DNA from: Rhodocyclaceae bacterium
Lineage (GTDB): Bacteria > Pseudomonadota > Gammaproteobacteria > Burkholderiales > Rhodocyclaceae
Length of the DNA stretch: 64,000 bases
Direction of reading: 5' to 3'
Assembly (NCBI GenBank): GCA_020445745.1
Contig: JAGRGB010000125.1
Span: forward strand, 1-64,000
In this document: positions 1 to 64,000 of the stretch, piece by piece
Position numbering within the stretch: position 1 is the first letter of the stretch
Layout of the letters: every line of letters starts with the position of its first letter
Notes under the pieces: model-generated
What the model saw: only the letters and a program-made list of their open reading frames with translations
Told to the model about the DNA's origin: nothing
Databases searched by the model: none
Position numbers and translations under genes: made by a program

Positions 1-583
1 CGAGCCAGCGGATGGTGTTGATGTCGAGGTTGTTGGTCGGCTCATCGAGCAGCAGGATGTCCGGGTTGGCGAACAGCGCCTGGGCCAGCAGCACGCGCAG
101 CTTCCAGCCCGGCGCGACTTCCTTCATCGGTCCGAAATGCTGCTCGATCGGGATGCCGACACCGAGCAGCAGTTCGCCGGCCCGCGCCTCCGCCGTATAG
201 CCGTCGTACTCGGCGAATTTCGCCTCCAGCTCGGCGGCATGCATGTAGTCGTCCTCGCTCGCCTCCGGATTGGCGTAGATCGCGTCCTTCTCCTGCAGGC
301 AGGCCCACATCTCCTCGTGGCCCATCATCACGACGTCGATCACCCGCTGATCCTCGTAGGCGAACTGATCCTGCTTCAGAAAGGCCATCCGCTCGCCGCT
401 GTCCAGCACGACATTGCCGGCGCTTTGCTCGAGCACCCCGGCCAGGATCTTCATGAAGGTGGACTTGCCAGCACCATTGGCACCGATCAGGCCGTAGCGA
501 TTGCCCTCGCCGAACTTGACGGACACGTTCTCGAACAGGGGTTTGGCCCCGAACTGCATGGTGATGTTGTTGGCGATCAGCAC
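1..583 (-). CDS. ybiT: ABC-F family ATPase YbiT (N-terminal part, runs off the window)
   Basis: ABC-F proteins are soluble twin-ATPase factors that bind the ribosomal E site and influence stalled or initiating ribosomes; YbiT is one of the four E. coli paralogues. The 194 visible residues cover most of the first ATPase domain: Walker [10 protein letters not shown] at residues 34-42, a YbiT-typical replacement of the signature loop (EVAPGWKLR), and Walker B with [11 protein letters not shown] close to the window edge. The residue-by-residue resemblance to E. coli YbiT is strong. The start is a GTG at 583; no in-frame ATG gives the MLxxNNxTMQFG opening of the family. The second ATPase domain lies outside the window. 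Confidence 0.9.
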
Positions 584-595
584 TGCTCACTCCGG

Positions 596-626
596 ACAAA
601 AACGCAAAGCCGGCACACGGGCCGGC
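596..626 (-). terminator. Probable rho-independent terminator between the DUF1857 gene and ybiT
   Basis: Six-base GCCGGC arms (609-614 and 621-626) enclose a 6-nt loop. On the minus strand they are followed by TTTGCGTTTTT. It would end transcripts of the gene at 688-1158 just before ybiT. Confidence 0.5.
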
Positions 627-687
627 ACGATGCGTTCATTCTACCGCGATGCACCAAGGGATTGGAAAGCCGCCGATCCCGACGCCG

Positions 688-1158
688 CTACTGCAGACGG
701 GACCGCTCGGCGATCCGCCGAATCAGTCGCACGGTCTCGATATCCGAGTCCTGGTAGGCCGACTTGACGTATTCGGCGAGCACGACACCGTCGCTGGCCG
801 CGTTTTCCGCCAATGTCGTGCGATACAGGAAACGCAGGAAGAGGGCCATCGGGCTGGGTTCCTCGATGCTGATCCTGAGGCTGCCGCCGGCATGTCCAGC
901 GGCCGGCTCGATCTCGAAACACATCCATTCGAGGGGCTCGAAGGTCACCCGGTCGCGCACCGTCGTGGTACCGAATTCGAGATCCCTGACCAGTTCCCGC
1001 TCGCCCCGCTCGACGATCCGGCATGCCTCGAGACCGGGCAGGAAGGCGGCCGGATCCTCGGCGCGGTACAGCAGTCCGAACCAGATCTCCTCCCGGGTCA
1101 GGTCGACTATCGCCGGGTTCGCGAGATCATTGATCTCGATCAGGTGCTCGAACTGCAT
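688..1158 (-). CDS. DUF1857 / AtaL-like SRPBCC family protein
   Basis: This 156-residue protein opens MQFEHLIEIND and has the DUF1857 pattern: an N-terminal LTREEIWFGLLYRAEDP segment, then alternating strands with VRDRVTFEPLEWMCFEIE and a C-terminal helix. SRPBCC proteins form a helix-grip fold with a hydrophobic cavity. Bacterial DUF1857 members have no settled function, so I give none. A longer reading upstream of 1158 is open but lacks family similarity, so the start at 1158 is preferred. It is divergent from the CobW-type GTPase at 1331 and probably monocistronic, with a hairpin downstream. Confidence 0.8.
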   Translation of the reverse strand: MQFEHLIEINDLANPAIVDLTREEIWFGLLYRAEDPAAFLPGLEACRIVERGERELVRDLEFGTTTVRDRVTFEPLEWMCFEIEPAAGHAGGSLRISIEEPSPMALFLRFLYRTTLAENAASDGVVLAEYVKSAYQDSDIETVRLIRRIAERSRLQ

Positions 1159-1330
1159 CGCTCGCTTCGCCACCAGCTGGATCCATGGGGCCATTCTATG
1201 GCATCGCGGCGGACCGCAGCCAAGCCACGGCGGGCCCCATCCCGCCGCCGTCAGCCGTTGGCCGACGAAGGGTCCGCGAAAGTCCCTAGAATGGAGCGGC
1301 ATCGTGCGCCATCCACAGTCGATCCACAAC

Positions 1331-2377
1331 ATGCCCACCGATTGTCCCCCGGACCGCCGGATTCCGGTCAGCGTGCTCAGCGGCTTTCTCGGTGCCGGCA
1401 AGTCCACGGTGCTGAACCACCTGCTGCGCCAGCCTCGGCTGCGTGGCGCGGTGGTGCTGATCAACGAATTCGGCGAGGTCGGCATCGATCACCACCTGGT
1501 CGAGGTCAAGGCCGAGCGGATGGTGCTGCTCGACTCGGGTTGCCTGTGCTGTACCGTGCGCGGCGAACTGCCCGGCGCCCTCAAGGATCTCTTCATGCGC
1601 AGCCTGCGCCGCGAGATCGCGCCGATCAGCCGGCTGTTGATCGAGACCACCGGCCTGGCCGACCCGGTGCCACTGCTGCACACGCTGATGGAAGACTTCT
1701 TCATCACCGAGCGATTCCGGGCGGACGGCATCGTCACCGTCGTGGACGCCATGGCCGCTGCGCGACAGCTCGATCGCCACCGCGAGGCCCTGGCCCAGGT
1801 GGTGGCCGCCGACCGGCTGCTGATCAGCAAGGTCGACTTGGTGGATGCGGCCACGATCGACGCCCTCGAGCGCCGGCTGGCCCGTCTCAACCCGACCGCC
1901 GACCGGCTGCCGGCGATCCATGGCCGGATCGATGCCGCCCAGCTCTGTGGGCTGGGACCCGACCAGGGCGCCGCCGATCCGGCGGCGGCCATGCGCTGGC
2001 TCGGCGCCGCACGCTTCGGCTACGAGCCACCGCGCTACCGCCCGCCATCGGCCCGAAGCGTCCACGACAGCGCCGTGACCAGCCACCTGTTGCGCTTTCG
2101 CGAGCCACTCGACTGGCCGAGCCTCGCCGAGGCGCTGGACGTCCTGCTGCAGGCCGCCGGCGAACGCATCCTGCGCATCAAGGGGCTGGTCCGTGTCATC
2201 GGTGTCGACGGCCCGCGGGTCATCCAGTGCGCCGGCAAGGTCCGCTTCGCCGCCCGCGACCTGCCGGCGTGGCCACCCGGCGATCCCCCCAGCGCACTGG
2301 TGTTCATCGTAGATGGCCTCGGCCGGGACTATCTGGTCAAGACCTTCGAGATGTTCTGCGAGGTCGGCGCCGAATGA
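1331..2377 (+). CDS. CobW/COG0523-family GTPase (putative metal chaperone)
   Basis: COG0523 proteins are G3E GTPases that deliver or insert metals, mainly zinc and cobalt. The 348-residue sequence has the P-loop GFLGAGKST at 18-26, the family metal-binding CLCC at 71-74 in the motif GCLCCTVRGEL, the E-T-T-G-L-A-D-P switch segment, and SKVD as the guanine-specificity motif. A CobW_C domain occupies about 240-335. Without a zinc-regulated neighbour or a Zur site I cannot tell which metal it serves. It converges with rsuA, leaving 7 bases between the two stops. Confidence 0.9.
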   Translation: MPTDCPPDRRIPVSVLSGFLGAGKSTVLNHLLRQPRLRGAVVLINEFGEVGIDHHLVEVKAERMVLLDSGCLCCTVRGELPGALKDLFMRSLRREIAPISRLLIETTGLADPVPLLHTLMEDFFITERFRADGIVTVVDAMAAARQLDRHREALAQVVAADRLLISKVDLVDAATIDALERRLARLNPTADRLPAIHGRIDAAQLCGLGPDQGAADPAAAMRWLGAARFGYEPPRYRPPSARSVHDSAVTSHLLRFREPLDWPSLAEALDVLLQAAGERILRIKGLVRVIGVDGPRVIQCAGKVRFAARDLPAWPPGDPPSALVFIVDGLGRDYLVKTFEMFCEVGAE

Positions 2378-2384
2378 GCACGGT

Positions 2385-3098
2385 TCAGTCAGCCGGTGCT
2401 GCCGCCAGCGCCGCCAGCGCCACCTCGTCCAGCCAGCGCCACTCGCCTTCCGGCAGGTCCTGCGGCAGCCACAGCCCACCGATGCGCAGCCGCTGAAGAC
2501 GGGCGACATGACCGCCGGCTGCGGCAATCATGCGCTTGACCAGGTGATACCTGCCTTCGGTCACCGTCACTTCCAGCACGCGCGGATCGCGGATCCTGCA
2601 ATCCACGGCGCTGAACGGTTCGGGTTCGTCATGCAGACGAACACCGTCCAGCAGCCGGCCCACGATCTCGGACCCGACATCTTCGTCGAGCCAGGCGCGA
2701 TACAGCTTGGGCACCCGCTTCTTGCCGGAACTCCAGCGGTGGATGAACTTGCCATCGTCGGAGAACAGCAGCAAGCCACAGCTGTCCTGGTCGAGGCGGC
2801 CCACCGACTGGACGCCGCGACGGACCAGCGGCCACGGCAGCAACGTATAGATCGCCGGATGGCACTGGGGCTGGCGCGAACATTCGTAGCCGGCAGGCTT
2901 GTTCATCATCAGGTACGCCCGTTCCCGGTACTGCCAACGCTCGCCGTCGACCGCGAAGGCCAGGCCGTCGGTGGCGAAGTCGCGCTTCGGGTCGCCTACC
3001 GGCCGGTTGTCGACGCTGACCACGCCTGCACGAATCAGTGCCCGGCACTCCTTGCGGCTGCCGAAGCCCTGGCTATGGATGATCTTTTCCAGTTCCAT
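2385..3098 (-). CDS. rsuA: 16S rRNA pseudouridine(516) synthase
   Basis: RsuA isomerises U516 of 16S rRNA to pseudouridine. The 237-residue protein begins with an S4 RNA-binding domain (MELEKIIHSQGFGSRKECRALI, residues 1-45) and continues into the RsuA/RluB/E/F catalytic domain. The catalytic aspartate is D103 in GRLDQDSCGLLLFSDDG; E. coli uses D102. The C-terminal TEGRYHLVKRMIAAAG block is typical of the family. The length matches. The start is an ATG, with an AT-rich upstream region (3100-3160) unlike the surrounding DNA. Confidence 0.92.
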   Translation of the reverse strand: MELEKIIHSQGFGSRKECRALIRAGVVSVDNRPVGDPKRDFATDGLAFAVDGERWQYRERAYLMMNKPAGYECSRQPQCHPAIYTLLPWPLVRRGVQSVGRLDQDSCGLLLFSDDGKFIHRWSSGKKRVPKLYRAWLDEDVGSEIVGRLLDGVRLHDEPEPFSAVDCRIRDPRVLEVTVTEGRYHLVKRMIAAAGGHVARLQRLRIGGLWLPQDLPEGEWRWLDEVALAALAAAPAD

Positions 3099-3358
3099 CG
3101 ACGGGCTCTCTTTTCATTTATTGTTTGTCCTTTAAAAGACAACAACGTTAACTATGCACCGCGGAATTCTGTGCACAACCGTGGATTCTTCTTTTGAAGC
3201 ATGGACTTGAAGTGTTGACAGGATCGGGGAAAAGGGGTGGGAGCGAATGTGGGGCAATTGTTGATCGAAATCGGCAGCTACCTGGGTGGCCGACTTTCTC
3301 ACAATGTTCCCACAGCCTGCACGCGTCGTTTTCCCCAGCCGGGCGCGGATAGCGAGCA

Positions 3359-4513
3359 GTGAAAAACCGGGCGCGGGGCCGCTGGGACTTGTTCTGCCGG
3401 GTTGTGGACAACTTCGGGGATATCGGCGTCTGCTGGCGTCTGGCGCGGATCCTGGCGGTCGAGCACGGCATCGCGACGCGCCTCGTCGTCGATCAGCCGG
3501 AAATTTTGCGCAGAATTGTATCAATTGAAGAAATTAACTCAATATCAAATACTTATAGAACAATTTCGGTCGCCGAGTGGTGTCCGTCGTTAACCCCTTC
3601 GACAGATACTAATGTCGCCGTCGAGGTTTTTGCCTGCGACCCTCCCGAGGAATACGTCAATGCCATGGCGAAGCTGCCCTGCAGCCCACTGTGGATAAAT
3701 CTCGAGTACCTCAGTGCCGAGGCGTGGGTGGCCGGCTGCCACGGCCTGGTGTCGCGGCATCCGCGTCTCGGCCTCGACAAGCACTTCGTCATTCCCGGAT
3801 TCGACGATGCCAGCGCCGGGCTGCTGCGGGAGGATGCCCTGGACGCCCGTCGCCACCGTTTCCTGTCGGACGACGGCGAGCGCGCCGCGTTGTGGCGCTC
3901 CCTCGGCGTACCGCGTCCCGTCCCCGGGGAAATGCGCGTGAGCCTTTTCGGCTACGAGAATCCGGCCGTGCCGCGTCTCCTCGACGGCTTGGCCAGCCTC
4001 ACGCGACCGGTCACGGTGCTGGTCCCGGAGGGCCGCAGCGTCGCCGATCTGGCGCGGCGGCTCGGCGTGCCGCTGGCCCGGGCCGGCGACGCATGGCGGC
4101 GCGATTCGCTGTGCATCCGGATCGTCCCGTTCACCGACCAGCAGAGCTACGATCGTCTGCTGTGGGCCTGCCAGCTCAATCTGGTCCGCGGCGAGGATTC
4201 GCTGGTGCGGGCGCTGTGGGCCGGCCGCGCGATGCTGTGGCAGGCCTACCCCCAGGTCGACGATGCGCACCATGCCAAGGTTTCGGCCCTCGTCGCGCGG
4301 CTGCGGCCGTTTGTGGACCCGGCCGCGGCCGCCGACGTGGAAACGCTGTGGCGCCTGTGGAACGGGATGCCGGCGCCGGAATTCCCGTGGGGCAGGCTGG
4401 AGGGTGTGCTGCGGGCTCTGTCGGACGCCATCGATGCCTGGCGTGTGGTGTTGGCGAACGGGCCGGAACTTGCAGCGAGTCTGGCAAATCTGGCCGAAAG
4501 AACGTTAGACTGA
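3359..4513 (+). CDS. earP: EF-P arginine rhamnosyltransferase EarP
   Basis: EarP (DUF2331, GT104) transfers rhamnose from dTDP-rhamnose to Arg32 of elongation factor P, which EF-P needs to rescue ribosomes at polyproline. The 384-residue sequence has the hallmark N-terminal [20 protein letters not shown] and the C-terminal [23 protein letters not shown] nucleotide-sugar-binding block. The start is GTG at 3359. It lies 53 nt upstream of efp. Bases about 3500-3610 (residues 48-84) are strikingly AT-rich compared with the rest, but the frame stays open and the protein is family length. Confidence 0.93.
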
Positions 4514-4566
4514 CAGGTTTATCGAACACACCCGCAGCAATGCGGTCCATAGGCAGGCTAAGCGCA

Positions 4567-5124
4567 ATGAAAACCGCACAGGAACTTCGCTCGGGCAACG
4601 TCATCATGGTCGGCTCCGACCCGCTGGTGGTGCAGAAGGCCGAGTACAACAAATCCGGCCGCAACGCGGCTGTCGTCAAGATGAAGCTCAAGAACCTCTT
4701 GACCGGCGCGCCGTCGGAAACCGTCTACAAGGCTGACGACAAGTTCGAGGTGGTGATCCTCGATCGCAAGGAAGTCACCTACTCTTACTACGCCGATCCG
4801 ATGTACGTGTTCATGGATGCCGACTACGAGCAGTACGAGGTCGAGTCCGACAACATGGAGGACGCCCTCAAGTATCTCGAAGACGGGCTCCCCTGCGCGG
4901 TGGTGTTCTACAACGGCAAGGCGATCTCGGTCGAATTGCCCAACAGCGTGGTGCGGGAAGTCACCTATACCGAACCGGCGGTCAAAGGCGATACCTCTGG
5001 TAAGGTCTTGAAGCCGGCCAAGATTTCGACCGGGTTCGAGCTGATGGTGCCGGCCTTCGTCGAGATCGGCGACAAGATCGAGATCGACACCCGTACCGAC
5101 GAGTACCGCAACCGCGTCAAGTAA
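4567..5124 (+). CDS. efp: Elongation factor P
   Basis: EF-P stimulates peptide-bond formation at consecutive prolines. The 185-residue protein has the three-domain layout. The tip-loop sequence is [12 protein letters not shown] with arginine at position 32, the residue rhamnosylated by EarP; lysine-type EF-Ps have Lys at 34. This agrees with the immediately upstream earP. The C-terminal [25 protein letters not shown] ending is canonical. The ATG is at 4567. Confidence 0.96.
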
Positions 5125-5261
5125 GAACTCGGGTCGCGCCCGGACGACCGTCGATCTCGTCCATGGCATCGGCGGCACCGCCGCCGAGTGCAAGACCCGA
5201 ACCCCGGTCGTATGGCTCGCCCGGCGATCGCCCACAACGAGAACGAGAGGAGATCAAGACA

Positions 5262-5723
5262 ATGACTATCCGGTTGCTGGCGACCACCCTGGCGGCGGTG
5301 TTGCTGACCGCCTGTACCCAGCAGCAGGACCATTCGGCGCAGCGCGCCCAGGAGGCCGCGTCGGAAGCGGTGGACGCTGCCCGCCAGGCTAGCCAGAAGG
5401 CCGCCGAAGCGGTTGGCAAGGCCGCCGAGGCAGTCGTCGAGGCCGGCAAGGCGGTTGGCGAAGCGCCCCCGCCGGCGACCAGCGAGCCGGCCGCGGCAAA
5501 CCCGCCGCCGGCCAGCGCCGCGCCCGACGAATCTCGCGATGCGATGGAAGCGACCCGCGAGGCCGCGCAGAAAGTCATCGAACTGACACGACAGGCGGCA
5601 GCCCGGATGACCGGTCGCGACCTGCCCGCCGAGCCGGTCGACGAAGTGCCGCCCGAAAATGCCGAAGCCGCCGCGCCTGCGGCAGGCGGCAATGATGCCG
5701 GGCAGCGCCCTCAGGGCAACTGA
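5262..5723 (+). CDS. Small alanine-rich lipoprotein
   Basis: The 153-residue protein has a lipoprotein signal peptide with lipobox LTAC (Cys18). A helical, Ala/Glu/Lys-rich segment with repeated AxxAAEAVxxA units at about 27-68 suggests an amphipathic helix or coiled coil. A Pro/Ala-rich linker, a second helix (residues 86-112) and a low-complexity Pro/Ala tail follow. No enzymatic domain is visible. An AGGAGA ribosome-binding site lies 9-14 nt before the ATG. Expected location: inner or outer membrane face of the periplasm. Function unknown. Its 3' end overlaps the convergent gene at 5711. Confidence 0.75.
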   Translation: MTIRLLATTLAAVLLTACTQQQDHSAQRAQEAASEAVDAARQASQKAAEAVGKAAEAVVEAGKAVGEAPPPATSEPAAANPPPASAAPDESRDAMEATREAAQKVIELTRQAAARMTGRDLPAEPVDEVPPENAEAAAPAAGGNDAGQRPQGN

Positions 5724-5983
5724 CGGGGCACCGGGTACTTGCGATTGAACGCGTCGTAGGTCTTGCGCAGACGCTTTTCGTCGTCGAGGCGCCCGTGTTC
5801 GGCTGCCGCTTCGATCAGGTGGCGGTGCATCAGGTGGAGCCGGTAAATGCCCCGCAGGTCACCCAGCAATTGTTGACCCAACTCCGCCGCCACGATCATC
5901 GGCAGGTCTTCGTGTAGCGCGATCACCTCGATCGTCGCCGCGTCCAGATCGACGAAATCCAGACAGTCGGTAAGGCTCAGCAT
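5711..5983 (-). CDS. Conserved small helical protein of unknown function
   Basis: The 90-residue protein begins MLSLTDCLDFVDLD and is predicted all-helical, with VIALHEDLPMIVAAELG as its most conserved-looking block. I recall similar short proteins in other proteobacteria but no assigned role. The ATG at 5983 is preceded by a strong GGGGGAG at 6-nt spacing, which fixes the start. The same frame stays open upstream to a GTG at 6169 and would add a cysteine-rich segment (CSACRLEKC, CAQC), so a longer form is possible but less likely. It is divergent from uvrA. Confidence 0.6.
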   Translation of the reverse strand: MLSLTDCLDFVDLDAATIEVIALHEDLPMIVAAELGQQLLGDLRGIYRLHLMHRHLIEAAAEHGRLDDEKRLRKTYDAFNRKYPVPRQLP

Positions 5984-6268
5984 GGCCGGCTCCCCCAAGT
6001 CGCGATTGACCATCACGACGCACCGTTGCGGTGCATTCTGAATCGTGATAGTGCATTGCGCGCACGTGCCCCGTTCTGCACTGACGCCCGCCGGACCGGC
6101 CTTTCCGCCGGCCCCGCTGTCGACACCCGTGTCCGGGCACTTCTCCAGGCGACAAGCCGAGCAATTCACGTGCCCGCCATGGCGCGCGACAGCAACGGTT
6201 CGCGGGGGCCACCGCGAGCCGGCAGGAGCCGCATAAGATTCTATCCTCAACCATCGACCCGCACAGCG

Positions 6269-9200
6269 ATGTCTTTTCGCGACTCGAACAAGGCCGGCGC
6301 CGTGATCCGCATCCGCGGAGCCCGCCAGAACAATCTCCGTGATGTAGACCTCGACCTTCCCCTCAACGAGCTGGTCGTGGTCACCGGCGTGTCCGGCTCC
6401 GGCAAGAGTTCGCTGGTGTTCGATACCGTGTTCGCCGAGGGCCAGCGACGCTACGTCGAAACCTTCTCGCCCTATGCCCGGCAGTTCCTCGACCGCATGG
6501 ACAAGCCGCGGGTGGACCAAATCGACGGCGTGCCACCGGCGATCGCGATCGACCAGACCAATCCGGTCAGAACCTCGCGATCCACGGTCGGCACGATGAC
6601 CGAACTCGCCGATCACCTGAAGCTGCTGTACGCCCGGGCCGCCCACCTGATCTGCCGTCAATGCGGCCAGCCGGTGCGTCGCGACACCCCGGCCAGCATC
6701 GCCGACGATCTTCTCCGGCGTGCCGCAGCAGCCGGCGATCCGCGCCTGGTCCTGTGCGCCCCGCTGCGGGTCCCGGACAACTTCGACGAGGACGAGATCC
6801 GTGCCCTTCTCGAGCGCCAGGGCTACAGCCGCATCCATCGCCGCGATGGCGACCGCCTGGAGGTCGTCCAGGACCGCTTCCGGCTGTCGTCGGTGGAACC
6901 GTCGCGCTTGATCGAAGGCCTCGAGGCGGCACTGCGGCTCGGCCAGGGACGCGCCCATGTCCACGTCGCCGACGGCGATCACCCGCAGCTGTGGCCCTAC
7001 AGCGAAGCGCTTCACTGTCCGCGCTGCGACATCGCCTACGCGGAACCGACGCCGAGCCTGTTCTCGTTCAACTCGCCGATCGGCGCCTGCGAAACCTGCC
7101 GCGGATTCGGGCGAGTGATAGGGGTGGACTTCGGGCTGGTGGTACCCGACGAATCGAAGACGCTGGCCGACGGTGCAGTCAAGCCGTGGCAGAGCAAGAG
7201 CTACCAGGAATGCCAGCAGGACATGGAACAGCTTGCGCGGCGCGACGGCATTCCCCTCGACGTGCCGTTCGGCGAACTGTCCGCCGATCATCGCCGCTGG
7301 GTACTGGAGGGCGACAGAAGCTGGCGGAGCTGGTCCGCGTCGTGGCCGGGGAAGTGGTATGGCGTGCGCCACTTCTTCGCGTGGCTCGAAACCAAGGCCT
7401 ACAAGATGCACATCCGGGTTCTGCTGTCGCGCTACCGCAGCTACGCCGAGTGCCCCGCTTGCCACGGGTCACGGCTCAAGCCCGAGGCCCTCGCGTGGCG
7501 GCTCGGCGACGATCCGGCAGTGGCGATGCACCAGCTGATGGCGATGCCGATCGACCGCATCACAGGCTTCGTCGACCGCCTGACGCTGCCGTCACCGCTA
7601 GACGAGGCGAGCGATCTGTTGATCCGGGAAATCCGCAGCCGGCTGGCGTACCTGCAGCAGGTCGGCCTTGGCTACCTGACCCTCGACCGCCAGTCCCGGA
7701 CCCTGTCCGGCGGCGAGGTCCAACGCATCAACCTGACCACCGCCCTCGGCACATCGCTGGTGAACACGCTGTTCGTCCTCGACGAGCCCTCGATCGGGCT
7801 TCATCCTCGCGACATCGGGCGCATCCTGCAGGTCATCAGCCGCCTGCGCGACGCCGGCAACTCGCTGCTGGTGGTGGAGCACGATCCACAGCTGATGCTG
7901 GCCGCCGATCGCCTGCTCGACATCGGGCCGGGTCCCGGCGAACGTGGCGGGACGATCGTCGCGTTCGCGAAGCCGGCCGAGGTCGCGGCGGACGAGCGCT
8001 CGCTCACCGGGGACTATCTCGCCGGCCGGCGGCGGGTCGACCGCGAGCGCCGCCATCGTCCGGTCACCGCCGCCGGACCGGCGTTGTGGCTGCGCGGTGC
8101 CTGCCGCCACAACTTGCGCGGCATCGACGTGTGCATCCCCCTCGGCCATCTGGTCTGCGTCACCGGAGTGTCGGGCTCCGGCAAGTCCACGCTGCTGCAG
8201 GACCTGCTGCATCCCGCCCTGTGCAAGCATTTCGGCCGACCCGCCGAGAGCCCGACCGGCTTCGCGACGCTGGACGGCGCGCAGCACCTCGCCGACGTGG
8301 TGATGGTCGACCAGTCGCCGATCGGCAAGAGTTCGCGCTCCAACCCGGTCAGCTACGTCGGCGCCTGGGACGGCGTGCGCAAGCTGTTCGCGAGTCTGCC
8401 GGAAGCCGCCGCGCGGGGCTATGCCGCCGGCACCTTCAGCTTCAATTCGGGCAACGGACGCTGTCCGACCTGCAGTGGCTCGGGCTTCGAGCACGTCGAG
8501 ATGCAGTTTCTCTCCGACGTCTACCTGCGCTGCCCGGACTGCGACGGCCGCCGCTACCGGCACGAGATCCTCGCCCTCAGGTGGCGCGGCAAATCGATCG
8601 CCGAGGTCCTGGAACTGACGGTCACCCAGGCACTGGCGTTCTTTGCCGACCAACCGACGGTGCTGAAGTCGCTGGCGCCGATCGCCGACGTCGGCCTCGA
8701 CTACCTGCGCCTCGGTCAGCCGGTGCCGACCCTGTCGGGCGGCGAGGCCCAGCGCCTGAAGCTGGCTGGCCACCTCGCGAAGTCGGTGGCTGGCGCCCGC
8801 GCCAGGGCCGGCCGCGACGGCTCGCCGACCCTGTTCCTGTTCGACGAACCGACCACAGGACTGCACTTCGAGGACGTCAGCCGCCTCCTCGGCGCGTTCG
8901 ACAAGCTCCTCGATGCCGGTCATTCATTGCTGGTGATCGAGCACAATCTCGACATCGTCGCGGCCTCCGATTGGCTCATCGACCTCGGCCCGGAGGGCGG
9001 GGAAGGGGGCGGCGAGATCGTCGCCGAGGGCCCGCCGGCGGCCATCGTCGCGTGCCCGGGCTCCCACACCGGTGTTGCGCTGGCCGACTACGACGCCGAA
9101 CTGAAGCGGCTCGCCGGCTCGGTCCGCGAGCCAATCGTCGCCGAAGCGTCGGCGCCCTACGGGAGCGAGCCGCCGGCGGCGATCGAGATCCGCCACGCCC

Positions 9201-11746
9201 GCGAGCACAATCTCAGGAACATCAGCGTGGCGATCCCCCGGGACGCTCTGACCGTCGTCACCGGCCTGTCCGGTTCGGGCAAGTCGACGCTGGCCTTCGA
9301 CATCGTCTTCGCCGAAGGCCAGCGCCGCTACCTCGAATCGCTCAACGCCTACGCGCGCCAGTTCGTCCAGCCGTCGAGCCGGCCGGACGTGGACGCCGTG
9401 TTCGGCATCCCGCCGACGGTGGCAATCGAGCAGCGGGTGTCGCGCGGCGGGCGCAAGAGCACCGTCGCCACCCTGACCGAAATCCAGCCCTTCCTGCGGC
9501 TGCTCTACGTCAAGCTCGGCACCCAGTACTGCCCCGACTGCGAGGTCGCGGTGCGGCCGCTGAGCTTCGAGGCGATCCTCGCGCGGATCGACGAGGATTA
9601 TCGCGGACGTTCGGTGGAACTGCTGGCGCCGCTGGTGCGCAACCGCAAGGGGCTCTACGCCGATCTCGCGAAGTGGGCGCGCGGCAAGGGCTTCGAGCAG
9701 TTGCGGGTGGACGGCGACTACCTGCCGACCCGCAAATGGCCGCGCCTCGATCGCTACCGCGAGCACAGCATCGAATTGCCGGTGGCGATGGTCGCGGTCC
9801 AGCCACGGCACCAGGATCACCTGCGCGAGCAACTGGCGCTCGCCCTCGAACACGGCAAGGGCGTCGTCGAGGTGCTGCCCCTCGGCGAGCTGGGGGCCGA
9901 GGCGCAGCGTTTTTCGACCCGCCGCGCCTGTCCGTCCTGCGGCCAGGGCTTCCCGGAACCCGATCCGCGCCAGTTGTCCTATACGGCAAAGCACGGCTGG
10001 TGCCCGTCGTGCTTCGGCACCGGCGTCCAGCTGAGCGGCCGCGTCGACGATCCGGACGCGCTGGATCTGGCCGGCGATGATCATCTGTCGGACCTGCCCT
10101 GCCCGGCCTGCGACGGCGCGCGGCTCAATCCGCCGGCCCGTGCGCTGCGTTTCCGCGGACTCGGTATCCACCAGCTCGCAGCCCGTCCGGTCGGACAGGT
10201 GGCGCGCTTCTTCGATGGGCTCGAACTCGGCGCGCGGGAGCGCGACATCGCTCGCGACCTGGTGGCCGAGATCGCCAGCCGCCTCGCCTTCCTGCAGCGG
10301 GTAGGCCTCGGCTATCTGGCACTCGACCGGGCCGCACCGACCCTCTCCGGTGGCGAGGCCCAGCGCATCCGTCTCGCCGCCCAGCTCGGTTCCAACCTGC
10401 GCGGCGTGTGCTACATCCTGGACGAGCCGACGATCGGCCTGCATCCGCGCGACAACGCGTTACTGCTCGACACGCTCGAGGCGCTGCGCGACCGCGGCAA
10501 CACCTTGCTGGTGGTCGAACACGATGAAGAGACCATTCGCCGCGCCGACCACATCGTCGACCTCGGCCCCGGCGCCGGCGTCGAAGGTGGCCGCGTGGTC
10601 GCCCAGGGCCGGCTCGGCGACATCGCGGCGGTCGCCCGATCCGCCACCGCCTGCTGTCTGCGCGAGCCGCTTCGCCATCCCCTGCGGCCGGCCCGGCCGG
10701 TGGCAGCGGCCCATCCTTCGATCCGCGTCGGCGCTGCGGCACTGCACAACCTGCGGGCCATCGACGTCCGCGTGCCGCTGGCGCGGCTGACCGTGGTGAC
10801 CGGGGTTTCCGGCTCGGGCAAATCCACCCTGGCGCGGGACGTGATCTACGCCAACCTCGTCACCCACCTGGCCGGCGGCCGGGAACCGCACGGCTGCGAA
10901 TCCTTCGCAGGCTGGCAGACGGTGGGCCGCGTGCTGGAGGTGGACCAGGCCCCGATCGGCAAGACGCCGAGATCCTGTCCGGCCACCTACATCGGTTTCT
11001 GGGACGCGATTCGCAAGCTGTTTGCCGATACCTTCGATGCCCGCACCCATGGCTGGAAGGCAAACCGCTTTTCGTTCAACACCGGGGTCGGGCGCTGCCC
11101 GGTATGCGAGGGTCAGGGTCAGGTCACGATCGAGATGAACTTCCTGCCGGACGTCAAGGTCCAGTGCGAAGCCTGCGCCGGCGCCCGCTTCGACCGCGAG
11201 ACCCTGTCGGTGCGCTGGAAGGGGCGCAACATCGCCGAGATCCTGGCGATGCCGGTGGCCGAGGCGCGCGGCTTCTTCGCCGCCCATCCGTCGATCGCCC
11301 ATCCGCTGGCCCTGCTCGATGACGTCGGCCTCGGCTACCTGACCCTCGGTCAGGCCAGCCCGACCTTGTCGGGTGGCGAGGCTCAGCGCCTCAAGCTGGT
11401 GTCCGAACTGGCCAAGGTGCGGGCGGACAAGGGGGCCTGGAAGCCCGAGAAGCACACCCTGTACGTCCTCGACGAGCCAACCGTCGGCCTGCACATGGCG
11501 GACACCGAACGGCTGATCCACGTGTTGCACCGCCTCGTGGACAGCGGCCACAGCGTACTCGTGATCGAACACGACCTCGATCTGATCGCCGAGGCGGACT
11601 GGATCATCGACCTCGGACCGGAGGGGGGCGAAGATGGCGGCAAGCTCGTCTGTCAGGGTCCGCCGCGGCGCCTGCGGCGACATCCGGAATCGCATACCGG
11701 CCGCTATCTCGAGCGCCGTCTGAGGCGATCCGGCGGCACCCGATGA
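6269..11746 (+). CDS. uvrA: Tandem (double-length) UvrA excinuclease ATPase
   Basis: UvrA recognises DNA lesions and loads UvrB in nucleotide excision repair. This reading frame encodes 1825 residues, about twice the usual 940. Each half is a complete UvrA: Walker A motifs [10 protein letters not shown] at about residues 39-48 and 629-638 in the first half, and at about 995 and 1510 in the second. Paired CxxC zinc modules recur (e.g. [26 protein letters not shown]), and LSGGEAQR or LSGGEVQR signatures occur four times. The half boundary is near residue 955. Normal UvrA acts as a homodimer; a fused pair could work as an intramolecular dimer. Comparable double UvrAs are known in proteobacteria, usually as an extra copy beside ordinary uvrA, so this may not be the main repair UvrA. 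Confidence 0.9.
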
Positions 11747-11821
11747 GCGCCGCCATCGACCCGGGGCTGGCCCTTCGGCCGCCCCCCGGCGCGCGGCAAA
11801 ACATTGTCCAGGATCAACATC

Positions 11822-11839
11822 GCCCCGCATTGGCGGGGC
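11822..11839 (+). terminator. Short GC hairpin downstream of uvrA
   Basis: GCCCCGC and GCGGGGC arms (7 bp) surround an ATTG loop, 75 nt after the uvrA stop. No U-tract follows, so termination is uncertain. Confidence 0.3.
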
Positions 11840-11905
11840 CGCCATCTTCCCATCCGGCACCGAGCCGTGGAAAATAGTGCACTGCACAATAACGAGGTGG
11901 ACGAG

Positions 11906-12583
11906 ATGAAGCGGAGCGTGGCAGTGTGGGATCTGCCAACCCGAATCTTCCACTGGTCGCTCGTGCTGTTGGTCGTCGGCTCCTTCACCAGCGGCAAGAT
12001 CGGTGGCAGTGCGATGCTGTGGCATGGCACGTTCGGCGTTGGCATCATGGGGCTGCTGAGTTTTCGCCTGGTCTGGGGCCTGATCGGCTCCACCTATGCC
12101 CGCTTCTTCACATTCGTGCGCGGGCCCTCTGCGATCATCACCTACCTGCGCGGCGACTGGCGCGGCCTCGGTCACAACCCCTTGGGAGGGCTGGCGGTGC
12201 TCGCGATCCTCGGCCTTCTGCTGTTCCAGGCTTCTAGCGGTCTCATTGCCAACGACGACATCGCCTTCAACGGCCCCCTCTTCCCGCTGGTCGACAAGGA
12301 CTACTCCGACTGGATGACGGCAGTGCACCGCCGTTCGCAGCTGGTCGTGCTGGTGTTGGTGACGCTGCACGTCAGCGCCATCCTCTACTACCTCAGGGTC
12401 AAGAAGCAGAACCTGGTGCGACCGATGATCACCGGCCTCGCCCGCACCACCGATGGTGACGCCCGCTCGGCCAGCGGCGGCGGCCCGCTGGCCTTTGCGA
12501 TCGCGGTGGCGGTGGCGCTGGCCGTGGTGTGGGCGACCTCCGGTGGGGTGCTGCCGCCGACCCCGATGCCGGCGGGCTGGTAG
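11906..12583 (+). CDS. Cytochrome b561-family membrane protein
   Basis: This 225-residue protein has the prokaryotic cytochrome b561 / Ni,Fe-hydrogenase b-subunit fold: an opening VWDLPTRIFHWSLV helix with the first haem-ligand histidine, a second histidine in MLWHGTFG, and a later helix TAVHRRSQLVVLVLVTLHVSAILYY with two more. Four core transmembrane helices are followed by an extra C-terminal hydrophobic segment (about 192-212). Such proteins carry electrons between quinones and periplasmic partners such as a c-type cytochrome. No partner gene is adjacent. The ATG at 11906 has GAGGTGG upstream and places the family motif at the N-terminus. Confidence 0.88.
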   Translation: MKRSVAVWDLPTRIFHWSLVLLVVGSFTSGKIGGSAMLWHGTFGVGIMGLLSFRLVWGLIGSTYARFFTFVRGPSAIITYLRGDWRGLGHNPLGGLAVLAILGLLLFQASSGLIANDDIAFNGPLFPLVDKDYSDWMTAVHRRSQLVVLVLVTLHVSAILYYLRVKKQNLVRPMITGLARTTDGDARSASGGGPLAFAIAVAVALAVVWATSGGVLPPTPMPAGW

Positions 12584-12616
12584 GCGGGCCGCGTTCCTGC
12601 CCGCCTGCGACGTTTC

Positions 12617-13255
12617 TCAGCCGAGCGGCGGCAGCGTGGATCGCCCTCGTGCCCAGTCGAGCGCTTCCTCGAGGCGATCGTTTCCCCAGAACAGCTCTTC
12701 GCCGACCACGAAGCTCGGTGCGCCGAACAGGCCGAGCTCGCAGGCGCGCTCGGTCTGGCGGCGCAACGCTTCCTTGCCGGCCGGCTGACGGGCGGCGGCG
12801 ATCAGCGCCGCGGCCGGCAGCGACAGGCTGCTCAGCAGTTCGGTGATCAACTGTTCCGAGCCGATGTCGCGATCGTCGGCGAAGTTGGCTTCCATCACCA
12901 TCCGGCTGAAGGCGCCGATCCACGGCTCGCGCTGCCCGTGGCAGGCCACCCGGGCGGCCAGCAAGGCATTGCGGGGAAAGACGCTGGGCCGTGTCAGCCG
13001 CAGCCGGTAGCGCGCACACAGGCGCTCCAGGTCGCGCCACATGTAACGCCCCTTCGGCGGGTAGATGTTGAACGGCGAATCGTTCCAGCCGAGGCTCATG
13101 AATACCGGTCCCAGCAGGAATGGCCGCCACTCGACCCGTACGTCGGCGGCGGCTGCCAGCGCCTCGATCCGCATCACCGCCAGGTACGAATAGGAACTCG
13201 CGAATTCGTACCAGAATTCGATGGTCGGGCGGCCGACAACGGTGTCGTCGTTCAT
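12617..13255 (-). CDS. DsbA-family 2-hydroxychromene-2-carboxylate isomerase-like protein
   Basis: The 212-residue thioredoxin-fold protein belongs to the NahD/kappa-class GST group. The N-terminal FWYEFASSYSYLAVMRIE carries serine where DsbA has its CxxC cysteine, as in glutathione-dependent isomerases. The second half has RQTERACELGLFGAPSFVVGEELFWGNDRLE, the characteristic cis-proline (GAPSF) and C-terminal block. In naphthalene degradation NahD isomerises 2-hydroxychromene-2-carboxylate; the substrate here is unknown. Its ATG overlaps the stop of the upstream hydrolase (13252-13255), so the two are translationally coupled. Confidence 0.85.
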   Translation of the reverse strand: MNDDTVVGRPTIEFWYEFASSYSYLAVMRIEALAAAADVRVEWRPFLLGPVFMSLGWNDSPFNIYPPKGRYMWRDLERLCARYRLRLTRPSVFPRNALLAARVACHGQREPWIGAFSRMVMEANFADDRDIGSEQLITELLSSLSLPAAALIAAARQPAGKEALRRQTERACELGLFGAPSFVVGEELFWGNDRLEEALDWARGRSTLPPLG

Positions 13256-14133
13256 GACGCCTCCAGGAAAGCGAGCAGCGCCGCGCTTACCTCACGTGGC
13301 GCTTCCTCCGGCAGGAAATGGCCGCACGGCAGGGCATGGCCAGAGACCTCGCGGGCATACTGCCGCCACACCTCGAGCACCGGATAGCTGCGATGGACGA
13401 AGCCCCGATCTCCCCACAGCACCAGCAGCGGGCACTCGACCCGGCGCTGCCCGAAGTCCGCGTCGTCGTGTTCCAGATCGATGTCGGCCGCGGCGCGGTA
13501 ATCGTCGCAACTCGCGCGGATGCCGTCGCCGCCCGCGAAACAGCGCAGGTAGTCGCGCACCACGGCCTCGTCGAACTCGGCACCGGGTGCCGCCCAGCGC
13601 CGCAGCTTCTCCCGCAGCCAGTATTCCGGGTCGGCGGCGATCATCCGTTCGGGCAGTCCGTCCGGCTGGATCAGGAAGAACCAGTGGTAGTAGCCGGTTG
13701 CGAAATGCCGGTCGGCGGTGCGGAACATGTGCCGGGTCGGGGCGATGTCCATCACGCACAGCCGAGTCACCCGCTCGGCGTGGTCGAGCGCCAGACGATG
13801 GGCGACGCGGGCACCGCGGTCGTGGCCCGCGAGCGCGAAGCGGCGATGGCCGAGGGCTTCCATCACCGCCACCATGTCGCCCGCCATCGCACGCTTCGAA
13901 TAGGCCGCCTGGCGCGCACCCCCCGGCGGCTTGGCGCTGTCGCCGTAGCCACGCAGATCGGCGCATATGACGTGGTGGTGCTCGGCGAGGGCCGGCGCCA
14001 CCCGGTGCCACATATGGCGGTTCTGGGGATAGCCGTGTAGCAACAGCAGTGGTGGACCACTGCCGCCGTGGCTGGTTCTGATCGACAAATCGCCCAGCGA
14101 GATGTCCTGTTCGACGAAGTTTTCCGGGAGCAT
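13252..14133 (-). CDS. Alpha/beta hydrolase of the fluoroacetate dehalogenase type
   Basis: The 293-residue protein resembles fluoroacetate dehalogenase closely. The nucleophile is D105 in GHDRGAR, with R106 and R109 at the positions that bind the substrate carboxylate. D129 in VMDIAPT, H150-W151 (halide pocket in YHWFFL) and the catalytic His in CGHFLPEEAP keep the family spacing. LLHGYPQNRHMWHRVAP supplies the oxyanion region. Family members hydrolyse haloacetates through an aspartyl ester, but related sequences are epoxide or ester hydrolases, so the substrate is inferred. An AGGAGG precedes the ATG at 14133. It is coupled to the NahD-like gene. Confidence 0.85.
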   Translation of the reverse strand: MLPENFVEQDISLGDLSIRTSHGGSGPPLLLLHGYPQNRHMWHRVAPALAEHHHVICADLRGYGDSAKPPGGARQAAYSKRAMAGDMVAVMEALGHRRFALAGHDRGARVAHRLALDHAERVTRLCVMDIAPTRHMFRTADRHFATGYYHWFFLIQPDGLPERMIAADPEYWLREKLRRWAAPGAEFDEAVVRDYLRCFAGGDGIRASCDDYRAAADIDLEHDDADFGQRRVECPLLVLWGDRGFVHRSYPVLEVWRQYAREVSGHALPCGHFLPEEAPREVSAALLAFLEAS

Positions 14134-14270
14134 CGTGAAGCCCTCCTGGTTCGGCGCCCTCGCCGCCTTGCGCTGCGCAGACACAGTCAATTGTGGCGGC
14201 GGCCGGACTGGGCGACAAGCCGGCGCCCCCTTTTTGCCGCCGAAGCCCGGTCGCCTCGCGGCCGCTTCGG

Positions 14271-14618
14271 TCACGGCGCGGCGCGCCGGACGCGGCCGCG
14301 CAGCGAGCGGGCGGCGGCACCGCTCCAGCGGGGATCGAACAGGCCGAGCACTCGCTTCAGCCAGCCGCCGGGTCGGTGCTGCGGGCCCGCCGGCCGGTAC
14401 GACAGGGTGGCGCCGGCGCGCGACGTCATCACTATCGCGGTCGGCAGGGACAACACCACGCTGCGGCCGGATGTCAGCACCACGTCACGGTCGTCCCCCA
14501 ACTGGGTGATCCAGGCGCTACCCGAACGACATTGCAGTTCGACGCCGGCAGCGTGTTCGAGCAAACGCGAAGTGCCGCCCGGCACGAGCAAGGTATTCCA
14601 TGCGTTTTGTGCATTCAT
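14271..14618 (-). CDS. DUF2917 family protein
   Basis: The 115-residue protein has the DUF2917 core: LLEHAAGVELQCRSGSAWITQLGDDRDVVLTSGRSVVL, a small cupin-like beta unit seen mostly in betaproteobacteria. A basic, arginine-rich C-terminus follows. Function is unknown. It is divergent from a LysR regulator at 14740, a recurring arrangement for this family, so regulation by that LysR is likely. It lies 137 nt upstream of the dehalogenase-like gene on the same strand. Confidence 0.8.
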   Translation of the reverse strand: MNAQNAWNTLLVPGGTSRLLEHAAGVELQCRSGSAWITQLGDDRDVVLTSGRSVVLSLPTAIVMTSRAGATLSYRPAGPQHRPGGWLKRVLGLFDPRWSGAAARSLRGRVRRAAP

Positions 14619-14706
14619 GATCCTCTCCTTCGGCTATCCTTGCCAGAGGCGGGAAATCGCCGAGCTGGCCCAAGCAGTATCGGGACACTGCGAGCCTCGG
14701 ACAAAC

Positions 14707-14717
14707 GCGAAGTTCGC
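14707..14717. promoter_or_regulatory. Candidate LysR-binding inverted repeat
   Basis: GCGAAGTTCGC is a 5-bp-armed palindrome 23 nt before the LysR start, in the divergent region shared with the DUF2917 gene. Position suits autoregulation. It is short, so chance is possible. Confidence 0.3.
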
Positions 14718-14739
14718 ATCCAACGTATGAGATTTATGC

Positions 14740-15702
14740 ATGGTTAGATCGCGTCGTCGCCTGCCACCGCTGGAGCCCCTGAAAGGCTTCGTGGCGTCCG
14801 CCCGGGCGCTCTCCTTCACGCGCGCCGCGGTATCCCTGCACTTGACCCAGTCGGCCGTCAGCCGTCAGGTCCAGACCCTGGAACAGGCGCTCGGCGTCGC
14901 CTTGTTCGAGCGCGGCGTGCGCGAGCTTCGGCTGACCGCGGACGGTCACCGGCTGTTCGCCGCCGCTGCCGACTGGCTCGACCAGTACGCGCGCCTGGCC
15001 GACGACTTCGCCCGCCACCAATCTCGCCGCCCGATCACCGTCACCGCCAGCATCGGCATCGCGGCCCTGTGGCTGGTGCCCCGGCTGTCCGGATTCCAGT
15101 CGGCCAACCCGGGCATCGACGTGCGCATCGCGGCCGGCAACCGGATCGTCGACCTGGCCAGCGAGGGCATCGACGTGGCGATCCGCTATTGCCGTGACAG
15201 GGACGCGCCGGGCGGCGCCGAGCGACTATTCGGTGAATCGGTGGTGCCGGTCGCCAGTCCCGCGCTGGGTGTCCGCCGGATCGACCGCGAAACGCTGCCC
15301 GAGCTCGCCCTGCTCGAGTTCGATGATCCCCGATATCCGTGGCTGCGCTGGGACGACTGGCTGGCGGCGATGGGTCTCGAGCAGGTCGCTCCGGCCACCA
15401 GGCTGTCGTTCTCGCACTACGATCAATTGATCCAGGCCGCGGTCGCCGGGCAGGGCGTGGCGATCGGTCGCGCAGAACTGGTCGACCGGATGACGCGAGG
15501 CGGCCAGCTCGAGATCCTCGGAAGCAGCCTCCGCCAGGTCGAGGGCCGAGGCTTCTGGCTGATCCTGCCGGGGCCACCCCGCCGCCAGGAGGTGGACCGC
15601 TTTGCCGTCTGGGTACGCAGCGAAGCCCGGGCGGCGGTCGCTTCGGCGGCTGCCTTCGGATTGTCTCCGGGCCCGGCTGGGGATCACTGCAACGGCGGTT
15701 GA
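14740..15702 (+). CDS. LysR-family transcriptional regulator, GcvA-like
   Basis: The 320-residue regulator begins with a winged helix-turn-helix (residues 8-68): PLEPLKGFVASARALSFTRAA followed by LTQSAVSRQVQTLEQALGVALFER. A periplasmic-binding-protein-like sensing domain follows. The opening and the SIGIAALWLVPRLSGFQ segment match the GcvA/AmpR-like subgroup. It is transcribed away from the DUF2917 gene and probably controls it. The ligand is unknown. Its 3' end overlaps the convergent gene at 15684 by 19 nt. Confidence 0.88.
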   Translation: MVRSRRRLPPLEPLKGFVASARALSFTRAAVSLHLTQSAVSRQVQTLEQALGVALFERGVRELRLTADGHRLFAAAADWLDQYARLADDFARHQSRRPITVTASIGIAALWLVPRLSGFQSANPGIDVRIAAGNRIVDLASEGIDVAIRYCRDRDAPGGAERLFGESVVPVASPALGVRRIDRETLPELALLEFDDPRYPWLRWDDWLAAMGLEQVAPATRLSFSHYDQLIQAAVAGQGVAIGRAELVDRMTRGGQLEILGSSLRQVEGRGFWLILPGPPRRQEVDRFAVWVRSEARAAVASAAAFGLSPGPAGDHCNGG

Positions 15703-16154
15703 GCGAACAGATCGGGCTGGCGCGCGGCATCCAGCCGCAGACCGGCAATGCCGCCATTGGCCAGATAGAGGCGCACGCCGGCCGGCAGCGCCTCGGTCTC
15801 TCCCAGCGCGGTCTGCAGCAGTGACAACAGGCCGGTGCCGCGAATCACTGCGCGCAGCGCGCCGAGGGCGTCCGGCGTGCCGTGCGGCAGCGCCGCCAGG
15901 CGCCGGGCGGCGTCCGTGAACTGCGGCGCCTCGCCGATCAGCCGAATGATCGCCGACAGGTCGGCCTTCACGTCGTCGTCGCTCAGCAGCCGCTCGACGA
16001 GGCTCGCGAGGCGACCGTCGGTACTGAGGCTGACCGCGGCCGACGGTGACGGTGCCGCCACCTGTTCGTTCGAGGTCTCGCGCAGCTGGCGCAGTAGCCT
16101 GGCCGGCGAAATCACTTCGTTGCTGACCGCGGGGATATGCATCGTCGCGTCCAT
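15684..16154 (-). CDS. Hypothetical protein
   Basis: No family is recognised. The 156-residue product has an N-terminal ISPARLLRQLRETSNEQ helix, a Ser/Ala/Pro linker, then helices with VERLLSDDDVKADLSAIIRLIGEAPQF and DALGALRAVIRGTGLLSLLQTALGE, ending in a short LYLANGGIAGLRLD segment. There is no signal peptide or membrane helix. Start at 16154 (MDATMH) or at 16142. It follows the DUF938 methyltransferase gene at 71 nt on the same strand. Confidence 0.55.
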   Translation of the reverse strand: MDATMHIPAVSNEVISPARLLRQLRETSNEQVAAPSPSAAVSLSTDGRLASLVERLLSDDDVKADLSAIIRLIGEAPQFTDAARRLAALPHGTPDALGALRAVIRGTGLLSLLQTALGETEALPAGVRLYLANGGIAGLRLDAARQPDLFAQPPLQ

Positions 16155-16224
16155 CCCCGGAGCTTCGGCTCCGTTCCGTTGCACGGTGTGGACTACGGCG
16201 GCGAGCGCGAGTGCCGGCCACCCG

Positions 16225-16821
16225 TCAGTCGCGCCGCCACACCACCAACAGGTTGTTGGCCGGCATCGACCAGGTGTCGGTGCGATGCAGACCGGCGCCG
16301 GAAGCCAGCGCATCGACCGCCGCCAGGTCGCGGATGCCCGAGGACGGATTCGCCACGCGCAATGCTCGATCGAAGGCCGCATTGCCGGCACTGGTGGGCC
16401 GGCCGTCGCGGTGGAACGGGCCATAGACGATCAGTCGGCCCGCCGGCTGCAGCCAGAGCGGTGCCTGTCGAAAGAGCCGCGCGACCGTGTCCCAGGCCAT
16501 GATGTGCAGCGTATTGGCGGTGAATAGCGCATCCTGCCGGACCGCCTCGGCCGCGCCATCGACGTCGAGTTCGATCGGGGCCGGCAGGTTCGGCAAGGCC
16601 GCCTCCGCCAGCCAGCTGCGGATGCCGTCGAGCCTTTCGTGGAGATCCGAGCACTGCCAGCGCAGCCAGGGCATCGCGGCCGCGAAATGCACCGCGTGCT
16701 GGCCGGTGCCGCTGCCGATCTCGAGCACGTCGCGGCAATCCGCGAGCAGGCCCTCGAGCTTCGCGAGGATCGGACCGCGATTGCGCTCGCAGGCCGCCGA
16801 GAAAGGCTTTTCGAATTCCAT
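16225..16821 (-). CDS. DUF938 SAM-dependent methyltransferase-like protein
   Basis: The 198-residue protein has the DUF938 opening FSAACERNRGPILAKLE and the SAM-binding motif I VLEIGSGTGQHAVHFA at about 32-47, followed by a Rossmann-type core with IVYGPFHRDGRPTSAGN. Substrates of DUF938 are not established. Length and motifs are complete. It is divergent from arsC at 16873. Confidence 0.85.
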   Translation of the reverse strand: MEFEKPFSAACERNRGPILAKLEGLLADCRDVLEIGSGTGQHAVHFAAAMPWLRWQCSDLHERLDGIRSWLAEAALPNLPAPIELDVDGAAEAVRQDALFTANTLHIMAWDTVARLFRQAPLWLQPAGRLIVYGPFHRDGRPTSAGNAAFDRALRVANPSSGIRDLAAVDALASGAGLHRTDTWSMPANNLLVVWRRD

Positions 16822-16872
16822 CGGGCGTATCGGCTATGATCCCCCGGTCCATTGGCCGGCAGGAAGCTCGGG

Positions 16873-17223
16873 ATGTCCAATCTGGTGATTTACCACAATC
16901 CGCGCTGCGGCAAGAGCCGTGGCGCGCTGGCGCTGTTGCGCGAGCGGGGCCTCGAGCCCGAGGTCGTCGACTACCTCAGGCAACCGCTGCAGGCCGACGC
17001 CCTGCGACGACTGCTGGACCTGCTCGGCATGCCGGCAGCGGATCTGGTGCGGCGCGGCGAGACGGTGTTCAAGGAAAGATACCGGGGCCGGGAGATGAGC
17101 GAGGACGACTGGGTGGCGGCAATGGTCGCCGACCCGATCCTGATCGAGCGGCCGATCGTCGTGAGCGGCGATCGCGCGGTGGTGGCGCGACCGCCGGAGC
17201 GTGTGTCCGAGCTGTTCGACTAG
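16873..17223 (+). CDS. arsC: Arsenate reductase, glutaredoxin-dependent type
   Basis: The 116-residue thioredoxin-fold protein has the ArsC active-site loop NPRCGKSRGAL with catalytic Cys12, and the arginines expected to bind the oxyanion (VFKERYRG; PIVVSGDRAVVARPPE). ArsC reduces arsenate to arsenite using glutathione and glutaredoxin. There is no ars regulator or arsenite pump nearby, so it may serve another role in the ArsC/YffB superfamily. Its stop overlaps the convergent symporter gene by 4 nt. Confidence 0.85.
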   Translation: MSNLVIYHNPRCGKSRGALALLRERGLEPEVVDYLRQPLQADALRRLLDLLGMPAADLVRRGETVFKERYRGREMSEDDWVAAMVADPILIERPIVVSGDRAVVARPPERVSELFD

Positions 17224-18842
17224 CCAGCGGACTTGGCGACCTCGTCCGGGACGGCCGGCCGTTCCAGCAGACGGGCCGCCTTGCCGGCCTGGTCGAGGGC
17301 GCGGCGCAGGGCGCTGAGACCGTGCAACTGGCTGTCCATCGCGGCGAAGTCGAGCCGGTCGGTGGCACCGGCCGCCAGCACGTCGGCCTTGGCCCGCTGA
17401 TAGGCGGCCTCGAACTCCGATTCACGGTCGCGCTGGCGCGGCGCGAAGTCCTCTCCCTGGGGGTCGAAATGGCGGAGCAGGCGATCGGCCTTGCGTTCCA
17501 TGTCGGCCAGCGACTCGCCGATGGCTTCGCCGCCCATCGCCCTTCTCGCCCTGCGCATCGTGACCAGTTGCTCCGCGCAGTTCTCGTAGTAGTGCAGCAC
17601 CCGCAGCTGGGCCGCCAGGCGTGCCGCGCTCTCGGCCGACATCGAGCGGCGGCTGAGGCTGGTGACGAAGTCTTCGATCATCGTCACCAGGGCCGCCGAG
17701 CGGCCCTGGGGCGAACCTTGACCGCCAGGCGCGCCGGACGGCCGGTGCACCGCCTCGCGCAGTTCCGCGACGCTCATGCCGCCCAGGCGGCGCAGCTCGA
17801 GATCCAGCGCATTGATCGCCAGCGCTGGTACCGAGGCGACGTTGCGATCGAGGTAGCGCGGCCGCAACTGTTCGTCGCGCGGCCCGAAGCGCGCCGCCAG
17901 CGCGCGCTCCATGGGGCCCGCCAGCGGCCACATCAGGGCGACACCGAGCAGGTTGAAGACGCTGTGGAACAAGGCCAGTCCGACCGCCGGCGACGCGTCC
18001 AGCGAGAACGCCTCGCGCAGCCCGTCCACGGCGCGGATCAGGCCGGACAACAGCAGCAGCGCGACAGCAGCGGTGATCACGTTGAACAGCACGTGGGCGG
18101 CTGCGGCGCGGCGCGCGTTGGGAGTCGCGCGCAGGGCCGCCAGGATCGCCGTGATGGTGGTGCCGATGTTGGCGCCGATGACGCCGGCCGCCGCCTCCGA
18201 CAGCGGCAGCACGCCGGTCTGGGCGAGGGTCAGCACCACCGCCAGCGAGGCGCTGGACGACTGCATCAGCATCGTCAGCACCGCGCCGGCGACCACGAAG
18301 GCCAGCGTGGACAGCACGCCGTGGCCGGCCAGCCGCGCGAGATCCAAGGCCTCGCCGCTGCTAGAGAATGCCTGCTGCATGAAGCCGATGCCGATGAACA
18401 GCACGCCGAAACCGGTCAACACCTGGCCGATCGGCCCGCGGCGGCCCTCGCCGCCGACCAGCTGCAGCGCCATGCCGATGCCGACCAGGGGCAGCGCGGC
18501 GGCCTCGATCTTCAACTTGAGGCCGATCAGGGCCACCAGCCAGCCGGTCATCGTGGTGCCGACGTTGGCACCGAACAGCACCCACAAGGTCTGGCCGAAG
18601 GACAACAGACCGGCGTTGACGAAGCCGATCGCGGCGACCGTGACCGCCGACGACGACTGCACCAGGGCGGTCACCAGGATGCCAGACCCAAGGCCGCGCA
18701 GGCGGGTGCGGGTGGAAGAAGCCAGCAGGCGGCCGAGGGCCGGGCCGGCCGCCAGCTTGAGTCCGTCGGTCATCAGCGCCATTCCGAGCAGGAACAGACC
18801 GACGCCGCCGAACGACAGGGTCAGCGCGGATGCGCCATCCAT
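17220..18842 (-). CDS. Na+/phosphate cotransporter family protein with PhoU-like tail
   Basis: The 540-residue protein has two inverted Na/Pi-cotransporter repeats, each with the QSSSA signature (ILVTALVQSSSAVTVAAIGF near residue 60; MLMQSSSASLAVVL near 200), about nine hydrophobic segments, and a hydrophilic C-terminal PhoU-like helical bundle from about 330. This is the NptA/YjbB architecture, involved in phosphate movement across the inner membrane. It lies 37 nt upstream of the DUF481 gene on the same strand direction. Whether it imports or exports phosphate cannot be read from sequence. Confidence 0.88.
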   Translation of the reverse strand: MDGASALTLSFGGVGLFLLGMALMTDGLKLAAGPALGRLLASSTRTRLRGLGSGILVTALVQSSSAVTVAAIGFVNAGLLSFGQTLWVLFGANVGTTMTGWLVALIGLKLKIEAAALPLVGIGMALQLVGGEGRRGPIGQVLTGFGVLFIGIGFMQQAFSSSGEALDLARLAGHGVLSTLAFVVAGAVLTMLMQSSSASLAVVLTLAQTGVLPLSEAAAGVIGANIGTTITAILAALRATPNARRAAAAHVLFNVITAAVALLLLSGLIRAVDGLREAFSLDASPAVGLALFHSVFNLLGVALMWPLAGPMERALAARFGPRDEQLRPRYLDRNVASVPALAINALDLELRRLGGMSVAELREAVHRPSGAPGGQGSPQGRSAALVTMIEDFVTSLSRRSMSAESAARLAAQLRVLHYYENCAEQLVTMRRARRAMGGEAIGESLADMERKADRLLRHFDPQGEDFAPRQRDRESEFEAAYQRAKADVLAAGATDRLDFAAMDSQLHGLSALRRALDQAGKAARLLERPAVPDEVAKSAG

Positions 18843-18879
18843 TTCGTCACTCCGTGCCGACCCGCGCTTGCCGCGACGG

Positions 18880-19908
18880 CTACCAGTCGTAGCCGAGGCC
18901 GAGCACCAGGCTCGAATCGAGGGCCTTGCGGTCGTCGCCCGGCTGGCCCTCGTAATCGAGGTTGTACTGGGCGCTCGCGTTGAGGTTGTCCACCACCGGA
19001 AAGCGCAGTCCGGTCTTGGTCAGCACGCTGATGTTGGACGGCGCCCCGAGCTCGACGAAGCCTTCCTGCTCGTGGAAGAAGCGGGCCTTGTCCGCGAGCA
19101 GAGCACGACTATAGCGCAGGCCCCAGCCGGCAGCGGGATAGCGCTCGTCGGCGTCGTCGATGCGGTCGAGGAAGACCAGATCGACACCGCCACGCACCGA
19201 CAGGCTGGTGGCGGTGGTGTCGATGATCTGCCAGCCGTAGCCGGCCCCGCTGATCGCGCGCAGGCGGATGTCGGCAAAGCGGTCATGCTCGAACGATGCG
19301 CGGCCATAGACGAAGCGACGGCGGTCGCGCCGGGTGAACTGATCGTAGTCGGCGCCGAGCCGCCAGTTGAAGGCGTTGGTCTTGCCGTCGTCCTGGCGGG
19401 CCTCGCCACTGGCGCCGAGATTGAACCGATAGACCCGGGCGGTGCCGGCCAGTGACACCTCGCCATACAGGCGGCGGGTGTCGCTGTTGCCGGCGCTGCC
19501 GCTGGCGGCGGCACTCGCGCGACCCTTGTAGACGATGCCGCGACCGGATTCGGCGAGTGTCGGATTGACGAAGCCGACGTCGTCCAGGGGCACCGTGACG
19601 ACGCCTCCCCGGCCGGCATCGACGGCCAGCGATGCGGCCTCGGTATGGATCAGCGTGCCGTGCACCAGTTCGTCGTCGGAATGTCGCTGGATCGTCAGCG
19701 GACGCTCGCTGGTGACCGCCACGACATGGCGCCAGCGCACCGACAAGGTGCCGGCGTAGCGCGTCACGATGTCGATCTTGTCCTTGCCCTTGTGCGTGAT
19801 CTTGCCGCTGATGCGATCGCCGTTGTCGAGCAACACGGTATCGCCCAGCGCCGGCGGCCCAGCCAGCAATGCCGAAAGCATCAGCCCGATGTGGATCAGG
19901 CGTCCCAT
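18880..19908 (-). CDS. DUF481 outer-membrane beta-barrel protein
   Basis: The 342-residue protein has a cleavable signal peptide (MGRLIHIGLMLSALLAGPPALG). A small N-terminal beta domain contains the common VLLDNGDRISGKITHKGKDKI motif. A DUF481 barrel follows from about 115, with alternating aromatic strands, ending in LGLGYDW with the terminal aromatic residue typical of BAM substrates. The DUF481 barrel has no defined cargo. AAGGAG lies 7 nt before the ATG at 19908, which excludes the longer upstream reading. Confidence 0.85.
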   Translation of the reverse strand: MGRLIHIGLMLSALLAGPPALGDTVLLDNGDRISGKITHKGKDKIDIVTRYAGTLSVRWRHVVAVTSERPLTIQRHSDDELVHGTLIHTEAASLAVDAGRGGVVTVPLDDVGFVNPTLAESGRGIVYKGRASAAASGSAGNSDTRRLYGEVSLAGTARVYRFNLGASGEARQDDGKTNAFNWRLGADYDQFTRRDRRRFVYGRASFEHDRFADIRLRAISGAGYGWQIIDTTATSLSVRGGVDLVFLDRIDDADERYPAAGWGLRYSRALLADKARFFHEQEGFVELGAPSNISVLTKTGLRFPVVDNLNASAQYNLDYEGQPGDDRKALDSSLVLGLGYDW

Positions 19909-20469
19909 CCCGAACTCCTTCCGCCGACCCCGGCCGTGGCGCGCGGATTGCGATGATGTCATCGCCAGCATCGGCAGCCGGCGGCGAATCTTGACGAACG
20001 GGTCGGCCCCGCCCGGCAGCCACCGCCACCGCAAGCGGCCCGCTCCGGCCGATGCCGGCAGGCTGCCGCCGCAGCGGCGCGAGAAACCGCAGCGACGCGG
20101 TCCGCCTCCGATTGCGCAGACGGCCGGTCGGCCGCAATGCTGCGCCCAGTAACGCTCGGCGGGCGTCACGCTGGTGCCGGCAGTCTCCGTCGGCGCGTCC
20201 GCTGCCCACGGCAACGAGCCGTCGATCACGCCCGGTGGCGGCACCGTAGGACCGCCCTCGGTCATGCGGTTGGCATCGCGACCGCCGGACGACCGGCAGC
20301 TCCAGCCCGATCAACGCCTGCCATCGGGTGAGTTCGAAACTGGCCTCGTTTCGAGCCGCGGCAACGGAGCGCACGACGACGCCGGCCGGCACCCGGTCTC
20401 GCCCTTGACGCCACCCCCCCCTGTGCCGCTCTAATCCCTCGTTCGTGCAACCCTGGCCGGCCGACAACG
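19909..20469. other. Intergenic stretch without a convincing gene
   Basis: Several open readings exist on both strands but all are arginine/proline-rich, lack ribosome-binding sites and resemble no family I know. Two minus-strand fragments (about 20340-20460 and 20100-20265) look slightly protein-like but sit in different frames. At most this is a decayed gene. It separates the divergent DUF481 and LysE genes and must hold both promoters. Confidence 0.5.
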
Positions 20470-21090
20470 ATGAGCTTCGACAGCGCCCTCGCCTTCTTCA
20501 TGGCGATTTTCGTGTTCGGGGTCACGCCCGGTCCCGGCGTGTTCGCGGTGCTGGCGCGGGCGCTCGGCGGCGGCGCCCGGGCGAGCCTGTTCCTGGCGCT
20601 GGGGATGACCGTCAGTGACATCGCCTACCTGGTGTTCGCGTGCCTCGGCCTGGCGGCGATCGCGCACGGCTGGGCCGAGCTGTTCACGGTGGTGCGCTGG
20701 CTCGGTGCCGTCTACCTGATATGGCTCGGCATCGGCATCTGGCGCGCGCCGGCCGACGACGGCGTCGATCGCGCGGCGGCGCCGCCTGTGTCGCGGCGGG
20801 CGAGCTTCGTCCAGGGATTCCTGATCTCGGCCTCGAATCCCAAGGTGATCCTGTTCTACATCGCCTTCCTGCCGGGATTCATGGATCTCGCCAGCCTGCG
20901 GGCGGGCGACATCGTGCTGGCGGCGGCGCTGACGCTCGCAGCGCTGATGGCCGGGCTGATGACGATCGCCGCCGCCGCGGCGCGGGCGCGGCGGCTGCTG
21001 CGCTCGCCGCGCGCGACACGGGCGCTGAACCGCAGCGCCGGGGCGATCATGATCGCTGCCGGCCTCTTCCTGGCGAGCCGCGCCGGATGA
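20470..21090 (+). CDS. LysE/RhtB-family amino-acid exporter
   Basis: The 206-residue membrane protein has about six hydrophobic segments and the LysE signature FGVTPGPGVFAVLARAL near residue 16, then VYLIWLGIGIWRAP and GFLISASNPKVILFYIAFLPGF in mid-protein. LysE/RhtB proteins export amino acids such as lysine, homoserine or threonine. It overlaps the next gene by 4 nt (ATGA), so the two exporters are translationally coupled. Confidence 0.88.
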   Translation: MSFDSALAFFMAIFVFGVTPGPGVFAVLARALGGGARASLFLALGMTVSDIAYLVFACLGLAAIAHGWAELFTVVRWLGAVYLIWLGIGIWRAPADDGVDRAAAPPVSRRASFVQGFLISASNPKVILFYIAFLPGFMDLASLRAGDIVLAAALTLAALMAGLMTIAAAAARARRLLRSPRATRALNRSAGAIMIAAGLFLASRAG

Positions 21091-21968
21091 GACCTGGCGA
21101 CGTAGTGCTGGCGCTGGTGGTGGTCGTGGTGTGGGGTGTCAACTTCGTCGTCATCAAGGCGGGCGTCGGCGAAGTGCCGCCGTTGCTGCTCGGCGCGCTG
21201 CGTTTCCTCGCCGCGGCGCTGCCGGCGGTGGCCGTGCTGCGCCCGCCGAAGCTGCCGCTGCGTCTCTATGTCGCCTACGGCATGACCATCGCGCTGGGCC
21301 AGTTCGCCTTCCTGTTCACGGCAATCCACGTCGGCATGCCGTCGGGTCTGGCGTCGTTGGTGCTGCAGTCCCAGGCCCTGTTCACGATGCTGTTCGCCGC
21401 GTTCTGGCTCGGCGAACGCTGGCGACCGGAACAACTCGCCGGCCTGCTGCTGGCCGCCGTCGGGCTGGCCGCGATCGCTTCGACCCACGGTGCCTCGATG
21501 CCGCTGGCCGGCTTCCTGATGACCGTCGCCGCAGCCGCCAGCTGGGGTGCCGGCAACGTCGTCGGCCGCAGCCTGTCCCGCCACGGCCCGGTGAACATGC
21601 TGGCCTTCATGGTGTGGGCCAGCCTGGTGCCGCCCTTGCCCTTTCTCGGCCTGTCGCTGGCGATCGAGGGTCCGCAGGCGATCATTGCGGCGATCGAGGG
21701 CTTCGGCTGGCGGGCCTGCGGCGCGGTGCTGTATCTGGCCTGGGCGGCCACCCTGCTCGGCTACGGCCTGTGGAGCCACCTGCTGGCACGCTACCCGGCC
21801 AACCAGGTCGCGCCGTTTCCGCTGCTGGTGCCGCTGGTGGGCCTCACCGCCGGCAGTCTGGTCTATGACGAGGCCCTGGAGGCGGCCCATTTCGCCGGTG
21901 GTGCGCTGTTGATGAGCGGGCTGGCGGTCAACCTGTTCGGCCACCGCCTGCGCCGGCGTGCCGGCTGA
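21087..21968 (+). CDS. EamA/DMT-superfamily transporter
   Basis: The 293-residue protein has ten predicted transmembrane helices in two EamA repeats. The opening LVVVVVWGVNFVVIKAGVGEVPPLLLGALRF is close to the EamA/YdeD cysteine and O-acetylserine exporter group. The second repeat begins near AASWGAGNVVGRSLSRHG. The ATG at 21087 overlaps the LysE stop. Paired with the exporter upstream it suggests a metabolite efflux operon; the substrate is not known. Confidence 0.87.
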   Translation: MRPGDVVLALVVVVVWGVNFVVIKAGVGEVPPLLLGALRFLAAALPAVAVLRPPKLPLRLYVAYGMTIALGQFAFLFTAIHVGMPSGLASLVLQSQALFTMLFAAFWLGERWRPEQLAGLLLAAVGLAAIASTHGASMPLAGFLMTVAAAASWGAGNVVGRSLSRHGPVNMLAFMVWASLVPPLPFLGLSLAIEGPQAIIAAIEGFGWRACGAVLYLAWAATLLGYGLWSHLLARYPANQVAPFPLLVPLVGLTAGSLVYDEALEAAHFAGGALLMSGLAVNLFGHRLRRRAG

Positions 21969-21978
21969 GCCCCCCCCG

Positions 21979-22764
21979 TCAGTCGTTGTCGCCGTCGAGC
22001 AGGTCGCCGATGCCGCCGAGGATCGAGCCTTCGCCGCGTCGTGTGCCGCCCGGCCCGGCCTGCACGATGCGGCTGGCCAGCCGCGACAACGGCAGCGACT
22101 GCAGCCAGATGCGGCCGGGCCCGCGCAGTGTGGCGAAGAACAATCCTTCACCGCCGAAGATCGCCGACTTGAGCTTGCCGACGTACTGGATGTCGAAGTC
22201 CACCTCCGGCGTGTAGGCGACCACGCAGCCGGTATCGACGCGCAGCACCTCGCCGGCCGCCAGCTGGCGCTCCATCAGCGTGCCGCCGGCATGCACGAAG
22301 GCCATGCCGTCGCCCTCGAGCTTCTGCATGATGAAGCCCTCGCCGCCGAAGAAGCCGGTGCCCAGGCGCCTCTGCAGGGCGATGCCGAGCGATACTCCCT
22401 TTGCCGCGCAGATGAAGGAATCCTTCTGGCAGATCAGCGTGCCGCCGAGGCTGGCAAGGTCCATCGGGATGATGCGGCCAGGATAGGGTGCGGCAAAGGC
22501 GACGCGGGCCTTGCCCCGGCCCTCGTGGTGGAACACCGTGGTGAACAGCGACTCGCCGGTGACCAGGCGCTTGCCGGCACCGAGCAGCTTGCCGAACAGG
22601 CCGCCCTGCTGCTCGGAGCCGTCGCCGAACACCGTGTCCATCTCGATGCCGGCCTGCATGTACATCATCGCTCCGGCCTCGCCGACCGCGGCCTCGCCGG
22701 GGTCCAGTTCCACCTCGACGTACTGCATGTCGGTGCCGAAGATCTCGTAGTCCACCACGTCCAT
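21979..22764 (-). CDS. AIM24/TIGR00266 family protein
   Basis: The 261-residue protein matches the AIM24 family: [31 protein letters not shown] at the start, a glycine-rich middle with [24 protein letters not shown], and [29 protein letters not shown] near the end. The fold is a TRAP-like beta sandwich; bacterial function is unknown. AAGGAGG precedes the ATG at 22764. It follows tupC by 40 nt on the same strand and may be cotranscribed. Confidence 0.88.
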
Positions 22765-22804
22765 CGTCTTTCCTCCTTGGCTTGGCCGCCACAGCGGCCT
22801 CGGG

Positions 22805-23524
22805 TCATTCGTCGAAACGGATCCGCCACGGCAACTCGGCCTGGATGAAGCGGCGCGCCGCCGTCGACCGGGGCCTGGCAAAGAAGCGTTGTGCCGGGGC
22901 GTGCTCCTGCACGTGGCCGTCGGCGAGGAACACCACGTCGTCCGCGAGCCGCGTCGCCTGGCCGAGGTTGTGGGTGGTCAGCAGCACCTTGCAGCCGTCG
23001 GTGCGGATGCCGCGAATGATGCGCTCGACCGCCTCCACCGCCGAAGGATCGAGGTTGGCGGTGGGCTCGTCGAGCAGCAACAGCCGGGGTCGCACGGCCC
23101 ATGCGCGGGCCAGCGCCAGCCGCTGGCGCTCGCCGCCGGAGAGCAGGCGGGCGCTGTCGCCGGCGCGATTCGCGAGGCCCACCCGTTCGAGCATGTCGAG
23201 GGCGCGGCGCAGGCGCTCGCCGCGGGCGAGACCGAGGGGCTTGAGGCCCAGCGCGGCGTTGTCGAGCACGCTGGCGCGCAGGATCATCGGCTGCTGGAAC
23301 ACCATCGCGATCGACTCGTCCGGCCGGCTCGCGGAGCCCCAGGCCAGGCGACCCTCGCTGACCGGCAGCAGGCCGGCGATCATCCGCAGCAGCACGCTCT
23401 TGCCGGCGCCATTGGGTCCGAGCACGACGCTGATGCCTTCGCCGTCGACGCGCAGGTCGACACCGTCGAGCACGCTGCGGCCCTGGGGCCGGAACGCGAC
23501 GCTCTTGAACTCGATCGGGAACAT
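22805..23524 (-). CDS. tupC: Tungstate ABC transporter ATP-binding protein TupC
   Basis: The ATPase has Walker A GPNGAGKS, the signature [15 protein letters not shown], Walker [13 protein letters not shown] and the switch histidine in [16 protein letters not shown]. It is short (239 residues) like TupC. Its partner tupB lies 8.4 kb away on the same strand, beyond the inserted element. The start at 23524 (MFPIEF) is chosen because removing the element makes this ATG overlap the restored tupB stop as TGATG. An in-frame ATG at 23578 lies inside the element and would add 18 element-encoded residues. Transcription from tupB is now interrupted by the element's terminator. Confidence 0.85.
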
Positions 23525-23544
23525 CAGGCGTAGCGCCTCATCGC

Positions 23545-23550
23545 CCAGCG
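23545..23550. repeat. Target-site duplication, left copy (CCAGCG)
   Basis: Six bases directly outside the left terminus repeat exactly at 31914-31919 outside the right terminus. In the empty-site reconstruction one copy encodes part of the tupB RRW codons. Confidence 0.8.
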
Positions 23551-23574
23551 TGAAGCGCGCCGGGATAATTGAAG
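23551..23574 (+). repeat. Left terminal inverted repeat
   Basis: This 24-bp terminus starts TGAAG and ends in GGGATAATTGAAG (23562-23574). Aligned without gaps to the right terminus it matches at 18 of 24 positions, and the inner 13-mer differs at one base. Confidence 0.85.
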
Positions 23575-23584
23575 CCATTTCTGC

Positions 23585-23597
23585 AGGATAATTGGAT
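23585..23597 (+). repeat. Second end-type motif, left side
   Basis: AGGATAATTGGAT lies 23 bp inside the terminal copy GGGATAATTGAAG in the same orientation. It is probably a second transposase-binding site. Confidence 0.6.
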
Positions 23598-23653
23598 TCC
23601 TTCGCGGTTTTGCACAGCCTAAACGAATTGAGCACGGCTAAACCAGAGCCGAG

Positions 23654-23690
23654 AAAAATGACGGGCGAGAGGTCGATTGACCCTCGCCCG
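23654..23690 (-). terminator. Rho-independent terminator of the capsid operon
   Basis: CGGGCGAG (23662-23669) pairs with CTCGCCCG (23683-23690), with four more pairs (GGTC/GACC) above a one-base bulge. On the minus strand a TCATTTTTC tract follows. It stands between the last element gene and tupC, so it should block read-through into tupC. Confidence 0.75.
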
Positions 23691-23700
23691 AGAGACCAGT

Positions 23701-23723
23701 CAGTGACCCAGTGCGGGTCACTG
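23701..23723 (-). terminator. Second hairpin after the last element gene
   Basis: CAGTGACCC and GGGTCACTG form a perfect 9-bp stem with a 5-nt loop, 7 nt after the stop of the second capsid gene. It lacks a U-tract and may protect the 3' end or assist termination. Confidence 0.5.
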
Positions 23724-23730
23724 TTTGCCA

Positions 23731-24798
23731 TCAAACGACCGCGTTCTTATACATGCCCCGGTAGTCCAGCACGGTGCCGCCGTAGGCGTGGCGGATCTTG
23801 TAGATGATCTTGTCGTGGCTGAAGAGACTGCCGTCGCTTGGAGCGTCGGCGGTAATGATCTCGGGCGCCTCCCGGCCATTGAGGAATCCGATCTCGATGG
23901 TGGGGCAGTACTGCGGATCGTTGACCACGCACCAGTCGTTGGCGTCGGTCCAATACGGCACCGGCAGCACCTCGGGCAGCAGCGCCGAGGCCTGGGATAC
24001 TTCGCGCTGGCCGGACACGAACGCGGTGAACGCGGCCTCCTGAAGGTCGAGCGGCACCACCAGGTACTTTCGGCCGAAGCCGATGCGCTTGCCCGAGCCC
24101 GGCCGGGTCTGCTTGCCGATCGCGGTGGCGGCGGCGAAGTAGGCCGAGGTGTCCAGCGCTGCGGCGCCGAGGTTGCCGTGGGTCGCGTCAAAGAGCGCCA
24201 CGCCGTCATAGATCAGCGGGTTGGTGCGCAGGAAGTCGAAGACGAACTCATAGAGCGTCATCGCCGCCGAGCGCGCCAGCTCGGCCGGCACGCGGCGCAC
24301 CGCGCCGGCATCGTCGTTGGCCAGCATCTCCAGCGTGATGCTCTCGGTGCCGCCGCGCTTGGAAAGGCTGTAGCTCGCGTTGTCGTCGCCGGGGCTGTCC
24401 AGCGCCGCGTAGGCGCCTTGCTCGGCCACCGCCGGCAGATTGGGGTAGCCGCCGATGCGCGTGCCGTGCTGCGGGCGGAAGGACTTCACCGGCACCGGCC
24501 GGGCGATCTTGCGCCAGGCTTGCAGCTCGGGCATGTCGTCGATCTCGGCGTGCACCCGTCGCTCGATCGCGTTGCCCAGGGCGACCGCCCAGCTCGTCGA
24601 GTCCAGCGCCTCGACGAAGGCCGCGCCGAAGTGCTCCCGCATGCGGGCCGGGTCGCAGCGGGCGAACTCGCCGCTCACGCCATGGTCGCCGGTCAGCACG
24701 ATGTAGCACTCGCGCAGCGACAGCCGCTGTCCCGCGAAGAACTCATCCAGCAGCACATCGGCCTTGCTGCGGTCCTTGTTGCCGTTCAGCACCTTCAT
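23731..24798 (-). CDS. Second phage major capsid protein (paralogue of the fusion's capsid domain)
   Basis: The 355-residue protein aligns over its whole length with residues about 313-667 of the protease-capsid fusion encoded upstream, itself 355 residues. Shared blocks include SPGDxxAxYxxxKRGGTES, NTLYEFVFDF/MTLYEFVFDF, RTNPxIYDG and the C-terminal ITYKIRHIYGGTV / IIYKIRHAYGGTV. It lacks the protease and linker. This is the HK97-fold, Mu gpT-like capsid group. The start ATG 24798 has TTGAGG upstream; an earlier ATG at 24816 overlaps the previous gene. Divergence is spread along the sequence with no broken codons, which argues for a functional second subunit rather than a decaying copy. Confidence 0.8.
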   Translation of the reverse strand: MKVLNGNKDRSKADVLLDEFFAGQRLSLRECYIVLTGDHGVSGEFARCDPARMREHFGAAFVEALDSTSWAVALGNAIERRVHAEIDDMPELQAWRKIARPVPVKSFRPQHGTRIGGYPNLPAVAEQGAYAALDSPGDDNASYSLSKRGGTESITLEMLANDDAGAVRRVPAELARSAAMTLYEFVFDFLRTNPLIYDGVALFDATHGNLGAAALDTSAYFAAATAIGKQTRPGSGKRIGFGRKYLVVPLDLQEAAFTAFVSGQREVSQASALLPEVLPVPYWTDANDWCVVNDPQYCPTIEIGFLNGREAPEIITADAPSDGSLFSHDKIIYKIRHAYGGTVLDYRGMYKNAVV

Positions 24799-24802
24799 GG
24801 CC

Positions 24803-25006
24803 TCAAGCCCCCTCATCGTCGCCGACGATCAGCAGCGAGCCGCGCCGGTAGCGCGCGGGCTCGTGGGGCGGGTGCTCGCTGCGCACCAGGCGCAGCCGGA
24901 ACACCCCGGCCACCTGCACCGGCAGATTGCCGGGGTAGTCCTCGAGGCAGGCGATCAAGTCATCGACGGTCTCGATGCCTACGGATTCGGTCACTTCCAT
25001 GCTCAT
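24803..25006 (-). CDS. Small phage protein between the two capsid genes
   Basis: The 67-residue product begins MSMEVTESVGIETVDDLIACLEDYPGN and ends LLIVGDDEGA. It has a helical N-half and a beta-rich C-half, and is acidic. AGGGAG lies 10 nt before the ATG at 25006. It overlaps or abuts the second capsid gene and follows the fusion gene by 28 nt. By position it could be a decoration, head-stabilising or scaffold-type protein, but no family is recognised. Confidence 0.6.
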   Translation of the reverse strand: MSMEVTESVGIETVDDLIACLEDYPGNLPVQVAGVFRLRLVRSEHPPHEPARYRRGSLLIVGDDEGA

Positions 25007-25034
25007 CTCGCGGTCTCCCTTGCGCTTCGTGCGG

Positions 25035-27038
25035 TTACACCACCACGGCCTTGGTCGCGGCCTTGCCACCGTCGACCGGCACCGTGCCGCCGTAGATGTG
25101 GCGGATCTTGTAGGTGATCACGTCGTTGCTGAAGAGCGATCCGGCGGTGGGCATGTCCTGGACGAACAGCTCGGGTTCTTCCTTGCCGTGCAGGAAGCCC
25201 ACCTCGACCGCCGGCAGCCGCGCCGGGTCGCACACCGTGCACCAGTCGTTGGCATCCGACCAGTAAGCCACCGTGATCACTTCCGGCTTGATCGCCTGGA
25301 CGAAGTCCGCATCCAGGTTGGTATCGCGCTGGAACAGGTTGTAGGCGGTCTCTTCCAGCTCGAAAGGCACCAGCAGCGACTTGGGCTTGGTGCCCAGGCG
25401 CTTGCCGCTGTCGGCGCGCGTTTGCTTGACCATCGCCAGGCGGTGGGCCGAGAACTCGGCCGGCGTGAGCGCCGCTGCGAACAGGTTGCCGCGCGAGGCG
25501 TGGAAAAAGGTCGTGCCGTCGTAGATCGCCGGGTTGGTGCGGAAGAAGTCGAAGACGAACTCATAGAGGGTGTTGGCCGCCGCCAGTGCCAGCTCGTCGG
25601 GGATCATCCGTACCGAGTTCACATCGTCGTTGGTGACCGCCTCGATCGACACCGATTCGGTGCCGCCGCGCTTGGCCACCGCATAGGTCGCCTTTTCGTC
25701 GCCAGGGCTCGCCAGCGCCGTGTAGGCGGCCGACTCGGCCACCGTGGGCAGGTTGCCGAAGCCACCGATGCGCAGCCGCTCCTGCGTGCGGAAATCGCCC
25801 ACGGGCACCACGCTGGCCACCTTGCGCCAGGCTTTCAGGTCGGTCTCGCCCTGATACACCTTCAGCATGCGCCGGGTGATCGCGTCGCCCAGCACCTTGG
25901 CCCAGCTCGTCGACAAGACTGCTTCGCGCAACTGCAGGCCGGCGGCCTCGCGCAGCCGGGGCAGGTCGCAGAAACGCACGTCGCCGGTAATGTCCCGGTC
26001 ACCGGTCACCTCGATGTAGCACTCTCGGAACGACCGTACCTTGCCGTGGTTCTTGTGGGTCGGGTCGAAGAAGGCATCCATCATGTCGGCAACCTTCTTG
26101 CCGCGATCCTCCACTTCCAGGTCGCCGAAGTCGCCCATCGTCGGCTTGCCGCTGTCGGTCGCCCGCGCCAGGTAATGGCGCTCGGCCTCGATCGCGTTGA
26201 TCACCTGCTTTTCCGTGAAAGGCTCTTGCGCCCCGGTAAAGCGCTCCAGCAGCCGCGCCTTGCCGTAGGCCGGCAACTTGGCCGCCTCGATTACCTGCTT
26301 GGCCTTGCCTTTGGCATCGTTCAGTGCCTTCTCGGGGTCTTCGCGGTCCTTGCTCTTCAACTCGGCCTCGACCACCTCCCGGTAGTCCTTGGCAAGCTGC
26401 TCGTCGGATACGTCCTCGCCCGTGTAGTCGGGCCGCTTGGCCTTGATGGCCGCAATCATGATCTCGCGAAGCTCCATCGCTCCCTCCGTCGCATCTGAAT
26501 TCTTGTCGCCGCCCGCGGCGGCCTCGATTACCGTCACCAGCTCGCCGCCCGCGCCGGGCTCCACGATCAGGTCCACCGAATGCACCTTGCGGATCGTGGT
26601 CACCCGCTTGGCCCGCACCCCTTCTACCAGGCTCGGCTCTCCCATCCCGGCCGCGTCGATCGAGAAGCCGAAGAGGTGCGAGAGCCCGCGCGAATAGGCG
26701 CTGCGCAGCTTCTGCGCCACCGCCCCCTCGGGCTCGATCAGTGCCAGCTCGGCCACGATCTGGCCGGCGTCCGCCGAAGGGCCGCCCTCGACGAAGCGCA
26801 CCTTCGAGAGCCCGCCGATCAGGTTCTTCACCGACTTGCCCTGCCGCTGCAGGTGCTCGGCGTCCGACTTCTCGAACACGCGCACGCCTTCGAGCAAGGG
26901 CACCATCTCGCGCAGCACCGCATCGGGGTAATAGTTGGCGTTCTTGGACAGCCCGGCCCGGATCACCCGAATCAACCAGCGCCCACCGGCCCCACCGTCG
27001 ATCGCTTCCATGAAGCTGCCGGGGATGGCCACCTTCAT
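25035..27038 (-). CDS. Prohead protease-major capsid fusion protein
   Basis: The 667-residue protein has three parts. Residues 1-175 form a phage prohead protease: GLSKNANYYPDAVL opening, His62 in KSDAEHL and Ser126 in LFGFSIDAAG at the catalytic positions. Residues 176-312 are a charged, helical linker rich in Glu/Lys, resembling a scaffold or delta domain. Residues 313-667 are an HK97-fold, Mu gpT-like capsid domain. Fused protease-capsid genes are known in phages; cleavage of the linker would release mature capsid subunits. GGAGG lies 5 nt before the ATG at 27038, which overlaps the mor stop as ATGA; an upstream GTG at 27050 is less likely. Confidence 0.85.
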   Translation of the reverse strand: MKVAIPGSFMEAIDGGAGGRWLIRVIRAGLSKNANYYPDAVLREMVPLLEGVRVFEKSDAEHLQRQGKSVKNLIGGLSKVRFVEGGPSADAGQIVAELALIEPEGAVAQKLRSAYSRGLSHLFGFSIDAAGMGEPSLVEGVRAKRVTTIRKVHSVDLIVEPGAGGELVTVIEAAAGGDKNSDATEGAMELREIMIAAIKAKRPDYTGEDVSDEQLAKDYREVVEAELKSKDREDPEKALNDAKGKAKQVIEAAKLPAYGKARLLERFTGAQEPFTEKQVINAIEAERHYLARATDSGKPTMGDFGDLEVEDRGKKVADMMDAFFDPTHKNHGKVRSFRECYIEVTGDRDITGDVRFCDLPRLREAAGLQLREAVLSTSWAKVLGDAITRRMLKVYQGETDLKAWRKVASVVPVGDFRTQERLRIGGFGNLPTVAESAAYTALASPGDEKATYAVAKRGGTESVSIEAVTNDDVNSVRMIPDELALAAANTLYEFVFDFFRTNPAIYDGTTFFHASRGNLFAAALTPAEFSAHRLAMVKQTRADSGKRLGTKPKSLLVPFELEETAYNLFQRDTNLDADFVQAIKPEVITVAYWSDANDWCTVCDPARLPAVEVGFLHGKEEPELFVQDMPTAGSLFSNDVITYKIRHIYGGTVPVDGGKAATKAVVV

Positions 27039-27382
27039 GCCGGCCTCCACTGCTTCTCGCGCCGTACCTTGGCGATGATCCGGCGAACCATCATCACGCT
27101 CAGGTCGTACGCGCGGGCCAGCTCTTCGTAGTTGCTGCCGTTGAAGGCCTTCCAGATCTCGGCGTTGCGCTCGGCGATGCGCCCCGTGGATTGCTTACCG
27201 TTCGGGATGTAGACCGGCACCCCGCCGCCCAGGCTGGTGCGGACGTCCTCGCCGCACTCGGCGCCGACCTCGTCGGCCTGCTCCTTGTCCATGCCCCGGC
27301 GCTGCAGCCGCCGGGACACCGCATCCGCGATTAGCGTGAGCACCAGCTCGCCGCGGCTTTCCTTCATTTCGGGCACTGCCAT
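27035..27382 (-). CDS. mor: Mor/C-family transcriptional activator
   Basis: Mu Mor and C are small DNA-binding activators that turn on middle and late phage promoters. The 115-residue protein has the family's C-terminal region: AERNAEIWKAFNGSNYEELARAYDLSVMMVRRIIAKVRREKQ with the helix-turn-helix at about 78-108. The N-terminal half carries DAVSRRLQRRGMDKEQADEVG, matching the dimerisation region. It is directly upstream of, and overlaps, the protease-capsid gene. The name is by family, not proven orthology. Confidence 0.85.
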   Translation of the reverse strand: MAVPEMKESRGELVLTLIADAVSRRLQRRGMDKEQADEVGAECGEDVRTSLGGGVPVYIPNGKQSTGRIAERNAEIWKAFNGSNYEELARAYDLSVMMVRRIIAKVRREKQWRPA

Positions 27383-27409
27383 GACACCCCCTGCAGTTCA
27401 AGTAAGAAC

Positions 27410-27440
27410 GGGTGGGAAGGCCTTGTGAGCCTTCCCACCC
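27410..27440 (-). terminator. Perfect 12-bp hairpin in the mor leader
   Basis: GGGTGGGAAGGC and GCCTTCCCACCC enclose a 7-nt loop. On the minus strand the structure ends 28 nt before the mor ATG with no clear U-tract. It may terminate the upstream operon or act as a leader attenuator. Confidence 0.55.
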
Positions 27441-27503
27441 GAGGAGGTTGGGGGACGTGAAACCCCGCCTCCCGAGGAGAACGAGGCGGATCGTCGGCGA
27501 CCC

Positions 27504-27531
27504 TATAAATCGGCGCCACTAAACTGGTTTA
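27504..27531 (-). promoter_or_regulatory. Candidate mor promoter and operator
   Basis: On the minus strand a TTTATA -10-like hexamer (27504-27509) lies just downstream of the inverted repeat TAAAC-TG-GTTTA (27520-27531). The repeat is placed to act as an operator or activator site about 120-150 nt before mor. Nothing else was seen in the 27383-27709 gap beyond this and the hairpin. Confidence 0.4.
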
Positions 27532-27709
27532 CTCGAAGGTCTCAGCCCCAGAGCTACGCGCCAGCCCGGCAACGGTCGCCGACCACGCGTGCGCGTGGCA
27601 CCAGCAGGCCCGCACGACACGTGGCAAACCGATTTCTCGGGCGCGATGGGTGTCGGTAGCACCCAGACCCGAAAAACCGCTCACAGGGCCGCAAATCGCG
27701 CCGGGCATG

Positions 27710-27910
27710 TCAGCCCCGCACGTCCAGGTACAGCAAACCGTCCGCGTGGCGGCAGCGCGCCAGGCTCAAGCCCTCGTGCCGCGCCAGGCGCAGCCGCAGC
27801 CGCAGCGCCCCCGAGCGCAGCACTGCGCACAGGCGCACCCGCAGCCGATCGCGGGAGGCGTTGCGGATGAACTCGGCCCGCAGTTGGCGCGCGTAGTCGT
27901 GCTCAAGCAT
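27710..27910 (-). CDS. Small basic phage protein
   Basis: The 66-residue product is very arginine-rich (MLEHDYARQLRAEFIRNASRDRLRVRL, then alternating RLRLRLAR). Its start overlaps the stop of the preceding 216-residue gene by 8 nt, which supports translation. It might bind nucleic acid, but composition alone does not prove this. No family recognised. Confidence 0.5.
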   Translation of the reverse strand: MLEHDYARQLRAEFIRNASRDRLRVRLCAVLRSGALRLRLRLARHEGLSLARCRHADGLLYLDVRG

Positions 27911-28553
27911 CGCCGCCCCCTTCGCCCACCTGGGCAAGCTCGCGCCGCACCGAACGGACGAAGCGCTCGCTGCGCTTCGCAATCCGCTTGGTCGCCTTCG
28001 CCCGCTCGGGCGTCATCACCGCCGGACCGAGGTCCACGCCCTGGATGATCTGCACCTCTACCACCAGCCCGCGCCGCTGCAGAGCCGCCCTCAGGTCCTC
28101 GAATCGGCCGGCGAACTCCGCGTGTTCAGTGGCGATCGCATAGACCCGGCTGGCCACCTTCTGCAGGTGCTCGATCGGCGTATCGGGCAGGCTCGCCAGC
28201 GTCATCGCCTCCAGCAACTCGGCCAGCAGGCCCTCGCGCGCCTCGCGGTCCCGGTCGAGCTGGTAGATCTGCCTCAGCTCGCCCTCGATGGCGTTGATCT
28301 CGCCGTCGTAGTGGTGCGGCAGCAGCTCCAGCGCCAGGTCGACAAGGCATTCCGCGTCGCTGGCCTCGTCGGCATCGACGCCGTCGAGGCGGCTCCACCG
28401 CTCGATCATCCCGGCGTGCAGTGCCCTCAGCACCGCCCGAGCCCGGCGCACGCGCTCGCTCGCCTCGTTGAGATGCTCTTCGGCTTCGTGGGTGATTGAC
28501 CGCGCCCGCTCGGAAAATCCGAGCCCATCCACCTTGCAAGTCGTCGCGTTCAT
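27903..28553 (-). CDS. Helical phage protein of unknown function
   Basis: The 216-residue protein is almost entirely helical, with probable coiled coils at about 15-45 (ARSITHEAEEHLNEASERVRRA) and 80-115. It has an acidic middle and a basic C-terminus (ERAKATKRIAKRSERFVRSVRRE). Its ATG overlaps the stop of the 501-residue gene by 4 nt. No domain recognised. Position between the antirepressor-like gene and mor suggests an early function. Confidence 0.65.
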   Translation of the reverse strand: MNATTCKVDGLGFSERARSITHEAEEHLNEASERVRRARAVLRALHAGMIERWSRLDGVDADEASDAECLVDLALELLPHHYDGEINAIEGELRQIYQLDRDREAREGLLAELLEAMTLASLPDTPIEHLQKVASRVYAIATEHAEFAGRFEDLRAALQRRGLVVEVQIIQGVDLGPAVMTPERAKATKRIAKRSERFVRSVRRELAQVGEGGGDA

Positions 28554-30055
28554 TTCGAGCCCTCCCGGCCGAGCCAGAAGCGCGCGTGAAGGTCGTAACG
28601 GGCGGCCTGCAGACCTGGGGCATAGCGCCTCTCGGCGATCTCCCTCGCTTCGTCCTCGATCGCCTGCACCAAGTCATCGACCTCGCTGTCTGTCGCGTAC
28701 CTCAATATGAGCTTGAGCAATTCGAGACCGTAAAAGCGGCGCTTTCCCAGCGTCGCCCCGGCCGGCGCCGCCAGCTCGTCGACGCGCACCAGCAAGTGGC
28801 GCGGCAGCCGCTCGTTCCCCAGGCCCTCCGGCTGCGGCGATCCATCATCCCATGCCACCGAGCACGAGCTGTCGCCGTACACTTTGACAACCCGGCCTGG
28901 CCGCGCGGCGAAGGCGCTGCGCACCCGGTCGCCGGGGGCCAGGTCCGCCCCCTCGTCGCCGGCCGGGCCGAGGCGCGCTTCGTTCAGGTCGTGGATGCTC
29001 GCCTTGACGGCGGCAGCGGCGGGCTCGGGGGAGATTGGCGGCTCAATATTGAGCCGCGAAGCGTCGCGGTCGCTGGGCTCAATTTTGCGCTCAGTGGCGG
29101 TCTCAGGGTTCATCGCCATGCCGCCGAGCTTCAGCCACCGCAGCACCAGGCGCCCAGCCGTCTCACGCTGCGGGAGGCGCGCATACAGCGCCACGCATTC
29201 CGCCAACAATTCGACCCCGCGCGGGGAAAGCAGACGAACCGGATGCGGAAAGCCCGAGGTCATAGCCATTACCGTGAACTCGTCGCCTTCGAGCTTGTAG
29301 CGGCTCAGCAAGCGATGGACCTCTCCCTTGTCGAAGCCAAGCCCCAATATCTTGGTCACATCGGTCAGACGCATCCATGCCGCGCCACGGAAGGAGAGCA
29401 AATGAACATGCTCGCCGTTGACCACATCCGACCGAAGATAGTCCGCCTTGCCCACGACCTCGCCCGACCCTTCGGCGCCGGTCTGCGACTCGTCGCTTGC
29501 GGATTGGCCCTTGGGCAACCCACCCGCGTTTTCGGGAATCACCACGGCCTTCGCCCGCCGGGTTTCGATCGCATCGGAGAGCACCGGGCGCAGATGTTCG
29601 ACCTTCTTGAAACTCATGAGGTCTTGCACGCGCAGATTTTCGAATTCGCCGGATTCGAACAGCTCTGACAACTCTTCGGCTTCGAGCCGGCCGAGCATGC
29701 CGACACGCCAGCGCCCCAGCCGGGTCAGTCTTTCCATGGCCTCGGCGGACAGATTCGCTTCCTGAACCTTCGTGGCGGCTCTCACCACTTGATTGGCCCA
29801 CGCGGGCTTTACGCCCACCTGTTCGAGCGAACGGTGATATTTCCCGCCCCGCCCGGCGATCCCGCGCAAGCGGACGATCAGATGGCCGGCTTCAAGCATG
29901 GACTGGACCGCATCCGCCGGGCCGTTGGTCTTGTTGTCGAGCTGGACTCGGATCTGCTTTATCAGCTCGCCGAGCGCTTTGTCGCTGGAATGTGCGGGCG
30001 CCTGCGCGCCCTCGGGTGCCGGCGTCTCGCCGGACTTGTTGAAGAGATCAGCCAT
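28550..30055 (-). CDS. DUF3102-like / antirepressor-like multidomain phage protein
   Basis: The 501-residue protein looks modular. Residues about 25-130 resemble DUF3102/ParB-like helical domains (MLEAGHLIVRLRGIAGRGGKYHRSL then PAWANQVVRAATKV). Residues about 205-310 resemble an antirepressor N-domain (LLSFRGAAWMRLTDVTKILGL, then FPHPVRLLSPRGVELLAECVALYARLP). After a Pro/Ala linker, 370-430 may be a KOW-like beta unit (APGDRVRSAFAARPGRVVKV), followed by a helical tail. It heads the leftward operon. The combination suggests a switch protein that binds DNA or a repressor. Domain calls are by eye. Confidence 0.6.
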   Translation of the reverse strand: MADLFNKSGETPAPEGAQAPAHSSDKALGELIKQIRVQLDNKTNGPADAVQSMLEAGHLIVRLRGIAGRGGKYHRSLEQVGVKPAWANQVVRAATKVQEANLSAEAMERLTRLGRWRVGMLGRLEAEELSELFESGEFENLRVQDLMSFKKVEHLRPVLSDAIETRRAKAVVIPENAGGLPKGQSASDESQTGAEGSGEVVGKADYLRSDVVNGEHVHLLSFRGAAWMRLTDVTKILGLGFDKGEVHRLLSRYKLEGDEFTVMAMTSGFPHPVRLLSPRGVELLAECVALYARLPQRETAGRLVLRWLKLGGMAMNPETATERKIEPSDRDASRLNIEPPISPEPAAAAVKASIHDLNEARLGPAGDEGADLAPGDRVRSAFAARPGRVVKVYGDSSCSVAWDDGSPQPEGLGNERLPRHLLVRVDELAAPAGATLGKRRFYGLELLKLILRYATDSEVDDLVQAIEDEAREIAERRYAPGLQAARYDLHARFWLGREGSK

Positions 30056-30347
30056 GATGGCCTCCTATGCTTCGATGACTAGTCGAATCGCCCCGAAGGG
30101 CGGCCGGGTGCTAGTCACTGAGCACAGGGTTCAGCCGGTTGATTCCCCCCCTTGCGGAGGGTCTTGTATTCACCGACACCCGGCCATGGAAACTGATTGA
30201 TAGCCCTTCCGACGACGGATCACGGGCGCAAAAAAACCACGGCTGACGGGCGTGGGGCGTTGCCGCCTGTACCTGGAGTGACTAGCTCCATCCGCTTTCA
30301 CGGACAGACGAAGGGTAAGCGATCAGAGAGCTAAAAGCAATCGATGT

Positions 30348-30363
30348 GGATACAATAATACCC
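30348..30363. promoter_or_regulatory. Operator-like palindrome O1
   Basis: GGATACAATAATACCC is an imperfect version of the palindrome at 30387, 39 bp further on. Repetition with a shared GGATA-N6-TA(T/C)CC form suggests paired repressor sites. Confidence 0.45.
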
Positions 30364-30386
30364 GCCGCGCCGTCAAACGCGCGCCC

Positions 30387-30402
30387 GGATAAAATAGTAT
30401 CC
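30387..30402. promoter_or_regulatory. Operator-like palindrome O2 overlapping a -10-like sequence
   Basis: GGATAAAATAGTATCC has perfect GGATA/TATCC arms and includes TAAAAT, a plausible -10 for the gene at 30420. Binding here would repress that gene. Its GGATAA half resembles the terminal motifs of the element. Confidence 0.5.
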
Positions 30403-30419
30403 GCTGTGAGGAGCCACCC

Positions 30420-30983
30420 ATGAAGCTTCATGTCTCCCTGCGCGGGAAGCGCACAACCGTCACGATCCCGGATGAACTGGCGTGGTTGATGATGGCCCGG
30501 ATCAACTGCCTAGACTCCCAGCTTGGCAACCCCACAGGGCTGCGCAAGTGGATTCAGAAGACACTGCGCCGCGAGTCCGACCATGTGCCGGAACGGATGC
30601 TAAGCCAGTGGCTGCAGGCGCGGATAATCAATGAAATTGCCGATCCGGCCCTGCTCCCGCGACGCGATGGCATCGTTTGCCTCATGCGCGGCTTTGCAGC
30701 CACACGCAAGAACCCGGCGCTGGTTGCCATGGACAGCTTGCCGAGCGCGAAAGATATCGCGGAACTAGCTGACGTCCCGCCAGCCTCCTCGCCTCCAACG
30801 GCAAAGGCGAAGACTCCTCGCAACCGCTTGAAGCCACAGCACGAGACCACGCCCAATGACCCATTGGATCTGTCTCGAATCGGCCCCGCCGAAGGCGAAG
30901 ACATGGCCACCGCCGTCGCGAAGTCCATGCGTAAGGCGCGGTTGTCTCCCAAGGCCCGACCCGGGAAACCGCAAGTCGCGTGA
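30420..30983 (+). CDS. Divergent phage protein, possible regulator
   Basis: The 187-residue protein opens KLHVSLRGKRTTVTIPDELAWLMMARI, a strand plus helix reminiscent of ribbon-helix-helix proteins. A helical region RKWIQKTLRRESDHVPERMLSQWLQARI follows, then a disordered Pro/Lys/Ala tail. GAGGAG lies 8 nt before the ATG. It is the only long gene of the element on the plus strand, and palindromes overlap its promoter, so it may be the element's repressor. No family is firmly recognised. Confidence 0.6.
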   Translation: MKLHVSLRGKRTTVTIPDELAWLMMARINCLDSQLGNPTGLRKWIQKTLRRESDHVPERMLSQWLQARIINEIADPALLPRRDGIVCLMRGFAATRKNPALVAMDSLPSAKDIAELADVPPASSPPTAKAKTPRNRLKPQHETTPNDPLDLSRIGPAEGEDMATAVAKSMRKARLSPKARPGKPQVA

Positions 30984-30993
30984 AGCGGCATTA

Positions 30994-31025
30994 CCTCAAA
31001 TCGTGCGTCAACGCACGATTTGAGG
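30994..31025 (+). terminator. Perfect 14-bp hairpin after the divergent gene
   Basis: CCTCAAATCGTGCG pairs with CGCACGATTTGAGG across a TCAA loop, 11 nt after the stop codon. It lacks a long U-tract but is exceptionally stable. Confidence 0.6.
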
Positions 31026-31081
31026 AAGCAACCCGCCGCGCGAAGCGACCCTGATCGAGTTCGTACTTGGCGGCACGGTGC

Positions 31082-31109
31082 AAAAAAAAACGGCCAAATT
31101 GGCCTTTTT
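31082..31109. terminator. Bidirectional rho-independent terminator
   Basis: GGCCAA-A-TTGGCC is flanked by nine A residues on the left and TTTTT on the right, so each strand gives a stem followed by U. It lies between the convergent genes at 30420 (+) and 31165 (-). Confidence 0.75.
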
Positions 31110-31164
31110 CACGAACGGTTCTCCATTTACACCGTCGCAGCCAGACCCGCCACATTGGCGATTT

Positions 31165-31428
31165 TCAGTAGTCATCTCGGTCCCGCCACCGAGCGTTCCT
31201 GACGGCCCGCGCTGCCGCCAGCTCGCGACACAGCCACGCCGTCGCCTTGCGCGCCTCCCGGCCCAGCTCGGGCGAGCCTTGCCAGGTCTTCGCCGTCAGC
31301 GCATCCTCCATCGGCACCAGGTCGGCGCCGCACTGCATCTCCACGCTCGCCGCCAGGTACAGCCACGCCTGCGCCAATGCGTTCATCTGCCCTTCGATCT
31401 GCGCCAACCGCGCCTGAGTGCTGTCCAT
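31165..31428 (-). CDS. Small phage protein near the right end
   Basis: The 87-residue product, starting MDSTQARLAQIEGQMNALAQA, is helical with a likely N-terminal coiled coil and a basic C-terminus. A slightly longer start at 31464 is possible. It is followed by the bidirectional terminator. No family recognised. Confidence 0.55.
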   Translation of the reverse strand: MDSTQARLAQIEGQMNALAQAWLYLAASVEMQCGADLVPMEDALTAKTWQGSPELGREARKATAWLCRELAAARAVRNARWRDRDDY

Positions 31429-31581
31429 GGTCCGCCCCTCGCTGAGTTCCGACGCACCCAGCATAGGCCCGCAAACCAGTCTTTCACCGCTTCCAGCCCG
31501 CTATTTGTTTCGACCCGACTCGCCAGTCCGGCTTCCAGAATCCCAGGCACTTAGCCCCTCGCCACCGGCTACAATCGAGCC

Positions 31582-31752
31582 ATGACCGCCGACAACCGCC
31601 CCCGCATGCTCACCCCCGCCGAGGTGAAGGCCCTGCGCGACTCGAAACGCCAGATCCACCGCCGGGTCGATGAACTACAGCAGCGCCCCAAGGCGACGAG
31701 CGCCCAGCCGCAACCAAAGGCAACCCATCACAGTCGATCGGGCGACGACTGA
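31582..31752 (+). CDS. Very small basic protein near the right end
   Basis: The 56-codon frame starts MTADNRPRMLTPAEVKALRDSK and continues as a charged helix, then a Lys/Gln/Ser tail. The first half looks protein-like (TPAEVKALRDSKRQIHRRVDELQQ). GAGC is the only upstream purine stretch, so expression is uncertain. Confidence 0.4.
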   Translation: MTADNRPRMLTPAEVKALRDSKRQIHRRVDELQQRPKATSAQPQPKATHHSRSGDD

Positions 31753-31766
31753 AGACCTCTTCGATT

Positions 31767-31784
31767 TGTGCCGACGTCGGCACA
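31767..31784. promoter_or_regulatory. 18-bp perfect palindrome
   Basis: TGTGCCGACGTCGGCACA is fully self-complementary with no loop, which suits a dimeric regulator site better than a hairpin. It sits 15 nt after the small gene and about 130 bp inside the right terminus. Confidence 0.45.
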
Positions 31785-31826
31785 TTTGCCCGACCCTCCC
31801 GGCCTTTTGCCCTGTGCAATTCTTTT

Positions 31827-31869
31827 TATTTTTTATCCCATTCGTTCCCAAAATTTTCCTGTGTATCCC
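31827..31869 (-). repeat. Second and third end-type motifs, right side
   Basis: Reading inward from the right end, GGGATACACAGGA (31869-31857) and GGGATAAAAAATA (31839-31827) repeat the core of the terminal motif in the same orientation. The region is AT-rich, unlike the rest of the window. Confidence 0.55.
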
Positions 31870-31889
31870 ATTTTTCCTGCTCACTACCC

Positions 31890-31913
31890 CTTCACTTATC
31901 CCTTCCCCCCTCA
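31890..31913 (-). repeat. Right terminal inverted repeat
   Basis: Read inward on the minus strand this terminus starts TGAGG and ends in GGGATAAGTGAAG (31902-31890), matching the left end at the same spacing. Its first three bases now serve as the tupB stop codon. Confidence 0.85.
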
Positions 31914-32588
31914 CCAGCGCCGGATGTGGAAGGCCGCGGCGTTGAGTGCCAGCACGACGCTCATCAGCACGATGCCCAGCGCGATCGCCAGTGGCAGGTC
32001 GCCCTTGCTGGTCTCGAGGGCGATCGCGGTGGTCATCACGCGGGTCACGTGGTCGATGTTGCCGCCGACGATCATCACCGCGCCGACCTCCGACATCGCC
32101 CGGCCGATGCCGGCGAGCAGTGCCACCAGCAGCGAGTGTCGGCAGTCGTGGATCAGCGTCGTCACGCTCTGGCTGCGGCTGAAGCCCATCACCCGCAGCT
32201 CCGGCGCGTAGTCGCGCCAAGCGTCCTCGACGATCTGGCGGCTCAGCGCGGCGATCAGCGGCACCACCAGCATCATCTGCGCGATCACCATCGCGCCGGG
32301 CGAGAACAGCAGGCCGAAACCGCCGAACGGACCGGAGCGCGACAGCGCCAGGTAGACGACGACACCGACCACCACCGAAGGCAGGCCCATCAAGCCGTTG
32401 ACGACGACCACCAGCAGGTTGCGCCAGCGGAACTCCGCGACCGCCAGCCAGGCACCGAGGGGCAGCCCGATCAGTGCCCCGAGCAACACCGCGGTCATCG
32501 ACACCCGCAGCGACAGCCAGACGATGTCGACCAGCTTGCTGTCGAAGCTGCCGAGCAGTCGCAGGGCTGCGAACAAGGTGTCGCTCAT
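31911..32588 (-). CDS. tupB: Tungstate ABC transporter permease TupB, C-terminus altered by the insertion
   Basis: The 225-residue permease has about five transmembrane helices and the TupB signature AMSEVGAVMIVGGNIDHVTRVMTTAIALETSKGDLPLAIALG. TupB moves tungstate across the inner membrane with TupC. The reading frame now ends at a TGA supplied by the element terminus. In the reconstructed empty site it would continue six more residues (AMRRYA) to a TGA overlapping the tupC ATG. Losing six terminal residues is probably tolerable. No binding-protein gene tupA is adjacent; moeA is divergent upstream. Confidence 0.87.
   Translation of the reverse strand: MSDTLFAALRLLGSFDSKLVDIVWLSLRVSMTAVLLGALIGLPLGAWLAVAEFRWRNLLVVVVNGLMGLPSVVVGVVVYLALSRSGPFGGFGLLFSPGAMVIAQMMLVVPLIAALSRQIVEDAWRDYAPELRVMGFSRSQSVTTLIHDCRHSLLVALLAGIGRAMSEVGAVMIVGGNIDHVTRVMTTAIALETSKGDLPLAIALGIVLMSVVLALNAAAFHIRRW
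31914..31919. repeat. Target-site duplication, right copy (CCAGCG)
   Basis: This is an exact repeat of 23545-23550, lying within the last codons of tupB. Confidence 0.8.
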
Positions 32589-32673
32589 CGTCGGGGCATT
32601 ATCATAGGACGCTCAGGTTCGCGATTTCAACCGGGCCCCGGTGGCGCCGGCCCGGATCGACGAGGAAACATCG

Positions 32674-33918
32674 ATGAGCAAGTCCCACCCCAATCCCCAG
32701 GATCCCAGACTCACCGTGGCCGCGGCGCGCGAGCACCTGCTGACCACGCTCGGCCCGGTCGCCGGCTGGGAATGCGTGGCGATCCGCGACGCCCTCGGGC
32801 GTGTGCTGTCGCGGCCGGTGATCGCACCCTTCGACGTACCGGCCCATGACAACTCGGCGATGGACGGCTACGCGGTGCGCTTCGAGGATCTCGCCGGCGA
32901 CGGCGAAACCGCCCTCAGGCTGGTCGGCACCGCCTACGCCGGGCGCGCGTTCTCCGGCATCGTCGGCGCCGGCCACGCGGTGCGGGTGATGACCGGTGCG
33001 GTGGTGCCGAGCGGCTCCGACACCATCGTCGTCCAGGAGGTGACCCGGGTCGAGGGCGAACGGGTGGTCGTGCCGCCCGGCCAGAAGCGGGGCCAGAACC
33101 TGCGCCGCGCCGGCGAGGATCTGGCGCGCGGCAAGCCGGCGCTGGCCGCCGGCAAGCGCATCGGCGCTGCCGATCTCGGCCTGCTCGCCTCCCTCGGCGT
33201 CGCCGAAGTCACCGTGTTCCGTCGGCTGCGCGTCGCGTTCCTGTCCACCGGCGACGAGATCGCGTCGATCGGCAATCCGCTGGGGCCCGGCCAGGTGTAC
33301 GACAGCAACCGCTACACGCTGCACGCCGCGTTGTCCGCGCTCGGTGTCGAGCTGGTGGACATGGGGGTCGTGCGCGACGAGCCCGAGCTCATCGAGCACG
33401 CCTTCCGCACCGCCGCAGCCAGCGCCGACGTGGTCATCACCTCGGGCGGCGTGTCGGTCGGCGAGGCGGATTTCGTGCGCGAGCTGATGGCGCGACTGGG
33501 CGAGGTGCGGTTCTGGAAGCTCGACATCAAGCCGGGAAGGCCGATGGCCTTCGGCCGCATCGGTGACGCCTGGCTGTTCGGGCTGCCCGGCAACCCGGTC
33601 GCGGTGATGGTGAGTTACGCCCAGTTCGTGGTCGATGCGCTGCTGCGGCTGATGGGCGTCGATCCGCTGCCGCCGCGGCCTTTGTTCGAGGTGCCGTGCG
33701 ACGACGCGATCCGCAAGAACCCGGGCCGCCGCGAGTTTCCCCGCGGTGAACTCTATCCCGGCGGGGGCGGCTGGCGGGTGCGACTGGCCGGCAACCAGGG
33801 CTCCGGCGTGCTGCGCTCGATGGCCGAGGCCAACTGCTTCATCGTTCTCGACGAGGCGTGCGGCAACGTCGCCGCCGGCGATACCGTCAGCATCCAGCTA
33901 TTCGACGGCCTGTTCTGA
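32674..33918 (+). CDS. moeA: Molybdopterin molybdenumtransferase MoeA
   Basis: MoeA inserts molybdate into adenylylated molybdopterin. The 414-residue protein has the family blocks PFDVPAHDNSAMDGYAVR, RVMTGAVVPSGSDTIV, STGDEI, ITSGGVSVGEADFV and GLPGNPVAVMVSY. Its C-terminal beta domain (SGVLRSMAEANCFIVL) is complete. It is divergent from tupB with an 85-bp shared promoter region, which links molybdenum/tungsten uptake with cofactor synthesis. Its 3' end overlaps the convergent transporter gene by 21 nt. Confidence 0.93.
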   Translation: MSKSHPNPQDPRLTVAAAREHLLTTLGPVAGWECVAIRDALGRVLSRPVIAPFDVPAHDNSAMDGYAVRFEDLAGDGETALRLVGTAYAGRAFSGIVGAGHAVRVMTGAVVPSGSDTIVVQEVTRVEGERVVVPPGQKRGQNLRRAGEDLARGKPALAAGKRIGAADLGLLASLGVAEVTVFRRLRVAFLSTGDEIASIGNPLGPGQVYDSNRYTLHAALSALGVELVDMGVVRDEPELIEHAFRTAAASADVVITSGGVSVGEADFVRELMARLGEVRFWKLDIKPGRPMAFGRIGDAWLFGLPGNPVAVMVSYAQFVVDALLRLMGVDPLPPRPLFEVPCDDAIRKNPGRREFPRGELYPGGGGWRVRLAGNQGSGVLRSMAEANCFIVLDEACGNVAAGDTVSIQLFDGLF

Positions 33919-34827
33919 GGCGGCGACCTCGGGCGCGACCCGGCGCCGCCGGCGGATCGGCAGCAGCCGGCGCAGCGCGAGCCACTGGTGCAGCGCGAGA
34001 CCGAGCAGGACCAGGGCGCTGCCCAGCCACACCCGGGCGTCGAGCACTTCGCCATTGACCTGCTGACCCAGCACCAGCGCCAGCACCGGCGTCATCAGCG
34101 TCACCAGCGCGACCTGCGAGGCGGCCAGGTGCTTGATCACGTAGTAGTACAGCGTGAAGCTCAGCAGCGAGCCGAACACCCCGAGGTAGAGGATCGCGCC
34201 GATCGCCCGCGCCGGCGGGTCGGCAGGCAGCGTGCCGTCGCCGAGCCACCACTGCAGCGCGAACATCGGCAGTGCCACCAGCAAGGTGCCGAGGGTCGTG
34301 GCGAGCGGCGGGTTGTCGCCGCCGATGCGCTTCAGCATGACCAGGCTGGCCGAATGCACCAGCGCCGCCAGCAGCAGCGCCAACAGCCCGGCGGTGCCGT
34401 CGGCCCCGTCGTCACCGCGCACGAAGATTGCGGCCAGTCCGGCGATGGCCAGCGCGATGCCGGCCAGCGCCCGCCGGCCCGGCGGCGGTTCGGCGCGCCA
34501 CAGCGCGGCGATCAGCGAGGTCAGCAGCGGCGACAGACCGAAGATCACCGAGATCAGCCCCGAACGCACCTCGCCGGCCGCCCAATAGACCAGCGACATC
34601 GCCACGAATAGGCTGACGCCGCTCACCAGGTAAAGCGCGCGGGCGCGGGGGTGGAACGGCAGCGGCTTCCGCCACAGGGCGAGCAGCGCGACCGCCAGCG
34701 CGACGCTGACCAGCATCCGTGACAGCACCGCGAAACTGAAACCGACGCCATCGGCGCTCCATTGCACGGCCAGCGGTGTGGTGCTCCAGGTCAGCACCAG
34801 GCAGATGTAGGCGGCGGGTACGGACAT
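33898..34827 (-). CDS. EamA/DMT-superfamily transporter
   Basis: The 309-residue protein has ten hydrophobic helices in two EamA repeats, opening with YICLVLTWSTTPLAVQWSADGVGFSFAVLSRM. The second repeat begins near LLALLLAALVHSASLVMLKRIG. The cytoplasmic tail is arginine-rich. The substrate is unknown. It is not closely similar to the EamA protein at 21087, so it is not a local duplicate. Its end overlaps moeA. Confidence 0.85.
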   Translation of the reverse strand: MSVPAAYICLVLTWSTTPLAVQWSADGVGFSFAVLSRMLVSVALAVALLALWRKPLPFHPRARALYLVSGVSLFVAMSLVYWAAGEVRSGLISVIFGLSPLLTSLIAALWRAEPPPGRRALAGIALAIAGLAAIFVRGDDGADGTAGLLALLLAALVHSASLVMLKRIGGDNPPLATTLGTLLVALPMFALQWWLGDGTLPADPPARAIGAILYLGVFGSLLSFTLYYYVIKHLAASQVALVTLMTPVLALVLGQQVNGEVLDARVWLGSALVLLGLALHQWLALRRLLPIRRRRRVAPEVAASEQAVE

Positions 34828-34898
34828 CGTCTTTCCTCGAATCGGCGCCTGCCGGGGCGGCCGGTGATCGGTGGTGGCGGTGGGTGGCCTGCAGCGGC

Positions 34899-34930
34899 AA
34901 AAAAAAGACCGCGGTGGTGTTCCGCGGCCT
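34899..34930 (-). terminator. Rho-independent terminator
   Basis: CCGCGG arms (34909-34914 and 34922-34927) with a 7-nt loop are followed on the minus strand by TC and eight T residues. It would end the HD-GYP transcript 200 nt after its stop. The 34828-35125 gap holds nothing else I can support. Confidence 0.75.
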
Positions 34931-35125
34931 GTCTCGAACGGCTGGCGCAGGATGCGCCGGATCTATCGCAACGGCCCCGGAGACGCGACGACGCGCCACG
35001 CGCGCAGCTTGCGGCGGCAAATCGGCATCGGGTGGGCGCGGTGAGCGGTGATCATGTCGTGATGGTGCATGTAATCGGCGCCGCACGTCAATGGCCATCG
35101 TCCGGCGCGGCGAAGTCGCGCCGGC

Positions 35126-38100
35126 TCAGCAGTGGCCGCGGCCGCCGACGGGTCGGGCGCCGGGCGCACCGCTGCGCAGGTAGCGCGCGATGTCCACCTC
35201 GTCGATCTGCTCCGGCGCGAGGAAGCGCTCGGCGTAGCGCCGATGCACACCGCGCAGCAGGAACAGTTCGAACAGGTTGCGGTCGATGTGGCCGCGATCG
35301 CAGAACTCCGCCAGCATCCGCACCGCCTCGGACAGCGGCTTGCCGTCCTTGTACGGGCGATCGGACGCGGTCAGGGCCTCGAAGATGTCGGCGATCGCCA
35401 TGATCCGCGCCGGGACCGACAGCTGCTCGGCCACCAGTCCCCGCGGATAGCCGGTGCCGGTCAGGGTCTCGTGATGGGTCGAGGCGTACTCCGGCACCCG
35501 GCGCAGGTTCTTCGGCAGCGGCAGGCGGTCGAGCATGACGATGGTCTGGATGATGTGTTCATTGACCTTGAAGCGTTCCTCGTCGGTCAGCGTGCCGCGC
35601 GCCACCGACAGGTTGTAGCGCTCGCCGAGGTTGTAGAGCAGCTCCGGCACCGCCATGTTGAGGCCCAGTGCCGGGTCGTCGGCCATCGGCGCCAGGCGTT
35701 CGATGCGATGATGGTCCTTGTCGGCGAGCAAGGTCTCGACGGCCGGCAGGGCCGCTGCCGGCGTCCGGGCGTGGCGGGCGGCCTCCTCGTGGGACAGCCC
35801 CAGGCGGTCGTCGAAGTGGCGCAGCCAGGTCTGCCCGGCGAGCCGCCGGAGGCGCGCCAGGCACTGCTCCGAGATGGTTTCGCCACCGATGTTGCAGGCC
35901 GCGACGAAGGCGAAATCCTCCTGCAGGCTGGCCGCGCGGTCCTCGAAGCGGCGCGCGCAGGCCGCCGCGTCCTGGCCCGCCAGGCGGGCCTCGAGCGCGT
36001 CGATGCGGGCATCGCGGAGCAGCACTTCGAAGCGGGTGCGGACCTCGTGGATGCGGTTGTACAGGGTCTCCAGCTTGGTCGCCTTGTCGACCACGTACTC
36101 GGGCGTCGTGACCTTGCCGCAGTCGTGCAGCCAGGCGCCGACGCGGAATTCGCGCCACTGGTCGCCGTCGGCGAAGCAGAACGAAGCCAGCGCTCCCTCG
36201 TCCTCCTCGCAGGCCGCCTCGGCCAGCATCACCGCGAGCTCCGGCACGCGCTCGCAGTGGCCGCCGGTGTAGGCGCTCTTGGCGTCGATCGCACCGGCGA
36301 TGATGCGGATCAGCGAGTCCATCATCTCGCGCTGGCTTTCCAGCAGATGATGGTTGTCCAGCGCCATCGCCGCCTGGGCCGCGAGGGCTTCGATGAACTT
36401 GACGATTTCCGGGTCGAACGGGATCGCCGCGCCGGACTCCGGATCGAGCGCGTTGATCAGCTGCATCACGCCCAGCAACTCGCCACTGGCCGCGATCATC
36501 GGCACGCTGACCTGGCTCACCGTGCGGTAGCCGGTGGCTTCGTCGAAATCCAGAGCGCCGCTGACGTCGAAGCGGGTCTCGCTGCGCAGCGCGTCGATCA
36601 CCACGGTGCGCCGGTTCAGCGCCGCATGCACCGACGCGAAATGGTCGTTGGGTTCGCCACTGACCGGGTCGTGGAGCGCGATCTCGGTTGCCGGCAGACC
36701 GTCCTCGCGGGTGCGCAGCGCGAAGCGCAGGCTGTCGCGGCCGGTGGCCAGGTACAGCGTGCCGGCGTCGGCGTTGGCGAGGCGCTTGCCGGTGAGCAGG
36801 ATGCTCGCCAGCAGGCGGTCGCTGTCGTGCACCGCGGCCAGCGCCAGGCCGCTGTCCACCAGGCTGGAGAGCTTGTCGCGCGCCAGCTTCAGCGCCTCGG
36901 TGCGCTCGCGTAGCGAATGCTTCATGGTGCGATGGGCATCGCCGAGGACGTCGATCTCGTAGAACATCGATTTCACCGTGGTGTCGCCGCTGAAATCGAG
37001 TTCCCGCACCCGCTCCGAATCCGCCGCGAGGTCGTCGAGGGCGCGCGACGCCCGACGCGAGACACCGTAGGCGAGCGGCAGCGCGATCGCCAGTGCCAGT
37101 GCCGACAGGGCGATGATCTGGTCGCGCACCGCCAGCACCGGCGCGGCGAAGGTCTGCAATGGCGCGAACGACACCACCCGGTAGCTGAGCTGCGGCGCGA
37201 GCGGCACTTCGCGCACCGCCAGCAGATGGCGCTCGCCGTCGATCTCCAGCAGTTCCGGCAGTGCGGCGCCGGACAGGCGCCGGTACAGGGCCACCAGGAA
37301 GGGATGACTGCTGTCGCCGAGACGCGTCAGCGGCGCCGGTGGGCGTCCGTCGCCCGGCAGGCTGCCCCCGCTTGCCAGGATGCGTCCCTGATCGTCGAGG
37401 ACGATGCTTCCGCCCGGCTGGGCCTCGACCGTGCGCTGCACGAACTCGCTCAACGACGACAGCGAAAGGTCGACGCCGGCGACACCGTCCACCGCCGCGA
37501 TGCGCTGCACCAGGGTCACGCCGAGGGTCGGCGAGGACTGGAACAGATAGGGCTCGGTTAGGCCGAGCGCGCCGCTGGCCGGGGCCCTGCCGTACCACGG
37601 CCGGGCGCGCGGATCGTAGTCGCTCGGGTCGGTTCGCTGTCCGACGATGCGGCCGTCGGCGGCAATGAACCGCCACTGCTCGCTTTCACCGGCGTGCGCT
37701 CCGTCGATGCTGCGCATCGCGAAGCGGGCCGCCCCGGGGGCACCGAGCCGCCTGCCGGCGACGGGGTCGCTGGCGAAGCCGATGACCTGGAAGAAGCTGC
37801 CGTCGGCGAGCCCGAAGTAGGCGCCGTAGAGCGACGGGTTGACCTGCACCAGCGCGGTCAGCAGCGCCGCCATCGACGAATCCGCTCGCATCGCGCGGTA
37901 GTCCGGCATCGGCATCCGTGCGGCGGTCTGCACCGCCTGGGTCGCCGAACGGACCAGGCCCTCGAGCTTCTGTGCCTGGGCGTCGGCCATGTGGGCGAAG
38001 ATCGCCTCGGCGTTGTCCTCGGCCATGCGTCCGAAACGTCCGGTCGCGAAGAGCAGGAACAGGGCTACCAGCGACACCACGAAACTGGCCAGCAGCAGGG

Positions 38101-38200
38101 TCGCGAAGACATGCACCCGGAATTTTATCGCCTTCAATGGCACCTTGGTTTCCACGGCGCGCAGCCGGCAGCGGCTGCCGAGCCGTAATGATGCAACCAT
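35126..38200 (-). CDS. Membrane sensor with dCache, HAMP, GAF and HD-GYP domains
   Basis: HD-GYP domains hydrolyse cyclic di-GMP. The 1024-residue protein has one transmembrane helix at about 28-50, a periplasmic double-Cache sensor (about 60-310), a second helix near 330-350, HAMP, a GAF domain (about 440-600; TGYRTVSQVSVPMIAASGELLGVMQLIN), and a C-terminal HD-GYP domain. HDCGKV and HHETLTGTGYPRG are intact, so the metal site looks functional. About 230 residues separate HD from GYP instead of roughly 65, because of a helical insert. The start is uncertain: ATG 38200 is used; GTG 38155 is possible. Confidence 0.85.
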   Translation of the reverse strand: MVASLRLGSRCRLRAVETKVPLKAIKFRVHVFATLLLASFVVSLVALFLLFATGRFGRMAEDNAEAIFAHMADAQAQKLEGLVRSATQAVQTAARMPMPDYRAMRADSSMAALLTALVQVNPSLYGAYFGLADGSFFQVIGFASDPVAGRRLGAPGAARFAMRSIDGAHAGESEQWRFIAADGRIVGQRTDPSDYDPRARPWYGRAPASGALGLTEPYLFQSSPTLGVTLVQRIAAVDGVAGVDLSLSSLSEFVQRTVEAQPGGSIVLDDQGRILASGGSLPGDGRPPAPLTRLGDSSHPFLVALYRRLSGAALPELLEIDGERHLLAVREVPLAPQLSYRVVSFAPLQTFAAPVLAVRDQIIALSALALAIALPLAYGVSRRASRALDDLAADSERVRELDFSGDTTVKSMFYEIDVLGDAHRTMKHSLRERTEALKLARDKLSSLVDSGLALAAVHDSDRLLASILLTGKRLANADAGTLYLATGRDSLRFALRTREDGLPATEIALHDPVSGEPNDHFASVHAALNRRTVVIDALRSETRFDVSGALDFDEATGYRTVSQVSVPMIAASGELLGVMQLINALDPESGAAIPFDPEIVKFIEALAAQAAMALDNHHLLESQREMMDSLIRIIAGAIDAKSAYTGGHCERVPELAVMLAEAACEEDEGALASFCFADGDQWREFRVGAWLHDCGKVTTPEYVVDKATKLETLYNRIHEVRTRFEVLLRDARIDALEARLAGQDAAACARRFEDRAASLQEDFAFVAACNIGGETISEQCLARLRRLAGQTWLRHFDDRLGLSHEEAARHARTPAAALPAVETLLADKDHHRIERLAPMADDPALGLNMAVPELLYNLGERYNLSVARGTLTDEERFKVNEHIIQTIVMLDRLPLPKNLRRVPEYASTHHETLTGTGYPRGLVAEQLSVPARIMAIADIFEALTASDRPYKDGKPLSEAVRMLAEFCDRGHIDRNLFELFLLRGVHRRYAERFLAPEQIDEVDIARYLRSGAPGARPVGGRGHC

Positions 38201-38314
38201 TCGCAACCGAGGTCGCGCACGGCTGCGCGGACGGCGCCGCGCGGCATTCGCTTTGCACGGCGGTGGCGAACTGCCATAGTTCGGCGCTGGCCCATTTTTC
38301 GCGACCAGGCTTCG

Positions 38315-40105
38315 ATGGCATCGACAAGGAAGGACACGCGCGCGGCGCGCAGCCGTGGCGACGCGCAGCGCGAGCTGGTAGCCCTTTTCCAGGCCGGCCG
38401 GCCGGCGGAACTGAAGGCCGCCGCCGACCGCCACGTGCGGCGCTGGCCGGACTTCGCCTTCGGCTGGAAGGCGCTCGGCGTGGCCTGCCAGCTACTCGGG
38501 CGCGACCCGCTGCCGGCCCTGCGCCGTGCCGCCAGCCTGTTGCCGGACGACGCCGAGACGCTGGCCAATCTCGGCAACGCGCTGCGCGACAGCGGCGCCT
38601 TGGCCGACGCCGACGCGGCCCTGCGGCGGGCCGTCGCGCTGAATCCGGTACATCCGCTGTTCCGGATGAACTTTGGCAACGTGCTGATGGACCAGGGCCG
38701 CCGCGACGAGGCGATCGCCGAGTTCCGCCAGTCGCTGGCAATCGCGCCGGACACCGCCGAAGCCCACAACAACCTCGGCCACGCGTTGTTCGGCATTCCC
38801 GGTCGTCTCGACGAGGCGATCGATTGCTACCGCGCCGCCTTGCGCTGCCGGCCGGGCTTTCTGGTGGCCGCCGACAACCTGCTGTTCGCGCTGAACTACT
38901 CCGAACGCGTGAGGCCGGCCGAGATGCGGGCAGCCGCCGAACATTACGGCGCCATCGTCGCTGCCTCGGTGCAGCCGGCCCGCGGCTGGCCCAATCCGCC
39001 CGACCCCGAGCGCCCGCTCCGGGTCGGGCTGGTGTCCGGCGATCTCCGCCGTCACCCGGTGGGCTACCTGTTGCGCGACGTGCTGCCGGCACTGGACCCG
39101 CAACGCACCCTGATCTACGCCTACGCGACGAGGCCGGTGGACGACGACGTCAGCAGTGCACTGAAGCGCTCGGTGAAGGCCTGGCACGGGGTCGAACGGC
39201 TCGCCGACCGGCAGCTCTTCGAGCGAGTTCGCGAGGACCGCATCGACATCCTGGTCGACCTGTCGGGCCACACCGCCCACAACCGCCTGCCGCTGTTCGC
39301 GATGCGGCCGGCGCCGGTGCAGGCGAGCTGGCTCGGCTACTTCGCGACCACCGGCCTCGCGGCGATCGATTATTTCGTCGGCGATCCGCTGGTACTGCCG
39401 GAGACCGAGGAATCGCACTTTTGCGAGAAGCCCTGGCGTCTGCCCGACAGCTACTACACCTTCTCGCCGCCGACCGAGGCAGTCGAGGTGGCGCCGTTGC
39501 CGGCCCGCGCGCGCGGGGCGATCAGCTTCGGCTTCTTCGGCGCCCTCGCCAAGCTGGTGACGCCGGTGCTCGACTGCTGGAGCGAGATCCTGACCCGGCT
39601 GCCGGGCGCGCGGCTGGTGATCAAGGCCGCCGGCATCGAGCAGCCCGAGGTCGCCGCGGCGTTCACTGCGCAGTTCGCCGAGCGCGGCATCGACGCCGGT
39701 CGCCTGTGCCTGCTCGGCCGCAGCGGCCGGGCCGAACACCTCGCCGCCTACGGCGAGGTGGATGTCGCCCTCGACAGCTTTCCGTTCCCGGGCGGCCTGA
39801 CCACGCTGGAGGCGAGCTGGATGGGCGTGCCGACGCTGGGCCTGCGCGGCGACCGGTTCATCTCCCACCAGGGCGAGATGCTGCTCCACGCCCTCGGCCT
39901 CGACCACTGGATCGCGCCGGATCGCACAGCCTACGTTGCCCGTGCGGTGGCGCTCGCCGGCCAGCTCGACGAGCTGGCCGCACTGCGCGTCGGCCTGCGC
40001 GACCGGCTGATCGCCTCGCAGCTGTGCGACGGCGCCCGCTTCGCCGGCCAACTGGAGCAGGCCTGGCGGGGGATGTGGCGCGTGTGGTGCGAATCGCGAC
40101 GCTGA
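38315..40105 (+). CDS. TPR-containing O-GlcNAc transferase-like glycosyltransferase (GT41)
   Basis: The 596-residue protein has TPR units at about 20-190 (e.g. AETLANLGNALRDSGALADADAALRRAVALNP). A SPINDLY/OGT catalytic domain follows: LRVGLVSGDLRRHPVGYLL, DILVDLSGHTAHNRLPLFAMRPAPVQASWLGYFATTGL, and near the end LDSFPFPGGLTTLEASWMGVPTL with GDRFISHQGE. GT41 enzymes transfer GlcNAc or other sugars to Ser/Thr of proteins; bacterial targets are mostly unknown, flagellin being one known case. A remnant of a second copy's C-terminus lies at 42124. Confidence 0.88.
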   Translation: MASTRKDTRAARSRGDAQRELVALFQAGRPAELKAAADRHVRRWPDFAFGWKALGVACQLLGRDPLPALRRAASLLPDDAETLANLGNALRDSGALADADAALRRAVALNPVHPLFRMNFGNVLMDQGRRDEAIAEFRQSLAIAPDTAEAHNNLGHALFGIPGRLDEAIDCYRAALRCRPGFLVAADNLLFALNYSERVRPAEMRAAAEHYGAIVAASVQPARGWPNPPDPERPLRVGLVSGDLRRHPVGYLLRDVLPALDPQRTLIYAYATRPVDDDVSSALKRSVKAWHGVERLADRQLFERVREDRIDILVDLSGHTAHNRLPLFAMRPAPVQASWLGYFATTGLAAIDYFVGDPLVLPETEESHFCEKPWRLPDSYYTFSPPTEAVEVAPLPARARGAISFGFFGALAKLVTPVLDCWSEILTRLPGARLVIKAAGIEQPEVAAAFTAQFAERGIDAGRLCLLGRSGRAEHLAAYGEVDVALDSFPFPGGLTTLEASWMGVPTLGLRGDRFISHQGEMLLHALGLDHWIAPDRTAYVARAVALAGQLDELAALRVGLRDRLIASQLCDGARFAGQLEQAWRGMWRVWCESRR

Positions 40106-40165
40106 TTGCCGCCGGGCGCGGGTCGCCGCCGCCGGTCTGCCCGAGCGCTCGCCGTGCACCCTCGT

Positions 40166-40726
40166 TCAGTCGGCGAAGGGACTGGTGCACCACTGCTGCT
40201 GACAGGGCACGCCGTCGTGGTTGCCGTCCATCCTGACGCCCGGGCAGTTGCGCAGGAAATAGGTGGCCTCGGCGCAGGACCTCATCTGGGAGCAATGGGT
40301 GCGCCCGTCGCAGCGATAGGGAGAGGGCGTCTTCTCGGAACCCGGCAGCATTGCCAACAGCTTGGCCAGCCAGCCGCCGCGGGAATGTTCCTCGTACGCA
40401 ACAAAGCCCAGGCCGGCGACGATCAGCAGCGCGACGAGGCGCCCGCGAATGCCCGGGCCTGCGCCGCGGCGCGGTCGTCCCGATTGCTGCCGCGACGACG
40501 GTCGCGCGGCAGCCGCCCGCTGCGGGCAGGCGACCTTGCGTGCCCGTCGCCGGCCGCTGCTGTCGATTTCGACTTCGAAGCTGAGCAATTCCCCGGGCAT
40601 CGGGCGAACGCCGTCTCTCGGGAAGGCCGAGATATGGACGAAGACCTCACCACCGCCGTGTTCGGGTGTTATGAAACCGAATCCGCGCGCATCGTTCCAC
40701 TTCGACAGCCTGCCTTCCATATGCAT
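40166..40726 (-). CDS. Cold-shock domain, transmembrane helix and Excalibur domain protein
   Basis: The 186-residue protein starts with a cold-shock domain (residues 1-68): GRLSKWNDARGFGFITPE and GEVFVHISAF carry the RNP1 and RNP2 motifs. A basic linker and one transmembrane helix (LVALLIVAGLGFVAYEE, about 96-112) follow. The tail ends in an Excalibur-type calcium-binding domain with four cysteines and the DGNHDGVPC motif. CSD plus membrane anchor is a known proteobacterial arrangement (often CSD-DUF1294); the Excalibur tail probably faces the periplasm. Function unknown. Confidence 0.8.
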   Translation of the reverse strand: MHMEGRLSKWNDARGFGFITPEHGGGEVFVHISAFPRDGVRPMPGELLSFEVEIDSSGRRRARKVACPQRAAAARPSSRQQSGRPRRGAGPGIRGRLVALLIVAGLGFVAYEEHSRGGWLAKLLAMLPGSEKTPSPYRCDGRTHCSQMRSCAEATYFLRNCPGVRMDGNHDGVPCQQQWCTSPFAD

Positions 40727-40875
40727 TCAGGGTCTCGATCGGTTTCGGATTGAAGGCCTCGGGCCGGCACGTCGAACAGGCGGTCCATGGCTGGGTCTCC
40801 ACGGTGCTTGAAGCGGACAGTCCCGGCCATGTGTCCGGGCGCGTCCGCGCCGTCTATGATGAACGGATCGCGACC

Positions 40876-41202
40876 ATGAAGGATGAGCGTGTGATCAACG
40901 AAATCGTCACGTTCAGACTGCCCGAAGGCGCGACGCGGGAAGAAGTCTTCCGCAACTTCGAGAAGACCGCGCCGACGTGGCAGCAGAATCCGGATCTGAT
41001 CAGAAAGAACTACCTCCACGACGCCGAGAACGGCGTTGCCGGTGACGTCTATATTTGGACGGCGCGTGCTCACGCCGAGAAATGGCACGGCACGGTGTTT
41101 CGCGAAAAGCTCAGAGCGCTATGCGGCGCCGAGCCGGAGTGCCGGTTCTTCGAGACGCCCGTCGTCGTGGACAATCTGGCGGGCGAGATCGTCAAGGACT
41201 GA
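40876..41202 (+). CDS. Putative ABM-superfamily (YdhR-like) monooxygenase
   Basis: The 108-residue protein starts MKDERVINEIVTFRLPEG and has a ferredoxin-like alpha/beta pattern, with FRNFEKTAPTWQQNPDLIRKNYLHDAENGVAGDVYIWTARAHAEKWHG matching the YdhR / antibiotic-biosynthesis monooxygenase style. Such proteins are small homodimers; the substrate is unknown. An upstream in-frame start at 40750 adds 42 residues without family support, so ATG 40876 is preferred. Confidence 0.7.
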   Translation: MKDERVINEIVTFRLPEGATREEVFRNFEKTAPTWQQNPDLIRKNYLHDAENGVAGDVYIWTARAHAEKWHGTVFREKLRALCGAEPECRFFETPVVVDNLAGEIVKD

Positions 41203-41406
41203 CTTTCTCGATTGCGTCGGAAGCCGGCGCGTCTGCGCAGGAAGGCGGCGGTAGTTGGCGTGCGACAACGTATGGCGCGAAGGTCCGCAAGCCGCATGGG
41301 CTTGCCGGTGCCCTTCAAACAACCTGCACGACCTGTCGGGGGCCGAATCCGATTGTTCAGACCTACGGAATCGGGGCACCAGCCCACTTTCGACACCTGC
41401 TCATGC

Positions 41407-41895
41407 CTATGCCTGATCACGTGTGTGTGCGCTTGCACTCGCTTTCGCGTCGGCCTTTCTTTCGAGGCGCAAGAAGACGAGCAACAGCGCGGCAAGGAAG
41501 ATGACATAGGACACCGTGCCGACGACGATCGTGTCGATTAGCAGATCGAACCCCAGACCGTAGTCATCCTCGAGATCGGTGCGGAACAAGAGGTCGTGCT
41601 TTTCCATGTAAGCCCTGATTGAGATTTCCGACGAAATCCAGATCGACAGGGCCGTCGGAACGAGTGCAACGGCGCCGGCAAATATGACCAGACAAAGTAT
41701 TTCCAGGCTGCGCCCTAGCATGCCGACCGGTCCCGAAGGGGCTCGGCTGCCATTGGAATTCCCGGTCAGAAGTTCGCTTGCTGCGTTAGGGCTGCACTTC
41801 TGTACGCTCTTTCCCGCGAACTGATCGGCCTGCTTCTTCGTGGAACGGGGGACGACCCCCTCGCTTCGCCAGTTATTCCCAGTATCTCGATTCAT
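41407..41895 (-). CDS. Hypothetical two-helix membrane protein
   Basis: The 162-residue protein has a polar N-terminus rich in Asn/Lys/Ser, a first transmembrane helix (SLEILCLVIFAGAVALVPTALSIWI), a short loop with the acidic DLEDDYGLGFD, a second helix (TIVVGTVSYVIFLAALLLVFL) and a charged tail. No family recognised. The DNA is less GC-rich than its neighbours, suggesting recent acquisition. A TTG start at 41922 is possible; ATG 41895 has GGTGAG upstream. The gaps either side (41203-41406, 41896-42060) show no gene. Confidence 0.55.
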   Translation of the reverse strand: MNRDTGNNWRSEGVVPRSTKKQADQFAGKSVQKCSPNAASELLTGNSNGSRAPSGPVGMLGRSLEILCLVIFAGAVALVPTALSIWISSEISIRAYMEKHDLLFRTDLEDDYGLGFDLLIDTIVVGTVSYVIFLAALLLVFLRLERKADAKASASAHTRDQA

Positions 41896-42060
41896 CGGGC
41901 GCTCACCGGCAGCCACTGACAAGACTCACGACATAGTGGCACGCTTGTATGCATTTCCAGTTGGTCTCCGTATGCCGAATGGCATTTCAAGACGTGACCT
42001 CTTGCCCTTTGTGCGCTCGCCGTATTCGATGTCGCAACTCAAGAGGTGAGCCCACCGCTT

Positions 42061-42114
42061 GTGATGTGCTCGAATTCAAGACCTGACCCATTCTCCCTTG
42101 ACCCATTCTCCCTC
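42061..42114. repeat. REP-like repeat with a 15-bp tandem duplication
   Basis: GTGCTCGAATTCAAGACC is followed by two adjacent perfect copies of TGACCCATTCTCCCT (42085-42099, 42100-42114). From memory, the first part resembles sequences found near REP-associated Y1 transposases in proteobacteria. No transposase gene is present here. Confidence 0.5.
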
Positions 42115-42123
42115 TTCGAGCGG

Positions 42124-42219
42124 CTGACGACCTCTGCACTGTGCCACGGCACGCGCTTCGCCTGTGAACTGGAGCAGATGTGGCGAGGCATGTGGCAGGC
42201 ATGGTGCCGCTCGCGGTGA
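42124..42219 (+). pseudogene. C-terminal remnant of a GT41 O-GlcNAc transferase gene
   Basis: These 32 codons end in LCHGTRFACELEQMWRGMW and QAWCRSR before a stop. They correspond to LCDGARFAGQLEQAWRGMW and RVWCESRR at the end of the intact enzyme at 38315-40105. The rest of the gene is absent; the repeat at 42061-42114 abuts the break. It differs at many bases from the intact copy, so it is an old paralogue rather than a fresh duplication. Confidence 0.7.
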
Positions 42220-42355
42220 GACGCGGCAATCGCGAAGTTCGCCGTCCAGCCGGCGGCACGGGCGATCGTGGTCGGCAAGGTCGCCGTTCGCGGTGGCACG
42301 CCGCCCAGCGCGAGCCGGCCGTCGTGCCTCGCCGGTGCTTCGCTCGAGGCGGCGC

Positions 42356-42691
42356 TCAGATCCGCTGCTGGAAGGCGAGGCAGTAGCCGTTGCAGTCCCT
42401 GATGCCAAACTCCCTGGAACCGTATGGCATGTCCTGAATCGGCCACGCCACGGTGACGGTGTCCTTGAGCGAGGCAAACAGGCGATCGGCATCGGGGACC
42501 GTGAAATAGATCGTGCCGGAGAACGCCAGCTCGCCTCGCCACAGGTCCTGCGTCGTGAACACGAGCTTGCCGCCGTAGTGCTCTGCGGTGATCGTCGCGG
42601 CGCCGTCGGAAACGTGGAAATCGAGCACCGAGCGATAGAACCTCTCGGTCTCGCCCAGGTCCTTGCAGCGCAGCAGCAGGGTCAGCGACAT
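42356..42691 (-). CDS. VOC-family (glyoxalase/bleomycin-resistance fold) protein
   Basis: The 111-residue protein has the two-module VOC fold: MSLTLLLRCKDLGETERFYRSVLDF as the first beta-alpha unit, LAFSGTIYFTVPDADRLFASLKD in the middle and MPYGSREFGIRDCNGYCLAFQQ at the end. The closing D-x-N-G-Y-x-L-A-F motif is typical. Substrate unknown. It is close to full length for single-domain VOC proteins. Confidence 0.8.
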   Translation of the reverse strand: MSLTLLLRCKDLGETERFYRSVLDFHVSDGAATITAEHYGGKLVFTTQDLWRGELAFSGTIYFTVPDADRLFASLKDTVTVAWPIQDMPYGSREFGIRDCNGYCLAFQQRI

Positions 42692-42787
42692 GATGGCTTT
42701 CCGGCGGGTTCGACGTGATCCTGCGCGCAGGTCGGCTTGTCTGCGCGGACGGGCGCAGGGACAAGTCCGCCAGGACGAACGGTCGAT

Positions 42788-43282
42788 TCAAGACGCATGG
42801 TATTCGCACGCCATCGGAACCCCGTTCCGATCCGGGTGCTTGTCGCGCACCAATGCGCGAACCGCCTCGATGTCTTTCGGTATCACGTTACCGATCCGGT
42901 AGATGCAGAAGCCCGGAGCAGCGCGTTGGCCCACGACGATATTCGTGTGCGGGCCGGCGATCCCGCCGATCTGGAATACCACCACCGCGACCGATGGTGC
43001 CAGCGCCGAGAATATGTGCTGGCTGTACGGCTGGTCGGGAACGATGAGATCGGTCGAGTTCCACCGCACGCCGCGTTCGGCCATCGCATCCCACGGAACG
43101 ACAGCCGTGAAGGCCTCCCTCACGTCTGGCGGAACATCGGCCACGGCACGAACTTCGACGAGCCCATCGGCCGCCAGCAGGGCCGACTCGATGCGATGCT
43201 CGTCGGACCGGCCCTGTTGCGAGTCCGCCAGCGGAATGTTCGACAGCAAGGCTGCGATCACGACTACGCGAAGAATCCTCAT
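42788..43282 (-). CDS. Hypothetical exported protein
   Basis: The 164-residue protein has a signal peptide (MRILRVVVIAALLSNIPLADSQ). The mature part contains FQIGGIAGPHTNIVVGQRAAPGFCIYRIGNV and two cysteines. No family recognised. The ATG at 43282 is chosen because it supplies the signal peptide; the same frame is open further upstream without sense. Confidence 0.55.
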   Translation of the reverse strand: MRILRVVVIAALLSNIPLADSQQGRSDEHRIESALLAADGLVEVRAVADVPPDVREAFTAVVPWDAMAERGVRWNSTDLIVPDQPYSQHIFSALAPSVAVVVFQIGGIAGPHTNIVVGQRAAPGFCIYRIGNVIPKDIEAVRALVRDKHPDRNGVPMACEYHAS

Positions 43283-43700
43283 GTCCGCTCCGTGGATCGA
43301 CCCGCCCGACCGAGCGAGGCAGATTCTCTGGTGATGCTGCCGGGGTGCGCCCGTCACCGTCGGCCGGCCGCGCTTCGTGGAAACCCGTCCGCAGGAGGTC
43401 GCACAGCGACAGGGTAGTCCACCGAGCGCCCGGCATGGGTGCCGATCCGTCGAGTGGAGGTCCCGAGGGGGCTCGTCGGTGGGGATCCATGACCACGCGA
43501 TGATCAACACGAGCCGGCGGCGGAAGCACATCGGAGGCCGGGCGGGCGGCCACCGGACGGCGACGACAAGCGCCACGGCGGGCAGCGCTCGGGCACCGAC
43601 GATTCGCGTTGCCGCGAGGGCCGGTGCACGAACACGGTCATGCCGGGAGGACGACGCGCCGTTGCATCCCGGCTGGCGAAATCGCCGTCGCGTTCGGCCG
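43283..43700. other. Gap without a supported gene
   Basis: This 418-bp stretch precedes the truncated acyltransferase. Open readings are arginine-rich and lack similarity. The missing 5' part of the acyltransferase was searched for in all three plus frames and not found. Confidence 0.5.
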
Positions 43701-44615
43701 TTCACGACGCATTATGCGAAGTTGTACAGCCATCAACAGCCGTGGCCCATCGACTTCTGGATCGGCAGGTATGGCGTCGACCTTTTCTTCATGATAAGCG
43801 GCTATGTAATTTTCCTCACGCTGGACAAGACCGAGCGGCCCGCGGACTTCGTCGTGTCGCGATTTTCGAGGCTGTTCCCCGCCTTTTGGTGCGCGGTCCT
43901 CGTGACTTACGTGATGGCAAGGCTGTTCCAGCTTCCGGGCTGGACGGTGTCGCCCAGGGAGGCGCTCGTCAATATGACCATGATGCCGGCGATTTTCGGC
44001 GCCAGTCGTGTCGACGGCGTGTACTGGTCACTGGAAAAGGAGCTGGGCTTCTATCTGATGGCAGGCGTCATCTACTATCTCGGTTCCCGTGGCCTGACCT
44101 TGCTTGTCATGGCGTCATTCGTCATCGCTCAGGCACTGCTGGAGATGTCGGGCTTGAAGTCCGAAGTGCCAGGCTTGTGGCGGATATACGCAATTCTGCC
44201 AATCGAGCAGTTGCACCTGTTCCTGTACGGAGCGTCACTCTATTTCGTCAGAAACGACATGATCAGTAGCAGCGGCTTCGTCTTGATAATCGCAATCTGC
44301 TTTATTGGATCCAACCCGCACCTGCACCTGATGCATGCTTCCATCATCCTGATCCTGTTTGCATTCCTGGTCCTGGCAATAACTCGCCAGATGTCATTCT
44401 TGCGCCATCCGGCGTTGCTGTTTCTGGGGGCGATTTCCTATCCCTTGTATCTGCTGCACAACAACGTCGGCAGTGCCATCATCTTTGCCCTGAACGATGC
44501 CGAACTGCCCATGGCCGAAGCGCTGTTGGCTGCCCTGTCGGTGTCGCTGGTCTTTGCGGCAGCTCTGCATCGCTTCGTCGAGCTGCCGGCGATGAAGAAG
44601 ATCCGGTCCTGGTGA
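43701..44615 (+). pseudogene. Acyltransferase 3 family protein lacking its N-terminal helix
   Basis: From 43701 the frame reads as an Acyl_transf_3 membrane acyltransferase: FTTHYAKLYSH, then FWIGRYGVDLFFMISGYVIFLTL, RFSRLFPAFWCAVLVTY and about eight more helices to a normal end. The family's opening LDALRGIAAL segment and first catalytic His region are missing. The first good in-frame ATG (43791) lies past conserved residues, so the product (274 residues) would be incomplete. Such enzymes O-acylate surface sugars. It could still be expressed from a fused upstream start, but loss of function is likelier. Confidence 0.55.
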
Positions 44616-44919
44616 ATGAGGCCGCACGGCGAGGATCGACCGTCGATCGAGATGGCTTTCCGACGGCAACGTCGGCATGCCGCTTGTGGTCGCGAGGGAA
44701 CGACAGGCTTGGGCATGGCAGGGTCGTATCCTCATGCACCGTCGGATCGCGCCATGGGATCGAGACCCGGCCTCCCGCCCGCTGCGCCGCGCACGGCCGA
44801 TCGGGCAGATCGCCCGCCATGATGATTGACTGGCAAGGTTCGCGGAGTGGTCCCGAAGACGTCGCAAACATGTATCCTCGGGCCGGCGACGACCGTCGAC
44901 ACAGGGCCCTTACGACGAC
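44616..44919. other. Gap without a supported gene
   Basis: I see no convincing gene, repeat or terminator in these 304 bp. Short open readings are low-complexity. Confidence 0.5.
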
Positions 44920-45471
44920 ATGAGCAGCCTGAGTCCCCCCTTTACCAGCCTCGTGTGGTCGCAGCGCTGGTTGCTGCTGGGCGCTCTGGCGGCGGTTGCC
45001 GCTTGGGTGATGGTCCGCCGGCTCGGCCCGATCGACCAGATGCTCCAGTCCCGGGTAACGGGAGGCATCTTCGCGCTCGAGTTCTCATGGACGGGCGAAC
45101 GGGCACGGATGATCCTCGACGCATGGCACGGACTGGAGGACCTGGTTCGACGTCAGACCTGGTGGGACAACCTGTTCCTGCTGTGCTACCCACCCGCGCT
45201 GTCGCTTGCCTGCGCGATGCTGTCCGAGGCGGAACAGAATCCGGTGGCGATGATCGGGGCATTCGTGGCCTGGGCGGTGTTGGCGGCGACGCCCCTGGAC
45301 GCGACGGAAAACCTGGCGATGCTGACGATGCTGTCGCAGGGGGCATCCGAATTCCTGGCCAAGCTGGCGACATGGTGTGCCGGCCTCAAGTTCACCTTGC
45401 TGCTGGCGGCCGTCGGATACCTGCTGGTGGCCGGCACGGCGACCCTCGTACGTCGTTTCGCCGTGCCGTAG
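44920..45471 (+). CDS. Hypothetical membrane protein
   Basis: The 183-residue protein has four probable transmembrane helices: about 15-33, 85-105 (NLFLLCYPPALSLACAMLS), 108-125 (MIGAFVAWAVLAATPLDATEN) and 150-175. The N-terminal half carries a long soluble loop with EFSWTGERARMILDAWHGLEDLVR. No family named with confidence. It stands alone between the acyltransferase remnant and the PBP-like gene. The 45472-45749 gap holds nothing clear. Confidence 0.65.
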   Translation: MSSLSPPFTSLVWSQRWLLLGALAAVAAWVMVRRLGPIDQMLQSRVTGGIFALEFSWTGERARMILDAWHGLEDLVRRQTWWDNLFLLCYPPALSLACAMLSEAEQNPVAMIGAFVAWAVLAATPLDATENLAMLTMLSQGASEFLAKLATWCAGLKFTLLLAAVGYLLVAGTATLVRRFAVP

Positions 45472-45749
45472 CGGCCCAGTTGCGGCGGGTACCCGGGCGC
45501 CGCGGATGCGCGCCGAATGACAGCGGCAATTCATGGCGCGGCGCAGCATTCATTCCTGCAAAGAGGCCTTCGCTGGCGTCCCGGGACGGGACCCGGAGCC
45601 GCTCTGGAGGCGAGCCTGAATCCTGCTTTCCCCGGTGACGTAGCCGAAATTCGCCGCTAGACTGTTGCTCCGGAAACCAGCGAGCATGTTGCACCGATAC
45701 CACCCGTGGCGCATTGCGCACTGCATGATCCTGCCTCCAAGAGCCATCC

Positions 45750-48700
45750 TTGATCGATATCGCGTCGCGCCCTGAATCCGAGCGGCGCCGCCGTCCGGCG
45801 TTGACCGTAGTCCTGCTTCTGCTGTTCGCATTCGCCGCGATTGCGGCACTGGTCGGTGTCGTCGAAATGCGCATCTCCTGGATCCAGTCCGAACTGCTTC
45901 CGGACTATGCCTCGCAGCTAACCTGGCAGGTCGAATCGGGGCCCAGCGAGCGCATCCAGTTCCCCAAGGACGGTCCCTACGACGCGCGCCTCGGCTATTC
46001 CCTGCTGCCCCAGATCACCCAGCGGCTGGACAATCGAGGCTACCTGGTTGAGCGCCAGGCGCGATTCGCCCCGGCCCTGATGAATTTTGCCGGCCAGGGT
46101 TACTTCCCGCCCTATCGGGAAAAGATGCAGTCGGGCCTCGCCATGCTCGACTGCCGGGACGAGCAGCTGTTCCGGGCTGCCTATCCCGGACACCAGTACC
46201 CGTCGTTCGACGCGATACCCGAGTTGGTGAGACAAACGCTGCTGTTCATCGAGGACCGCAACCTGCTCGATACGCAGCGCCCCCGCCTGAATCCGGCCCT
46301 GGAATGGGCTCGGCTCGGCAAGGCAGTGTTGGCCCAGCTGGTCAAGATCGTCGACGGTGATTACAACGCGCCGGGCGGCAGCACCCTGGCGACCCAGGTG
46401 GAAAAGTTCCGCCACTCGCCGGACGGCGTCACCTATTCGGTCCGCGAGAAGCTGCGACAGATGGTCTCCGCCAGCGTGCGTGCCTACCGTGGCGGAGCCG
46501 ACACCCTCGAGGCACGCCGAAACCTGGTGCTCCAGTACATCAACACCGTTCCTCTCGCCGCCGCGCCGGGATTCGGCGAGGTCTATGGTCTCGGAGACGG
46601 ACTATGGGTATGGTTCGGCGCCGCGTTCGACGGCGTCAATCGAAGCCTTGCCTCGCGAGCGAACCACGCGCGTGCACTCGAGGCCCGGGGCCTGGCCTTG
46701 CGTCAGGTGCTGGCACTGATGATCGCCCATCGTCGTCCGAGCTATTACCTGACGCGCGGTCGCGACGAACTGGAGCAACTGGCCGACGCCTACCTGCGCC
46801 TGCTGGAAAGTGCCGGTAACATCGACGCACGACTGCGTGATGCCGCGCTGGCGGCGCGGCTGACCTTCCGCAAGCCTGCCGAGGAATCCGTAGTGGGCCG
46901 CAACGGCATCGGCAAAGGGCCTTCGACGTTGCGGGCACGGCTCGCCGGGATGCTGGAAGTCTCCCAATACGAGCTCGACCGCCTCGATCTCGAAGTCGCG
47001 TCGACTCTCGACCGCCGTCTGCAGCACGAGGTGGACGCCTTCCTCGGCAAGCTGGGCGACGAACGCTTCGCGACCGAGCACGGCTTGCTCGGCGAGCGCC
47101 TGTTGGCACCGGATAAGCTCACGGCGGTGCGCTACAGCTTCACGCTGGTGGAAAGCGGCAGCGACGGCAACCGGGTGCGAGTCCAGACCGACACCGCCAA
47201 CATCCCGTTCGACATCAACGAGCAGGCCAAGCTGGAACTGGGCTCGACGGCCAAGCTGAGAGTGCTCGCCAGCTACCTCGAGATCGTCGCCGAGTTGCAC
47301 CAGCGGCTGACCGCGATGAGCGACGAGGAGTTCACCGCCACGTCGGCCGAGCGGCGCGATCCGCTGAGCCGCTGGGCGCGCGACTACCTCGCTGCCAGAC
47401 GCGACCGCGGGCTCGCCGAGATGCTGGCAGCGGCGCTGGAGCGGCGATTTTCGGCCTCGCCGAAGGAGTCCTTCTTCACCGGCGGCGGCGTCCATTTGTT
47501 CAACAACTTCCGCCACGAGGACGATCGGCGCAGCCCGACCCTGCGGGAGGCGCTGCAGGGTTCCATCAACCTGCCTTTCGTGCGGCTGATGCGCGAGCTG
47601 GTGCGCTACGAGATGTACCAGATCCCGGGCAGCACCGCCCGCCTGCTCGAAAACCACCAGGACCCGCGACGCGACGAATACCTCGCGCGATTCGCCGACC
47701 GCGAGGGACAGGAATTCCTGCGCCGCTTCTGGCGCAAGCACCGCAACCATCCGACCGGCGAGATGCAGGCGAGCATCTTCGATGGCCTGCGCCGGGTGCC
47801 CGACCGCCTGGCAGCGGCCTACCGCTATCTGAATCCGCAGGCCGACGCGGCCGCCTTCGGCGCTTTCCTCAACGACCGCATGGGCGACACGCGGCTGGAT
47901 CCCGCCCGCCTGGAGGTGCTGTATCAGCGCTTCCGGCCGGACGCCCGGGATCTCGCAGACCAGGGATACCTGGCCCGCGTGCACCCCCTCGAGTTGTGGC
48001 TGGTCGGCTACCTGAGCCGACATCCCGCCGCGACCTTCGCGGAGCTGGCGGAGGCCAGCCGGACCCAGCGCCAGGCGGTCTACAAGTGGCTGTTCAAGAC
48101 CCGCGCCAGGAATGCCCAGGACCAGCGCATCCTGTCGATGCTGGAGGTTGAGGCCTTCCTCGAGATCCACCGTCGCTGGTCGCGCCTGGGCTACCCGTTC
48201 GATCATCTGGTACCCTCGCTGGCGACCGCGCTGGGCAGCTCCGGCGACCGCCCCGCGGCGCTGGCCGAACTGATGGGAATCATCGTCAATGACGGCCGCC
48301 GCCTGCCGACCCAGCGGGTCCGCGAGCTCCGGTTCGCTGCCGACACACCCTACGAGACCCGCTTCGTGCGTGGCGGCGCCCCGGTCGAGCAGGTGATGCT
48401 GCCGGAAGTCGCCACGGCCTTGCGCGAGGCCCTCGGGCAGGTGGTGGAGGCCGGCACGGCACGCCGGCTGGCGGGCGCCTTCCGGCTTGCCGACGGAACC
48501 GCAATCGCCGCCGGTGGCAAGACCGGCACCGGCGACAACCGGATCGTCGTCAGCGGCGACAAGGGTCGCAACTCGGTGGCATCGAATCGCACGGCGACCT
48601 TCGTGTTCTACCTCGGCCAGCGATATTACGGCACGCTCACCGCCTACGTGACCGGCAGCAGCGCTGCCGACTACCACTTCACCTCGGCGCTGCCGGTGCA

Positions 48701-48782
48701 GATCCTGAAGGCGATGGCACCGGTCCTGCGGCCGTGGCTGGCCCCCGAAGGTGGCGGCAGCTGCAAAGCTGCTGTGCCCTGA
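45750..48782 (+). CDS. Divergent class A penicillin-binding protein
   Basis: The 1010-residue protein has an N-terminal transmembrane anchor (about 16-40). A GT51 glycosyltransferase domain includes FIEDRNLLD with the catalytic Glu and GGSTLATQVEKF. A C-terminal transpeptidase-like domain has GSTAKLRVLASY as a possible SxxK motif and GGKTGTGDNRIV as KTGT. The glycosyltransferase end (LQYINTVPLAAAPGFGEVYGLGD) departs from the usual pattern, and the region between domains is long. It would build peptidoglycan in the periplasm. The start is TTG at 45750; no nearby ATG or GTG gives the anchor. Confidence 0.78.
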   Translation: MIDIASRPESERRRRPALTVVLLLLFAFAAIAALVGVVEMRISWIQSELLPDYASQLTWQVESGPSERIQFPKDGPYDARLGYSLLPQITQRLDNRGYLVERQARFAPALMNFAGQGYFPPYREKMQSGLAMLDCRDEQLFRAAYPGHQYPSFDAIPELVRQTLLFIEDRNLLDTQRPRLNPALEWARLGKAVLAQLVKIVDGDYNAPGGSTLATQVEKFRHSPDGVTYSVREKLRQMVSASVRAYRGGADTLEARRNLVLQYINTVPLAAAPGFGEVYGLGDGLWVWFGAAFDGVNRSLASRANHARALEARGLALRQVLALMIAHRRPSYYLTRGRDELEQLADAYLRLLESAGNIDARLRDAALAARLTFRKPAEESVVGRNGIGKGPSTLRARLAGMLEVSQYELDRLDLEVASTLDRRLQHEVDAFLGKLGDERFATEHGLLGERLLAPDKLTAVRYSFTLVESGSDGNRVRVQTDTANIPFDINEQAKLELGSTAKLRVLASYLEIVAELHQRLTAMSDEEFTATSAERRDPLSRWARDYLAARRDRGLAEMLAAALERRFSASPKESFFTGGGVHLFNNFRHEDDRRSPTLREALQGSINLPFVRLMRELVRYEMYQIPGSTARLLENHQDPRRDEYLARFADREGQEFLRRFWRKHRNHPTGEMQASIFDGLRRVPDRLAAAYRYLNPQADAAAFGAFLNDRMGDTRLDPARLEVLYQRFRPDARDLADQGYLARVHPLELWLVGYLSRHPAATFAELAEASRTQRQAVYKWLFKTRARNAQDQRILSMLEVEAFLEIHRRWSRLGYPFDHLVPSLATALGSSGDRPAALAELMGIIVNDGRRLPTQRVRELRFAADTPYETRFVRGGAPVEQVMLPEVATALREALGQVVEAGTARRLAGAFRLADGTAIAAGGKTGTGDNRIVVSGDKGRNSVASNRTATFVFYLGQRYYGTLTAYVTGSSAADYHFTSALPVQILKAMAPVLRPWLAPEGGGSCKAAVP

Positions 48783-48904
48783 GCTGCCTTCTGCTGGGGG
48801 TCGGCAAGAGATCTCGCACCGGCATTGAGCGCAAGGGAAACGCCATCAGACCGCAGCACGGGCAAGCCGCCGCGGGCTCCGATGGGACAGGTCGTCCGTG
48901 TCCG

Positions 48905-50220
<1,316 letters not shown>

Positions 50221-50221
<1 letters not shown>

Positions 50222-52098
50222 CAGTCGGGGGGCTCCGCGGATGGCAGGCGCAGCCGGAACCAGGCGCCGCCGTCCGCATTGTTGCCGGCGACGAGGCGGC
50301 CGTCGAGGCTCTCGACGATCAAGCGCGAGATCGCCAACCCGAGGCCCAGCCCCTTGCCCGCCGGCTTGGTGGTGAAGAACGGTTCGAACAGGTGGGGCAG
50401 CACCTCCGGCGGAATCCCCGGCCCATTGTCGCGCAGGGTGATCTCGACCACGTCACCGTCGCGCTCGCAGACGATGGCGAGCCGACCCTCGGCCTGTTGG
50501 TCCATTGCATCGGCGGCATTGGTGACGAGGTTCAGCAGCACCTGCTCGAGGCGCACCGGATCGGCGTGGGCGTGGAGTCCCGGATGCCGGCATTCGATGT
50601 CGATGGTGAGTCCCGGCTGCTTGCCGCGAGTGCCGAACAGGCGCAGCACGTTGTTCATCGCGTCCGATACGGCTACCGCCGACAATTGTTCCTCGCCGCG
50701 CCGCGCAAAGGTCTTGAGCTGGCCGACGATGCGCCCCATGCGCTGCGCCAGCTCGCTGATGTAGCCCAGGTTGCGGCGGGCTTCGTCGTTGCGACCACGG
50801 GCCACCAGCGTCGCCGCGTTGTCCGCCAGCGTGGTCAGCGCGGCGAGCGGCTGGTTGATCTCGTGGCTGATGCCGGCCGCCATCTGGCCGAGTACCGCGA
50901 GCTTGCCGGCCTGCACCGCACTGTCGCCGGTATGGGTCAGGATCTGTTCGGCGTCCTTCAGCGCCGCGACCCGCTGCTCGAGGCTGCGGTTGGCCTCGGT
51001 CAGCGCTTCGGTGCGTTCGGCGATCCGGGCCTCGAGATCTGCCTGGATCTTTTCGAGGGCGGCGCGCGCCGCCCTTCGCTCCTGCAGGCGGCGGCGGCGC
51101 AATTCCAGCAGCAGGCCGGCAGTGAGCAGCAGCAGGGCGGCAAGGCCGACGGCGACCGCGGCGGTCATCGCTGGCACACGGACGTCGGTGAGTTCGGCGA
51201 AGAACAGCAGCTGCCAGCCATAGTCGGGCAGGGGCGAAGCCTGCAGCAGGTAGTCGCGGTCGCCGCGGCGTCCGGCGCTGACGAAGGGCTGGGCGGACGC
51301 CGCCAGGGACACCACCCGTGCTTCGCCCGGCTGCGGCGCCAGCGGGGCGCCGTCGGCGTCGCGCAGTGGTGGCAGTTCCTCGAACAGGTACTGCTGGGTG
51401 TGGGCCAGGGTCTCGGCCTGCTCACGCCCGATCGGACGCAGGCTGCGGAACTTCCAGCCGGGCGACGAAGCCATCAGCGCGACGCCCAGGCGATCGGTCA
51501 GCATCAGCAGATCGCCCGAGCGGCGCCAGGCGTCCTCGAGGCGGTCGAGACTGATCTTGACGACCGCGACACCGGCGGTCCGCTCGCCGAGGGTCACCGG
51601 CGCCGACAGGAAGAAGCCGGCCAGCTGGGTAGTGACGCCGATGCCATAGAAGCGCCCTGCCCGGCCGGCCATCGCGTCCTCGAAGTACGGGCGGAAGCCG
51701 TAGTTGCGCCCGACCAGGCTCAGCTCGTCGCGCCAGTTGCTGGCGGCCAGCGCGGTGCCGTCGGGGCCGAGCAGGAACACGAACTGGATCGCCGGATCCG
51801 TGCTGACCTGCTCCAGGTAGCGGTTGACCGCCTCGACCGCGTCGCGCTGGCCGGGCTGCCCGAGCAGCCGCTGCACCCGGCCGTCGAGGCCGACCACGCC
51901 GGGCAGCAGGCGGAATTCCTCGAGGGTCTGGATCAGGCTGCTGCGGTAGAACTCGAGGCGTGCCTCGTTGGCACGGGCCAGCTGGGCGAGCTCGCTGTCG
52001 AGGAAGTGCCGGTAGGCCAGGCCGCCGGCCAGCACCCCTGGCAGCAGGATCAGCAACAGGCGCAGCGCAAAGCTGCGCAATTGGCGGGCTGGGGTCAT
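50221..52098 (-). CDS. dctB: DctB-like sensor histidine kinase
   Basis: The 625-residue kinase has an N-terminal transmembrane helix, a periplasmic double-PAS/PDC sensor (about 35-290), a second helix (AAVAVGLAALLLLTAGLLLEL), a coiled coil and a HisKA/HATPase module: phospho-acceptor in AAGISHEINQPLAAL, N box LLNLVTNAADAM, and G boxes DNGPGIPP and GKGLGLGLAIS. This is the DctB arrangement. The start is uncertain; 52098 places the first helix near the N-terminus and 52134 adds 12 residues. Confidence 0.86.
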
Positions 52099-52192
52099 CG
52101 CGTCGGCGAGGCTGAGGCGGCTGTCCGCTAGCATACGGCGGGCGCCGACGATCGAAAACCCGGCGGCCGGGCCCCGGGCTCCGTGCCCGGTG

Positions 52193-54238
52193 TCAGACCT
52201 GCCCTGCGCTTCGACGTGCATCGCGGCCTCGCAGCACGACCCAGCCGAAGAACGCCGCCGCCATGCCGAGTCCGATCTCGTCGGTCAATGGCTGGGCCGC
52301 GATCAACGTGGCCGCCGCGACCACCGCGTACAACCTGGCCGGCCAGGGCAGCGGCCCGCCGAGGTAACCGATCGAGGCGGCGCCCCACAGCACGATTGCG
52401 ACGCAGGCCTTGAACACGATGAACAGCACCGCGGCGACGGACCAGTCGCCCTGCAGCATCAGTTCCGGCGCATAGACTGCCATGTACGGCACGATGAAGC
52501 CGGCGATCGCGATGCGCACCGCCTGAACGCCGATCGCGAGGCCGCTGCTGCGGGCTATTGGTGCCGCGGCGAAGGCGGCCAGCGCCACCGGCGGCGTCAG
52601 GTCCGCCATGATGCCGAAGTAGAAGACGAACATGTGGCTGACCACCAGCGGCACGCCCAGCTCGAGCAGCGCGGGGGCTGCCAGCGACGAAGTGATAATG
52701 TAGTTCGGGATGGTCGGGATGCCCATCCCCAGCATCAGGCACACCAGCATCGTCAGCATCAGCGACAGCAAGAGGCTGTCGCGGCCCAGCGTGATGATCA
52801 CGTTGGCGAAGCTGGTGGCCGCACCGGTCAGGGTCAGGCTGCCGATGATCACCCCGACCAGCGCACAGGCGATCCCCACCGGCAGCGCGTGGCGGGCGCC
52901 CTCGGCCAGCGCCTCGACGGCGATGCGCGCGGTCTTGCGGGCGCCCGGTTGCAGCAGGCAGACCGCCACCAGGGCACCGATCAGCGCGAAGAACACCGTG
53001 ATCCCCCACCGCGCGAAGGCGCTGCAGACGATGCCCAGCGCGATCCAGAAGGCGATCCGCAGGCCACGGGCCGGAATGCGCAGCGCGAGCGCACTGGCGA
53101 AGATCAGGATCGCGGTCAGGGCCAGGCCGACGGTGCCCGAGAACAGCGGCGTGAAGCCGGCGAACAGCAGCCACACCAGCGCGATCAGCGGCAACAGCAA
53201 GTGCCAGTCGCGACGAACCGCGGCCCAGGGGTTCGGACATTCGTCCCGCGGCAGCCCCAGCAGGCCGGCGCGGCCGGCCTCGAGATGAACCATCAGGAAC
53301 GCGGTGAAGAAGTACAGCGCCGCCGGAATCGCCGCGGCCAGACAGATCTCGACATAGGCCACGCCGATCGTCTCGGCCATGATGAAGGCCACCGCCCCCA
53401 TCACTGGTGGCATGATCTGGCCGCCCATCGAACTGGTCGCCTCGACCCCGCCGGCGAACTCCGCACGGTAGCCGAAGCGCTTCATCAGCGGGATCGTGAA
53501 TTGCCCGGTGGTGACCACGTTGGCGACCCCGGATCCGCTGATCGTGCCCATCAGGCCCGACGACACCACCGACACCTTGGCCGGTCCGCCGCGGGTGTGG
53601 CCGACCGTGCCGAGCGCGAAATCGGTGAACAGCCGGATCATGCCGGCCTGCTCGAGGAAGGTGCCGAACAGGATGAAGAGGAAGATGTAGCTCGACGAGA
53701 CATAGGTCGGGATGCCGTAGATGCCCTCGGTGCCGAACGCGAGCTGGTCGATCACCTGCGACAGCGCATAGCCCCGGTGGGCGAGGTCGCCGGGCAGGTG
53801 CTCGCCGAACAGCGCGTAGGCCAGGAACAGGCCGCAGATCACCGGCAGGGCGATGCCGATCACCCGCCGGGCGGCCTCGAACACCAGCATCAGGGTGATG
53901 CCGCCGACCACCAGGTCGAGCTCGCTGGGGTCGCCTGCGCGCAGGATCAGGTCTTCCTCGAACACCCAGTGGTAGAACGCCAGGGCGAAGCCGCTGATGG
54001 CTGCCAGCCACGACAGCGCGCTTAGCAGCGGCTGATCGGCGCGGCCGCGGAACAGACCGTAGCCGAGCAGCAGCAGGAAGCCGACGTGTACCGCGCGCAC
54101 GATCCCCGACGACAACGGACTGTACGAGGCGGTGACGATCTGGAACGCGGAGAACAGGATACCGGCCAGGAACAATAGCCGGCCCGCCGGACCGCTGTTC
54201 CAGCCGTATTCCCGTACCCGGCCGTCGATGTCTGACAT
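52193..54238 (-). CDS. TRAP transporter fused permease (4TM/12TM)
   Basis: The 681-residue integral membrane protein matches the fused DctQM permeases that pair with TAXI binding proteins. A short DctQ-like part (about 15-100) is followed by the DctM domain with SSSYIFLFILFGTFLEQAGMI, GTISGSGVANVVTTGQFTIPLMKR, SSMGGQIMPPVMGAVAFIMAE and, in the second half, LMLGMGIPTIPNYIITSSLAAPAL. It imports an organic acid or amino acid driven by Na+ or H+. GGGAG precedes the ATG at 54238. The binding-protein gene lies 250 nt upstream across a terminator. Confidence 0.9.
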   Translation of the reverse strand: MSDIDGRVREYGWNSGPAGRLLFLAGILFSAFQIVTASYSPLSSGIVRAVHVGFLLLLGYGLFRGRADQPLLSALSWLAAISGFALAFYHWVFEEDLILRAGDPSELDLVVGGITLMLVFEAARRVIGIALPVICGLFLAYALFGEHLPGDLAHRGYALSQVIDQLAFGTEGIYGIPTYVSSSYIFLFILFGTFLEQAGMIRLFTDFALGTVGHTRGGPAKVSVVSSGLMGTISGSGVANVVTTGQFTIPLMKRFGYRAEFAGGVEATSSMGGQIMPPVMGAVAFIMAETIGVAYVEICLAAAIPAALYFFTAFLMVHLEAGRAGLLGLPRDECPNPWAAVRRDWHLLLPLIALVWLLFAGFTPLFSGTVGLALTAILIFASALALRIPARGLRIAFWIALGIVCSAFARWGITVFFALIGALVAVCLLQPGARKTARIAVEALAEGARHALPVGIACALVGVIIGSLTLTGAATSFANVIITLGRDSLLLSLMLTMLVCLMLGMGIPTIPNYIITSSLAAPALLELGVPLVVSHMFVFYFGIMADLTPPVALAAFAAAPIARSSGLAIGVQAVRIAIAGFIVPYMAVYAPELMLQGDWSVAAVLFIVFKACVAIVLWGAASIGYLGGPLPWPARLYAVVAAATLIAAQPLTDEIGLGMAAAFFGWVVLRGRDARRSAGQV

Positions 54239-54416
54239 GCACGTCTCCCGCATGCGCCGGGCGGGTGGGCCAATACGCTGCAATCATTCTCGAAACCGTG
54301 CTCGGACGTGCGGCGCGTCCACCCGTCGCCCGAGCCCGACCAGGCAGACATGATTCCCGGATCGACGGCTTCGAGGACTGACACGCGGGGTCGACCGCAG
54401 TTTCCGGAATGATGGG

Positions 54417-54449
54417 TTAAAAACCGCCCCCCGATGAGCGAGGGGGCGG
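54417..54449 (-). terminator. Rho-independent terminator between binding protein and permease
   Basis: CCGCCCCC and GGGGGCGG (8 bp) form the stem, followed on the minus strand by TTTTTAA. Placed after the binding-protein stop and before the permease, it would make the binding protein more abundant than the permease. Confidence 0.8.
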
Positions 54450-54487
54450 AAGCCCGCGCCTGGGCGGCGCGGTTGGAGGGGCGGTGC

Positions 54488-55435
54488 CTACTGGAGCAGG
54501 CCGGCTTCGCGGTAGTAGCGTTCGGCGCCCGGATGAAGTGGAACAGGAAGTCCGTGGGCGGCCTTGTCCGGCACGATACCCTTGGCCGCCGAGTGGGCTG
54601 CGACGAGGGCGTCGAGGTTGGTGAAGATGGCCTTGGTCATTTCGTACACCGCGGCTTCCTCCACCCCTTCGTGGGTCACCAGGATGTTGCGTATCGAAGC
54701 GGTGGCCACGTCGGCCTCCTGGCCGGTGTAGGTGCCGGCGGGTAGCACGCCGGCCTGGTAGGCGGAATCGCCGATCGCCGTGACGACATCGCCGGGAATC
54801 GGCACGACGACGATGTCGATCGCGGTTGCCAGATCGCGGATCGAGGCGACGCCGAGACCTGCCGACTGCAGGGTGGCGTCGAGCTGGCGGTTCTTGATCA
54901 GTTCGACCGATTCGCCGAACGGCAGGTATTCGACCTTGCCGAGATCGCCGTAGCCGAGACCGGCGGCACTGAATACGGCTCGTGCGTTCAGCTCGGTGCC
55001 CGACTTCGGTGCGCCGACCGACACACGCTTGCCCTTCAGGTCTGCCAGGCTGTGGATGCCGGATTCCTTCGATGCGACGATCTGGACGAAATTGGGATAG
55101 ATCGCGGCGATCGCGCGCAGCTTGTCCAGCGGCTTCTTGAAGCCGACCTCGGCGTTGCCTTGCCAGGCGTTGGAGACGGTGTCGCCGAGGGCGAAGGCGA
55201 CCTCGCCGCGACCGGCCTGCAGCAGGTTGACGTTCTCGACGCTGGCCTTGGTGGATTGCACGCTGACCTTGGCGTCGGGCATCGCCGCGCCGAACAGTTG
55301 CGACATCGCGACACCCATCGGGTAATAGACCCCGCTGGTGCCTCCGGTCAGTACGGTGATGAACTTCTGTTCGGCGATCGCCGGCAGCGCAGCCAGCAAC
55401 GCTACGGCGACAAGCAGCTTCTTGATCTGCTTCAC
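54488..55435 (-). CDS. TAXI-family TRAP transporter substrate-binding protein
   Basis: The 315-residue periplasmic protein has a signal peptide (MKQIKKLLVAVALLAALPAIA). The TAXI core follows: FITVLTGGTSGVYYPMGVAMSQLF, LLQAGRGEVAFALGDTV, VSVGAPKSGTELNARAVFSAAGL and a C-terminal AAKGIVPDKAAHGLPVPLHPGAERYYREAG. The start is GTG at 55435 with AGGAGA 5 nt upstream; the longer upstream reading lacks a signal peptide. Substrates of related proteins include glutamate and dicarboxylates. Confidence 0.9.
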   Translation of the reverse strand: MKQIKKLLVAVALLAALPAIAEQKFITVLTGGTSGVYYPMGVAMSQLFGAAMPDAKVSVQSTKASVENVNLLQAGRGEVAFALGDTVSNAWQGNAEVGFKKPLDKLRAIAAIYPNFVQIVASKESGIHSLADLKGKRVSVGAPKSGTELNARAVFSAAGLGYGDLGKVEYLPFGESVELIKNRQLDATLQSAGLGVASIRDLATAIDIVVVPIPGDVVTAIGDSAYQAGVLPAGTYTGQEADVATASIRNILVTHEGVEEAAVYEMTKAIFTNLDALVAAHSAAKGIVPDKAAHGLPVPLHPGAERYYREAGLLQ

Positions 55436-55556
55436 GGTTGTCTCCTCGGATTGTTGTGGCGAGGCGGCTTGTTGTGGCGAGGTGCGAGCCCGGTCAATCG
55501 CAGGAGGGGGGAGGGGGTTTGCGGAGTGGGTCCGGGCTCGTCCTCGGGATGGCTTG

Positions 55557-55574
55557 AGCAGCAATCGGACCAGG
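55557..55574 (-). promoter_or_regulatory. Weak candidate sigma-54 promoter for the TAXI gene
   Basis: On the minus strand CTGGTCCGATTGCTGCTC has GG and GC separated by 10 bp, as -24/-12 elements need, 120 nt before the start codon. Match beyond GG/GC is modest. Expected because the neighbouring DctD-like regulator uses sigma-54. A 14-bp tandem repeat of TTGTTGTGGCGAGG lies in the leader (about 55450-55482). The 55436-55793 gap has no gene. Confidence 0.3.
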
Positions 55575-55793
55575 CTCGATGAATGCTGGAAACACGTTGT
55601 AAATCAATAATGTGAATAAGTTTCAGGAAATTCCATGGGGCGATGAATGGCGGCAATTCGCCGGTCTTTGGACCCGAATTGGCGGAATTGCGCCACCAGC
55701 CATGTCCGCCGATCGCGCCGACCTGGACCGTCGACCGGGCGCAGCGTAGAACAAGACAGGGGCATCGTCACGGACTGGAATCCGGGGGTGCAG

Positions 55794-56399
55794 ATGGATC
55801 GTCGCGACATCGTCGCCGTGGTCGGCAGCTACCGCGCCGGCGGCGTCACCGAGCGGCTGGTCGAGGCCACGCTGGCCGCGGCACGGGCCGAGGGCGCCGC
55901 AACCGAGGTCGTGCGCCTGCGCGATCTCGAGATGCGACACTGCGCCAATTGCCGGCTGTGCATGCAGCAGCCCGGCGAGGCGCGCGGCGAGTGTGTGATC
56001 GATGATGGCGTGCCGGCACTGTTGTCGCGCCTCGACCGGGCCGACGCCATGGTGCTCGCCGCGCCGGTCAATCTCGGCAATGTCACGGCGCTGACCCGAA
56101 TCTTCATGGAACGCTGCGCGGGTGCGGCGTGGTGGCCATGGGGGACGCCGGCACCGCGCCTGCGCCGGCCCAGGCCCCGTCGCCCGGCGGTGCTGATCAG
56201 TGCCAGCGCGGCGCCGGCGTGGATGGCACGCTGGTTCGCCGGTGCGGCATCCGCCCTTGCCCAGCTGGCGACGATGCTCGGCTTCCGGCCCCTCGGCTTC
56301 GTCTGGCAGGGGCTGGTGAATCGCGATCCGATGCCGCTGTCGCCCGCGGTGCTGCGGCGCGCCGAACGCCTCGGCCGCCGCATCGGCCGGGACGCCTGA
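55794..56399 (+). CDS. Flavodoxin-fold NAD(P)H-dependent FMN reductase-like protein
   Basis: The 201-residue protein has the FMN-binding start IVAVVGSYRAGGVTERLV, the cysteine-containing MRHCANCRLCMQQPGE segment typical of iron-sulfur-flavoprotein-like reductases, and LDRADAMVLAAPVNLGNVTALTRIFMER. The second half is arginine-rich and hydrophobic (AWMARWFAGAASALAQLATMLGF). GGGGGTG precedes the ATG. Electron partner unknown. Confidence 0.8.
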   Translation: MDRRDIVAVVGSYRAGGVTERLVEATLAAARAEGAATEVVRLRDLEMRHCANCRLCMQQPGEARGECVIDDGVPALLSRLDRADAMVLAAPVNLGNVTALTRIFMERCAGAAWWPWGTPAPRLRRPRPRRPAVLISASAAPAWMARWFAGAASALAQLATMLGFRPLGFVWQGLVNRDPMPLSPAVLRRAERLGRRIGRDA

Positions 56400-56482
56400 G
56401 CCGCCACTTCCGGTCCGGCTCACGGGTCGCCCCGCTACAATGCGGCGATGGGTGGCCAAGCTCGATCAAAGGAGGCGCAGCG

Positions 56483-56806
56483 ATGATAACGTTCAAGTCC
56501 CAGGCCAGCGGCGATGTCATGATGTTCGCGAAGAACGCCAAGGAACTCATGCGGATCATCGGCAAGGACCCCGAAGCCGCCCAAGGCGTGATCACCGTCG
56601 AGCAGCTGCCGGACGCGATCGCCCGGCTGCGGCGCGCGATCGACGACGACAAGACCAGTCGCGCCGAGCGCGACTCCGGCGAACCCGACGCGGTGGATCC
56701 GGCCACCGGGCAGGGCAGGATCTATCTGGCGCAGCGCGCGATCCCCTTCCTCGAACTGATGCAGTACGCCCTCGAAGACGAAAAACCGGTGACCTGGGGG
56801 GTGTGA
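56483..56806 (+). CDS. DUF1840 family protein
   Basis: The 107-residue protein opens MITFKSQASGDVMMFAKNAKELMRIIGKD and ends RAIPFLELMQYALEDEKPVTWGV, the DUF1840 pattern found mainly in betaproteobacteria. Function unknown; small cytosolic protein. AAAGGAGG lies 8-15 nt before the ATG. It precedes the QseB-like regulator by 18 nt and may be in the same transcript. Confidence 0.85.
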   Translation: MITFKSQASGDVMMFAKNAKELMRIIGKDPEAAQGVITVEQLPDAIARLRRAIDDDKTSRAERDSGEPDAVDPATGQGRIYLAQRAIPFLELMQYALEDEKPVTWGV

Positions 56807-56824
56807 GCAGGAATCCGGCCGTCG

Positions 56825-57487
56825 ATGCGACTGCTGCTGGTCGAAGACGATCCGATGGTCGGTGCCGCGGTCCAGCGCGGGCTGCGCCTCGAGGGACATG
56901 CGGTGGACTGGGTCGAGGACGGTGTCTCGGCCGCCCTCGCGCTGCGGGATCATCCGTTCGAGCTGGTGCTGCTCGACCTCGGCCTGCCGCGCCGCGACGG
57001 GCTGGCGTTGCTGGGCGAGATCCGCGCCGCCGGCAACCCGGTGCCGGTGCTGATCCTGACCGCCCGCGATTCGGTCGCCGATCGGATCGCGGGCCTCGAC
57101 GCCGGCGCCGACGACTATCTGGTCAAGCCCTTCGACCTCGATGAACTGGCGGCCCGCATTCGCGCCCTCGGACGGCGGCAGCGTGGCCAGGCCGAGCCGG
57201 TGGTCAGCCATGGCCCGCTGGCGCTCGACCCCGCGGCCCATGCCGTGACCCTCGACGACAGGCCGGTGAAGCTGTCCGCCCGGGAGTTCGCGCTGTTGCA
57301 GGCCTTGCTCGAACAACCCGGCCGGCCACTGTCGCGCGGCCAGCTCGAAGACCGCCTGTACGGCTGGGGCGAAGAGGTCGAGAGCAACGCCATCGAAGTC
57401 CATATCCACGGCCTCCGCCGCAAGCTCGGCGCCGGCTGGATCCTGAACCTGCGCGGTGTCGGCTGGTACGTGCCGGAAAAGCCGTGA
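56825..57487 (+). CDS. OmpR-family response regulator, QseB/PmrA-like
   Basis: The 220-residue regulator has a receiver domain with Asp51 as phospho-acceptor (LLLDLGLPRRDG) and Lys in LVKPF, and a winged-helix DNA-binding domain (LSAREFALLQALLEQPGRPLSR, then VEVHIHGLRRKL-type ending as EVHIHGLRRKLG and GVGWYVPE). It belongs to the QseB/PmrA subgroup, whose binding sites are two TTAAG-type hexamers 5 bp apart. Its stop overlaps the kinase start by 4 nt. Confidence 0.9.
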   Translation: MRLLLVEDDPMVGAAVQRGLRLEGHAVDWVEDGVSAALALRDHPFELVLLDLGLPRRDGLALLGEIRAAGNPVPVLILTARDSVADRIAGLDAGADDYLVKPFDLDELAARIRALGRRQRGQAEPVVSHGPLALDPAAHAVTLDDRPVKLSAREFALLQALLEQPGRPLSRGQLEDRLYGWGEEVESNAIEVHIHGLRRKLGAGWILNLRGVGWYVPEKP

Positions 57488-58845
57488 GGAGCCTGCGACG
57501 CGACCTGCTGGTCTACGTCCTCGGCTCGGTGGTGGCCGCGTTCCTGCTCGGCGGCGCCGCCACCTACTACATGGCACGGGCCGAGGTGGACGAGGTGATG
57601 GACTATCACCTGCGCCAGTTCGCGCTGTCACTGCGCGACCAGCGCTTTGGCCAGCCGATCACCCCGCCCGCCGGGGTGCCCGAGGAGGCGCTCGACATCG
57701 TGATCCAGATCTGGGATCCCCGCGGCCTCAAGCTGTACCTGTCGAATCCCCACAGCGAGTTGCCGTCGACGGTGCAGCTCGGCTACTCCGATGCCCGCAC
57801 CGACGAGGGGCGGTGGCGGATGTTCACGGTGGCGATGCGCGACCGCGTGGTCCAGGTGGCGCAGCCGATGCGGGTGCGCAGCCGGGTCGCCGCCTCCGCC
57901 GCGATTCGCACGCTGATGCCCTTGTTCCTGATGCTGCCGCTGCTCGGGGGGATGATCTGGTACATGGTCGGCCGCGGCCTGCGTCCCCTCGACCGGCTTG
58001 CCCGGGGGGTCGCGGCGCGGCGCCCGGACGCCCTGTCGCCACTGGCGGCCGGCGGTGTACCGGCCGAGGCACGGCCCCTGGTGGACGCCCTCAACGACCT
58101 GCTCGGCCGCCTCGAGCGGGCTCTGGCCACCCAGCGCGCCTTCGTCGCCGATGCCGCCCACGAGCTGCGCACGCCGCTGACCGCGCTCCAGCTCCAGCTC
58201 CAGCTCACCGAGCGCGCAGCCGACGACGCCGCCCGCGCCGAGGCCCTCGGCGAGCTGAGACGGGGTCTCCAGCGGGCCATCCACCTGGTCGGCCAGTTGT
58301 TGACGCTGGCCCGCCAGGAGCCCGACAGCGATGCCAGGCCGGTACCGAAGCGACTGGACCTGGCCGAGCTGGCGACGCTGGCGATCACCGACCATTCGGC
58401 GCTGGCGCTTGCCAAGGACATCGACCTCGGCGCCGCGTGCCGCGACCCGGGCGCATTCGTGCTCGGCGACGGCGCGGCCCTTCGCACGCTGATCGGCAGC
58501 CTGCTGGACAACGCCATCCGCTACACGCCGGCCGGTGGCCGGGTCGATCTCGGGGTGCGGCGCGACGGGGACCGGGTGTGGCTCGAGGTTGCCGACAGCG
58601 GGCCGGGCATTCCGCCGGGCGAGCGCGAGCGGGTGTTCGACCGCTTCTATCGCCGCGCCGGCCAGAGCCAGCCCGGCAGCGGACTCGGGCTGTCGATCGT
58701 CAAGGCCATCGCCGAGCGCCACCGGGCCCGCGTCGAGCTGGCAGGAGCCGGCATCGGCGGTCTGCTGGTGCGGGTCGAGTTTGCGCCGGTCGGCGCCGGG
58801 GAGGGCGACCCCGGCGGCGGCGCGGCACGCCCGGACGGCGGCTGA
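57484..58845 (+). CDS. QseC-like sensor histidine kinase
   Basis: The 453-residue kinase has two transmembrane helices (about 10-32 and 142-164) flanking a periplasmic domain with MARAEVDEVMDYHLRQFALSLRD, a motif of QseC-like sensors. HAMP follows, then HisKA with phospho-acceptor His226 in DAAHELRTPLTAL and an ATPase domain with DNAIRYTPAGG, DSGPGIPP and GSGLGLSIVK. It overlaps the response regulator gene. Signals sensed by relatives include metal ions and envelope stress. Confidence 0.9.
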   Translation: MRSLRRDLLVYVLGSVVAAFLLGGAATYYMARAEVDEVMDYHLRQFALSLRDQRFGQPITPPAGVPEEALDIVIQIWDPRGLKLYLSNPHSELPSTVQLGYSDARTDEGRWRMFTVAMRDRVVQVAQPMRVRSRVAASAAIRTLMPLFLMLPLLGGMIWYMVGRGLRPLDRLARGVAARRPDALSPLAAGGVPAEARPLVDALNDLLGRLERALATQRAFVADAAHELRTPLTALQLQLQLTERAADDAARAEALGELRRGLQRAIHLVGQLLTLARQEPDSDARPVPKRLDLAELATLAITDHSALALAKDIDLGAACRDPGAFVLGDGAALRTLIGSLLDNAIRYTPAGGRVDLGVRRDGDRVWLEVADSGPGIPPGERERVFDRFYRRAGQSQPGSGLGLSIVKAIAERHRARVELAGAGIGGLLVRVEFAPVGAGEGDPGGGAARPDGG

Positions 58846-58948
58846 GCCTCAGCGGTGCTTGGCTGTCGCGGGGCCCGTCGAGCCAGCGGCCCTTGGCGAA
58901 GCCGCCCCGGTCCTGCGATGATCTGCCGTGCCAAGGAGGAGTCGGACC

Positions 58949-59368
58949 ATGCCTGCCCAAGCCTTCCATCTTGCGTTTCCGGTGCACGATCTGGCCGCTG
59001 CGCGACGCTTCTACGGCGAACTGCTGGGCTGCCCCGAAGGGCGCAGTGACGAACATTGGGTCGATTTCGATTTCTACGGCCACCAGATCGTCGCCCACCT
59101 GGTGGCGGGTGCGGCGGGCCATCGCGCGATCAATCCGGTCGATGGCGACGACGTCCCGGTGCCCCACTTCGGCGTCGTGCTGACGATGGCGCAGTTCGAC
59201 GATCTCGCCGCCCGGCTGCGGGCCGCCGGCACCGAATTCGTGATCGAGCCGCACCTGCGCTTCAGGGCTCAGCCCGGCGAACAGGCGACGATGTTCCTGC
59301 TGGACCCGTCGGGCAATGCGCTGGAATTCAAGGCCTTCGCCGACATCGGACAGCTGTTTGCGAAATAG
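58949..59368 (+). CDS. VOC-family dioxygenase-like protein
   Basis: The 139-residue protein has [24 protein letters not shown] in the first VOC module and [20 protein letters not shown] in the last. Likely metal ligands are His in FHLAF, His in VPHFGV and Glu in ALEFK, spaced as in VOC metalloenzymes. AAGGAGGA lies 10 nt before the ATG. Substrate unknown. It is not a close relative of the VOC protein at 42356. Confidence 0.85.
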
Positions 59369-59525
59369 CGGACTGCGGCGCCTGCGGTGAGCTGATCTGC
59401 GGTGTGGACGAGTCCCCGCTACCCTACATCCTTCGGCTGCCGATCCGTTGGGCGGAAGGTCGAAGCCGCACTTGCCGATGATCCTTCGGCAACGTGCTCT
59501 TGCAATTGCCAACAGGAGACTACCG

Positions 59526-59729
59526 ATGCCGACCACCGAATTCACGATTGCAGGCGTGCGCAACGACGACGACCTGCGCAGCGTCAAGAACGCGATACAG
59601 GATCTGCCCTGCATCTCCCATTCGGAGGTGGACATCGCCACCGGCCGCGCCACCGTCGAGCACACCAGCATGCTCAGCGAGGGCGAGATCCGCGCCGCGG
59701 TCGAGGAAGCCGGCTTCGACACGCGCTGA
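59526..59729 (+). CDS. Small HMA-fold protein lacking the metal-binding CxxC
   Basis: The 67-residue protein has the ferredoxin-like pattern of heavy-metal-associated domains: TEFTIAGVRNDDDLRSVKNAI, HSEVDIATGRATVEH, EIRAAVEEAGFDT. Where CopZ-type proteins have GMxCxxC it has GVRNDDD, so copper binding by the usual loop is unlikely; one Cys remains at DLPCIS. CAGGAG precedes the ATG. Confidence 0.75.
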   Translation: MPTTEFTIAGVRNDDDLRSVKNAIQDLPCISHSEVDIATGRATVEHTSMLSEGEIRAAVEEAGFDTR

Positions 59730-59812
59730 CGGCCGGGACGCGCTGGGCGAAGATCGTCGGCGCGGCCACCGTCGTGCCCCGGCAAGCTTCTGTTACAAGC
59801 GTCCGGGCGCCC

Positions 59813-59829
59813 CTTAAGTATCGTTTAAG
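59813..59829 (+). promoter_or_regulatory. PmrA/QseB-type box in the protease promoter
   Basis: CTTAAG-TATCG-TTTAAG matches the two-hexamer, 5-bp-spaced site bound by PmrA/QseB-family regulators. It lies 73 nt before the HtrA-like gene, where it can replace a -35 element; GATAGT (59841-59846) is a possible -10 at suitable distance. A regulator of this subgroup is encoded 2.3 kb upstream. Confidence 0.65.
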
Positions 59830-59901
59830 TCCACTTCTCCGATAGTCGATGCCACAGCGCGATGCCGCGCGAACAACGAGATCGACTAAAGGAGAACAGC
59901 C

Positions 59902-61347
59902 ATGAGATCCATTCGACTGCGCCGCAGCGCGACGGCGATCGCCATCGCGCTGGCCGTCGGTGGCAGCTTTCAGCTCGGCCGTAGCGTCGTCGGCGATGCC
60001 TACGCCGCGCCACCGAGCGTGGCGCCGGTCGCGACCAGCGTGGGCGCGCTGCCAGACTTTCGCACGATCGCCGAGCGCCTCGGCCCGGCCGTCGTCAACA
60101 TCGCCGTCGAGGGCACGGTGCGCACCGCTACCCGCTCGCGGATTCCGCAGGTGCCACCGGGCCTCGAGCTGCCCGATTTCTTCAAGCGCTTCGGGCCGCT
60201 GCAGCCGCCTGGTTCCGAACGCAACGTCCGGGGCCAGGGGTCCGGCTTCATCGTCAGCAGCGACGGCGTGATCCTGACCAACGCCCACGTCGTCGACAAC
60301 GCCACCACGGTGACGGTGCGCCTGACCGACCGCCGCGAGTACCCCGCCCGGGTGGTCGGTATCGACGGGCCGAGCGACGTGGCAGTGCTGCAGATCGACG
60401 CCGAAGACCTGCCGACGGTGCCGCTCGGCGACCCGGACAGCGTCCATGTCGGCGACTGGGTGCTGGCGATCGGCTCGCCGTTCGGCTTCGAGAACAGCGT
60501 CACCGCCGGCATCGTCTCGGCCAGGTCGCGTTCGCTGCCCGACGAGGGCTACGTGCCGTTCATCCAGACCGATGTCGCGATCAACCCCGGCAATTCCGGG
60601 GGGCCGCTGATCAACATGGCCGGCGAAGTGATCGGCATCAACTCGCAGATCTATTCGCGATCCGGCGGCTACCAGGGCCTGTCGTTCGCGATTCCGATCG
60701 ATGTCGCGGCCGGCATCCGGGATCAGCTGCTGGCCGACGGACGGGTCACCCGCGGTCGGATGGGGGTCGGCATCCAGGATCTCAACCAGGCGCTGGCGGA
60801 GTCCTTCGGTCTCGAATCGGCCGGCGGGGCGCTGGTGACCCAGGTCGAGAAGGACAGCCCGGCCGAACGGGCAGGGCTGCATTCGGGCGACGTCATCCTC
60901 GAGCTGGACGGTACCGCGGTCACCCGCTCGGCAGAACTGCCGCCCAAGGTCGCCGCGATGAAACCGGGCAGCGAAGCCGGTTTGACGGTGTGGCGCGACG
61001 GCAAGCGCATTCATCTCGCGGTCGAGATCGGGCGCATGGAAGGCCCGACCGTGGTCAGCACCAAGGCGGGCGAAGCCGATCAGGCACGTCTCGGCCTGGC
61101 CTTGCGGCCCCTCACCGACGACGAGCGGCGTCGCAGCGGCGTCGACGAAGGGTTGCTGGTGCTCGAGGTCGCCGGGCCGGCGTCGCGCGCCGGGATCCGG
61201 CCGGGGGACGTGGTGCTGGCGCTCAACGGCCGTGCGGTCGGTGACGTCGAGTCGTTGCGGAAGCTGCTCGACGGTGTCGGCAAGCACGTGGCGCTGCTGG
61301 TCCAGCGCGCCGATGCCCGGATCTTCGTACCGGTGGAAATCGGATGA
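59902..61347 (+). CDS. DegP/HtrA-family periplasmic serine protease (Do type)
   Basis: The 481-residue protein has a signal peptide (residues 1-35). The trypsin-like domain carries the triad His129 (TNAHVV), Asp159 (SDVAVLQI) and Ser232 (GNSGGPL). Two PDZ domains follow at about 285-375 (GVGIQDLNQALAESFGL) and 390-475. It would degrade or refold misfolded periplasmic proteins. AAAGGAG lies 9 nt before the ATG. It follows the PmrA/QseB-type box and may be cotranscribed with the two small secreted-protein genes downstream. Confidence 0.92.
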   Translation: MRSIRLRRSATAIAIALAVGGSFQLGRSVVGDAYAAPPSVAPVATSVGALPDFRTIAERLGPAVVNIAVEGTVRTATRSRIPQVPPGLELPDFFKRFGPLQPPGSERNVRGQGSGFIVSSDGVILTNAHVVDNATTVTVRLTDRREYPARVVGIDGPSDVAVLQIDAEDLPTVPLGDPDSVHVGDWVLAIGSPFGFENSVTAGIVSARSRSLPDEGYVPFIQTDVAINPGNSGGPLINMAGEVIGINSQIYSRSGGYQGLSFAIPIDVAAGIRDQLLADGRVTRGRMGVGIQDLNQALAESFGLESAGGALVTQVEKDSPAERAGLHSGDVILELDGTAVTRSAELPPKVAAMKPGSEAGLTVWRDGKRIHLAVEIGRMEGPTVVSTKAGEADQARLGLALRPLTDDERRRSGVDEGLLVLEVAGPASRAGIRPGDVVLALNGRAVGDVESLRKLLDGVGKHVALLVQRADARIFVPVEIG

Positions 61348-61397
61348 ACAGGCGACGGGCGGTCGATGCCGTCCGTCCGCTCCCCCTGGAGGTGGAC

Positions 61398-61625
61398 GTG
61401 AAGCACATTTCGCAAGCAACGATCAGGCAGTTTCTGCAAGTGGCCGCGGTTGCATTGGCGCTCGGCAACGAGGTCGCCCGAGCCGACGGTGTTTCGGCCA
61501 TGCCGACGGCATCGACGCCGCCGACTGGTGGAAATTCGTCACGCGCACTGGCGTCGGACATCGATTCCGAGAGAGAATTACAGATTCCCCGGAGTCAGCG
61601 GCAGGAATCCCGCGAAATCCGTTGA
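61398..61625 (+). CDS. Small secreted protein A
   Basis: From a GTG at 61398, preceded by GGAGG at 5-nt spacing, the frame gives 75 residues with a signal peptide: KHISQATIRQFLQVAAVALA then LGNEVARA. The mature part is short, polar and probably disordered. The start overlaps nothing; an ATG at 61344 overlapping the protease stop adds 18 residues and hides the signal. The N-terminus resembles that of the next gene (TIRQFLxxAAxALAL versus TVRQILxxAAxAIAL). Function unknown. Confidence 0.5.
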   Translation: MKHISQATIRQFLQVAAVALALGNEVARADGVSAMPTASTPPTGGNSSRALASDIDSERELQIPRSQRQESREIR

Positions 61626-61761
61626 TGCGACCGGTGCCGGAGCCTTTCCAGAGCCCGAAGAAATTTTTCGTTGAACCCTTGTCTTATCGACAAGTCATCC
61701 CCAGATTGCGAGTTTAGATGCATGCCTGCCGCGACCGGCGGCGGCGCGACCGGAGCCTTTG

Positions 61762-62142
61762 ATGAATCGCCAGACCGATACCACGGTGCGCCAGATCCTG
61801 CGCACCGCCGCCTTTGCCATCGCTCTTCCGACGGCTGCCAGCTCGGCGGCGGCCACCGCGGGCAGGCAGGAGGCCACCGACGCGACGCCGCTGTTTCCCT
61901 TGAAGCTGGCCCCCAAGATCGGCAGCACCGAGGAAGATGTTGCCGAGCCGATCAGCGTGCGGGTGCTGGATGCCGAGGGGCGCTGCGTACTCAATGCGCG
62001 CACCCACGGCAAATGTACGGTCGGCCCGCTGCCGGCCGGTGACTATCTGGTCCAGTTGCAGGCCGGTTCGTTTGCGGAGGAGCACGCCCTGCGCCTCGGC
62101 AGCGGTCGTCGAGGCCTGCTGCGCTATCACCTCGGGGCCTGA
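61762..62142 (+). CDS. Small secreted protein B with Ig-like C-terminal region
   Basis: The 126-residue protein has a signal peptide (RQTDTTVRQILRTAAFAIAL) and a mature beta-rich domain ISVRVLDAEGRCVLNARTHG followed by GPLPAGDYLVQLQAGSF, like small carboxypeptidase-regulatory or SpaA-type Ig folds. Two cysteines could pair. It overlaps the convergent FAH gene by 16 nt. Function unknown; the position after the protease suggests an envelope role. Confidence 0.6.
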   Translation: MNRQTDTTVRQILRTAAFAIALPTAASSAAATAGRQEATDATPLFPLKLAPKIGSTEEDVAEPISVRVLDAEGRCVLNARTHGKCTVGPLPAGDYLVQLQAGSFAEEHALRLGSGRRGLLRYHLGA

Positions 62143-63176
62143 TCCCCACCCCGATTGACCGGCGCCACGGCCGGCTCGACGTAACGGTTGTCGATGGCGC
62201 CGAACACGCTGGCGCCATCGCCGTCTAGCATCTCGATATGCACCCGGTCGCCAGGGCGCAACAGCGGCGTACGGGCGGTGCCGCCGTCCAGCGTTTCCAG
62301 CAGTCGCCGCTCGAGCAGACAGCAACAGCCGCTGCCGCCGTTCTCGACCAGTGACGAAACGAGATCGGCCTGGTGTTCGGAGACGGTGCCCGAGCCGATG
62401 ATGCTGCCCGCCGCGAGGCGTCGGGTGCGGGCGGCATGGGCGATCAGCCCGGCGAACGAAAAATGCATGGTGCGTCCGGCGGCGACGCGGCCGAACGGCC
62501 TGCCATTGAGGTCCACCCGCATCTCCAGATGGACCCGGCAGCCCTGCCAGGCGGAGCCGAGTTCGTCCGTGGTGACCGCCACCGGCGCGAAACTGCTGGC
62601 CGGCTTCGACTGATAGAAGCCAAAGCCGCGAGCCAGCTCGGCCGGCACCAGCGCGCGCAGCGAGACGTCGTTGACCAGCGTCAACAGGCGGATATGCGCG
62701 GCCGCCTCGGCCTCCCCGGTGGCGGCCGGCACGTCCCCGGTGATGACCGCGAGTTCGGCCTCGAAATCGGCACCCCAGCAGGGATCGGCCGGGATTTCCG
62801 CGGTAGCGGGCAGCATGTCGTCGGAACCGCCCTGGTAGATCAGCGGCACCGATTCGAGGTCTTCAGGTGCTGGCACACCGCGTGCGCGACGTGCCAGCAG
62901 CACGTGGCTCAGGTAGGCCGAACAATCGGCCCATTGGAACGCGCGGGGCAGCGGCGCCAGGCACGCGCGCGGCTCGAAGGGTTCGGCGTGGCGGGCGTGG
63001 GCATTTTCCAGAGCGGCCGAAACTTCCCGCAGGCGCGGCTCGCAGCCCGACCAGTCGTCCAGTGCCGACTGCAGGGTCGGCGCGATGTCGCTTACCGCCT
63101 GGCAGATCGTGAGATCACGGCTGACCACGGCGAGGCGGCCGTCGCGGCCGCCGCGGTCGAGGGTGCACAGCTTCAT
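62127..63176 (-). CDS. Fumarylacetoacetate hydrolase-family protein
   Basis: The 349-residue protein has the FAH catalytic region: metal ligands in WGADFEAELAVITGDV (Asp and two Glu) and LVNDVSLRALVPAELARGFGFYQSKPASSFAPVAV with the family lysine, ending SIIGSGTVSEHQ. An FAH N-terminal-like segment precedes it. The family cleaves C-C bonds of diketo acids (tyrosine or aromatic catabolism) or decarboxylates. No tyrosine-degradation genes are adjacent. The start is ATG 63176. Confidence 0.88.
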   Translation of the reverse strand: MKLCTLDRGGRDGRLAVVSRDLTICQAVSDIAPTLQSALDDWSGCEPRLREVSAALENAHARHAEPFEPRACLAPLPRAFQWADCSAYLSHVLLARRARGVPAPEDLESVPLIYQGGSDDMLPATAEIPADPCWGADFEAELAVITGDVPAATGEAEAAAHIRLLTLVNDVSLRALVPAELARGFGFYQSKPASSFAPVAVTTDELGSAWQGCRVHLEMRVDLNGRPFGRVAAGRTMHFSFAGLIAHAARTRRLAAGSIIGSGTVSEHQADLVSSLVENGGSGCCCLLERRLLETLDGGTARTPLLRPGDRVHIEMLDGDGASVFGAIDNRYVEPAVAPVNRGGDQAPR

Positions 63177-63273
63177 CAAAGGTCCCGATTCGGAAGACTC
63201 CCGAATCGTCGCACGCCACGGGCGGTGACGCCATCCCGGCCGACCGCGGTGGTGCCGCTGCGCGATGCCGGGT

Positions 63274-63843
63274 TCAGAACAGCTCGACGCTGTCGCAACC
63301 GCTCTTGCTGGACGCCGCGAGGTACTCCTCGAGGGCCTGCTGGACGCCGATGCCGCGCATCACCGCTTCGAACATCTCGTGTTCCTCGGCGGTCGAGTAG
63401 CGGGCCCGGATCTTTTCCTGGAGACCTACCCATTCGCCGGGGTTGTAGAGCCGGCCGGTGTCGGCGACGAGGGCGCCGAGCGCCTCCAGGCTGTGGCAGA
63501 CGTGGGCCAGGCGTTGCGCGAGCTTGTCGTAGAACTGGAACGCGACGATCGAGGAATGCACCATCTGCCCGGCTTCGCCGGCCTGGGCACAGAGCTGCTT
63601 CTTGATCGGCAAGGTCTCCGGCGAATCGGGCAATTCCGCAGCGGTGCACGCGATCCGGCGCATGTTGCCGGCAAGGGTCGTGAAGCTGTCGGTCAGCACG
63701 TCCACCGAGCTGTTGCCCTCGCGCATGGCGGCCTCGATCTGGGCCGCGGCGAGCTGCAGCATCAGCACGGTCTCCCGAACCTGGCTCCAGTCGAGATCCG
63801 GCGAGTTCGCCCGGGTGCCGCGTTTCAGTTCGGTTTCGTCCAT
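63274..63843 (-). CDS. Helical protein of unknown function
   Basis: The 189-residue protein is all-helical: VRETVLMLQLAAAQIEAAMREG, then SVDVLTDSFTTLAGNMRRI, and VAFQFYDKLAQRLAHVCHSLEALG. The bundle pattern and F-Q-x-x-D-K-L segment are vaguely like CheZ or methyl-accepting helices, but I would not assign chemotaxis. It is divergent from nothing visible; the 63844-64000 window edge shows no gene. Confidence 0.6.
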   Translation of the reverse strand: MDETELKRGTRANSPDLDWSQVRETVLMLQLAAAQIEAAMREGNSSVDVLTDSFTTLAGNMRRIACTAAELPDSPETLPIKKQLCAQAGEAGQMVHSSIVAFQFYDKLAQRLAHVCHSLEALGALVADTGRLYNPGEWVGLQEKIRARYSTAEEHEMFEAVMRGIGVQQALEEYLAASSKSGCDSVELF

Positions 63844-64000
63844 GGTCCTTCGGTCTCCGGGATGAGTGTCGCCCTTATCTTTTCGGCATCATTGCGCAGG
63901 ACTTGACCCGCGGAAACGCTGGTCGCGGCGGTCGCAGGATGCGATCTTCGCAAGGCCGGCCGTGGCTGCTGCCATTCATTCCCGGCGGGCACGCCCGGTC

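Follow-up and report, generated by a model that had tools for sequence, protein, structure and literature searches.

A family of transposase-less elements with Mu-like ends and virion genes as probable satellites of Mu-like phages

The window analyzed here, a 64-kb stretch of a contig from a Rhodocyclaceae bacterium, holds an element of 8,363 bp (23551-31913) which is not a one-off deletion and belongs to a family that we take, judging from sequence, to consist very probably of natural Mu-like phage satellites, which a helper would transpose in trans and may also package. Besides the window element, 14 further elements could be bounded (15 in all), each with its own 6-bp duplication and at unrelated sites, in members of the same bacterial family, IMG/VR contigs, plasmids and E. 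coli. The first-pass annotation had predicted elements of about 8-9 kb with one gene set and the same ends at unrelated sites, some of them alongside a complete Mu-like phage that shares the end motifs. The unrelated sites, the shared ends and the strains with such a phage were indeed found; the gene set, in contrast, consists of a shared core and a variable part, and sizes range from 6.3 to 17.3 kb.

Boundaries and genes of the window element

The element is flanked by two copies of the target duplication CCAGCG (23545..23550 and 31914..31919, no strand assigned). Its left end (23551..23598, plus strand) consists of a TGA terminus and two GGATAA boxes, the first 12 bases being those of the right ends of full phages in two other genomes (G139 and G086), and its right end (31830..31913, minus strand) of a TGA terminus and several GGGATA/GGAAAA boxes, so that sites of the GGGATA/GGATAA/GGAAAA type are found at both ends, with TGA first at each. 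A script combining the end motif with an exact 6-bp repeat returned a single pair for the 64-kb window, whereas 20 block-shuffled control versions of 249 kb gave none; as the motif was trained on the window element and on phage ends, the conservation of its box bases is partly by construction. A chance origin of the ends is ruled out by the empty sites found in genus mates and in the E. coli relatives. For the window element, the empty site is uninterrupted and gap-free in three genus mates, G104 (400/400 bp aligned), G170 (399) and G140 (390); a fourth genome, G049, aligns over 369 bp at 70% with gaps, and G194 gave no match. The matching termini, the 6-bp duplication and the multi-site ends first read from the letters are therefore borne out by the coordinates, the CCAGCG copies and the empty sites. 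One copy of the window element was seen; a pattern search of its own genome, set too strictly, gave 0 matches.

Two capsid genes lie on the left, both on the minus strand. The first, cap2 (23731..24816), encodes a stand-alone capsid protein of 361 aa (PF25209, E = 4.7e-43), and its nearest relatives are the capsids of G139 and G086 (59.5%), on a long branch with weak tree support. A simple tandem copy of the second gene, capP, is a disfavored origin for cap2, given 54% to capP against 59.5% to G139 and G086, with the same weak support in the tree. The second, capP (25035..27050), encodes a head protease fused to a capsid protein (671 aa; phrog_29592, E = 1.9e-174; PF25209, E = 1.9e-37) with 62% identity to a protein of the Mu-like prophage on contig C163 of the same genome. 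Between them is a small ORF of 72-88 aa depending on the start, without family (24803..25069, minus). The capP ORF overlaps that of a Mor-family activator of 115 aa (27035..27382, minus; PF08765, E = 1.9e-21), and these profile matches agree with the Mor activator and the two capsid genes of the first-pass annotation. Further along the minus strand come o90 (27710..27982), without assigned function and with a short match in G311, o216 (27903..28553), a helical protein found in 7/15 bounded elements, and p501 (28550..30055). Divergent from p501 is o187 (30420..30983, plus), a putative repressor, of which L104 has a relative in the corresponding position. It is followed by o99 (31165..31464, minus), which occurs in 7/15 bounded elements but in full Mu-like phages as well, and by a short ORF of 56 aa (31582..31752, plus) that partially matches the C163 prophage between its minor-head and capsid genes.

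The element's ORFs are open, as had been noted from the start. Profile scans of nine ORFs found no family of transposase, MuB, large terminase, portal, tail or lysis proteins, and tblastn with helper transposase, MuB, large-terminase and portal proteins found none in the element, which upholds the gene absences initially proposed. No integrase was detected among the nine ORFs scanned or by tblastn.

Family members, recent movement and candidate helpers

All 15 bounded elements carry Mor. In tblastn, none of them gave a match to any query for a transposase of the Mu type (five queries), MuB (two), large terminase (two) or portal (two); all but one of the transposase queries, and every other query, matched in one or both helper controls. 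These counts omit L106 and L157 (no pair by the script, left end not located), G311 (spread over two contigs) and G352 (0 end pairs by the script). The virion genes differ from member to member and comprise a protease domain, a capsid, a tape measure, or a minor-head or tail-completion protein. Some members contain insertion sequences, which we read as an IS5 in L161/SK0832 and as an IS21-type gene in G103, indicating that some copies are eroding.

In E. coli, the sites of all five bounded elements are empty in K-12. Strain SK0832 has two copies that are identical throughout 6,374 bp and lie at separate sites, flanked by duplications that differ; the second site is empty in the sister strain ZH063. 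Copies at new sites are a feature of this E. coli relative. The five E. coli elements carry the protease domain, four of them also a tape-measure gene, and a query with the SK0832 capsid gave no match in any of the five. Matches to one member occur in 33 of 5,426 complete E. coli genomes, and matches to the transposase region of phage PhiKM in 635. In E. coli AW1.7, a second place matches member sequence.

Among E. coli genomes, a helper prophage was sought in SK0832 and ZH063, and each has a Mu-like prophage of full size whose ends are similar (53/60 and 42/60 bases). In the genome of the window, the element's right end and the C163 prophage's left end agree at 39/46 bases; this prophage runs to the end of its contig, its right part not being assembled, and one tape-measure query for its tail part found nothing in that genome. 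In G309 and G333, 37/46 and 35/46 end bases match, with related virion proteins at ∼66%. A transposase of the C163 type was not found in G103, G248, G311, G352, G260 or G286, and such a helper is therefore now missing from several genomes that have the element or p501-like sequence.

A helper-dependent life cycle and its alternatives

As terminal transposase sites are kept while the transposase is absent, a helper DDE transposase would have to act on the satellite ends, cutting and joining them in trans, which is supported by the precise 6-bp-duplicating insertions, the similarity of the ends to those of resident phages and the recent second copy in SK0832. The operon, with p501, o216, Mor and the virion genes in that order, is probably switched on together with the helper. 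Satellite DNA would then be copied by replicative transposition, and the variable virion genes probably alter helper assembly in such a way that this DNA may be packaged in helper-made particles. In the window member, capP and the divergent cap2 would most likely form or skew a shell used with the portal, terminase and tail of the helper.

Could these elements be non-autonomous transposons only, with ends moved in trans, no packaging, and virion genes that act as anti-phage decoys or stay idle? We consider this unlikely. All direct evidence is on transposition and none on packaging, and movement of the SK0832 copy took place even though it has neither the tape-measure nor the Gp27-like genes of other E. 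coli members, but the virion genes are conserved, the protease domain is complete while its C-terminal half is absent, Gp27-like genes occur in several members, and the family is present in distant hosts and on plasmids, a spread that requires transfer between cells.

Very unlikely, in our view, is a decayed Mu-like prophage, left as a relic once internal deletion had removed the genes for transposase, packaging and tail. In its favor, capsid, protease, Mor and ends all derive from phages, the closest capsid relatives lie in full phages, and insertion sequences occur in some members. Yet Mor adjoins the protease or capsid genes in an order unlike that of the full phages compared, and a relic would require an identical loss in 15 elements whose ends stay intact, one of which recently gave rise to the second copy in SK0832. 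The C-terminus of p501 is present in 14/15 elements (missing from G333) and never occurs with a transposase among 51 IMG/VR loci bearing o99, 47 of which have a transposase and three o216 or the p501 C-terminus, while no locus combines a transposase with either of the latter. Those 47 loci rule out o99 as a satellite marker. When 399 genomes of the order were searched with an o99 profile, the sole hits were the genome of the window and a single weak match interrupted by two stops. IMG/VR gave no match to p501 and, for its C-terminus, three contigs already known and no new member; p501 queries found no match in the phage collection. The pattern that was to speak against a satellite, a single internal deletion separating the element from full-length phages, was not seen, and the satellite reading of the first-pass annotation is supported, with packaging by a helper, a Mor trigger and a head of its own as putative parts of it.

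A self-mobile element with a novel type of recombinase, for instance p501 or o216, is highly improbable: neither has an informative family in profile scans, and a fold search with an o216 model (pTM 0.47) had no match up to E = 0.001, but the ends look like those of resident Mu-like phages, and the transposases of these phages are sufficient; only 7/15 elements have o216, and G333 lacks the p501 C-terminus.

Returning to helper-dependent satellites, we lean, at somewhat better than even odds, towards a more specific reading as a class of "transposing satellites", gene-bearing natural mini-Mu elements of beta- and gammaproteobacteria. These would use the helper transposase for insertion and replication, and interchangeable virion genes from helper lineages (protease domains without the C-terminal half, capsids, tape measures, and tail-completion or minor-head proteins) would redirect assembly, the two capsids of the window member, nearest to different phages, giving a mixed or altered shell.

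Relation to known mobile elements

With Mu-like phages, such as the C163 prophage and Escherichia phage PhiKM (recorded as Bcepmuvirus), the family shares paired-box ends, a 6-bp duplication, Mor, and capsid and protease families. The satellites are, however, 6.3-17.3 kb long against 38.5-41.9 kb for the three full phages bounded for comparison, and neither a DDE transposase and MuB nor large terminase and portal were found in them; the window element also lacks tail genes of its own. As expected of phage satellites, the set of virion and mobility genes is incomplete and belongs to a lineage of its own, and a helper is present or plausible, none being found in G103 and G248. Capsid-forming PICIs carry an integrase and their own capsid-packaging gene set. 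Both they and our family are satellite-like with a capsid gene of their own, but no integrase/terminase set was detected in the family, which has Mu-like ends with a duplication and varying virion genes; the window element has the capsid only. P4, PICI and similar satellites carry their own integrases. The family is likewise small, with an incomplete virion gene set and apparent helper dependence, as are P4, PICI, PLE and PICMI, but has helper-type transposition ends in place of an integrase. Mini-Mu is an engineered laboratory element. One published account names capsid-forming PICIs, P4, PICI, PLE and PICMI among phage satellites, and describes MITEs as elements of ∼300 nt without genes (PMC11389934). 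MITEs, mini-Mu and the present family all have ends that are mobilized in trans and no transposase; the family stands apart as a naturally occurring lineage that carries regulatory and virion genes. Our literature searches found no such satellite family.

The phage satellites that have been well studied are, as far as is known, either inserted by an integrase or maintained as plasmids. The family raises the question of what happens to the helper virion in the presence of a protease domain that lacks its second half, or of a capsid or tape-measure protein on its own, and its proposed life cycle is testable in E. coli, since members and PhiKM-type transposase regions occur among complete genomes. 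If our reading is true, the family would join phage satellites to non-autonomous transposons, and satellites without a recombinase of their own, borrowing the helper transposase for insertion and copying, would represent a novel satellite lifestyle.

Boundaries and genes of the element

The element spans 8,363 bp (23551-31913 of the window) and is flanked on both sides by CCAGCG; TGA begins either terminus and GGGATA, GGATAA and GGAAAA boxes are present at both, which bears out the matching termini, 6-bp target duplication and multi-site ends claimed in the first-pass annotation. By ORF reading, it is flanked on one side by an ABC-transporter ATPase gene and on the other by the final codons of a permease gene. 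In three genus mates (G104, G170, G140) the flanks are contiguous, aligning ungapped across 390-400 bp, and the element has therefore inserted with a 6-bp duplication. The corresponding comparison with the genome G049 gives a gapped alignment (369 bp at 70%), and the flanking sequence has no match in G194.

The genes are, in listed order, cap2 (361 aa, capsid), a small ORF, capP (671 aa, a head protease fused to a capsid), Mor, which overlaps capP, o90, o216 and p501, all on the minus strand, followed by o187 (plus) and o99 (minus); a short plus-strand ORF lies outside the nine ORFs scanned. Pfam and PHROGs matches on these nine are to capsid, protease and Mor families, with none to a transposase, MuB, terminase, portal, tail or integrase family, in agreement with the earlier description of an element that has a Mor gene and two capsid genes and lacks the first five of these functions. 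In the tree, the closest relative of the capsid part of capP is the capsid of a Mu-like prophage on contig C163 of the same genome (67%), and cap2 (23731-24816) is closest to phages other than this prophage (59.5%), with weak support. Its branch is long relative to phage capsids (0.87), as if cap2 were fast-changing or had changed its role. The element had also been proposed to supply its own head: because it has neither portal nor terminase it cannot build a packaging head alone, and the part of the proposal that stands, as the best reading, is the contribution of a shell protein.

Related elements in other genomes and plasmids

Relatives of o99, p501, o216 and Mor co-occur in other genomes of the bacterial family (tblastn with the element proteins), and the C163 transposase as query had no match within the 13-80 kb read around them. 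We searched for ends with a script requiring T[G/A], 10 bases, a box, a second box and an exact 6-bp repeat, box conservation thus being partly by construction, as the motif itself selected the box bases. The script returned exactly one pair for the window and likewise for each of G333 (7,797 bp), G309 (13,397 bp), G248 (13,462 bp) and G103 (17,251 bp, with an IS21-type gene inside by ORF reading); G352 gave none, nor did 249 kb of sequence in 20 block-shuffled versions. Over a longer size range the script found full-phage termini in G139 (40,569 bp) and G086 (41,878 bp); ten further stretches bearing phages, mostly incomplete, yielded no termini. Both ends of the G248 and G309 elements begin with TA instead of TG, likewise the end found for the phage co-resident in G309. 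Two further loci, from IMG/VR, hold elements of 7,700 bp (L104, repeat GAAAGT) and 6,306 bp (L101, repeat GCTGAA, right end located via the repeat).

A p501-type query matched six plasmid records, from Pseudomonas aeruginosa, Citrobacter and Enterobacter hormaechei. By megablast, the Citrobacter element matched 33 of 5,426 complete E. coli genomes at 36 places, all chromosomal, with at least 80% of it matched in only two, both assemblies of strain AW1.7; a search for more distant matches, using a portion of the AW1.7 element, reached 35 genomes, two via 59 bp only. In AW1.7, the source of L158, a second place in the genome also matches the Citrobacter element. At eight loci, three of them on plasmids and five in E. 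coli, the script found exactly one pair of ends flanked by a 6-bp repeat. With the window element included, the bounded elements number 15 (6,306-17,251 bp), each with a 6-bp repeat and some in phage-bearing strains, as looked for at first pass.

Several members have unusual settings. At L106 (~6.1-10.96 kb), a ~5-kb unbounded member lies amid tail genes resembling a P2-like prophage (ORF reading), and the script found no pair on its contig (L157). The member at L156:7030-13953 sits on the IncFIB plasmid pFJMB80062_2 of E. hormaechei, which we take to resemble a phage-plasmid; four Enterobacter plasmid records match. The G248 element carries two extra genes (L062:7005-9077), presumably a three-Cys-motif partner and a Gp37/Gp68-type protein, and a similar stretch is present in G103. 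The p501 relative in G311 (L049:2469-4454) is a fusion, its C-terminus being joined to sequence that matches the C163 prophage's MuB-type ATPase; because capsid, portal-like and minor-head-like genes lie on the nearby contig L048, the element here may be larger, or composite.

Gene content was compared using proteins of two presumed Mu-like helper phages as queries, which were also run on two helper controls. Mor matched in 15/15 elements; transposase (five queries), MuB, large terminase and portal (two each), sheath, tube and Gam matched in 0/15, each of these queries detecting at least one control except the C42 transposase, which detected neither. The protease domain matched in 14, and in the remaining one (L154) two genes carry the annotation 'phage protease'; compared with the 371-aa protein of Escherichia phage PhiKM, satellite proteases keep the conserved domain, with most of the C-terminal half absent. 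The other virion genes differ among members: capsid in the window element and G309; tape measure in L155, L156, L158, L159, L160, L163, G309, G248 and, by ORF reading, G103; minor head in L104; tail-completion type in G248, G103, L104 and G333; and a Gp27-like gene in 5/15 (L101, L155, L158, L159, L163), plus G248 by Pfam, with none found in the window element. The p501 C-terminus is found in all but G333 (14/15), and o216 and o99 in 7/15 each. Among 51 IMG/VR loci matching the o99 profile, 47 have a transposase and three have o216 or the p501 C-terminus; the two groups do not overlap, and a single locus (L123) belongs to neither.

Co-resident Mu-like phages

By ORF reading, the C163 prophage has genes for a transposase of 598 aa, a MuB-type ATPase, large terminase, portal and minor head proteins. 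It also encodes a protease-capsid protein with 62% identity to capP. Its left end (C163:10499) matches the right end of the element at 39/46 bases, versus 27, 24 and 27 for the left ends of the G139, G086 and G150 phages. The contig stops at 37116, shortly past the gene for the capsid, and the tape-measure protein of G139, used as query, matched nothing in the window's genome, so that the prophage may be incomplete. A second Mu-type region of this genome, on contig C42 (L009, L010), has a gene for a DDE_2-type transposase, and ends resembling those of the element did not turn up in it. Of nine genomes examined in the family, three have a transposase of the C163 type, namely that of the window, G309 and G333; in the other six (G103, G248, G311, G352, G260 and G286) it was not found. 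In G309 and G333, satellite and co-resident phage share 37/46 and 35/46 terminal bases, respectively, and the phage encodes capsid, protease or tail-completion proteins related at 66% each.

For E. coli, the helper search covered two genomes, SK0832 and ZH063, both with a Mu-like prophage inside an ssu gene, annotated with a transposase or integrase catalytic domain, ExeA-type ATPase, Gam, DUF3486, head and tail genes. The ZH063 prophage ends pair across 38,545 bp (repeat TCTCGA), and its tape-measure gene is annotated incomplete, which is not so in SK0832, where the transposase has an open frame 98.8% identical to that of PhiKM. Satellite and prophage ends in SK0832/ZH063 match at 53/60 and 42/60 bases. 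Of 5,426 E. coli genomes, 635 match the transposase region of PhiKM (571 over at least 80% of it), and six elements from E. coli or plasmids agree with the PhiKM left end at 19-20 of the initial 24 bases and at 26-37/46. No PhiKM-type transposase was found on the three plasmids, in a search set containing no genome known to match.

Recent movement and proposed mode of life

For the five E. coli elements of AW1.7, CX21, KCJ3K291, SK1144 and VREC0864, K-12 MG1655 has the empty site with a single 6-bp target (294/294 bp aligned each, 95.9-98.6%). SK0832 holds two copies with zero differences over 6,374 bp and distinct repeats (GATGTA and CATACT); the first is also in SK1144 and ZH063, with no difference, and the second (L170:7904-14277) interrupts brxC of a BREX phage-defence system. 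In ZH063 the brxC site is empty and the gene intact, 300 bp per side being contiguous and matching the SK0832 flanks exactly. An annotated IS5-family transposase gene lies inside the SK0832 element, and Mu-like ends bound the new insertion. These sequence comparisons support the view that the ends are used to the base, with duplication of 6 bp, and that the copy arose recently in a lineage bearing a Mu-like prophage with similar ends.

We propose that a helper transposase would act in trans on the satellite ends, that Mor would couple satellite expression to the helper cycle, and that o187, or the HicB-type gene (PF05534) of the E. coli members, could be a repressor. The satellite virion genes may change helper assembly, and satellite DNA would be packaged.

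We know of no description of a satellite using a transposing route, and searches of the open PubMed Central literature, a set with bioRxiv and most subscription journals outside it, gave no paper recognisable by title and abstract as a description of satellites of transposable phages. Satellites named in PMC11389934 include P4-like, PICI, cfPICI, PLE and PICMI, and MITEs are treated there as hitchers of transposases; what PMC4936722 says on its Pseudomonas helper-satellite pair, in which the helper carries an integrase gene, includes no Mu-type satellite. Compared with known phage satellites, the element appears satellite-like in its working, with transposition as its route.
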